From Flavipsychrobacter sp. (GTDB lineage Bacteria > Bacteroidota > Bacteroidia > Chitinophagales > Chitinophagaceae): a stretch of 36,556 nucleotides of DNA. Below, piece by piece: positions 1-36,556 of the stretch; positions within the stretch are counted from its first letter, which is position 1, and the number at the start of each line of letters is the position of its first letter. The notes under the pieces are model-generated. The model worked only from the letters and a program-made list of their open reading frames with translations. It did not search any database and was not told the DNA's origin. The stretch is from contig JAEUVX010000012.1 of the NCBI GenBank assembly GCA_016786615.1, positions 1 through 36,556 on the forward strand, in the 5' to 3' direction. Both the position numbers and the translations under genes were made by a program.

Positions 1-151
1 AGGTCTTACATCAACAGCTGCAAACCTGTTGACAAACTGTAACAACGGTGGCAACCAAACATTCAGCGTAATGTATGAAGCTACCCCGGGTTTTGCTTAC
101 CCTGCAGGTACTTATACTGTAGATGTAGTTTACACTGCTACGCAACTGTAA
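1..151 (+). CDS. 3' end of a small secreted-protein gene (partial)
   Basis: Only the last 49 codons are present, read in the frame that starts at base 2 and stops with TAA at 149-151. The fragment is rich in Thr, Asn, Gly, Val and Tyr and ends in an alternating beta-strand pattern (AGTYTVDVVYTATQL). That fits the last strands of a secreted beta-sandwich protein. I recognise the general look of a small secreted family seen in Chitinophagaceae but cannot name a Pfam entry. The gene that begins at 36446 has a signal peptide followed by an N-terminus I associate with the same family, so the two are probably paralogues (inference). Codons such as CTG, GGT and AAC suggest good expression. Confidence 0.7.
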   Translation, partial: GLTSTAANLLTNCNNGGNQTFSVMYEATPGFAYPAGTYTVDVVYTATQL

Positions 152-170
152 TTGTAATTGATTAGAAAAT

Positions 171-214
171 ATAAATAACTAACGCCCAGAATATTCTGGG
201 CGTTAGTTATTTAT
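171..214. terminator. Bidirectional terminator, perfect 44-bp palindrome
   Basis: Bases 171-192 are the exact reverse complement of 193-214, with no spacer. The GC core (AACGCCCAG / CTGGGCGTT) is flanked by A/T runs on both sides. It lies between the convergent ends of the secreted-protein gene (stop at 149-151) and the DUF47 gene (stop at 211-213), so it can end transcription from both directions. Confidence 0.85.
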
Positions 215-849
215 CCGTATTTAATAACAATAGCTTCTATCGTATCAACAATATGCTGACATTTTTCGAGCAAAACCTGCAAAATATCGTAATGCTCCAT
301 CCATTTAATTATCTGCACTACATCAGTATGACTTGGGAATAATCCGGTGATTGCCGCATCAATCCTATTATCACATACATTAATAATCTTACGCATTTCG
401 CGGCATGGAGCTTCTAATTTTGCCAATGCACGTTTGTTACTAAGCCCTTTTAATGCATCTGCCAACAAACTGATAAGCCGCTTATATTCACCCGCTACAT
501 ACTGGGTTGTATTGCCGGGAGTAGTCAACCCATAATTATTTAACTGGCGTATAGTTCCATAAGTAAGGTCTGCAATATCATCGAGCCCTGATGCCAACAT
601 ATGTATATCCTCTCTGTCAAAAGGAGTAATAAAGTTCCTACCCAACTCATGAAACAACTTGCGGGTAGATATATCTATGTTTTGCTCCAACTCATCCAGT
701 TTACCCAGATTATGCTGCATCATACCATTTCCTGCACAAATGGTTTCATAAAACAACTTACTCATTACCTGCAGGTTATCTGCTACCTCATCAAAAAGTT
801 TATAAAACTTCTGCCCGTCAGGCATGAACAACTTTTGCAGCGATGCCAT
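211..849 (-). CDS. DUF47 / PhoU-like protein
   Basis: A 212-residue, all-helical, charged protein of the DUF47 (YkaA/PhoU-related) family. The family signature TPFDREDIHxLASGLDDIAD is present about a third of the way in. Members usually sit beside phosphate permeases and are thought to modulate phosphate transport; the biochemical role is not settled. Here the nearest phosphate-type transporter, the Na/Pi cotransporter at 5034, is separated by other operons. I chose the ATG at 847-849 (MASLQKLFM) over one 13 codons upstream because a perfect -7 element (TACATTTG on the minus strand, 871-878) lies between the two and would put the transcript start just upstream of the inner ATG. Convergent with the gene at position 1, sharing its terminator. 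Confidence 0.88.
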   Translation of the reverse strand: MASLQKLFMPDGQKFYKLFDEVADNLQVMSKLFYETICAGNGMMQHNLGKLDELEQNIDISTRKLFHELGRNFITPFDREDIHMLASGLDDIADLTYGTIRQLNNYGLTTPGNTTQYVAGEYKRLISLLADALKGLSNKRALAKLEAPCREMRKIINVCDNRIDAAITGLFPSHTDVVQIIKWMEHYDILQVLLEKCQHIVDTIEAIVIKYG

Positions 850-870
850 ATACCCAATCTTTATTTGCAG

Positions 871-878
871 CAAATGTA
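871..878 (-). promoter_or_regulatory. Probable -7 promoter element of the DUF47 gene
   Basis: The minus strand reads TACATTTG, an exact match to the Bacteroidota -7 consensus TAnnTTTG, about 20 bases before the chosen ATG. No clear TTTG is seen at the expected -33 position, so the call rests on one half of the promoter. Confidence 0.45.
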
Positions 879-946
879 TTGCTAGCAAATGCTTTGATAA
901 ATAGCTGTGCAGTGACTTAATATTAACTTAATACTGAGTTAACATA

Positions 947-976
947 CGAAAAACGGCCTGCTATATACAGGCCGTT
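947..976 (-). terminator. Intrinsic terminator of the sulfur/redox operon
   Basis: AACGGCCTG (952-960) pairs with CAGGCCGTT (968-976) around a 7-nt loop. On the minus strand the stem is followed by a run of T. It lies just after the last gene of the operon, which stops at 1000. Confidence 0.8.
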
Positions 977-999
977 CACACCGGTTATCTTTCTATTAT

Positions 1000-1731
1000 T
1001 TATTGTATACTCTTGAGCTTTGCAATCATATCCTCCCTGCTTACAAAACCAACATTGCTCCACACCAGTTGTTTATTCTTATAAATCAATACTGTAGGCA
1101 ATGCGCTTACTTTCATTTCCGTAGCGATTGTGCTATTTGCATCAGCATCTATACGAACCACGCTTACTGTAGCACCCATATCTTTTGATATTTCGGCCAG
1201 GTATGGTTCCATTTTTTTACATGGTGCACACCATGTTGCATAAAAGTCTATCAATACGGTTTTATCTGTGTTAAGCAATGTTTCAAACTCTTGTGTAGTC
1301 ATCCCTTTGGCAACACCTGCCGATGTACCTCCTTCTTCAGGCAAACCTTCTGATCTCCATTTAATCATTCCACCCTGCATCTCATATACCTGCTTAAAGC
1401 CCATATTGCGCATGGCAGATGCTGCAGATGCACTGCGGCCACCGGATAGACAATATACAAACACTGTTTTTGATTTATCCAGTTTTACTACTTCAGCATC
1501 AAAATTGCTCCCTCTAAAATCGATATTCAATGCCCCTGCCAGGTGTCCTTCAGAATATTCTCCGGGAGTACGTACATCTAATAATATTTTGTCGGCAGTA
1601 GCTTCCAGTTTTTGTTTGAATGCTGCTACTTTCAATTCATTATTAGCTGATGCACGTTGGCAAGAAGCTGCTGCTAATACAGCTACTATTGCAAATATCA
1701 GTGCGAATGGTTTAAACATCAGTTTTTTCAT
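1000..1731 (-). CDS. Exported rhodanese-thioredoxin fusion protein
   Basis: A 243-residue protein with an N-terminal export signal and a Cys at position 24 in a lipobox-like AASC. It is therefore probably a lipoprotein, or otherwise a periplasmic protein. Residues about 35-130 form a rhodanese domain with the active loop C94-LSGG-R99; rhodaneses move sulfane sulfur through a Cys persulfide. Residues about 140-243 form a thioredoxin domain with WCAPCK (C168, C171) and the usual cis-Pro (P212). The fusion suggests that persulfide or disulfide made by the rhodanese is reduced by the attached thioredoxin in the periplasm (inference). Last gene of a seven-gene operon, 6 bp after the OsmC gene. Confidence 0.9.
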   Translation of the reverse strand: MKKLMFKPFALIFAIVAVLAAASCQRASANNELKVAAFKQKLEATADKILLDVRTPGEYSEGHLAGALNIDFRGSNFDAEVVKLDKSKTVFVYCLSGGRSASAASAMRNMGFKQVYEMQGGMIKWRSEGLPEEGGTSAGVAKGMTTQEFETLLNTDKTVLIDFYATWCAPCKKMEPYLAEISKDMGATVSVVRIDADANSTIATEMKVSALPTVLIYKNKQLVWSNVGFVSREDMIAKLKSIQ

Positions 1732-1737
1732 ATTTTA

Positions 1738-2187
1738 TTATAATGCTGTTGATAATACTTTTATCTCAGGTGTAAAGATAATCTTTGATTTAATTGAATT
1801 GGATATCAGGCATGCCGCTTCCGACTTTTGAAGTATTCGCATAGCCTTCTCCCTGTCTTCTTCATTGGTAATTATCAATATCGGGTTCAACTCCACCTCA
1901 CTGATTATGTATTTACCATCTACTATTTCAAGTTTCCCAACGCCGCTCGATTCAAATTGTTCATACGCAAGTTTCGAGTTTTCTGCTATTGCCAGAAACG
2001 TTGTCATAAGACAGCTATTAACAGCTGCAACCAATAAATGTTCTGGAGACCATTTATTAGGGATACCCTTTGCGAATTGAGGAGGTGTAACAACCTCTAC
2101 TGTGCTGTCAAAATCAGGTGAACTCATCACTCCCATCCTTTCTGTCTGCCACTTCACCACTACTTCATAAAAATGTGCTTCGCTCAT
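1738..2187 (-). CDS. OsmC family protein (thiol peroxidase-like)
   Basis: 149 residues with the OsmC/Ohr fold pattern. The two redox cysteines are both present: C59 in AVNSCLMTTF and C126 in SEAACLIS, almost exactly the positions in E. coli OsmC. OsmC proteins reduce organic hydroperoxides; some relatives act on persulfides or other sulfur species. The placement between two thioredoxin-domain genes suggests that a thioredoxin reduces it (inference). It is 6 bp from both neighbours and clearly co-transcribed. Confidence 0.88.
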   Translation of the reverse strand: MSEAHFYEVVVKWQTERMGVMSSPDFDSTVEVVTPPQFAKGIPNKWSPEHLLVAAVNSCLMTTFLAIAENSKLAYEQFESSGVGKLEIVDGKYIISEVELNPILIITNEEDREKAMRILQKSEAACLISNSIKSKIIFTPEIKVLSTAL

Positions 2188-2193
2188 AAAATA

Positions 2194-2493
2194 TTATTGA
2201 TACTGTTCTATAATCTGTTTCAGTTTATTAGCGGGCATTACACCGCTTTGCCTCCATTTCACCTCACCGTTTTTGAATAGAATCAGTGTTGGAACACCGG
2301 ATATATTGTACGCACCGGCTGCTCCGGGGTTTTTATCTACATCTATCTTTATTATTGTAGCAGCATCCCCAAGCGACTGTTTCAACTCCTGCAATATTGG
2401 CGCCATCATTTTACATGGGCCACACCACTCAGCTGAAAAATCGACCAAAACAGGTTTGTCTGAATTTATTATATCTGCAAATTTTGTTGACAT
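2194..2493 (-). CDS. Thioredoxin (cytoplasmic)
   Basis: A 99-residue single-domain thioredoxin with the canonical WCGPCK site (C24, C27), the cis-Pro segment SGVPTLILF and no signal peptide. It would reduce protein disulfides or persulfides in the cytoplasm. It lies 6 bp upstream of the OsmC gene and 8 bp after the DUF2892 gene, so its likely clients are the operon's OsmC and rhodanese proteins (inference). This looks like a specialised second thioredoxin rather than the housekeeping one, judged only by context. Confidence 0.92.
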
Positions 2494-2501
2494 GGTTTGT
2501 T

Positions 2502-2753
2502 TTATTTTACTTCTTCAAAGCTAATATCATCAGTAGGTACTTTTCTATGACTTTGGTCATATACCGGCGCACAGCTATCTCCGCAACATCCGGTATTGGT
2601 AATCCCCTGATAGAAAAAGAATACTGACATTAACCCTACCAGATAATCCCTCATCGCAATGGCCTGTACAGCAAATATTACTGCAAATACAAGACGCAAT
2701 ACGCGCATAAAATGCCAACCAGTAGATAATTTTCCTTTCAGATATGTTATCAT
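2502..2753 (-). CDS. DUF2892 (YgaP transmembrane-type) small membrane protein
   Basis: 83 residues. It has two short hydrophobic segments (about residues 16-33 and 36-50) followed by a Cys-rich turn GCCGDSC and a polar tail. This matches DUF2892, the membrane module that in E. coli YgaP is fused to a rhodanese domain. Here it is a separate gene whose ATG overlaps the stop of the preceding rhodanese gene by 4 bp, so the two probably act as a split YgaP (inference). The three clustered cysteines near the second membrane segment could carry sulfur or bind metal. Confidence 0.8.
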
Positions 2754-3061
2754 GATTTATATTTTCTCAGGTTCATCCAACTGCCACCGTTATGTACCTC
2801 TGCAAAGCCATTTGCTTTCAATATGCCCCTAGCAGATGCGCTACGCATTCCCGACGCACAACAAGTAATAATTACTTTTTCTTTTTTGAGCGATGACATT
2901 TTTGTTTTCAGCTGATCAACCGGTATATTCAATGACCCCTTGATATGACCACCTGCATACTCTCCCGGTGTCCGCACATCTACGATTACTGCGCCATTAT
3001 TTATCAGTTCACCCAAATCGGCTTTCGGTCCGAAACCGAATAATTTACTTAAAATACCCAT
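2750..3061 (-). CDS. Single-domain rhodanese
   Basis: 103 residues. The rhodanese core has the DVRTPGEY and GHIKGSLNIP motifs and the active loop C68-ASGM-R73, preceded by a vicinal Cys (C67). No signal peptide; a short Gly-rich N-terminus precedes the domain. Cytoplasmic sulfurtransferase that carries sulfane sulfur as a Cys persulfide. Overlaps the DUF2892 gene by 4 bp, suggesting translational coupling and attachment to the membrane through that partner. Confidence 0.9.
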   Translation of the reverse strand: MGILSKLFGFGPKADLGELINNGAVIVDVRTPGEYAGGHIKGSLNIPVDQLKTKMSSLKKEKVIITCCASGMRSASARGILKANGFAEVHNGGSWMNLRKYKS

Positions 3062-3068
3062 TCCTGTA

Positions 3069-3341
3069 CTATATTAAATTGTTCACTAATTGATACTGTA
3101 AACTCATCCACGAGCCACCATCCAATACATCAGTAATACCTTGCTGCAATAAGATCTGGCGTGCCATACTACTGCGCATACCTGATGCACAACAAACGAC
3201 GATACTACCATCCGTTTCTTTCAAGCGATTAATATTGGCAGGCAGTTCATTCAAAGGTATGTTCAATGAATCTACCACATGACCACTTGCATATTCATCG
3301 CGACTACGCACATCTACCACTGTTAATTTCTTCACCGACAT
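3069..3341 (-). CDS. Single-domain rhodanese (second copy)
   Basis: 90 residues, with DVRSRDEY, GHVVDSLNIP and the active loop C51-ASGM-R56 preceded by C50. It is clearly related to its downstream neighbour (same CCASGMRS loop and GGSWM near the C-terminus), so the pair probably arose by duplication. The shared vicinal Cys pair is unusual and could form an internal disulfide or trisulfide on the enzyme (inference). The gene begins 3 bp after the DUF6132 stop and ends 7 bp before the next start. Confidence 0.9.
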   Translation of the reverse strand: MSVKKLTVVDVRSRDEYASGHVVDSLNIPLNELPANINRLKETDGSIVVCCASGMRSSMARQILLQQGITDVLDGGSWMSLQYQLVNNLI

Positions 3342-3344
3342 ATT

Positions 3345-3557
3345 TTAATTGTTTTTTGTAACCTTCTTTTTTTGTTCAAAAATGCTAAAGAATAAGCCAC
3401 CCATTACAGCACCATAAATACTACTGTTTAATGGCTTAGATGTAATCATACATGTACCATTTGCACACCCAACAAAATACCAGTAAGCGAAGCCACCTAT
3501 AGCCCCGAGTATTACCCCGATTATCACAAGCTTATTCTTTAGCAATTGTTGCTTCAT
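3345..3557 (-). CDS. DUF6132-type small membrane protein
   Basis: 70 residues with two hydrophobic segments (about 10-28 and 46-60). Between them is a short loop with two cysteines (GCANGTCMI). The pattern fits DUF6132, a small Bacteroidota membrane protein often found with rhodanese and thioredoxin genes. Function unknown. The Cys pair on the loop suggests a thiol-exchange or sulfur-uptake role (inference). First gene of the operon. Confidence 0.75.
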   Translation of the reverse strand: MKQQLLKNKLVIIGVILGAIGGFAYWYFVGCANGTCMITSKPLNSSIYGAVMGGLFFSIFEQKKKVTKNN

Positions 3558-3618
3558 TATTTATTCTGTTTGATTCTATAACACAAATGTCGGGAATGAT
3601 GTACGCGCAGATAGTGAC

Positions 3619-3631
3619 TTATGTTACATAA
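3619..3631. promoter_or_regulatory. Candidate operator: inverted repeat upstream of the redox operon
   Basis: The 13-mer TTATGTTACATAA is a perfect inverted repeat around a central T, 62-74 bp upstream of the first ATG of the operon. Size and position would suit a dimeric regulator, for example a Crp/Fnr-type activator, but no half-site is diagnostic. The rest of the 308-bp gap 3558-3865 shows no gene and no convincing TAnnTTTG element. Confidence 0.35.
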
Positions 3632-3865
3632 ACACAATCTTATTTGGGCAGGCACTACAAGTAATGTTTATCATATTCAGCAAAAAAAACTTAAAAACCA
3701 ATGTCGGAAAGGGATACAGACATATATCCAACACAGAGTATGCTATCTCATTTTAAAACCCACGAATATGTTTTAGCTTTTCTTTAAGAAATAAAACAAT
3801 CATATGCTGATTGCAATGAACAGTGCATTGAGGTGCAAATACTGTTTATCAAGTCTGATAACAGA

Positions 3866-4936
3866 TTAATCCTTCCGGCTCAATAATATATTGATTGCCT
3901 TACCCTCTTCCAGATAGTCTGTAACAATTTTCAGTATTGCCACAAACGGTATAAATAACACCATACCCGCGACTCCCCAGATAATACCACCAAGTATAAT
4001 TGCCACAAGTGTTGCCCAAGTACTTACATTCAGTTGCGCACCTACAACCCGTGGAAATATCACGTTAGCTTCCAGGTATTGTACGAAAGAAAAAACACCA
4101 ACTACCGCCAGCGGATAGAAAATGGAATCTTTGGTAAGAAAAGCAATTGATATTGGCAACATTGCACTTACTATAATACCTACATAGGGAATGATGGTCA
4201 TTATTGCTGTAAGCATCCCAAATAACACAGCATGTTTAATACCTAAAGCCAGCAAACCAATACTATTCAATACACCAACTATGATATATACTAACACCAT
4301 ACCCTTTATGTAATTGAAATAGGTATGTGTGGTTTCAGATAGTATAATATTGAGCTTTTGATGATTATTACTACCCGCAATTTTTTTGACAAATAGTACG
4401 AATGTGTGCCTATGGTACAAAAACAATGCAGCATAAATTGGTATAATAAACAATGAGAAAAGGGTAGATATTGTTGCAGAAAAAGAATTTGCTATAAACC
4501 CACCTGCACCATTTTTAATATCTGTTGTCAACTTATCAATCCATTGCTGTTGCTCCGACACCGATATACCCCAATGTTTATCAATCCAAAGTTGCAGCTC
4601 CGGTAATTTCAGAGATATTTTCTCTATAATAAAAGGCATATCCTGCCTGAATAAGCTTAATTGCCAAAACAACACCCCAATCAATGCCAGAAACAGCAAC
4701 ACAACAGCCGAAAGACTAATCGTTATAGCCAAACCCTTCCCCAATCCTTTACGTTCCATATTTACACATACAGGAAACATAACCATTGCAATCAAAAGCC
4801 CCATGAACATTGGCACAAAAAGACTTTTCCCAAAGTATAACAACAGCGAAGTAAACAATGCTATTTGAACATAAGTGAGTACTTTCCCTGCTACAGTATT
4901 ATCATGCTGCATAAACTTTCTTTTTGCTTTATACAA
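3866..4936 (-). CDS. AI-2E family transporter (permease)
   Basis: 356 residues with about seven or eight membrane segments, arranged as in the AI-2E transporter (DUF20, PF01594) family. There is a paired helix near the N-terminus (about 22-55), a TM at about 72-92, a polar amphipathic stretch (about 95-150), then a hydrophobic C-terminal half that includes the conserved GxxxxIPYVGxxxS-like segment and a final pair of helices. Members range from autoinducer-2 exporters to Na+/H+ antiporters, so the substrate cannot be given. The ATG eight codons inside (MQHDN) is an equally good start. Divergent from the Na/Pi cotransporter, sharing a 97-bp upstream region. Confidence 0.88.
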   Translation of the reverse strand: MYKAKRKFMQHDNTVAGKVLTYVQIALFTSLLLYFGKSLFVPMFMGLLIAMVMFPVCVNMERKGLGKGLAITISLSAVVLLFLALIGVLFWQLSLFRQDMPFIIEKISLKLPELQLWIDKHWGISVSEQQQWIDKLTTDIKNGAGGFIANSFSATISTLFSLFIIPIYAALFLYHRHTFVLFVKKIAGSNNHQKLNIILSETTHTYFNYIKGMVLVYIIVGVLNSIGLLALGIKHAVLFGMLTAIMTIIPYVGIIVSAMLPISIAFLTKDSIFYPLAVVGVFSFVQYLEANVIFPRVVGAQLNVSTWATLVAIILGGIIWGVAGMVLFIPFVAILKIVTDYLEEGKAINILLSRKD

Positions 4937-5033
4937 TGCTATTGACTACTATAAAGATAATAAATGATAATAGCATCATTTCATAACTTATTACTACCAA
5001 TCGTTTGATGTATTCAGTATTTTAGTACCTGTT

Positions 5034-6698
5034 ATGGAAAGCGGTTCAATCGACATCTGGAAATCATTAGTTGGCGTAGCACTCTTTATGCTTGGCATGG
5101 GTTTCCTGGAATCTGCTGTAAAAAAACTAACAGGCAGAAGATTTAAACTATTTCTCAAAAAACAAACTTCCAACAATCTCAAGGCAATATTTGGCGGTGC
5201 AGCACTTACAGGTTTGTTGCAAAGCAGCTCTATTGTAAACCTCATCACATTGGCATTTGTAGGTGCGGGGGTTATTGGCATGTCCAGCGCACTTGCTATT
5301 ATGCTCGGTTCAAATTTAGGTACTACACTTAGCAGCTGGTTAGTTGCCTACCTGGGATTTGGTGCAGGTATTGATAGTTTTGCTTACCCATTAACGGGGC
5401 TGGCAGGAATTGCATCATTTCTGTTTGACAAGGAAAGTAAGGCGTACCAATGGTGTTCTATATTGCTTGGTGTCGGGCTACTATTTGTAGGACTTGGTTA
5501 CATAAAAACAGGCATAGAATCTCTTGTTATTTCATTCAATTTTTCAGCATTCAATTCATATCCGGTTATCATTTTTTTACTTATCGGAGTTGTCATTACT
5601 TCACTTATTCAGTCCAGTTCTGCCACTGTAGCAATAGTACTCAGTGCCTTATATGCAGATGCTATAACACTATACACAGCTACAGCTATTACACTTGGTG
5701 CTGAGATAGGTACTACGTTAAAACTTATTCTTGCATCCGTTGGCGGTAGTGCGGTGAAAAAAAGAGTTGCATTGGGAAATATATTATTCAATGTCATAAC
5801 AGCAGTACCGGTAATCATTTTTTTATCTTCTATAAATACTTTCATAACAGATGTATTGCATGTAGAAAACAAACTGTTTGCATTAGTTACTTTTCAGAGC
5901 CTGGTAAATGTTATTAGCATACTATTATTCTTCCCGCTACTTAATACATTCAGCCGATTTCTGGAACATCGTTTTATAAACGAGGAAAATGAAACTCTCT
6001 TTATAAATAAAACAGGCATCCAGGATGTTGATATAGCTATAGCAGCACTGAAAAATGAAACAGCATATTATCTATATCAGGTGACCGGTTATTGTATTGA
6101 CACATTAGGCATTGCTAATCAGCAATGGCAGAAAGATCCGCTGCTGCCTTTTATTAAAAAGAATAACACTGATAAGTACGACCATATAAAAGCCATCTAT
6201 GGCGATGTTCATGCGTACTACATGTCATTACAAGGGAAAACAACTTCCGAAACATCATTACAGGAACTTGAAAAACTGATGTTTGCAGTAAGGAATGCTA
6301 TGTATGGGGCAAAAAACATGAAAGACATTCAACACGACATTGAACACCTGAGTAATTCCTCAAACGATGTAAAGTATGATTTTTTTATTGCAGCAAAAGG
6401 CAAGGCCGATAGTTTTTATAGCCATTATATTTTGATACTGGACAATCCGGCATCTGCAAACTTCGAGTCTTTATCCCAACTGTACAATTCAGTTCAGGAA
6501 AATTATACACAGACCCTCAAAACTTTGTATGAAGAAACGCTTACACATAAAATATCCGATACGGAAATTTCAACAATACTGAATTTTAATAGGGAATTAT
6601 ATAGCTCTTTTAAAGCATTAGTAATGGCACTAAAGGACTATATATTGAATGAAGAGCAAGCGGCTTATTTTGATGGATTGCCGGGCTTCATACGCTAA
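5034..6698 (+). CDS. Na/Pi cotransporter family protein with C-terminal PhoU-like domain
   Basis: 554 residues. Residues about 5-320 contain two inverted Na_Pi_cotrans repeats, each with the QSSS motif (Q63-S66 and Q193-S196) followed by a GSNLGTT/GAEIGTT turn, the hallmark of the NptA/SLC34 fold. Residues about 340-545 are a helical, charged PhoU-like domain, as in many bacterial NptA-type proteins. Predicted role: sodium-driven phosphate uptake or efflux at the inner membrane, with the cytoplasmic domain tuning activity. The start ATG at 5034 gives the expected short N-terminus. This is the last chromosomal gene before the integrative element. Confidence 0.92.
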   Translation: MESGSIDIWKSLVGVALFMLGMGFLESAVKKLTGRRFKLFLKKQTSNNLKAIFGGAALTGLLQSSSIVNLITLAFVGAGVIGMSSALAIMLGSNLGTTLSSWLVAYLGFGAGIDSFAYPLTGLAGIASFLFDKESKAYQWCSILLGVGLLFVGLGYIKTGIESLVISFNFSAFNSYPVIIFLLIGVVITSLIQSSSATVAIVLSALYADAITLYTATAITLGAEIGTTLKLILASVGGSAVKKRVALGNILFNVITAVPVIIFLSSINTFITDVLHVENKLFALVTFQSLVNVISILLFFPLLNTFSRFLEHRFINEENETLFINKTGIQDVDIAIAALKNETAYYLYQVTGYCIDTLGIANQQWQKDPLLPFIKKNNTDKYDHIKAIYGDVHAYYMSLQGKTTSETSLQELEKLMFAVRNAMYGAKNMKDIQHDIEHLSNSSNDVKYDFFIAAKGKADSFYSHYILILDNPASANFESLSQLYNSVQENYTQTLKTLYEETLTHKISDTEISTILNFNRELYSSFKALVMALKDYILNEEQAAYFDGLPGFIR

Positions 6699-6774
6699 CT
6701 TCTATTAACCACCATTGATAGTCACCTTACCTTACAAATATATTATCTGAGATTGTGGAAATAGCTTAAATAAT

Positions 6775-6799
6775 AAAAGGCTGCTATTAGCAGCCTTTT
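6775..6799. terminator. Terminator at the original 3' side of tRNA-Val
   Basis: AAAAGGCTGCT (6775-6785) pairs with AGCAGCCTTTT (6789-6799) around a 3-nt loop, with A/T runs on both sides. It can end the Na/Pi gene on the plus strand. Before integration it would also have ended the minus-strand tRNA-Val transcript, because the tRNA remnant begins a few bases away. Confidence 0.85.
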
Positions 6800-6849
6800 A
6801 TTCTGTGGAAGCACACGGGATCGAACCGCGGACCCCCTGCTTGTAAGGC
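6796..6849. repeat. attL: left 54-bp direct repeat with tRNA-Val 3' fragment
   Basis: Identical over 54 bp to 33962-34015. Read on the minus strand it holds the tRNA from the anticodon stem (GCCTTACAAGC) to the 3' end plus the downstream TTCTG bases. The match stops inside the 5' side of the anticodon stem, so crossover happened in or downstream of the anticodon stem-loop. The remaining DNA up to 7183 has no gene; it carries the hairpin listed at 7003-7034. Confidence 0.95.
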
Positions 6850-7002
6850 TCAAAAGCTTTTCTCTGAAAGGGTTTACAGACAATTAAACTCAGTATTTAC
6901 TACAAATTCATCGCAAGATTTTCTCAAGAATCAGCCTGTTAAACAATAAATTGATGTGTTACTATATACTTTTTAAACTTGACTAACTGTACTATCTGTA
7001 CA

Positions 7003-7034
7003 AAATATGCCCTACTGAATAGTAAGGCATATTT
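7003..7034. repeat. Long hairpin near the left end of the element
   Basis: AAATATGCC (7003-7011) pairs with GGCATATTT (7026-7034), and an inner TACT/AGTA stem continues the pairing around a GAAT tetraloop with one mismatch. It lies about 150 bp inside attL and 150 bp beyond the stop of the leftmost element gene. It may be a weak terminator for that leftward operon, or a protein-binding site at the element end. Neither is proven. Confidence 0.5.
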
Positions 7035-7183
7035 ATCTGTTTCTTTTCAGGGGACTTTAAGATTCTGGAGAGGTAGCCCGTCTCAAAAGAAGTTAATGCA
7101 TACTATGCTGTTAATGTACAATAACTGCGTGGCACTGATGCATTAAAAAGAAAATACAACATAACTCTCCTGTACAATCAGCA

Positions 7184-7447
7184 TCAGAATTTTGCAACAA
7201 TATTGAAGTAGCGGTATTTATACGCTCTATCTGCAATGATGTATACCAATTCATCGCTTTCAGTACTTAATACTTCATCGACCATCAATGATGTACCTGG
7301 TGGCATATTGCCTATTTGTACCAATGTCAGCACTTTAAAAGGTGTATATATACGCCTCAACAGCCCATTAGTATTTACAAGCAAAACACTGTGAGGGTCA
7401 CAATACTGCAGGTGGTATATATTCATATAATACTTGTTGCCTGACAA
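7184..7447 (-). CDS. Hypothetical protein, small, last gene of the recombination module
   Basis: 87 residues, not recognised. Predicted as mostly beta: Val/Leu/Ile strands separated by short turns, with a central MPPGTSLMVDEV and a Tyr-rich C-terminus (ADRAYKYRYF). No signal peptide or membrane segment. It lies 19 bp after the DUF3871 stop on the same strand, so it probably belongs to the same transcript. It could be a small DNA-binding or accessory protein of the element; this is guesswork from context. Confidence 0.65.
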   Translation of the reverse strand: MSGNKYYMNIYHLQYCDPHSVLLVNTNGLLRRIYTPFKVLTLVQIGNMPPGTSLMVDEVLSTESDELVYIIADRAYKYRYFNIVAKF

Positions 7448-7466
7448 CTACAGTTGTTCGTTGTTA

Positions 7467-8477
7467 TTAATTAAGAAACCAGTTATCTGAACTGCTGATA
7501 ATGCTATCCTGCAATTCATTGACAATAGTGTATGCATTGGCACTCCTGTCCAGAAAACTGTCTATATAGGAGCCTTTATTAGCCCCTGTCAGCAGATTAT
7601 ACAACTTCCAGAGATTTATACTGCCATCTGCACTCCTGCTGAAACTTAAATCGTTGTAATAGTCTTTACATACTACATTGATTTGTGCATCGCCAAACAT
7701 CATTTCTCCTATATCCTGCTTCATAGCAGGCTGCAAGTACTTATACATCCTGCATCTGCCGATAAAATGGGCAAACTGGCTTTCGGAGATACTTAATCCC
7801 TGCATCGACGACATTGTATTGATTTCTTTATCAATTTTGTACTCCGATAGCAAGCTGTTTACTGCTGATTTAAGTTGTGGCAGATTCCTGACTTTCAGGT
7901 TACTCATATAACCATCGGTAGATACACACAAATTGGTGCATACTGTATTCTGAAAGCCGATAAATACTTTGAAGTGCTGCTCTGCACCTGATTTTGCATA
8001 AAGATTGTCCAGATTGTATGCTTTTACGCCTCCAATAGTCAGCAATAGCTTATTCCCTGCTATATCTGTAGCTATAGAAGGTACTGTAACAACAAATGCC
8101 ATGCGTTCGTAGTAGAGTGTTTTTTCATGCTCCATCAGCTCACCTGCAGGCTTATTTCGTGCTTCAGGTATGCGTCCTTTTATCGGGTGTGATACCCTTA
8201 TATCAGGTACATTTATACGCTCTCCGTTAAAAACATTCTGCACACATTCCATGACTGTTTCTATCATAGCTCCATGAGAAATTACAGGCTCATTGTCTTT
8301 GATAAATACGGGTATAATATGTTCGGCTGTTAGTTCACTAATACTTACCTGAATTGTATTAGCTTCTATGAATGGCGTGTTATTACCTATCTGTATATCA
8401 TTAACAATAGGCTGTATGAGCTCTTTTACGTGTAGTGGCTCATTATTAATTGCTGTATTAACCTGTATAAGTTCCAT
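7467..8477 (-). CDS. DUF3871 family protein
   Basis: 336 residues. The block VSHPIKGRIPEARNKPAGEL, followed by LMEHEKTLYYERMAF and then FIGFQNTVCTNLCVSTDG, is what I know as the DUF3871 signature in Bacteroidota mobile elements and plasmids. The biochemical role is unknown. The two nearby cysteines (TVCTNLCVS) and the recurring partnership with a RecA-like ATPase suggest a part in DNA recombination or replication of the element (inference). Its first 20 bp overlap the end of the ATPase gene, implying translational coupling. Start ATG at 8475-8477 (MELIQVNTAIN). Confidence 0.85.
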   Translation of the reverse strand: MELIQVNTAINNEPLHVKELIQPIVNDIQIGNNTPFIEANTIQVSISELTAEHIIPVFIKDNEPVISHGAMIETVMECVQNVFNGERINVPDIRVSHPIKGRIPEARNKPAGELMEHEKTLYYERMAFVVTVPSIATDIAGNKLLLTIGGVKAYNLDNLYAKSGAEQHFKVFIGFQNTVCTNLCVSTDGYMSNLKVRNLPQLKSAVNSLLSEYKIDKEINTMSSMQGLSISESQFAHFIGRCRMYKYLQPAMKQDIGEMMFGDAQINVVCKDYYNDLSFSRSADGSINLWKLYNLLTGANKGSYIDSFLDRSANAYTIVNELQDSIISSSDNWFLN

Positions 8478-9339
8478 TGGCTATGTTTTTTTGAGGTTCA
8501 ATAATGTGAGTAGTATGCAACTGCTGTTTACGTGCTGTGAAATCAGGTAGTAAAATCTCCTGAAGGTCGGGATGCTTATTAAATAACAGCAGCAGTTCTT
8601 CATTTGTCATACAGGAGAGAATAGATTGCCGTACTTCTTCCTGTGAACTTTGTACAAATGCATGTCCCTTTTGACACCATGCTGCTATTTTCACTCCTGT
8701 ATCAACAGCAGGAATAAACATCGGTTTATGGGTGAACATCTCTGTACGGTCTTTGGATACTTTTGCATGCAGGCTATTATCCAGGTCGAAGACAATGGTA
8801 AATTCATAGTCTATACCATCACGTTGTATGGATTTCAGCCCTACTTTTTCAGGCACTTGTTTACCAGCTTTTTCAGATAACACATAGTCCTGTTTTACCC
8901 TGATGGTACATATTATGTGCACATCTGCTAACAAGATGGCATTGATAAATGAATTGTGCCTTGGTGTCAGCTTTGACCAGTTAGTAAAGCTATTACCAAC
9001 CATCGATGCATGACACTCCAGTATACCGCCTAAGCCATCCCATTCATGAGAAATACTGTCGATGATGATAACTTTCATACCTGCATCTATGCAAATATTA
9101 AGTGCCTCAATGTATCTCTCAGGAGTAAATGGTGGTTGCAGGGGCAGTACTTTGTAATTACCCAAATCTGCGTATAAGTCTGCTGACCTGTTTTCTGTAT
9201 CAATAACAGCTATATATTCCCATTCAGGAGAAATACCTTTTGCTATCAATAGTGCAGACCTTGTTTTACCAGAACCTGATGGCCCCTGAAGTGCCATTTT
9301 CATTTTAGTGTGCTTTCTGCTTGCATTATGCAGTTCCAT
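8458..9339 (-). CDS. RecA-like AAA ATPase (Sak4/phage NTP-binding type)
   Basis: 293 residues. Walker A is GPSGSGKT (G19-T26), followed by a strand ending in VIDTENRSADLY, the acidic motif of Sak4-like proteins. Walker B is VIIIDSISHEW (D94), with a RecA-like core to about residue 200. The C-terminal 90 residues are polar and helical. Sak4-type ATPases assist single-strand annealing or recombination with an SSB partner in phages; that role here is inference. The upstream small gene is a candidate partner, and DUF3871 overlaps the 3' end. A strong terminator lies between this gene and the upstream small gene, so expression may depend on read-through or an internal promoter. Confidence 0.85.
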   Translation of the reverse strand: MELHNASRKHTKMKMALQGPSGSGKTRSALLIAKGISPEWEYIAVIDTENRSADLYADLGNYKVLPLQPPFTPERYIEALNICIDAGMKVIIIDSISHEWDGLGGILECHASMVGNSFTNWSKLTPRHNSFINAILLADVHIICTIRVKQDYVLSEKAGKQVPEKVGLKSIQRDGIDYEFTIVFDLDNSLHAKVSKDRTEMFTHKPMFIPAVDTGVKIAAWCQKGHAFVQSSQEEVRQSILSCMTNEELLLLFNKHPDLQEILLPDFTARKQQLHTTHIIEPQKNIANGTYTG

Positions 9340-9356
9340 AAAACAGTTTTAAATAA

Positions 9357-9379
9357 TAAAAAAGGGAGCCGAAGCTCCC
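9357..9379 (-). terminator. Strong intrinsic terminator inside the recombination operon
   Basis: On the minus strand GGGAGC, a TTCG tetraloop and GCTCCC are followed by six T. It lies in the 49-bp gap between the small gene (stop at 9389) and the ATPase ATG (9339). This is a textbook terminator placed before, rather than after, the main genes. Confidence 0.88.
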
Positions 9380-9388
9380 GTTATCAGT

Positions 9389-9721
9389 TTATGCCAGAAC
9401 ATTTACTGCAGCAGGCATCGTTAGCTTTTCTTCAGGTACGTAATCATACCTGTAAGCGAGTGTTATTATCTCTCCTGTTTCAGGTATTGTGAACTCATAA
9501 GGCTCACATGGCACACGTACAATAGAACCCTGCATTGGCCTGCCAACCATACGTTTGGCTGTAGGTTCATCGAAGGTTGAGAATATCCTGCACCTTCGGG
9601 TAGTGGCATAAAATCTGCCTGTGTTCTGAGACTGCACCATTTCCAAGTCTCCTTCAAGTTCCAATGATACATAAGTACCTTGCTCGCCATCTTTCAGCGA
9701 ATAGTTTTTTACGATAACCAT
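9389..9721 (-). CDS. Small beta-rich protein, candidate ssDNA-binding partner
   Basis: 110 residues from the ATG at 9719-9721 (MVIVKNYSLKDG). The reading frame upstream of this ATG has only a TTG start, and it overlaps a leader hairpin, so the ATG is preferred. The protein is acidic at the N-terminus and strand-rich throughout (TYVSLELEGDLEMV, RFYATTRRCRIFSTF, GSIVRVPCEPYEFTI, EIITLAYRYDYV), with no signal peptide. The size and strand pattern could fit an OB-fold, and the downstream Sak4-like ATPase would make an SSB-like partner sensible. Both points are inference and no family was recognised. Bracketed by two terminator-like hairpins. Confidence 0.75.
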   Translation of the reverse strand: MVIVKNYSLKDGEQGTYVSLELEGDLEMVQSQNTGRFYATTRRCRIFSTFDEPTAKRMVGRPMQGSIVRVPCEPYEFTIPETGEIITLAYRYDYVPEEKLTMPAAVNVLA

Positions 9722-9750
9722 AATCTGTGGTTTTAAAAATGTTAACAATA

Positions 9751-9777
9751 AAAAATGCCACCCGGGACTGGATGGCA
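9751..9777 (-). promoter_or_regulatory. Leader hairpin with T-run (possible attenuator)
   Basis: On the minus strand TGCCA (77 to 73 within 9773-9777) pairs with TGGCA (9756-9760), extended past one mismatch by two more pairs, then TTTTT. It lies in the untranslated leader about 30 bases before the ATG at 9721, with no complete gene upstream on that strand. Transcripts from the promoter at 9834-9862 must pass it, so it can act as an attenuator. Another stem (AGGTG/CACCT) just upstream could compete with it. Confidence 0.5.
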
Positions 9778-9833
9778 ACTCTGTTCACTATGGGGGAGTA
9801 TTTTCGGAGGTGGTGGTATATTTCACCTACACG

Positions 9834-9862
9834 TAAAAATACTACTATGTAAAAAAAAGCAA
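9834..9862 (-). promoter_or_regulatory. Candidate promoter of the recombination module
   Basis: On the minus strand TTG (9860-9862), an 18-bp spacer and TATTTTTA (9834-9841) match the Bacteroidota -33/-7 pattern at 7 of 8 positions in the -7 box. It would give a leader of about 100 bases containing the attenuator-like hairpin. Confidence 0.45.
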
Positions 9863-9946
9863 CTTTGCTCTGTACTATTCATTTTTATTCTGTAAGTGCC
9901 CCTGGGATTATAAATTATTTTGTAACATTGCTAATAAAATCATCGC

Positions 9947-10486
9947 ATGAAACAACTAATTCCCTTATTACTGCTATTAAGTACATTGAGTTCAAATGCA
10001 CAGAATAATCCATCAAAAGATTCACGTCATATTATTCTAGTAGATGGAATATATACAAAGGCTAAGATTGAAACCACTGTAAACCTACCTTATGGTGCAT
10101 CATATATACACAAATTTAATTATTCTACTTGGGGGATCGCAATTGGATACAGGTATTCGATTATATCCAATCTACGAGCAGGTATTAATGCAACATACTT
10201 CTCATATCATTATGTAAACAATACAAATGCATTCATGTTAGGCGTTCACATTGAAGCGCCGTTTCCTATTACAGATGATTTATTGATTGGACCAAATTTA
10301 AACTTGAGTTACGCGCCGTTTGATAATCCATCAAATGCTGAATTCACTCCTGGTGCAAGTTTGGGAATAATGTATAAAATAAATAAACTTATGGCCGTAA
10401 ACTTAGAGCCAGGGTTTAGATACTATTTCCAAAAGAATAATGGATATGAAATTCCGATTCACTGCGGGCTTAGAATATTATTATAA
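9947..10486 (+). CDS. Small secreted or outer-membrane beta-barrel-like protein
   Basis: 179 residues with a clear signal peptide (MKQLIPLLLLLSTLSSNAQ). The mature part shows alternating hydrophobic/polar strands ending in aromatic residues (GIAIGYRYSI, AGINATYFSYHY, LGVHIEAPF, ASLGIMYKI, NLEPGFRYYF). This resembles an eight-strand OmpA/OprF-type or 'outer membrane beta-barrel' domain protein. It is shorter than typical members, and function is unknown. It is alone on the plus strand between leftward operons, with its own upstream region of about 170 bp shared with the recombination module. Likely cell-envelope cargo of the element. Confidence 0.75.
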   Translation: MKQLIPLLLLLSTLSSNAQNNPSKDSRHIILVDGIYTKAKIETTVNLPYGASYIHKFNYSTWGIAIGYRYSIISNLRAGINATYFSYHYVNNTNAFMLGVHIEAPFPITDDLLIGPNLNLSYAPFDNPSNAEFTPGASLGIMYKINKLMAVNLEPGFRYYFQKNNGYEIPIHCGLRILL

Positions 10487-10631
10487 ACAAGTTATATCAA
10501 CGTGGGTTCAATTCTGAATTAATTGAACCCATTCCATGCATAATTTTTTTTGTATATAAATATAAATAGCAACCAATGGAATCTTGTACGTTTGAGTTCA
10601 ATTTCTCCGAACTAAACAGAATAAGTTTAAA

Positions 10632-13097
10632 CTATCTTATCAATTGTAAAGTCCCTCTAACCCTATTATTAACCGATTCTCCCATACATTTATATACCAA
10701 ATAATAACCGTAAGTACCTATGTCTGAAGGGACATTATTAAACATTCCGTTCCATTTTTCTTTTACATCGTTGCTCCTAAATACTACCTGCCCCCATCTG
10801 TTTGTTATAATCATTTTATACTCAGTAACACTCATAAACGTTAAAACACCGAACATATCATTTTTACCATCTCCATTTGGAGAAAAAGCATCCGGCAACA
10901 TAAAACGGCAGCAAACTTCGGGTTTTAATTCAACTGTATCAGTATTTTTACAATTCTGTTTGCTGTTTACTATTACTGAAACAATGGTGTTATTATTCAA
11001 TCCTGTCAATGTATTTACTATACTTCCTTCATTATTGTAAAATAGTTCTTTAGGATACCAGAAATATGTACTACCATTACTTTCAGCAGTTTGTAAACTT
11101 ACCTGCTCACCGGTACATACTTTTGTACCAATAATGTTTATTGCTGCATCCGGTAAAGGATGAACAAAAATAGATTTGCTATACGGTTTATTTATACAGC
11201 CTTCTACGTGTGTAGTTAAGACCGCAGTCTTGTTGCCTGCAGTCTTCCAGAATAAATAAATAGTCTTATTAGCGTTATCAATTATTGAAGTATCTTCTGT
11301 TTGAAACAGGTATTTTCTGTTATTCTTTACACTCAGCAGTGCATCAACTTTTTCACCCACACATGCAGAGTCTTGCATACTGATAAGTCCACTGTTTATT
11401 TCATCAGAAACAAAAACAAAAACAGAATCTGATTGATTACACTTACTATTGTAAGCATTTAAATGCAGTTTTTTTAGCCCTTTTGTATTCCATTTTAAGG
11501 TAAGTATCTTATTTGCATTGTTAGAAGTTATAGTTGCATTATCCGTAGTCCAACTATAGTTTATTCCTTGATTGTACAATACATTTTCAACAGTCATTAA
11601 TTCATTAAGGCAAACAGTATCAGTTGATACTAAAATAGATGCTTCTGCTTTGGGCAACACATCTACTGTAATTGTATCCCATATCGAATAACAACCATTA
11701 TTTGCTTCTGCATAATATTTAAAACTACCTTCAACATCTGTAGCTGGTGTAGGAGCCACGTGGCTTCCAACATTGCTGCCCAAGCTATACCACAACAATC
11801 CTGTACCTACACCACTCAATGGAGTTGCAACATCATTTTTGCAGTATGTATAGTTTTTAACAACAGTTAGTTTAGGCGTATCATCAGATATTATTATCGG
11901 GATAGTAAACACCTGATAAAATATAATGCCGGGTGGTTTGCATGTAGAGTCCTTAACGATAATCAGGAAGTTTTTCTTTTGAGCTATAGCAGGTGAAGTA
12001 AATGTATAACAACCGGTAACATTATGTGTTGTTTGGTTAGTATAGGATACAACTCCACCAGAGAAAAGTGTTTTATGATTATCTGCTATCACCAGATGAC
12101 CACTTGTATTTGAGGACTGGACATTAAAACAAAATGAAACGTTTTTATTTATACATGTATAAACAACCCCTCCCCTGTACACACAGTTGGAAAGTGAAGG
12201 ACTGTTCACATCATAACTTATACTATCAGGGCTACCTGTATTAATAACCTGTATCTGTATATCGCGTAATACCGAACCAACCTGCATACCATTTCTATAT
12301 TCCTTTACAAGCAAGGTAGTAGTTTGTGCTCCTGACAATCCGGGTATAAAACCTATACTCCCCGTTGTTGTGTCCAGCTTATACGTATTATTTGTCTGAA
12401 AAGGATTACTCTTGATATTTAATAACGGTGTTGCAAACGCAAAACTGCTTGGTAACCCGTTACAAACTGATCCGCCGTTTTGCGGAATGATATTTTCAAA
12501 TGTCATTGAATCTCCATCTATGTCAATAACCCCATTGTTATAATAGTATTGCTTGTTTAATATACAATAAGGAATAGGTTTAATACTGAATACAGGTGAG
12601 TTATTATTTGCGAATGCAGAATTATTCAATGTTGCCTCTAAAAACAAATTGCCTGAAGTACTTAAATTTACAGAGCTATTCCTTGCTGTAATATTTACAG
12701 AAAATGACCATTTAGTACATATACCTGATAATGTAACAGTATCATCATACCACCATTCCTGATAACCCGGTATTCTGGAAGCTGAATTTGTACAAGTATT
12801 GCCATAGCCGGGACAACCACTACTAACCACACTTCCATTAGGCGAACCATCCGGAAGCGCATTTATTAGCTGTAACATCCCGACAACATTTGGTTTACCA
12901 CAAGTATTGGTAATACATAAAGGAACAGTCTGGTTGATAGGAATCCCGGAACAATCTCTGTAAAACTTTAATACTACACGATATGTTGAATCTGATATCC
13001 ACTCATAGGATAGCTCTCCGCCAGCACTATGGCTGGCGTATGTTTGAAAATTGCAACACAACAATATATATACTATCAATATCCCTCTATATGGCAT
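10632..13097 (-). CDS. Gliding motility-associated C-terminal domain protein (T9SS type B cargo)
   Basis: 821 residues. A signal peptide (about 1-21) is followed by an N-terminal region typical of large Bacteroidota surface proteins (HSAGGELSYEWI, YRDCSGIP). Then come several Ig/PKD-like, Cys-containing repeats (about 300-730). It ends in the type B sorting domain (about 735-821), with PDAFSPNGDGKNDMFGV, NRWGQVVF and the final strand GTLQLIR, as in TIGR04131. It should be exported by the type IX secretion system and held at, or released from, the cell surface, probably as an adhesin-like protein. The 213-bp gap upstream and 145-bp gap downstream suggest a single-gene unit. Start ATG at 13095-13097. 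Confidence 0.9.
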   Translation of the reverse strand: MPYRGILIVYILLCCNFQTYASHSAGGELSYEWISDSTYRVVLKFYRDCSGIPINQTVPLCITNTCGKPNVVGMLQLINALPDGSPNGSVVSSGCPGYGNTCTNSASRIPGYQEWWYDDTVTLSGICTKWSFSVNITARNSSVNLSTSGNLFLEATLNNSAFANNNSPVFSIKPIPYCILNKQYYYNNGVIDIDGDSMTFENIIPQNGGSVCNGLPSSFAFATPLLNIKSNPFQTNNTYKLDTTTGSIGFIPGLSGAQTTTLLVKEYRNGMQVGSVLRDIQIQVINTGSPDSISYDVNSPSLSNCVYRGGVVYTCINKNVSFCFNVQSSNTSGHLVIADNHKTLFSGGVVSYTNQTTHNVTGCYTFTSPAIAQKKNFLIIVKDSTCKPPGIIFYQVFTIPIIISDDTPKLTVVKNYTYCKNDVATPLSGVGTGLLWYSLGSNVGSHVAPTPATDVEGSFKYYAEANNGCYSIWDTITVDVLPKAEASILVSTDTVCLNELMTVENVLYNQGINYSWTTDNATITSNNANKILTLKWNTKGLKKLHLNAYNSKCNQSDSVFVFVSDEINSGLISMQDSACVGEKVDALLSVKNNRKYLFQTEDTSIIDNANKTIYLFWKTAGNKTAVLTTHVEGCINKPYSKSIFVHPLPDAAINIIGTKVCTGEQVSLQTAESNGSTYFWYPKELFYNNEGSIVNTLTGLNNNTIVSVIVNSKQNCKNTDTVELKPEVCCRFMLPDAFSPNGDGKNDMFGVLTFMSVTEYKMIITNRWGQVVFRSNDVKEKWNGMFNNVPSDIGTYGYYLVYKCMGESVNNRVRGTLQLIR

Positions 13098-13311
13098 GAT
13101 GAAAATATTTATAGTAGTGATAGGGCTAAGTTAAATGTTATTGATATAGAAAAGTGTAGGTGCCCCTAAAAATGGACGAAAAACACAATAAAAAAGCAGC
13201 GAAGTTGCTCATTAAAAATATTACTGCACGAAGCGAACCATTTTTTCGTACCCTCTTTTTTACCGTGCGTATCGCGGATAGTTCTAAATAAAAAATAGTT
13301 TGTAATGAGTA

Positions 13312-13806
13312 TTATTTTTGAGTGATTATTTCAAAGTGTTTATAAGGATATTTTGCACACTCTTTTACAAATTGGAACCCATTAATAATTATAGGCTGAG
13401 TTTCTTTATTGCTAATAGTATTGCCATTCAACATTTTGCCGTCAACTTCAAGAGGATATTTTAATTCAATCCCTTTATATAAAAACGTATCTATCGCACG
13501 ATTTCCTTGATAAAGCTTTACAGTCGTTCCACTGGGTAATTTATTTTCTTGGCGTAAATCAACTCTTAACCAACGAGGCAATTTTCTTTTAAAATACTGT
13601 TTACCTGCAACTAAATGCTTAGGACTTATTATCAATCCTTGCCCATAAGAAGGAAAAGAGAAAAATATTTTATTAATCTCATAAATATTGTATTCAGGAG
13701 AAGGCATAGCACATTGTATTGATACTGTTTTACTTTCAGATTGAGCGTATCCCTGAAAAAAAACTAACATAAAAGAAATTAAATAAAAAATTGCCTTTAA
13801 AACCAT
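13312..13806 (-). CDS. Small secreted protein directly after the RHS gene (immunity or accessory candidate)
   Basis: 164 residues from the ATG at 13804-13806 (MVLKAIFYLISFMLVFFQG), one base after the TAG of the RHS gene. The reading frame extends further upstream inside the RHS gene, but this ATG begins a proper signal peptide (cleavage near GYAQS). The mature protein is basic and strand-rich with no family recognised (PRWLRVDLRQENKLPSG, TVKLYQGNRAIDTFLYKG). The position immediately 3' of a polymorphic-toxin-like gene is where immunity genes normally lie. Export to the periplasm would suit protection against a toxin that acts there or enters from outside (inference). Ends 213 bp before the next gene. 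Confidence 0.75.
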   Translation of the reverse strand: MVLKAIFYLISFMLVFFQGYAQSESKTVSIQCAMPSPEYNIYEINKIFFSFPSYGQGLIISPKHLVAGKQYFKRKLPRWLRVDLRQENKLPSGTTVKLYQGNRAIDTFLYKGIELKYPLEVDGKMLNGNTISNKETQPIIINGFQFVKECAKYPYKHFEIITQK

Positions 13807-13807
13807 T

Positions 13808-16800
13808 CTACCAGAAATTGTATGTGTAAGGAAAATATCTATTAATGTTAGGATTAATTTGTACCCAGCTATAAGCACCTGAACCATAGGCACCATCATA
13901 TCTGTTCAACATCAAAGAAGGTCCATCTAATGGAAAATCTATCGGACTAAAATATCGTGTAGCAGTTTGATCTATAACTTCCCCGCGATTAGTGATTTGT
14001 CCTGTTCCGGTTGATACTCTATATACATCACCAGGTTTTGCCCAATGAGTATGAAAGATTGGAACATACTTTCCGTCCGCATCGATTCTCACAGTTGCCC
14101 CTTCTATTTTAAATGGATATTCTCCAGACCTTGCCAATCTTTCATACGACCCATCATGGTTCAAATAACCGCCATACTCTTTTCCATAAAATCTTGATCT
14201 TACATAATCCGCCTGCATTCCCGTATATTGACGATATGATACATTAACTTCACCCCATTTATTACCGCCCCTGTATTTCCAGTTAGTGTAAGAACTTGCA
14301 TGGTATATACCGTATGACAATCCTCCTCCAACTAACATATCTAATCCTATTTGCCCAATACTGCCACCATTTACTATAGATTGGAAACCAGAACTTGCAG
14401 CACCTCCGGCAATCGCCCCCCATCCTCCACCTATTGAAGCTCCTACGCCTCCTCCAATTGCCCCAGAAGCACCACCCAATGCGGCTCCTTTCAGCATTGC
14501 TTCTCCATTCCAGTTTGTTCGTAATCCTGAAAATCCTGCACCTGCCACAGCGCCACTTGCTGCTCCAACAGTTATAGCACCACCTCCAGCAGCAGAAATT
14601 GCAGTGCCTATTCCTGAAGTACCCGCTCCAATTGCTGCACCAGCAACTGTATAAAATGCTAATCCCCATCCTGTTGCATTACGTGCTTTACCGATTTGAT
14701 AACCTGTAAAACCGCCCACTACTGCTCCAATTGCTATGTTTACCCAGTTACCATCCGGATCATTATATTTCAATGGGTTATTTCTCGCATAAGTATATTT
14801 ATTGTAATCCTGTGAATTTGTACCGTCCGGTATAAATGGATCAGGGCTGAACATACGACCAATCAGAGGGTCATACAAACGGCCATTCATGTTAATGATG
14901 TTATTATTCCAGCCATCAAGTACTATATGTTCGTGCCCTGTATAGCCACGGTCTGTTATAAGCCCTGTGGGATAGTTGCCACTTGAGTATGGTATCCATG
15001 TTAGCGGGTCGCGCAGACGGCCCCATGCATCGTAGCTACGTTCTTCAACAATACCATTTACTAATACCCCACCGTTACCAACATCATCCAAAAAATGAGT
15101 AATACTACCCAAATGATCGGTAATAGGGTAGTAAACATTGCCGGTAGCAGGGCCTGATGTACTGCCCGAAGGTGTTTGTGTTTGTATAACACCTATCAAT
15201 TCTTCACCTGCCCATATATAATACAACTCTGTTACATTGCCCAGTTTGTCTGTTATTTTCTCATAGTTCTCCCCGTATAGCTTTGTTTTATTCAGCGTAC
15301 GTGTAGGCAGCAAATCATAATATTCTGCTTTTACACGTTCATCAGCAGCACCATAAGTAAACAACACCTCATTTTTATTTACCTCATACACTTTTTTTAT
15401 CTTACGGAATGGGTAGTAATCTGTTTCCAATTTATTAGATGGTATCTCAAAGCCGGCAGGCCATGAGCTATTAGGATCAGGAACTGTTCCCAACGCATAT
15501 CTATTATACTTCCACGGGTATGTGTAGTTTGTAGATACGTCTGATTTTTTTATGATGTTACCATTATTGGTATAGTTCATAACCAGATCAGGTACAGGAT
15601 TAGCAGGGTTTGCATTATACCTTACATTTGTAAGCCTATCATACTCAATGTCATAGCTGAATTCTTCCCAATAACCACCGCCTTTGGTATGATCGGTTCT
15701 GGTTGTCATATTACCATTTTCATAATTGTATGCATAAGATTTATTGACAATATTTGGTAACATACCCAATGACGGCAAAATTCTGTCTACCTTAGATTCT
15801 GTAAGATATCCGTGCGGAGAGTGTGTTCTTATAATATCGTATAATATTTGAGGTGATGTTCCAGCAGGCATACCAAATGGATTTTGCCTCGTAAACAAAT
15901 ACGCATTTTCAAGCTGACCATATGGGCTTTTACCCCATATATACCACAATGGATGTATAATATGACCGATACTACCCGGTGCACTTACAATACCCGCTTC
16001 ATTAAGCCCGCCATATGAATTATACTTATATTCGATTCTTATATCATTGTAGAAAGTATAGTAACGAAGTTTACCGTTACTGTAGTAATCATACCTTGTC
16101 GCATTATAAGAAGTACCATTCAGCAATTCATCCTTTGTTTGCAGCTCACCAATAGTATTATAAAGATATTTATAAGAGTAGCCTGTTGAAACACTTTCTT
16201 CATCTAACAGCCCACGTATTGCAGTAGTAGGGTGCGTTGCACTAAAATACGTGTATGTATATATAGTATTGGGGGATTGCAGTTGCTTTTTTTCTATAAT
16301 GCGTCCTATTTTATCATATGTGTACTCATAAGTCAGCGCTGTACTTGGGTCGGGGCTTGGTAGGTATTCATACTTAACCCTGTTTAGTGCGTCATAGTTA
16401 TACGATGTATTACCAGCATTAGGTTGAAGAATAGACACAACTCTACCAAATGCATCTACACTTTTAGTAACAGTATTGCCATTAGGTGTAAATGTATTGT
16501 TTACTTTAATTGTAGCCTCTGTACCATTACCATGATATGTATATGCAATTGTTTCATTATCACCTGTTATACTTTTCAATGTATTACCACATGTTACTGA
16601 TGTTCTTGCATTCCCGGTACCTGTATTAGTAACAGTTGTGTGTAAATGTCCCGCAATGATATTATATTCAGTATTTATAGTTGGCCCACCTTGTGTAGTA
16701 CTTGTACTGATAAGCCTGTTATAATCATCATAAACATAACTTGTTTCAACTTTCGATAATCCAGCACTTGACTTATATGGTTTTGTAGATGTTTCAACAA

Positions 16801-19800
16801 GGCCTTTGCTATTGTAAGTTTTATCTTCATACAAAGGATTTCCATTAAAGTCTGATGTCACTGAACGAATAGTGCGCCCATATTTATCACTTATTAAAGT
16901 ACTGAAAGATAAATCTGAAGTATTAGTCGTAGTGACTTCAAATCTTGGATTGACCAAACCAGCGGTATATATTGTTGCAGATGCCAATCCATACGTTGTA
17001 TTCATGGAAACATTACGCAATACATCCTTAGTTTTAGTTATTCTGTTTATCTGATCATACTCAAACTCTGTCTCTAACCCCTGCGCATTAGTTTCTTTTA
17101 ATACAACACCCCAACATGTATTTAGCGAACCATAGTCAAATAATTGTGTGTATCCTTCAGCATCTGTTTTCTTTGTTACAAATTTACCATCTGCAGAATA
17201 TTCAATTGTGCTTTGTGTAAATGGAGCAATGCCACTCGCAGCAACATCTGTTTTCTCTACATTACCAAAATCATCATAATCCAATATAAGTATTTTATGA
17301 TTTGATGTGCCTGGGTCTGTAGTTATTGAGGTAACATTACCTTCAGAATTATATGTGTAATTGGTTGTCCTTGTTATACTATTGTTTCCATTGGGATCAA
17401 TATCACTATACACAATAACACTTTCCGGTTTCCCTTTATTTGCAGACCAATTCGTTCCATAATTATATGTTGTAGTTATAAGGCTGTTGTTATTATTATT
17501 AAGATCTTTTGTTCTTACTTCATTCGATACAATACTGCCAAACTCATAAAACACAGTCGATGAAGCAGTAGAGCCTGTAACAATAGTATTCTCAGTAATT
17601 TGCGACGCAATATAATCTTCGCTCCTATCTGCATAAGGTATAATGATTCTTGACATACCAGCAGCTCCTCCATCTACGTCTATTTGTTGGTAAGTGGTTT
17701 TTTTAGCATATGGCATACCTGAAAACGCATCAAGAAACTTTGTTTCAGCCAGATATGGCACATGCGATGTAAGATGAAAAGTGCTGTATGTTTTTTGCCC
17801 TGCATTATTCTCAGTATTAAATTTTTCAAATCCTTTCAATCCAAGCCCGTACTTATGCAGCAGCAAGCCCTCATATGTATAAGTATTACTCATACTTACA
17901 CCATCACTCAACATACTGACTACTTTCATAGGCAGTATTCTGGCCATATATTTGTAATCCGGTACAGTTGCCTTCACGTAGTTCGGTTGCTTAGGTAGGT
18001 TATTGTATTCTACATTGATTGTCTTTCCTGCATGTTCTATAGAAGAAACCATCAATGTTCTGTTATCTTCCTGAAATGTTAACAATGCAAGATAGCCTGC
18101 GTTCACATGAGTCGCATTCAATACATCAACTTGACCATCTCCATTAAAATCTCCTAAAGTGGTATATCGGACATCAGGGTCAATTGCGACATTACCGCTT
18201 CGCATATCGAATCCCAAACCTTTAGATAAAAATAACTTATAATCAGAAGTTGAACCTACCCCTTGGGTAAAAGAAGTTTCATTTAGCTGAAGAAAATCTG
18301 TTAATCCGTCTCCGTTAAAATCTGCAGCAAAATAATTAAAATCCGAACTACCTGGGCCTAATGGATTCAAATTTGATAAAAGCGGCTGAGGAACTGCAAA
18401 AGGTGGACGGTTTGTAAATGTGTTATAAGTACCATCAGAATAATCCATAACCCAATCATAGGAAGGATTTGTATTCCAAGAAATTATATCGGATTTTCCA
18501 TCCCCATTAAAATCACCAAACCAATTTTTCAAATAAGTATGAGGAAAATTACTAGTGCCCATTAAATATATTGGCCAAGTAGTTGGAGTTTGCACTAACT
18601 GAGGTTTAAATGTACTTGCATTATAATTCAAATGAAGTTCATATAACATGGAGCTTGGTGTATTACCCGAAACAATATGATTAATCATATATTCGCTTTT
18701 ACCATCACCATTATAATCCAAAACATTCACCGCATCAATGTGCCCATAACTGAAATGATCTATCTTCCATGGGCTAGATGCACCTGGGTATTCATCCCCA
18801 ACTATATATATATCATAATCAACAACTGTATTACCCGTCGAATGAAAATTATATGGCTGAGTAATAATAACTTCTGTTTTACCATCACCATCAAAATCAC
18901 CAGGCGCAAAATGTGTTAAACTATTGAAATTTGAATTATGTGATTGAGAGTTTTGGCCTACATATACCCCGGTAGGTGGATCAAAAACTTGAGATGGAAT
19001 ACCATTAGCCCTTAACAAGTACATTGCAAAAAACCGCGTAGACCCATTTCCATCTTGGTTAATAATTAACACATCGTCCATTCCATCTCCATCATAATCA
19101 AACGTGAGCTTTGAAGGACCATTAAAAGTATTAGCCAGCGAAATATTTATACCTGTAGTAAAAGAAAGAGGCACTGGAATTGGGGCATTAAATCCGCCAT
19201 TTTTATTGTTTATAAGCACATTTAATTGAGGTGACCCCGAAGTAATGTATGACACAATATCTGAATATCCATCACCATTGTAATCACCAGATGAAATAAC
19301 TTTATTTGAGCCATTGGAAGATATTTGTGATATATTCGCTGTTGCAGCTGTAGTTCCCCAATTAATATTTACATCCGGCATTTTGGCACTACCATCTGTT
19401 AATTCTTCAATTTTCACCAACCGTGATGCTAAATTTACATTATATGTAAAGTGATACTTATTTGCTATACTACTATCTGAAAATTTTATGTCTATATCCT
19501 GTAGCAGCACATTAGATACTACTTCAGAACCGGCAAACCATGTAGCATTAATATCAGACCGTAATCCATAAAAGAATTCTATAGTAACAGGTATGCAAGT
19601 AGTAATGTTTTGATTTGAATTTAACCCATATTTTATTTTTTCAATTCTGTATTCACCGGTATTTTGATCATTATAATATTCAAAATCAACATAATTACCA
19701 TTAGCATCTTCTACTCTATTTACAGCCCACATTAATACATTGCTTCCACCTTGTGCCAACATCTTCGAACCTGTAGTACCCGTAGTTTTGCCATACTCGT

Positions 19801-20269
19801 ATTTCATCCCATTCGGGTACTCTACTATAAAATAATCTCCGGATGTAAAGTGTCTGATAGTTGCGAAGTTCTTAACTTCTGTGAGATAAAAACCACCGTC
19901 CTCCAATAACCTTTGTCCATCAAGAAATAATGGATCATTGTTAAAATCAATAGCTGCAAGTTCTCCATTATGATATATTGTTGAATTGCCTCTTGTTATT
20001 GCTGATAATCCAGTTAAAGACCATCCCATACCTAAAGGTCCATTTCCTGATTGGCTATTATATGTTATAGCCAAATTAGGCATCACATCTTTGATACCAG
20101 GTGGTATTCTCAATGGAACCGTATATTGAAATGCGCCATTTGCCGACACATCGTAACTTACCGGTATTTCTGCTGATAACACCGGCTGTGCTATAGCTCT
20201 ATTGACAATAAATGTCAACGTAAGAACCAGTATAATACAGTTAATCTTTTTATTAATATTCATAAACAT
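13808..20269 (-). CDS. Giant SpvB/FG-GAP/RHS protein with JAMM-like C-terminal domain
   Basis: 2153 residues. Signal peptide (1-28); SpvB-like N-terminal domain (about 30-320, PVSYDVSANGAFQYTVPLRI); at least seven FG-GAP/VCBS calcium-binding motifs of the form GDFNGDGxxD (about 325-715); RHS/YD repeats (about 1000-1740); the RHS-associated core (about 1715-1815, GRLYDPLIGRMFSPDP). A Gly/Ala-rich hydrophobic stretch (about 1825-1960) precedes a variable tip of about 190 residues. The tip carries E2031 in EYGGYL, H2073-T-H2075 and S2108-P-I-D2111, the order of ligands in JAMM/JAB metalloproteases. This is the architecture of a polymorphic toxin whose tip is encapsulated by the RHS shell. It has no T9SS tail of its own. 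Start at 20269 or 20263 (MNINKK); both precede the same signal peptide. Confidence 0.88.
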   Translation of the reverse strand: MFMNINKKINCIILVLTLTFIVNRAIAQPVLSAEIPVSYDVSANGAFQYTVPLRIPPGIKDVMPNLAITYNSQSGNGPLGMGWSLTGLSAITRGNSTIYHNGELAAIDFNNDPLFLDGQRLLEDGGFYLTEVKNFATIRHFTSGDYFIVEYPNGMKYEYGKTTGTTGSKMLAQGGSNVLMWAVNRVEDANGNYVDFEYYNDQNTGEYRIEKIKYGLNSNQNITTCIPVTIEFFYGLRSDINATWFAGSEVVSNVLLQDIDIKFSDSSIANKYHFTYNVNLASRLVKIEELTDGSAKMPDVNINWGTTAATANISQISSNGSNKVISSGDYNGDGYSDIVSYITSGSPQLNVLINNKNGGFNAPIPVPLSFTTGINISLANTFNGPSKLTFDYDGDGMDDVLIINQDGNGSTRFFAMYLLRANGIPSQVFDPPTGVYVGQNSQSHNSNFNSLTHFAPGDFDGDGKTEVIITQPYNFHSTGNTVVDYDIYIVGDEYPGASSPWKIDHFSYGHIDAVNVLDYNGDGKSEYMINHIVSGNTPSSMLYELHLNYNASTFKPQLVQTPTTWPIYLMGTSNFPHTYLKNWFGDFNGDGKSDIISWNTNPSYDWVMDYSDGTYNTFTNRPPFAVPQPLLSNLNPLGPGSSDFNYFAADFNGDGLTDFLQLNETSFTQGVGSTSDYKLFLSKGLGFDMRSGNVAIDPDVRYTTLGDFNGDGQVDVLNATHVNAGYLALLTFQEDNRTLMVSSIEHAGKTINVEYNNLPKQPNYVKATVPDYKYMARILPMKVVSMLSDGVSMSNTYTYEGLLLHKYGLGLKGFEKFNTENNAGQKTYSTFHLTSHVPYLAETKFLDAFSGMPYAKKTTYQQIDVDGGAAGMSRIIIPYADRSEDYIASQITENTIVTGSTASSTVFYEFGSIVSNEVRTKDLNNNNNSLITTTYNYGTNWSANKGKPESVIVYSDIDPNGNNSITRTTNYTYNSEGNVTSITTDPGTSNHKILILDYDDFGNVEKTDVAASGIAPFTQSTIEYSADGKFVTKKTDAEGYTQLFDYGSLNTCWGVVLKETNAQGLETEFEYDQINRITKTKDVLRNVSMNTTYGLASATIYTAGLVNPRFEVTTTNTSDLSFSTLISDKYGRTIRSVTSDFNGNPLYEDKTYNSKGLVETSTKPYKSSAGLSKVETSYVYDDYNRLISTSTTQGGPTINTEYNIIAGHLHTTVTNTGTGNARTSVTCGNTLKSITGDNETIAYTYHGNGTEATIKVNNTFTPNGNTVTKSVDAFGRVVSILQPNAGNTSYNYDALNRVKYEYLPSPDPSTALTYEYTYDKIGRIIEKKQLQSPNTIYTYTYFSATHPTTAIRGLLDEESVSTGYSYKYLYNTIGELQTKDELLNGTSYNATRYDYYSNGKLRYYTFYNDIRIEYKYNSYGGLNEAGIVSAPGSIGHIIHPLWYIWGKSPYGQLENAYLFTRQNPFGMPAGTSPQILYDIIRTHSPHGYLTESKVDRILPSLGMLPNIVNKSYAYNYENGNMTTRTDHTKGGGYWEEFSYDIEYDRLTNVRYNANPANPVPDLVMNYTNNGNIIKKSDVSTNYTYPWKYNRYALGTVPDPNSSWPAGFEIPSNKLETDYYPFRKIKKVYEVNKNEVLFTYGAADERVKAEYYDLLPTRTLNKTKLYGENYEKITDKLGNVTELYYIWAGEELIGVIQTQTPSGSTSGPATGNVYYPITDHLGSITHFLDDVGNGGVLVNGIVEERSYDAWGRLRDPLTWIPYSSGNYPTGLITDRGYTGHEHIVLDGWNNNIINMNGRLYDPLIGRMFSPDPFIPDGTNSQDYNKYTYARNNPLKYNDPDGNWVNIAIGAVVGGFTGYQIGKARNATGWGLAFYTVAGAAIGAGTSGIGTAISAAGGGAITVGAASGAVAGAGFSGLRTNWNGEAMLKGAALGGASGAIGGGVGASIGGGWGAIAGGAASSGFQSIVNGGSIGQIGLDMLVGGGLSYGIYHASSYTNWKYRGGNKWGEVNVSYRQYTGMQADYVRSRFYGKEYGGYLNHDGSYERLARSGEYPFKIEGATVRIDADGKYVPIFHTHWAKPGDVYRVSTGTGQITNRGEVIDQTATRYFSPIDFPLDGPSLMLNRYDGAYGSGAYSWVQINPNINRYFPYTYNFW

Positions 20270-20281
20270 GTATATAGGATT

Positions 20282-20749
20282 TTAGAGTTTAATAATTTTC
20301 CAGGTAACTATATATTGATTGTTAACGTAGTATTTCGCATTATAAGTGCCTGGTATTAGATTATTGAGAGTTACTTGTTCTTTGGATTGCGTTAGATGTT
20401 TCTTTATTATTATCTTACCTGAAACATCACTCAACTCGATATCGGCAATATCATTATCCTGCCACGATAAATTTTCTATTATCAATATATCTTTAACCGG
20501 ATTAGGATACGCTCTTGCATAGAGCTTTTCTATTGATTCATTACCTTGATTTTCTCTTGATATTATATCTACTGTATCTGCCTGCTGACCATCTTCAGTC
20601 ACACCATTTTTTTGTAATGTAGCATTTGGATTATATTCCCGTTTAATACGGAAACCGTTTAAATAGTGGTATTCTATTCCCGGACCAGTTTGAGCATTCG
20701 TATTAACGAATACGAATAGGGCTAATAGGGTAATAAAAATGTACTTCAT
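20282..20749 (-). CDS. Small T9SS type A sorting-domain protein
   Basis: 155 residues: signal peptide (1-19, ending TNAQ), a short polar linker of about 55 residues with no domain, then a complete Por_Secre_tail/type A C-terminal domain (about 76-155) with YPNPVKDILIIE, DVSGKIIIK and LIPGTYNAKYY. It is thus almost only a type IX sorting signal. It lies 12 bp upstream of the RHS gene on the same strand, so they are co-expressed. Since the RHS protein lacks such a tail, this protein may serve as a carrier or anchor for it (inference). The 800 bp upstream hold no gene; no clear promoter was found. Confidence 0.85.
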   Translation of the reverse strand: MKYIFITLLALFVFVNTNAQTGPGIEYHYLNGFRIKREYNPNATLQKNGVTEDGQQADTVDIISRENQGNESIEKLYARAYPNPVKDILIIENLSWQDNDIADIELSDVSGKIIIKKHLTQSKEQVTLNNLIPGTYNAKYYVNNQYIVTWKIIKL

Positions 20750-21556
20750 TGTATATGGTTTAAAAAATAATGATTGAATATAACATATGAATCAATTCCA
20801 GAAACTATTCAATTATACTGGAGTTAAATAATTTCAAATACTAACCTTTGTCTGAATATACTACACAGTAATGAGGCTCGTCTTTAAACGGGACACATTG
20901 GGAATACCCAGAAAATGATTAACTCCTATTAAGAATAGGTAGCTACTACAAGAAAAATTGCAAATATTGCTTAAACATGAAATTGGTGTTTAGGTTATTA
21001 TTCTCTGTCTATCACCTTGAGAACATTATTCGGCGTACACTTTAGGACAGTTGTAATCTGTAGTTTGATGTTTGTTATGACAAAAATAAACAACGATATT
21101 GTTCTACAAAAAAAACATTGTCATTTTCTATAGCTTTAATAGAATACTAATTTTCATTGTTTTTACTTTACTAAATGAAATGAAGAATTATATCAAAACT
21201 ATATGGGTAGTATTATATTTCCAAACACCATTCGACGAAATAACTATTTCATCAGATGAAATATTGACTTCATCGGACGAAATATCAGGTCAATGATTAA
21301 AATGTAGTTGATTTTATTTAAATGATCCCAGTTATTCAAACAGTGTGTTTCCCCTTCTGTAATATATATCTATTCTATTTTGAAATATCCCCTATCATAG
21401 AAGTACGCATTGATATGGTAAAATGTATTCTGTTTATAAAGGAAATATTAGCATGCTTATGATGCGCAATAAATACAAAATTAATTCCTAGGAGATTATA
21501 TTTCAGAATATGCTACACTTGCACAAATTATGTGATATCAATTACTAATTACAATT
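20750..21556. other. Gene-free 0.8-kb spacer between RHS and restriction modules
   Basis: No convincing gene is present. The longest plus-strand frame (21099-21296) owes its regular look to a 21-bp repeat and lacks a recognised product. Small hairpins are present: TGGG-AATA-CCCA at 20899-20910 and CCTATT-AAG-AATAGG at 20925-20939. The three-unit repeat at 21227-21289 is listed separately. The region very likely holds the promoter of the leftward RHS operon and may mark a junction between separately acquired modules. Confidence 0.5.
21227..21289. repeat. Three tandem 21-bp repeats with palindromic core
   Basis: Units begin at 21227, 21248 and 21269, exactly 21 bp apart. The shared part ends in GAYGAAAT; units two and three read TTCATCnGAYGAAAT. 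Unit two lies within a perfect 19-bp palindrome (21245-21263, TATTTCATC around a central A). A two-helical-turn period and dyad symmetry fit cooperative protein binding, as at operators or replication iterons. No protein is assigned. Confidence 0.6.
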
Positions 21557-22276
21557 CTAATACTCCCAATCAATATGACTTACGGGTAGTTTATTCAGTT
21601 CATCTTTCAGTGTACGCCAGTTCGGTAGGTATTTATCCATGTAAGCCTGAAATACATCATTGTGCTTACGCTCTAACAGATGCACCATTTCATGCACGAG
21701 GATATACTCAATACAGTGAATAGGTTTCTTCGCTAATTCCAAGTTAAGCCAGATTTTCTGTTTATCTGTATTACAGGTTCCCCATTTTGTTTTCATTTGC
21801 TTTACTCCCCACTCCTCAACAGCAACGCCCATCTTGCGTTCCCATTTGTCAATAAGTGCAGGTAACATCGTCTTCAACTGTGTACGATACCACTCATTTA
21901 TAAAATGGTGCTTCTGCTCGGTAGTTGCACCGGGCCTTACCTGTATTTCTAAGTATGTTTTATTTTTTACCTGTACTAACGGACGTGCATTCTTTTCTGC
22001 TACTTTCAGGAGATACCTCTTACCTAGAAAATAATGACTTTCACGCTGTATGTATTTGCGCTCTGACTGACGGTCTTGCTGCTCAAACTTACGTTGTTGC
22101 CTCTTTATCCATGCAAGCTTTGAAATGGTATATAGCTTAATGGTTTCATCGTTGACATCTACAGGTGCTGCTAAGCGTACCCTGCCATTTGGCGGATATA
22201 CAGCGAGGTGCATATTCTTGATGTTCTTCTTCACCACCTCTACGTTGATACTACCTATCGCTATATACTGCATCAC
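21557..22276 (-). CDS. YgjP-like (DUF45/M48-type) metallopeptidase
   Basis: 239 residues, the usual YgjP length. The zinc site is VHEMVHLLERKH (H195, E196, H199, with H205 further on). Upstream are the family's KWGTCNT and WLNLELAKKPIHCIEYILVHE segments. YgjP-like proteins are often encoded beside type I restriction hsdR genes; their substrate in that setting is unknown. Here the ATG overlaps the hsdR stop by 4 bp, so it is the last gene of the restriction operon and translationally coupled to hsdR. It may process or turn over the restriction complex (inference). Confidence 0.88.
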   Translation of the reverse strand: MMQYIAIGSINVEVVKKNIKNMHLAVYPPNGRVRLAAPVDVNDETIKLYTISKLAWIKRQQRKFEQQDRQSERKYIQRESHYFLGKRYLLKVAEKNARPLVQVKNKTYLEIQVRPGATTEQKHHFINEWYRTQLKTMLPALIDKWERKMGVAVEEWGVKQMKTKWGTCNTDKQKIWLNLELAKKPIHCIEYILVHEMVHLLERKHNDVFQAYMDKYLPNWRTLKDELNKLPVSHIDWEY

Positions 22277-25200
22277 TTAAATTCTGTTTGGTTGGTTGCC
22301 AATTCAAATACTCTTGTCACTTCCGCTTCATCAGTAATACCATGATTATGCAATATCTCCCGAATAGCATTGCGTACTACTTTTTCTTTAATAGCTGAGC
22401 CTACCCAGTTATCAGGGCGTACAATATTTATCTTATCAAACAATTCAGCAGCTAATACTTCGTTGCTACCCAGGTTGTCGTACAATGCTCTTTTAGCTTG
22501 ACTATCTATACTATCCGGATAATTGTTGGAACGTTTAGGTTGTATGTCTTTTGCCAGTTCTTCAATTTTCTTCAAATACTCTTCGTATGTAATCGCGCCT
22601 AATCTGCGCTGATTTACCAGTTCAGACAGTAAAACACTCATACGCTCGTAATACACGGGGTTAATAGGCATTTCCTGTGTAATAGCTTTACGCATATTTG
22701 CTTCCAGTGTTTCAGCCATTGCTGCCTTGCTGCTTCTGATAGCATCAGGGAGCTTGCCTGTTGCTGCTTCTATGCCACTTTCAACAATCAATTGCAATAA
22801 TGTAGCATCTCCAAAAGCAGATATGGTTCTGCTTGTATCTGCTGTCAAGTACATATCCAGCAACTGACGCATTTCAGGTTCATACTTTTTAAGGTCTACA
22901 TAATCGCCACTAGCATGTTTGATGCTATTACGCAATTCTGTGTACTCTACAACAAGCTGCTTGATGCGTGAGGCCTCTACGTCTGTATAGCCCGCTTCTT
23001 TCATTTCAGGGGCAATGTTATTATATGCCCTTATTAAGGCAACTACAGATTTGTAGAACGTCAACCTGAGTTCTTCCGTTTCTTTCAGTGCTTCCTTATC
23101 TTCTGTATTCTTGCAGAAGTATTTTATGTATTGTTCAATGCCTTTAGGAGATTCTACAGGCTCGCATAACTGATGCATGGTTTCCAGTGCATCATCAAGC
23201 CTTTCACGACCTTTTTTAACACGGTCAACCAATAAGCCTTTTACATCTTCTTCATCGTATTCATCAAACGCATCTGATGTATAATCGCCAATAGAACGAT
23301 GCAGGCTATTGAATAAGTTTTTATAATCAACGATATAACCGAATTCTTTATCTTCTTTCTCTGTACGGTTTACCCTGCATATAGCCTGAAATAACCCGTG
23401 GTCGCGCATTTCTTTATCTATATACAGATAGGTACAAGCAGGCGCATCAAAACCTGTCAGTAATTTATCTACCACTATCAGCAACTGCATATTTGCAGGC
23501 TCATCTATAAACTGCTTCTTTACATCCTTCTCAAACTGCTCTCTGTTTTTGCCATTCAACATCTTCTGATAAATAGCATATTGCTCTATCTTCTCTGTTT
23601 CACCGTCACCTGTTGTTTCTCCTTTAGTACTTTCTGCACTTGGTTCAAAAGATGTTACAATTGCACATTTCTTAAAGTTAAATGTTTGGAATATCTCATA
23701 ATACCTGCAAGCTTCGTATATACTACCACTTACCAAAATGGCATTACCACGTCCATCTTTCAGGCGGGATTTCATTTTAAAATCCTTAATGATGTCAAAT
23801 GCAATTTTCTCCAACCTGCTTTTGCTACTGAGTACTTTTTGCATTGTACCCCATTTCTGTTTCAGTTCTGCTTTTGGTAAATCATTCATACCAACAGTTA
23901 CTGCTTCAAACCATTGGTCTATACCTTTCTGGTCAAGTACATGCTGGTCAACATCTCGGGCTTCATACAACAAATCCAACACTACACCATCTGCAACCGC
24001 TTCATCAAACTTATAGGTATGTATATACCTGCCGAATATTTCTATACTTTTCTTTTTGTCTGCTTTCAGTAATGGCGTACCTGTAAAGCCTATAAATACG
24101 GCTTCGGGCAACAATGCTTTCATTGATTCATGCAAATCTCCGCTTTGTGTACGGTGGCACTCGTCAATAAATACTACCAGATTACCTTTAGGAGAAAAAT
24201 CAGCAGGTTTCTTCAGTTCTTCTACGAAGCTTTTTACATCTGCTTCGTCCTTTGTACCAAACTTATGTATAAGCGTGGACAGCAACCATGGCTTTGTATC
24301 ATTCAGTTTTTCCAGTAAATCCTGACCGCTTTTAGTACGGTATATCTGTTCATCTACACCTTTGAATACTTTTTCTATCTGCTCATCCAATTCAGTACGG
24401 TCGGTGATAATCAGCAACCTTGCATCTATCAGGTTTTCACGCAGCCATTTTGCCAGCCATACCATTGTAAGGCTTTTACCACTGCCCTGTGTATGCCATA
24501 TTATACCACCTTCTTTTCTGCGCAGGTATTTTTGTGCCTCCTTAATACCAAAGTACTGATTGGGGCGACATAGCTTTTTTCTGCCAGCATCAAACACAAC
24601 AAAATTGTGCATAACATCCAGTATGCGCTCTTTATTGCAGAATTGCAACAGATGCTGGTCCAGCAGGTTGTTATCCGGATTGTGCGTGTAATTATCTTCT
24701 TTCCATTTCAGGAAATATTTTTCGTCTGTTTTGGTAGTACCATAATATAAACCTTGTGCATCGTTGCCAGCGAATACCAATTGTATGGTAGCAAAGAACG
24801 GTTTTATAAAACGTGATTGCTGATTATCGAGATTTTGGCGTATGCCTTCTGTAACTGATATGCCTCCTCTTTTTAACTCCAATACACCTACAGCAATGCC
24901 ATTTATATACAGCACTATATCAGGGCGTTTAGTACGCTCTCCTTTCAATGTAACTTCTTCTGCTATTGCAAAATGGTTGTTTTCAGGATGTTCCCAATCT
25001 ATCAGCCATACGGTTTCTTTGTTTTCGCCAGCTTCTTCCCGCACTTTTACTCCATAACGCAGTAATGAATACACTGCTTTATTAATGGGGTATATATCAT
25101 CTGACGCACTTATAGTTGCTGCTTTCCTGAAATCGAAAATGGCTTTATTAATAACAGTATCGGTATACTTGCTTGTTGAGGAGAGATATTGGCGCAGGTA

Positions 25201-25317
25201 TTCTTCTTCAATATGGCTGTTGTTTGCACGGTCTTCCCAATTGCCCAGGTAGGCATAACCCAGCTTGTTCTGAAAAAGCTTTACTACACGGTTTTGTGTT
25301 TCCCGTTCGTTTCTCAT
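22273..25317 (-). CDS. hsdR: Type I restriction enzyme R subunit
   Basis: 1014 residues, full length for HsdR. Nuclease domain: D133 (RPDIVLYINGIAVG) and E147-x-K149 (VLELKRGG), the PD-(D/E)xK site. Motor: Walker A TQGSGKS (276-282), DEAD-type box DECH (385-388), helicase motif III (GFTGTPLL) and the C-terminal RecA lobe with LLTGFDAP and QAICRVNR. A helical C-terminal region (about 720-1014) should dock on the methylase core. With HsdM and HsdS it cleaves unmodified DNA after ATP-driven translocation. Starts 3 bp after the nuclease-domain gene. No frameshift or lost catalytic residue is seen, so the system looks intact. Confidence 0.96.
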   Translation of the reverse strand: MRNERETQNRVVKLFQNKLGYAYLGNWEDRANNSHIEEEYLRQYLSSTSKYTDTVINKAIFDFRKAATISASDDIYPINKAVYSLLRYGVKVREEAGENKETVWLIDWEHPENNHFAIAEEVTLKGERTKRPDIVLYINGIAVGVLELKRGGISVTEGIRQNLDNQQSRFIKPFFATIQLVFAGNDAQGLYYGTTKTDEKYFLKWKEDNYTHNPDNNLLDQHLLQFCNKERILDVMHNFVVFDAGRKKLCRPNQYFGIKEAQKYLRRKEGGIIWHTQGSGKSLTMVWLAKWLRENLIDARLLIITDRTELDEQIEKVFKGVDEQIYRTKSGQDLLEKLNDTKPWLLSTLIHKFGTKDEADVKSFVEELKKPADFSPKGNLVVFIDECHRTQSGDLHESMKALLPEAVFIGFTGTPLLKADKKKSIEIFGRYIHTYKFDEAVADGVVLDLLYEARDVDQHVLDQKGIDQWFEAVTVGMNDLPKAELKQKWGTMQKVLSSKSRLEKIAFDIIKDFKMKSRLKDGRGNAILVSGSIYEACRYYEIFQTFNFKKCAIVTSFEPSAESTKGETTGDGETEKIEQYAIYQKMLNGKNREQFEKDVKKQFIDEPANMQLLIVVDKLLTGFDAPACTYLYIDKEMRDHGLFQAICRVNRTEKEDKEFGYIVDYKNLFNSLHRSIGDYTSDAFDEYDEEDVKGLLVDRVKKGRERLDDALETMHQLCEPVESPKGIEQYIKYFCKNTEDKEALKETEELRLTFYKSVVALIRAYNNIAPEMKEAGYTDVEASRIKQLVVEYTELRNSIKHASGDYVDLKKYEPEMRQLLDMYLTADTSRTISAFGDATLLQLIVESGIEAATGKLPDAIRSSKAAMAETLEANMRKAITQEMPINPVYYERMSVLLSELVNQRRLGAITYEEYLKKIEELAKDIQPKRSNNYPDSIDSQAKRALYDNLGSNEVLAAELFDKINIVRPDNWVGSAIKEKVVRNAIREILHNHGITDEAEVTRVFELATNQTEFK

Positions 25318-25320
25318 AGC

Positions 25321-26247
25321 TTAGTTTTTGTATAGCTTAAAACTTACCTGATACCTGTAGAAGTCGATATTAGGCGCTACTGCCAATGCACGTTTAATAC
25401 GTAGGTCATCTTCCAGTGCAATGATAACACCTTTTACCGTTTGCCCTTCTTCTGCCAGTTCTTCCAACACATAGCCCATATAGCGTTGTATCTGCCCAAC
25501 TACATTATCGCTCGCTCTGCCTTTTTTCAGTTCTACAACCAGCAACTCCTTTTTATCTTTACTGATAGCCAGTATATCTAAAGTACCTGTATCTGTTTGA
25601 TATTGCTGCCCAACTAATTCCCCATCTTCAGAAAATATATCGTACTGCTTACCAAGTTCTGTCTGCGACCAATTTTTTACAAGGAATTCTTCAAGATGCT
25701 TTTCCATTGCAAATATGACAGGGTCTTCAATGGTTTCATCTGATGAAATAATAACAGGTGGTTTGTTACCACCTATGTATAATTCTATTTCGTCTGCATA
25801 CTTTGTAATATCGCTTACAGTGCCAATAGAACCTGTACTGTTTTTTAGTGCATCACTCATCTCTGCGCGGTCTATCCGCACATTATACCATTTAACAGCC
25901 CTTCGGTGTGGTAGGTTAGTACCTGCATGGTAGGTGTAGTTTTCAATTACTTCACCCACATAATAGCTGCCTGTACCGGTAGGGCATAAAACTATATCGC
26001 CAATCTTAATGCCCTTGCATACCGTCCATAAAGCACCGCAAGACAAGCCAGCGGCTACTTTGCTTTTATCAGGATGCTTTTGCATCCATACTGGGATAAA
26101 TTTATGGTTGAAATCTCTCCAGTTATCAGGTAATTGCCCTGTGAGGTTTGTATCAATATCAAAGTTTGCACCAATGAAATTGCCAGCATAACATTCATCT
26201 GCATGTATGCTCTTAGGGCCAAGCATTATACGTAGGTATCTTTTCAT
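25321..26247 (-). CDS. PUA/EVE-like plus NucS-like nuclease protein inside the type I R-M operon
   Basis: 308 residues. The C-terminal part (about 175-308) resembles the NucS/DUF91 endonuclease domain: TLDILAI (D224), VVELKKG (E239-x-K241), then Q252 and RYMGY (Y256), with the Lys-to-Gln spacing of 11 seen in NucS. The N-terminal part (about 1-160) includes IGDIVLCPTGTGSYYVGEV and HRRAVKWYNVRID. I read it as a PUA-superfamily (EVE/ASCH-like) domain of the kind that senses modified bases in type IV restriction enzymes; this is a weaker match. It sits between hsdS and hsdR, 36 bp and 3 bp away, so it is an operon member. Possible role: a second, modification-sensing restriction activity or a repair nuclease. 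Confidence 0.8.
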   Translation of the reverse strand: MKRYLRIMLGPKSIHADECYAGNFIGANFDIDTNLTGQLPDNWRDFNHKFIPVWMQKHPDKSKVAAGLSCGALWTVCKGIKIGDIVLCPTGTGSYYVGEVIENYTYHAGTNLPHRRAVKWYNVRIDRAEMSDALKNSTGSIGTVSDITKYADEIELYIGGNKPPVIISSDETIEDPVIFAMEKHLEEFLVKNWSQTELGKQYDIFSEDGELVGQQYQTDTGTLDILAISKDKKELLVVELKKGRASDNVVGQIQRYMGYVLEELAEEGQTVKGVIIALEDDLRIKRALAVAPNIDFYRYQVSFKLYKN

Positions 26248-26283
26248 GTTCCGGATTATAAAGTTTTACCAATATACAAAAAT

Positions 26284-27552
26284 CTATACCAGCCTTATCT
26301 TTCCTGTCAGTAGGTTTTGCATCATACCCTGCTTTATGTGGCGGTATTTTTGCAGCTTAGCCTCCAGAGCGGTTATCTCTGCATCCATATCCGAGAGGAT
26401 AGTAGCTATGCGAGTTTGTTCTTCTTTTTCTGGGATAGATATTTGTACTGTTTTTAAATTATTCTTCGATACACCATATACTTTCATTCCTGTTGCAAGT
26501 CTATCAAACTGAGATTTCACAAATGAGGTGGCATGAATATATCCCCGATACCCGTCAACAAAAACCTGTTCTTTATCTCTTAATAGCATTGTATGCAGAC
26601 CAGCTACTACCATTTTACTCTTAACATTTTTCACCTCTACACTCTTTCCAATACCAGAATAATCCTCTGATGCATCTGCCATAATAACATCACCATCCTT
26701 AACAAAAGAATAGCCAGATGCTTGCTGAGTACTAATGCTGGGCAATTCATTAATACTCAAATCCAAAAAGCAGTCCCATTTCGTATGAATATCTCCATAA
26801 TGAATATAACCAACACTTTCCGAAGTATTTAACTGAGCACGTGAATATGTAGCTGTATTAAGAAAATCAAAAATCTCACCATACCGCTTCACTTGCCAGC
26901 CTTCTTTAGGAGAGAGTAGTTGCTGCATGGCAGCTTGTTTTACCATGCGTTTTTTTGCAATCAGTTTTTCAGTGCTTTGTATCAGTACATCCGCATCACT
27001 CAATGCCTCTGCTATGGCGGTTTGTTCTTTAAGTGGGGGTAAAGGAAGTAAAATGGCTTTAAGTTGTGGCTTTGATACCCCATATACTTTCATTCCAACT
27101 GCAAAGCGTAACATCTGAACCTTCGCAATACTCGAGTTTAAGATTACACCCCTGAATTTTTTTTTATAAAAACCCCTATCCCTAAGTAAAAAAGTGTGTA
27201 ACCCCGCAATAAATAAATTATCTCTGACACCACTTACTTCAACAGATTTATTTATCCCTGATAAATCTTCAGAAGCATCAACCATTACAATATCACCATC
27301 TTTCAAAAATTCATACTTAGCTTGTTGTTTAGTAACAAAATATTTTACGCCGTTTTGAAGGTCATAGCTACTATTTGGTATGGCGTGTATGAGACCGTAA
27401 TGCAAACAGCCAATATCACCGTCGAAGTTCATTTGAGCTTTTGAATAATTGGACGTTGAATGAAAATCAAAAACTTCATCAATCGATTTTACCTCCCAAT
27501 CCTCTGGTATCACACCTATATCTGTCTGTTTATATCCATTCTTTAGTTCCAT
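26284..27552 (-). CDS. hsdS: Type I restriction enzyme specificity subunit
   Basis: 422 residues with two target-recognition domains (about 18-165 and 218-360), each followed by a conserved helical spacer (about 170-212 and 370-415, ending MQQLLSPKEG and MMQNLLTGKIRL). The two recognition domains are clearly alike: 27 of 41 residues match between 85-125 and 286-326, and both contain KVYGVSK. They should read related half-sites, giving a near-symmetric split target (inference). The first 10 bp overlap the end of hsdM. The start ATG at 27552 is followed by the common IGVIPEDWE motif. Confidence 0.95.
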   Translation of the reverse strand: MELKNGYKQTDIGVIPEDWEVKSIDEVFDFHSTSNYSKAQMNFDGDIGCLHYGLIHAIPNSSYDLQNGVKYFVTKQQAKYEFLKDGDIVMVDASEDLSGINKSVEVSGVRDNLFIAGLHTFLLRDRGFYKKKFRGVILNSSIAKVQMLRFAVGMKVYGVSKPQLKAILLPLPPLKEQTAIAEALSDADVLIQSTEKLIAKKRMVKQAAMQQLLSPKEGWQVKRYGEIFDFLNTATYSRAQLNTSESVGYIHYGDIHTKWDCFLDLSINELPSISTQQASGYSFVKDGDVIMADASEDYSGIGKSVEVKNVKSKMVVAGLHTMLLRDKEQVFVDGYRGYIHATSFVKSQFDRLATGMKVYGVSKNNLKTVQISIPEKEEQTRIATILSDMDAEITALEAKLQKYRHIKQGMMQNLLTGKIRLV

Positions 27553-29966
27553 GTGTAGCCCATTTTTTGCAGGTGTGCATATACTTTTTCTTCCAGTGCA
27601 GCTACTTCACCTGCCGCAGTGGGCAGTGGTGTTTCGTAGCGTTCTGCCAGTTCTTTAATGCGTTGTGTCAGGCGTTGGCTTATGCGCTCCATTTCTGCGC
27701 TAATGGTTTGCTGTATGGCAGCCATCCATTTATCATCTACCACCAGTTGTTTTATATCTGCCTCGGTTAGTGTTTGGTAGGTAGCCAGTACTTTTTTATC
27801 AAGTGCATCGGCTTGTTCTTTGGCTGCTTTGTTACACTGGCTTTGCTGCTCTGCCTGCTGCAGATATTCTTCCAGCATGGTACGCTCTTCTTTCGCTGTT
27901 TTGTCTTTGGCTATTTCTTTCAGTCGTTTGGCTACGGTTGCCTTGTTTACTTTATCATAGTCTGCAAACCAACCTTCATCTGCACTATGCTCTTCTTCCA
28001 GTTCTTCCATACGTGCTTTGGCAGCTTCTGCATCTGCCAGCAGTTTATCAATAGCCTGTTGGTCAGCTGCATAGTAGCGGTTTATTATCAGTGAGGCAGG
28101 TACTAAATCGCAAGCCCAGCCTTTATCTGTTTCCTTACCTGTTTTTTTGTTCTTTACTATTATACGGTAGGGGGTAGCTTTCCAGCCATCTGCTGCCAGT
28201 AGGTAGGCATCGTCTTGCATGGTATCATTCCAGTAGTTCAGCAAATGCTGGTACACATCGTAGGCATCTATCAAAGTATAGCCGGTATAGGTAGTCAATA
28301 TATCTTCGGCTATGGTGTGTATCAGTTGCTTGGGTTTAAAACCTGTCTGCAGTTGTTTCAGCATAGCTGCTGTTTTATTGCGCCAGCTTTCAAAAACGGT
28401 TGCCATCTCTTTACCAAAGGCTGTAAATTCAGGGTGGTTAAAAATAGCAGGCTTTATATCTTCTTTAGCAACATTCAGGGTACAATACGCAGGTCGCTCT
28501 CCTATAGGAGTAAAAAGTGTTTTGCGCATGTTGGGGTATTGTGTCCAATAATGGTGCAGTGCATCTACATCTGCTACAGGTATGCCACCCAACATGTGTG
28601 CCGCTATATCCTGTACATCTTCCTCTTCCTGGCTATCTATATAGCGTGGTATGTTCAGGTTATAGTCGTTCTTCGGGTCTGCAATTTCTTCATAGGGTAC
28701 AAAGCGGCTGTATTTTTCTATCTCCAACTGCTTATCAAACACATCGGTTATCTTATGTATATCCTGCTCCCTCAGTCTGTTTTTATTACCGTCTTTTATG
28801 TAGCCCTTGCTGGCATCTATCATAAAAATGCCCTTCCGTTCTTCTGCACCTGCTTTGTCTATCACTATAATACATGCAGGTATACCTGTACCATAAAACA
28901 GGTTGGCAGGCAGGCCTATGATGCCCTTTATGTATTTTTTATTAATGATGTTTCTGCGGATTTCTGCCTCTGCATTGCCGCGAAAAAGTACACCATGCGG
29001 CAAAATAACCGCGCCCTTTCCTGTACTCTTTAATGATTTGATGATATGCAGCAGAAAAGAATAGTCGCCATTTTTTTCAGGTGGTATGCCATATCCTGTA
29101 AAACGGTCAAAAACATCTTCAGACGGATTAAAACCCTGTGTCCAGTTCTTCAGGCTGAAGGGAGGATTTGCTACCACGTAGTCAAATGTTTTCAGGTAAC
29201 CATGATTATCTAAAAACAAAGGATTGGATAATGTACTCTGCCCTTTCGTTATTTCTGCCGTAGGATTGTTGTGCAATATCATGTTCATACGCGCAAGTGC
29301 TGCCGTAGTTACATCTTTCTCTTGCCCGTAGATAGTTACTTTATGGTCTGTTTCTTCCACTGCCTTCAGCAGCAGCGAGCCCGACCCGCAGGTAGGGTCA
29401 TATATCGTCTGGCTTTGCGCACGGGCATGTTTTATACCTATTACTTTTGCCATCACACGGCTTACCTCTGCAGGTGTGTAAAACTGTCCTTTGCTTTTGC
29501 CACTCTCTGTGGCAAAATGCCGCATCAGGTATTCATAAGCATCGCCCAGTATATCATCACCCTCAGCACGGTTTTTACTAAAATCCAATGCCGTATCTTC
29601 AAAAATGGCAATCAAATCGCTGAGGCGGTCTACCATTTCCTGCCCCTTGCCCAGCTTCTCATCGTCATTGAAGCTCACTACATCAATAACCCCTTCCAGA
29701 TTATTGGCTTTTGCCAGTGCTCCTATAACAGTATCAATCTTCTCGCCAATCTCTTTTTTGCCTTTTACAGCCACTATATCCTTGTAGCTACCACCTGCAG
29801 GCACCTCAATCAGTGCATTGGGGTCTCCGGCATATTTATCTGATACATACTTTACGAATAGTAATACCAGTACATAATCTTTATACTGGCTGGCATCCAT
29901 ACCCCCACGCAGGGCATCACATCCCTCCCAAAGCTTACTGTATAATTCCGATTTTTTAATAGCCAT
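27543..29966 (-). CDS. hsdM: Type I restriction-modification N6-adenine methyltransferase subunit
   Basis: 807 residues. HsdM N-terminal helical domain (about 5-140); methyltransferase domain with the SAM-binding motif DPTCGSGSLLL (190-200) and catalytic NPPF (267-270). A further region (about 470-807) is rich in Lys, Glu and Ala, including a coiled-coil stretch at about 655-730. It is roughly 270 residues longer than classic HsdM (about 520). Long HsdM forms with such helical tails are known; the tail here may contact HsdS. First gene of the five-gene restriction operon. The start ATG at 29964-29966 (MAIKKSELY) fits the family. Confidence 0.95.
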   Translation of the reverse strand: MAIKKSELYSKLWEGCDALRGGMDASQYKDYVLVLLFVKYVSDKYAGDPNALIEVPAGGSYKDIVAVKGKKEIGEKIDTVIGALAKANNLEGVIDVVSFNDDEKLGKGQEMVDRLSDLIAIFEDTALDFSKNRAEGDDILGDAYEYLMRHFATESGKSKGQFYTPAEVSRVMAKVIGIKHARAQSQTIYDPTCGSGSLLLKAVEETDHKVTIYGQEKDVTTAALARMNMILHNNPTAEITKGQSTLSNPLFLDNHGYLKTFDYVVANPPFSLKNWTQGFNPSEDVFDRFTGYGIPPEKNGDYSFLLHIIKSLKSTGKGAVILPHGVLFRGNAEAEIRRNIINKKYIKGIIGLPANLFYGTGIPACIIVIDKAGAEERKGIFMIDASKGYIKDGNKNRLREQDIHKITDVFDKQLEIEKYSRFVPYEEIADPKNDYNLNIPRYIDSQEEEDVQDIAAHMLGGIPVADVDALHHYWTQYPNMRKTLFTPIGERPAYCTLNVAKEDIKPAIFNHPEFTAFGKEMATVFESWRNKTAAMLKQLQTGFKPKQLIHTIAEDILTTYTGYTLIDAYDVYQHLLNYWNDTMQDDAYLLAADGWKATPYRIIVKNKKTGKETDKGWACDLVPASLIINRYYAADQQAIDKLLADAEAAKARMEELEEEHSADEGWFADYDKVNKATVAKRLKEIAKDKTAKEERTMLEEYLQQAEQQSQCNKAAKEQADALDKKVLATYQTLTEADIKQLVVDDKWMAAIQQTISAEMERISQRLTQRIKELAERYETPLPTAAGEVAALEEKVYAHLQKMGYTWN

Positions 29967-29993
29967 AGCTGTAAGTCAATATAATCAAGGTAG

Positions 29994-30001
29994 TAAAGAT
30001 A
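29994..30001 (-). promoter_or_regulatory. Candidate -7 element of the restriction operon
   Basis: The minus strand reads TATCTTTA, seven of eight matches to TAnnTTTG, about 28 bases before the hsdM ATG. No good -33 TTTG is found at the usual distance, so this is weak. Confidence 0.3.
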
Positions 30002-30116
30002 AAAAATGGGATGGGTATTGTATGAGTGTGTTTTTGCTGATTTAATGCCATGTATGTTATATGATAGTGCTATTTCGGAATAATTGTATTATCTACTATA
30101 CTGGGTGTTTATAGCA

Positions 30117-30297
30117 GTGACATTTTTGTACCTGTAGTGTTTAATTGTCACAGTTGCAATTTCTTATTGCACAATACAATTCAAATCGACTGACAGCAAT
30201 GCACATTTTTAGCCCAAAAATTACTTATATACACTAGCAATACCAATACATACATCATGATTGACTTTCTGTCAGTCTGAGTCAGGTTATTGGTATT
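30117..30297. repeat. Cluster of inverted repeats in the 587-bp gap 29967-30553
   Basis: Four dyads lie within 181 bp of AT-rich DNA: GTGACA/TGTCAC (30117-30122, 30146-30151); TGCAAT/ATTGCA with a 5-nt loop (30155-30160, 30166-30171); GACTGACAG/CTGTCAGTC (30188-30196, 30269-30277); and AATACCAATA/TATTGGTATT (30239-30248, 30288-30297). The last two are interleaved rather than nested. No gene is visible in the gap. The cluster separates the leftward restriction operon from the rightward endonuclease/polymerase-like pair, so it could be a control region, a replication origin or a transfer origin. Confidence 0.6.
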
Positions 30298-30553
30298 ATA
30301 TACATGCATAATAACATGTCAATAATACACAATATCAACATTCGCATACTTGTTTGTGGGATACATCAACTGAACATCTACTTAACACGACTACCCCCCT
30401 GACAATAAGTCGAAATTCAAATTGGCATGGCACAGTGTTTGATGCGTATATATTCCAGTCTTTAGTGTAGTAACTGCAATAATCGCAGGTTTTTCTGTAT
30501 TGAGGAGAAATGTTGTCATAAGGCTGGCATTTAAAAACTGTAAATAATTACGT

Positions 30554-31144
30554 ATGAATATAGAAAAGTGGGTACCAATAGAAGGGTACCAGAGCTATTA
30601 CGAAGTTGCCAATGATGGCAGCGTTCGAAGTGTGGACAGGCGAATTGAGCTTAAAAAAGGCAGCAGATTTGTAAGAGGCAGAACATTATCTCCCAAAAAC
30701 TTGGGCAGCGGCTATCTGGCTGTAGTGCTTTGCAGGGACAGCTTAAATAAACAGGAGTACATACACAGGCTCGTAGCATCAGCATTTGTTGATAATCCGA
30801 ATAACTACAAGTATGTAAATCACATTGATGGCAACCCAAGCAATAACCATGCTGATAACCTGGAATGGGTGAGCCACAGGCAGAACGTACAACATGCTTA
30901 TGATACAGGACTGAACAGCAACAAAGGTGGCAACCACACTTTCGCTGTTGGGGTAGTCGATAACCAGCTAGGTCGGGAGTTCTCCTCAATAAGAGATTGG
31001 GCTGAGGCAAGGAATATCAATTATCATACAGCTCGAAATGTGGTAAATGGCTACAGCAGCTTGAAAGAGGTGGACAAAACATTAATTATTAAACTTAAAA
31101 ACCCTACTACGAATGAAAAAAATGATGATACCCAAAAACCTTAA
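30554..31144 (+). CDS. NUMOD4-HNH homing-type endonuclease
   Basis: 196 residues. NUMOD4 domain (about 5-45, WVPIEGYQSYYEVANDGSVR), then an HNH_3 nuclease core (about 55-115) with H71, N89-H90, D92 and N102 in HRLVASAF, VNHIDGN and NLEWVSH. A NUMOD1-like DNA-binding helix segment follows (about 130-170, GREFSSIRDWAEARNI). This is the classic free-standing HNH homing endonuclease layout. It is not inside an intron or intein here. The ATG (MNIEKW) lies at the start of the NUMOD4 domain. Its 3' end overlaps the next gene by up to 32 bp, implying co-expression with the polymerase-like protein. Confidence 0.92.
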   Translation: MNIEKWVPIEGYQSYYEVANDGSVRSVDRRIELKKGSRFVRGRTLSPKNLGSGYLAVVLCRDSLNKQEYIHRLVASAFVDNPNNYKYVNHIDGNPSNNHADNLEWVSHRQNVQHAYDTGLNSNKGGNHTFAVGVVDNQLGREFSSIRDWAEARNINYHTARNVVNGYSSLKEVDKTLIIKLKNPTTNEKNDDTQKP

Positions 31145-32546
31145 GATTGATAATCTCATAGGCAGGTATAGCACAAATAAAATTGAAGGCTTTCATCTCG
31201 ATAAAGTCTATTTTATATGTTTCAGTATTTACCAAATGATGATGTATCTGGATGAGCACCAAAAGTACCCTGGTAAGGACAAATGCTATTATGTACCATT
31301 ACAGGCAAGCATTCTGAAAAAACACCTTGGGAATAAGTATACGAAGATTGTTAACTGGATGAAGAAAGCGGGTATAATACAGACAGATAAAAGCTGGCAA
31401 AACAGTGTTACTTCAAAAGGCTTCCGATTAACAGATAAATATCTTGGTTCCGGTAAGAAATGGGTAACTGTTACTTATGAGCCATTTCTGAAACGTAAAA
31501 AGAGGATTGAACGAATAAACAACTGGCCTCTGGAAAAAAGAGTTGTTGGAATGCTACAGAAGTGGTTTGATACAGGTGCACTGAAAATTGATGTTGCTGC
31601 TGCTGATAATGAATTGAAGAAATATAAACAGCAGGAACTGGATGCGCAAAAAAAAGCCAATAGGATTAAAGTACAAGTCAGGTATATGTCGAGAATGAGT
31701 GCAGTGTACTCCTTAAGCGAAAAAAGATACAATATTGTTCAGGATAGTTATGGCTACAGGGTGCATACTCCACTGACACAACTAAAAAAAGAGTTACGAT
31801 GCTTTGTAACATATAACAATGAGAAATTGGTTCAACTGGATATAAAAAACAGCCAGTTATTCTTTATGTGCTATTTACTAAACGAGGATAACTGGAAAAT
31901 CAAAGGTGCAAATCGCGAAAAAAAGTCGAATATCTGGAAAAGTATCAATTCACATAGAGAGGGACAGAATAACACTATATCCAATACTATTATGTTTCCC
32001 GATTCCGCTAAAAGCCTTACCGGTGAATGTTTTCAGAAAAATGAATTTGTCAAAAATGCGTGTGAGGGCAGTCTTTATGAATCTATAGTATCAGCATATT
32101 ATAATGCACAAGATGAAGTGATTGGAAGGAAAGAAGTGAAACAGGTGCTATTGGGTCAAATCTTCTGTAATCCAGATAGGGATAAGTACTTCTTTTTTGG
32201 TAAAAATAGTAGGACATGGGAGTGTTTTCAAACATTATACCCTGATGTAGCAACCATAATAGATACTATTAAACGGCATAATCACAAATACATGAGTATG
32301 CTGCTCCAACGAATAGAGAGCACTGCGATGCTGAGCTATGTTTGTAAAAACATACAAAAGCATAATAAGGATATACCTTTATTTACTATTCATGATTGTT
32401 TGGTAACTACTATTAATCATAAAATGACTGTTGAGGCGCTAATGATAAATAGTATTGAGGAGTTCACCGGATTAAAACCTACTTTAGATATTACGTACTG
32501 GAGTAGTGAGCAACTGAATAATGAAGAACTGAATAAAGCAGCGTAA
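31113..32546 (+). CDS. Divergent family A polymerase-like protein with N-terminal winged-helix-like region
   Basis: 477 residues, usually annotated as hypothetical. Residues about 55-115 look like a winged helix (SILKKHLGNKYTKIVNWM, then TSKGFRLTDKYLG). A charged helical linker (about 140-190) follows. Residues about 215-460 carry three ordered polymerase motifs: motif A LDIKNSQLFF (D243, S247, Q248); motif B R339-x3-K343 through G348-QIF, aligning with RxxxKxxNFGxIYG of Pol I; motif C FTIHDCLV (H427, D428). No 5'-nuclease or proofreading domain. A role in copying or initiating the element is inference. The exact start is uncertain: ATGs at 31113, 31122 and 31125 are all possible, all overlapping the HNH gene. 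Confidence 0.75.
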   Translation: MKKMMIPKNLKIDNLIGRYSTNKIEGFHLDKVYFICFSIYQMMMYLDEHQKYPGKDKCYYVPLQASILKKHLGNKYTKIVNWMKKAGIIQTDKSWQNSVTSKGFRLTDKYLGSGKKWVTVTYEPFLKRKKRIERINNWPLEKRVVGMLQKWFDTGALKIDVAAADNELKKYKQQELDAQKKANRIKVQVRYMSRMSAVYSLSEKRYNIVQDSYGYRVHTPLTQLKKELRCFVTYNNEKLVQLDIKNSQLFFMCYLLNEDNWKIKGANREKKSNIWKSINSHREGQNNTISNTIMFPDSAKSLTGECFQKNEFVKNACEGSLYESIVSAYYNAQDEVIGRKEVKQVLLGQIFCNPDRDKYFFFGKNSRTWECFQTLYPDVATIIDTIKRHNHKYMSMLLQRIESTAMLSYVCKNIQKHNKDIPLFTIHDCLVTTINHKMTVEALMINSIEEFTGLKPTLDITYWSSEQLNNEELNKAA

Positions 32547-32553
32547 AATAGAG

Positions 32554-32577
32554 GGGAGGCTAAACACCTCCCTTTTT
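32554..32577. terminator. Shared terminator between polymerase-like gene and integrase
   Basis: GGGAGG (32554-32559) pairs with CCTCCC (32567-32572) around a 7-nt loop, followed by TTTTT on the plus strand. It ends the rightward gene (stop at 32544-32546). The stem overlaps the last codons of the convergent integrase gene. Confidence 0.8.
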
Positions 32578-33813
32578 GTTTTTCTTGTATACTGTATCAA
32601 TGACCTGAGCGTTTATTGCATCTATTACATCATTATCATAGTTATCCAAGTAAATGCCCGTAACACTGTTACCATATTCATGCCCCAAAGCTTCTGCAAT
32701 CTTATCTTTAGAATGCCCTAACTGCTTTGCAATATTCGCCCATGTATAACGTGCATAGTAGGTTGTTATATCCTTTTTGATGCTGCAATCTGATGCTATA
32801 CGCTTTAAATAGTCATTACAGGTTTTTACTGCTTGTTTAATATCATTTTTCTGCTGTAAAGGAGAAACACCCATTTTTAATACAGGTAATAAGTAACCCA
32901 TATCTGATAACTTCTCTCCTGAATAACAGGACAATATTTTCAGTGCCTTTTCATGCAGCTTAATACTATACAGCTTCTTTGTTTTACTACGCCTGAACAC
33001 TACTCTGCCATCCATAATATTTTTACTTGTCAACGTTAATAAATCTGTAAAGTTGATTCCTATCAGGCAGAAGGAAAGCATAAAATAATTACGCCAGTGC
33101 CATATCGGAGTATCAGCAACTAATTCCAATTGTGCTATACTTCTTATCTCCTGATGCGTCAGAGCTCTACTCATAGTCTTTTCATTCCTGATAGTATAGT
33201 TCTTAAAAGGGTACTTGTTTGCATCTGCAACACCTTCCTTTATTGCACGATTGTAAATCGCTCTTAATGTTCTGAAATACACTGATACAGTATTTACTTT
33301 AATACCTTCACTCAACAACATAGTGCTGTAGTCAGAAAGAAATTTATAATCAATATCATTAAACTTCAGATTTCGCTTACCCACGTATGCTTTCAGCCTG
33401 TTTACTGCTATTTCATACACCATAGAGTTACCTACTTTACCAGATTTTTTCATGTTATTGATTAAATCATCTGCGTATGTAAAAAAAGTAGCTTGTTCAT
33501 ATTTTTGTTTTTTACTCGCATCAAATAGCTTTTCAAAAACCTCATCAGCAGTATGTATTAATTCATCACTTGCGAATAATATCAGCCTTTGGACTTTAGC
33601 TCTTTGTGCCATTATTGTAGCATTAAACTCTACAGAAAACGGATGACTTGAATGTACCATTTGCTTTTCTGCATCCCAATCATCCACTCTCAATGAAATA
33701 TTGAGGCTTTGCTCTCTGAACGTATTGGCATCATACACTCTTATCTTAACCGGATAGGTACTATCCTTCTTTATTCTTCGGGTATCTAATATGATTTTGT
33801 AAGTTAAGCCCAT
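32560..33813 (-). CDS. Tyrosine recombinase (integrase) of the element
   Basis: 417 residues. The N-terminal Arm-binding strand domain (about 1-60) has the Bacteroidota pattern YPVKIRVYDANTFREQSLNI; then a SAM-like core-binding domain (about 105-200) and the catalytic domain (about 215-405). Visible catalytic positions: K277, R355 in TYYARYTW, H378 in EALGH and nucleophile Y388 in GIYLDNY. The first catalytic Arg expected in GLRxSEL is Asn here (GINFTDLL, N254), and the usual His of HxxR is Tyr (Y352). Loss of the first Arg is known in the CTnDOT-type integrase group. It lies beside the right end of the element and should catalyse integration at tRNA-Val. Confidence 0.93.
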   Translation of the reverse strand: MGLTYKIILDTRRIKKDSTYPVKIRVYDANTFREQSLNISLRVDDWDAEKQMVHSSHPFSVEFNATIMAQRAKVQRLILFASDELIHTADEVFEKLFDASKKQKYEQATFFTYADDLINNMKKSGKVGNSMVYEIAVNRLKAYVGKRNLKFNDIDYKFLSDYSTMLLSEGIKVNTVSVYFRTLRAIYNRAIKEGVADANKYPFKNYTIRNEKTMSRALTHQEIRSIAQLELVADTPIWHWRNYFMLSFCLIGINFTDLLTLTSKNIMDGRVVFRRSKTKKLYSIKLHEKALKILSCYSGEKLSDMGYLLPVLKMGVSPLQQKNDIKQAVKTCNDYLKRIASDCSIKKDITTYYARYTWANIAKQLGHSKDKIAEALGHEYGNSVTGIYLDNYDNDVIDAINAQVIDTVYKKNKKGGV

Positions 33814-33847
33814 AGATAAGATTTGGGGCTACTTGAAAAAAGGAATC

Positions 33848-33866
33848 GCAAGTAATTTGCAAGTAA
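33848..33866. repeat. Two direct repeats beside the integrase, candidate arm-type sites
   Basis: GCAAGTAA occurs at 33848-33855 and 33859-33866, 11 bp apart, just upstream of the integrase gene and about 95 bp inside attR. Spacing of one helical turn next to an att site fits integrase or excisionase arm sites; no counterpart was recognised at the left end. Confidence 0.35.
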
Positions 33867-33920
33867 ACAGGGTAAAATCGTCGTATTTCTGACCTTCAGG
33901 AGTAACCCTGACTAAATAGA

Positions 33921-33965
33921 AAAAACCTCCAAAAGCCTTATGTATATTGACTCTTAGAGGTTTTT
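33921..33965 (-). terminator. Element-borne terminator for tRNA-Val
   Basis: AAAAACCTC (33921-33929) pairs with GAGGTTTTT (33957-33965), with a 27-nt loop. On the minus strand it follows the tRNA by a few bases and ends in a T-run. It replaces the original terminator now left at 6775-6799. Confidence 0.6.
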
Positions 33966-34015
33966 ATTCTGTGGAAGCACACGGGATCGAACCGCGGACC
34001 CCCTGCTTGTAAGGC
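33962..34015. repeat. attR: right 54-bp direct repeat within intact tRNA-Val
   Basis: Identical to 6796-6849. It spans bases just downstream of the tRNA through its 3' half into the 5' side of the anticodon stem. Because the element supplied this half, the tRNA gene is rebuilt and remains functional. Confidence 0.95.
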
Positions 34016-34046
34016 AGGTGCTCTGAACCAGCTGAGCTATGCTTCC
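33972..34046 (-). tRNA. tRNA-Val (anticodon UAC)
   Basis: 75 nt on the minus strand. The acceptor stem GGAAGCA pairs with TGCTTCC, with A as discriminator and no encoded CCA. D-arm GCTC/GAGC; anticodon stem CCTGC/GCAGG with loop CTTACAA, giving anticodon TAC; T-arm with TTCGATC loop and one G-T pair. It reads GUA and other GUN valine codons. Its 3' half is duplicated at 6796-6849 as the left border of the integrated element. Confidence 0.97.
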
Positions 34047-34077
34047 TTACTGTGTTCCCTTATTCGGAAACGGAGTG

Positions 34078-34108
34078 CAAATATAGGCACGTTTCTCTTT
34101 TCTCCAAA
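34078..34108 (-). promoter_or_regulatory. Promoter of tRNA-Val
   Basis: On the minus strand TTTG (34105-34108), exactly 19 bp, then TATATTTG (34078-34085). Both boxes and the spacing match the Bacteroidota primary sigma consensus perfectly. The transcript would start about 25 bases before the mature 5' end of the tRNA. Confidence 0.85.
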
Positions 34109-34172
34109 AGCTTTTTCAAAAAAAATTCATCCTTATATGTTCTCAACAGTACGGAATAGGCGCTGCGTTTAG

Positions 34173-34180
34173 TATTTTCG
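34173..34180 (+). promoter_or_regulatory. Candidate -7 element of dapD
   Basis: TATTTTCG, one mismatch to TAnnTTTG, about 20 bases before the dapD ATG. The -33 box is not clear. Confidence 0.3.
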
Positions 34181-34201
34181 CAGCCTGACAAACGATTTAG
34201 C

Positions 34202-35020
34202 ATGCAAACAAATTGGCAAGTAATGATTGAAGCGGCTTATCAAAACCGCGAATTATTGAAAGAAGAAACTTATAAAGATGCCGTACGCACTGTAATAGAG
34301 GAGGTAGATAAAGGACGCCTGCGTGTGGCATCTCCAACAGATAGTGGCTGGCAGGTAAATCAATGGGTAAAACAAGCTATTCTTTTATACTTCGGCATAC
34401 AACCCATGCAGACATGGAATGTGGAACCTTTCGAGTTTTACGATAAGATGTTGCTGAAAAAAGATTACGCTTCACTTGGGGTTCGTGCTGTGCCTCATGC
34501 AGTAGCTCGCTACGGTGCGTATGTAGCTAAAAATGTGGTATTGATGCCTTCTTATGTAAATATAGGTGCATTTGTAGATGAAGGCACGATGGTAGATACT
34601 TGGGCTACCGTTGGCTCTTGCGCTCAGATTGGAAAAGGCGTACACCTGAGCGGAGGTGTAGGTATCGGAGGCGTATTAGAACCCCTTCAGGCGTCGCCGG
34701 TAGTAATTGAAGACGGTTGTTTTATCGGTTCTCGCTGCATTGTGGTTGAGGGTGTGATTGTTGAAAAAGAAGCTGTGTTGGGTGCTAATGTAGTATTGAC
34801 ACAATCAACAAAAATAATAGATGTAAGTGGTAATGAGCCAATAGAATACAAAGGACGTGTACCCGCACGTAGCGTAGTAATCCCGGGTAGCTATACCAAA
34901 AAATTCCCTGCGGGTGAATACCAGGTAAGCTGTGCATTAATAATAGGCCAACGCAAAGCATCAACAGACCTGAAGACCAGCCTGAATGATGCCCTGCGTG
35001 AGTTTAACGTTTCTGTATAA
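34202..35020 (+). CDS. dapD: 2,3,4,5-tetrahydropyridine-2,6-dicarboxylate N-succinyltransferase
   Basis: 272 residues, against about 274 in E. coli DapD. It transfers succinyl from succinyl-CoA to tetrahydrodipicolinate in lysine/diaminopimelate synthesis. Helical N-terminal domain (about 1-100), then left-handed beta-helix hexapeptide repeats (about 105-235; VNIGAFVDEGTMVDTWATVG, CAQIGKGVHLSGGVGIGG), the family's active-site region, and a short C-terminal domain (CALIIGQRKASTDLKTSLN). Housekeeping chromosomal gene just outside the right border of the element. It lies 24 bp upstream of the MscS gene, so they may be co-transcribed. Confidence 0.97.
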   Translation: MQTNWQVMIEAAYQNRELLKEETYKDAVRTVIEEVDKGRLRVASPTDSGWQVNQWVKQAILLYFGIQPMQTWNVEPFEFYDKMLLKKDYASLGVRAVPHAVARYGAYVAKNVVLMPSYVNIGAFVDEGTMVDTWATVGSCAQIGKGVHLSGGVGIGGVLEPLQASPVVIEDGCFIGSRCIVVEGVIVEKEAVLGANVVLTQSTKIIDVSGNEPIEYKGRVPARSVVIPGSYTKKFPAGEYQVSCALIIGQRKASTDLKTSLNDALREFNVSV

Positions 35021-35043
35021 TTATACTACCGAACTTAGCCACA

Positions 35044-36225
35044 ATGTACTTAACACTGCTTGCTATCAATTGGCAAAATTTTGAATCAAAAATAGGCGGA
35101 GAGAAAATCTCAAACCTGCTTTGGTGTGTTGGTATCATTGTGGCTACGTTATTGGTAAAAAAGCCTTTGGCAAAACTTATTGCCAAATCAATATCCTCCA
35201 TTACGAATAGGTTTACAGATAAAAAACACGGTGCTGTTTTTTGCAACCTTATTCAGAGCCCGCTTGAAGCACTATTGCAAACAATACTATTTTACATTGC
35301 AATCAATCAGCTCAATGCATTACTCAATAATTTTTTACTACATCGCATAAAAGATAAGCATGAAGAACTGGCAATTCGTTTCAGCGATATTGCAGACCAT
35401 GTTTTTCTATTCCTCGTCATTCTGTTTTCAACCATTGCGCTGTCCCGTATTCTCGACTTTATATACCACGTGCAGATGGATGATGCACGGGAACGCGACA
35501 ACAAAGAACGCCAACAACTCCTTCCCATACTTAAAGATGTAATGAAAGTTGTTCTGTGGACTATTGGAGCATTCTGGGTATTAGGCACTGTTTTTCATGT
35601 AAATATTCCGGCACTTATTACCGGGTTGGGTATTGGTGGTGTGGCTATAGCGTTGGCTGCGAAGGAAAGCATTGAGAACCTGTTTGGTGCATTTACAATT
35701 CTTACAGATAAACCATTTCAGGTAGGTGATATTATAAAACTCGGTAGCGTTGAAGGCACAGTAGAACGTATCGGCTTCAGAAGTACAAGGCTACGCGCTA
35801 CAGACGGGTCTGCTATTACAATACCTAATAAAAAACTGGTGTATGAAAACCTGGAAAACCTTAGCAACCGATACAACCGTAAAGTAAAACTGGTTATCAA
35901 TATTAAATATGGCATTACTCATTTTGTACTGCAGCAAGTGGTTAAAGATATCAGGGCATCTCTCCAACATACTCTTTATGTAACAGACCCTATTGAAATA
36001 TTGGTTGAAGGCTTCGCTGAAAATGTATTTCAGTTAGTTATTTCATACGGATTACCAGCACCATTACCATCCGGTGCTAATCTTATTGATATTAAGCACC
36101 AAGTCAATACTAATATATATGGCATATTAGTAAAACACCAGGCTTTCCCTGCAGAAAATAAAGAAATACCTGTTAACAACACTTTGGAAGTTGATAATAC
36201 CAACAATAACGCAGAAGAGTCATAA
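35044..36225 (+). CDS. Mechanosensitive ion channel, MscS family
   Basis: 393 residues. Several N-terminal membrane segments (about 22-42, 72-92, 118-140 and 170-195) lead to the pore-lining helix and MscS beta domain: ALITGLGIGGVAIALAAKES at about 190-210, then FQVGDIIKLGSVEGTVERIG and TIPNKKLVYE. A C-terminal alpha/beta domain follows (to about 370), with a polar Asn/Glu-rich tail. Opens under membrane tension to release solutes on osmotic downshock. Follows dapD by 23 bp and ends before a strong terminator. Confidence 0.94.
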   Translation: MYLTLLAINWQNFESKIGGEKISNLLWCVGIIVATLLVKKPLAKLIAKSISSITNRFTDKKHGAVFCNLIQSPLEALLQTILFYIAINQLNALLNNFLLHRIKDKHEELAIRFSDIADHVFLFLVILFSTIALSRILDFIYHVQMDDARERDNKERQQLLPILKDVMKVVLWTIGAFWVLGTVFHVNIPALITGLGIGGVAIALAAKESIENLFGAFTILTDKPFQVGDIIKLGSVEGTVERIGFRSTRLRATDGSAITIPNKKLVYENLENLSNRYNRKVKLVINIKYGITHFVLQQVVKDIRASLQHTLYVTDPIEILVEGFAENVFQLVISYGLPAPLPSGANLIDIKHQVNTNIYGILVKHQAFPAENKEIPVNNTLEVDNTNNNAEES

Positions 36226-36244
36226 TCACTGATTAAATCATTGA

Positions 36245-36279
36245 AAAGCCTGTATGAGAAAGCCATACAGGCTTTTTTT
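36245..36279 (+). terminator. Intrinsic terminator after the MscS gene
   Basis: AAAGCCTGTATG pairs with CATACAGGCTTT around a 7-nt loop, a 12-bp stem followed by a T-run. It ends the dapD-MscS unit. Confidence 0.9.
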
Positions 36280-36353
36280 ATTATCCTGCGCGCTATCCTA
36301 TTTGTTAACGGCTTGTTAGCCGCTTGCTAATCCGGGGTTAACAAGGGCTGTTT

Positions 36354-36387
36354 TTTGGGCGAAGGGGTGTTTCCCGATGCATCTTTG
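36354..36387 (+). promoter_or_regulatory. Candidate promoter of the secreted-protein gene at 36446
   Basis: TTTG at 36354-36357, a 22-bp gap and CATCTTTG at 36380-36387, one mismatch to TAnnTTTG. An inverted repeat TTGTTAAC (36302-36309) / GTTAACAA (36337-36344) lies upstream and might bind a regulator. The leader of about 50 bases is A/C-rich and free of structure, as is common for highly expressed Bacteroidota genes. Confidence 0.45.
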
Positions 36388-36445
36388 TATCACAATAACG
36401 GACAAACAAACATTCATCAAATAATCAAACAACAAACAAATTAAA

Positions 36446-36556
36446 ATGAAAAAGGTAATCGCAATCATCGCTCTGGGTATCACAGGTTTCGCAGCTAAAG
36501 CTCAAAACGCTTCTTCTACTGCTACTCAAACAGTTAATCTGAACCTGAGCAACGCT
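36446..36556 (+). CDS. 5' end of a small secreted-protein gene (partial)
   Basis: The first 37 codons only; the window ends inside the gene. A clean signal peptide (MKKVIAIIALGITGFAAKAQ) is followed by a Ser/Thr/Asn-rich start of a beta-strand domain (STATQTVNLNLSNA). Codon use is strongly biased (GCT, ATC, CTG, AAC), which suggests high expression. This N-terminus and the C-terminus at positions 1-151 look like two members of one secreted Chitinophagaceae-type family (inference, since they cover different parts). Function unknown. Confidence 0.8.
   Translation, partial: MKKVIAIIALGITGFAAKAQNASSTATQTVNLNLSNA

Follow-up and report, generated by a model that had tools for sequence, protein, structure and literature searches.

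How an integrative element with a polymerase-like gene beside its integrase provides for its own copying is the question raised by this locus. The window, by which we mean the entire 36,556-nucleotide stretch analysed, is the whole contig of a draft Flavipsychrobacter genome, and its relevant features are listed in Table 1. The original prediction had read one 477-residue product, encoded on an integrative element, as a minimal polymerase-like protein of family A with a winged-helix-like N-terminus and no nuclease domain, and had offered as roles a replication initiator or polymerase, a primer-making enzyme or a defence polymerase.

The 54 bases covering the 3' part of the tRNA-Val gene and its flank recur as a perfect second copy at 6796-6849, so the element is bounded and spans about 27.2 kb; this repeat, together with the integrase, confirms that the gene lies on an integrative element. 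The integrase gene occupies the tRNA side of the element; it converges on the polymerase gene, with 13 bases between the two, and a cluster of the small ORF, the AAA_24 ATPase and the DUF3871 protein occupies the opposite end. In the circular form a few kilobases would separate this cluster from the genes for the integrase and the polymerase; the 110-aa ORF is a possible SSB, as read from its sequence. The cargo includes a Type I restriction-modification operon (HsdM, HsdS and HsdR) with an embedded NucS_C-like protein gene, a YgjP-like protein, and the FG-GAP/SpvB/RHS protein. In four intergenic stretches searched for direct copies, no iterons were found (repeats of at least 9 bases three times, or 12 bases twice).

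Table 1. Features of the window discussed in the text (positions are those of the window).
Feature	Coordinates	Strand	Basis or remark
Family A (TV-Pol-like) polymerase gene, 477 aa	31113..32546	+	motifs, profile alignment, predicted fold
Winged-helix domain, residues 1-126	31113..31490	+	predicted model
Polymerase core, residues 132-467	31506..32513	+	span of structural matches
R216, counterpart of Pol I TGR arginine	31758..31760	+	120/120 relatives; profile alignment
Motif A, D243-I-K-N-S-Q248	31839..31856	+	D 120/120, S247 109/120, Q248 116/120
Motif B helix, R339-x3-K343...F351	32127..32165	+	K343 120/120, R339 102/120; helix 339-351 in model
Q399-R-I-E402	32307..32318	+	Q399 115/120, E402 120/120
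Motif C, H427-D428, hairpin turn	32391..32396	+	H427 118/120, D428 120/120; model
NUMOD4-HNH homing-endonuclease-like ORF	30554..31144	+	overlaps polymerase start by 32 bp
Tyrosine integrase	32560..33813	-	Phage_int_SAM_5, Arm-DNA-bind_5, Phage_integrase
tRNA-Val, insertion site	33971..34046	-	
54-bp direct repeat, right element end	33962..34015	.	
54-bp direct repeat, left element end	6796..6849	.	
DUF3871 protein	7467..8477	-	
AAA_24 ATPase	8458..9339	-	
Small conserved 110-aa ORF, family A5	9392..9721	-	no Pfam match
FG-GAP/SpvB/RHS protein, 2153 aa, element cargo	13808-20269	-	
NucS_C-like PD-(D/E)XK protein, within Type I restriction operon	25321-26247	-	

The ORF, its length and the residues picked out in it (D243, R339-x3-K343, G348, F351, Q399-R-I-E402 and H427-D428) are all as originally described. 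Five residues, R216, D243, K343, E402 and D428, are invariant in the A4 alignment, which holds 120 of 137 representatives (five phage or plasmid rows and 12 partial, overlong or other rows were left out by hand) and has a mean column identity of 11%; judged from these sequences, the conservation of the motifs is far beyond chance. In the same alignment position K+4 of motif B is F (73/120) or L (26/120) and K+8 is F (88/120) or Y (28/120), and the Pol I residues at these two positions are the same in kind.

Standard database searches leave the protein unannotated: Pfam, NCBIfam and PADLOC yield no match at E values up to 1, including none to PF00476 (DNA polymerase I proper), and since the protein lacks any Pfam match no nuclease domain is recognised, as had been proposed. 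PHROGs gives four weak matches, all of unknown function. Searches of PDB sequences (phmmer and hmmsearch) with the protein or the A1 and A2 family profiles (A2 comprising 48 ORFs less one duplicate and two fragments) returned nothing at E values up to 10, and the A4 profile gave five non-significant matches, the best to N4 RNAP2 (0.74) and the rest to tRNA-splicing endonuclease chains. Profile-profile alignment is more informative. With hhalign, the TGR, A, B, Q-helix and C motifs fall in register with a broad DNA polymerase A set over 191 columns (P 1.6e-5, probability 79%), thus bearing out the assignment of motifs A, B, C and the Q-helix; this P value is not blind, as the set had been enlarged after a weak earlier link, and the best of 37 unrelated clusters used as a control reached P 0.017. 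Against five phage PolA neighbours the values are P 1.7e-4 and 50%, and hmmsearch scores two of these five (E 6.6e-4 and 7.2e-4), with two more at 1.8 and 3.4 and one unreported. Alignments to thirteen Bacteroidota PolA sequences alone, or to T7 RNA polymerase alone, are not significant.

The predicted model has the family A right-hand fold, with Asp in both motif A and motif C, and agrees with the motif placement in supporting a minimal family A polymerase. DNA polymerases make up 48 of the 50 structure matches listed, the other two being mitochondrial RNA polymerase, and 50 of the 50 listed in a second comparison. D243 ends a strand (E237-244) and H427-D428 lies in a hairpin turn (E424-426/E429-433), just as the catalytic residues of Pol I lie at a strand end and a hairpin turn; the RxxxK of the fingers helix is also present. 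A model likewise supports the winged-helix-like N-terminus, and among the matches to this head domain those ranked 1-3 and 12 bear titles that name an initiator, Rep or a DNA-binding N-terminal domain.

Motif A departs from what was first described. Two extra residues had been counted in it, and it had been placed closer to T7 RNA polymerase; they are absent, and D243-I-K-N-S-Q248 aligns gap-free to D-Y-S-Q-I-E of PolA, so that Gln248 occupies the place of Pol I Glu710. T7 RNA polymerase has Ser-Gly at D+4/D+5, and of this pair only the Ser is found in the family (S247 in 109/120), D+5 being Gln in 116/120; N4 RNAP2 (D-A-T-S-S-G) similarly shares the Ser and not the Gly. The proposed likeness to T7 RNA polymerase thus holds for D+4, but not for D+5 or for the structure matches. 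At the Glu710 place the family has Gln (116/120) or His (4/120) and not the Glu of Pol I, a residue that, according to the text of PMC7581432, CCPol retains and Pol I uses to discriminate against ribonucleotides.

Relatives are scattered through the Bacteroidota and beyond. A single-protein search finds them in 12 of 395 phylum-level genomes, and the A1 profile finds the family in 31 of 395 class-level genomes. Both counts include the source genome, and in the second G025 and G487 are represented only by short, frame-disrupted matches and G589 only by an N-terminal one. The source genome also contains a more distant copy, 24% identical (G000:C14:167516-168946). Six huge-phage records and one Hymenobacter plasmid carry relatives at 22-25% identity, although one of the six matches only at E 0.2 and two appear to be copies (same length and match); no relative was found in viral contigs by single-sequence search with the window polymerase. 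A degenerate pattern spanning the Arg region and motif A occurs in at least 120 stretches of genome contigs and 18 of viral contigs, and by profile each of the 138 codes for a member of the family. By record title, the 120 genome-contig matches listed include 104 from Bacteroidota and 16 from elsewhere. Of these 16, ten are from Planctomycetota and two are contigs of a single Rickettsiales bin, while Rhizobium, Verrucomicrobiia, Chlorobiota and a Methanosarcinaceae bin contribute one each; taxa represented by a single bin may reflect binning errors. In the tree a long window branch (1.61) groups with L084, a join marked as one between two long branches, so we draw nothing from its placement.

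The gene neighbourhoods repeatedly link the family to recombinases. The tyrosine integrase cluster that includes the window's own integrase is represented within 7 kb of the polymerase gene in 95 of 178 loci and a serine recombinase cluster in 13, with one type or the other in 107; these counts follow the removal of six duplicate loci (near copies may remain), have clusters typed by a scanned representative, and are lower bounds because many loci are short or cut. ORFs with the excisionase-like HTH_17 domain are present in 49 of the 178 loci, 41 of which also have a recombinase, and in 34 of 149 loci with an upstream neighbour such an ORF directly precedes the polymerase gene on the same strand. 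The polymerase often takes the place that a primase or rep gene has in other integrative elements. Also recurrent in the loci scanned are AAA_24 (27 ORFs), DUF3871 (23) and the small ORF family A5 (8). Family A5 is found in 12 of 390 genomes, and of these just three (G000, G084 and G088) belong to the 12 that are polymerase-positive by single-protein search; the small ORF thus does not depend strictly on the presence of the polymerase. In the window an HNH ORF takes the upstream place of HTH_17, and ORFs of its cluster are also near the polymerase in L072, L211 and L214.

In five viral loci (L021, L232, L237, L241 and L242), from large viral genomes, the gene directly downstream encodes a short DNA polymerase A protein (PF00476 E values from 1e-17 to 1.1e-21; 1.2e-19 in L021), overlapping by 4 bp in four loci and 9 bp away in one. 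This adjacency suggests a complementary role such as priming, and the five gene pairs are possibly primase-polymerase pairs; the huge-phage loci L022-L024 have no polymerase A neighbour of the same cluster. The relative on the 35-kb Hymenobacter plasmid bears a hypothetical-protein annotation, and the 14 of 37 record features examined include no named replication protein.

The text of the TV-Pol paper (Iyer, Abhiman and Aravind 2008, PMC2579912) lists Bacteroidetes members and proposes a primase-polymerase role for proteins with a minimal superfamily A core, having a conserved Arg, two Asp and RxxxK but no nuclease domain, that are encoded near restriction operons on elements with an integrase or resolvase. 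Since that paper already covers Bacteroidetes sequences and a comparable context, we regard the class as known. The window protein has the hairpin Arg, the two Asp and RxxxK and no recognised nuclease, and lies on a mobile element with integrase and repeats, as the recombinase-linked loci above suggest for its relatives. It differs in its predicted winged-helix head, the N-terminal domain of a TV-Pol subset being described as all-helical, and the D5-like helicase linked or fused to TV-Pols in a subset is not recognised among the window proteins scanned (PMC2579912). The A2 profile has no match in Microcystis phage Ma-LMM01 (AB231700), the sole published TV-Pol source compared, where the TV-Pol gene was not located and PF00476 matches pieces of an ordinary polymerase gene.

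There are similar parallels with CCPol-MP of SCC elements and Pol-SSB of Bacillota, which according to their texts (PMC7581432, PMC10061031) also have a family A core on an integrative element and a proposed role in copying it; a small partner ORF may exist in the window element too. The MP gene lies between the CCPol and helicase genes, whereas the window's small ORF is at the opposite end of the element, CCPol keeps the Glu710 counterpart where the window protein has Gln, and the texts mention no winged helix on either polymerase. Compared with DNA polymerase I and T7 DNA polymerase, the window protein lacks a recognised nuclease domain and a PF00476 match, and has Gln at the Glu710 place and a winged-helix head. 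Judged from listings and from the texts on TV-Pol, CCPol and Pol-SSB, searches of the open literature gave no description of this family with a winged helix, and the text consulted yielded no winged-helix head, no Gln at Glu710 and no pairing with a phage polymerase A.

We favour, with a probability of roughly 0.6, the reading that the window protein is the replication enzyme of the roughly 27-kb element, combining origin binding by the winged helix with priming or extension by a minimal family A core. The integrase would excise the element, with an HTH_17 excisionase in many relatives; the head would bind the element's own origin, the nuclease-free core would make primers, extend them or both, and the circle released by excision, or else a single strand coming in, would be copied before reintegration. 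We infer polymerase activity, priming and origin binding, as well as any part played by the AAA_24/DUF3871/small-ORF cluster, from fold, motifs and context. Priming has been proposed for TV-Pols (PMC2579912) and shown for CCPol-MP (PMC7581432), as their texts state, and for the window protein we infer it. Among the roles first offered, replication initiator or primer-making enzyme best fits the context.

The alternative with most in its favour, though an unlikely one, is a DNA polymerase that only extends primers, in gap filling or in second-strand synthesis after transfer, with a winged helix that merely holds DNA. The nearest folds are DNA polymerases in both structure comparisons, and K+4 and K+8 are as in Pol I; such an enzyme would, however, be redundant beside the second family A polymerase in the five viral loci, and Gln at the Glu710 place also argues against it. 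CCPol without MP does only extend primers, and with its partner forms a primase (text of PMC7581432). Less probable again is a single-subunit RNA polymerase or RNA primase akin to the T7, N4 and mitochondrial enzymes, which belong to the same superfamily and share the Ser at D+4 and the HD of motif C: RNA polymerases are just 2 of 50 structure matches listed against 48 DNA polymerases, the Ser-Gly of motif A is missing its Gly, and K+8 is Phe rather than Tyr in 88/120.

We consider a defence polymerase riding with restriction systems very improbable. The element does carry the Type I operon with its NucS_C-like nuclease, and HsdR cluster members lie near the polymerase in 8 of 178 loci, but there is no PADLOC match, the neighbours vary while recombinases recur, and relatives are present in huge phages and a plasmid; the defence role proposed originally thus lacks direct support. 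A non-catalytic relic, structural or DNA-binding, is scarcely credible given five invariant core residues in 120 of 120 sequences, even though Pol-SSB loci include RRM-only proteins, most without the key Asp residues (text of PMC10061031).

A broader form of the replication-enzyme reading, held tentatively and at somewhat less than even odds, is that these proteins form a self-contained class in which a winged-helix initiator is fused to a family A primase-polymerase that recognises its own origin and starts synthesis, the exchange of the Glu710 sugar gate for Gln being tied to de novo initiation. Such proteins would work in integrative elements from both Bacteroidota and Planctomycetota, act as the replication protein of at least one plasmid and, in some huge phages, provide the priming for a separate DNA polymerase A. 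If the replication-enzyme reading is right, a widespread and unannotated enzyme family, present by profile in the class-level genomes counted above, gains a name, and one small enzyme may unite the recognition of an origin with family A synthesis. Two questions would then become testable: how chain initiation is acquired by a primer-dependent polymerase fold, and by what means some integrative elements and huge phages prime their replication.

Variant forms of the gene also occur. The 686-aa relative at L056:9023-11083 has a C-terminal extension with GIY-YIG (5.7e-5) and NUMOD1 (6.2e-11) matches and is a homing-endonuclease-like fusion to the polymerase, and relatives in two ORFs, as broken or interrupted copies, are seen in L079, L120, L178, L213, L214, L243 and L248.
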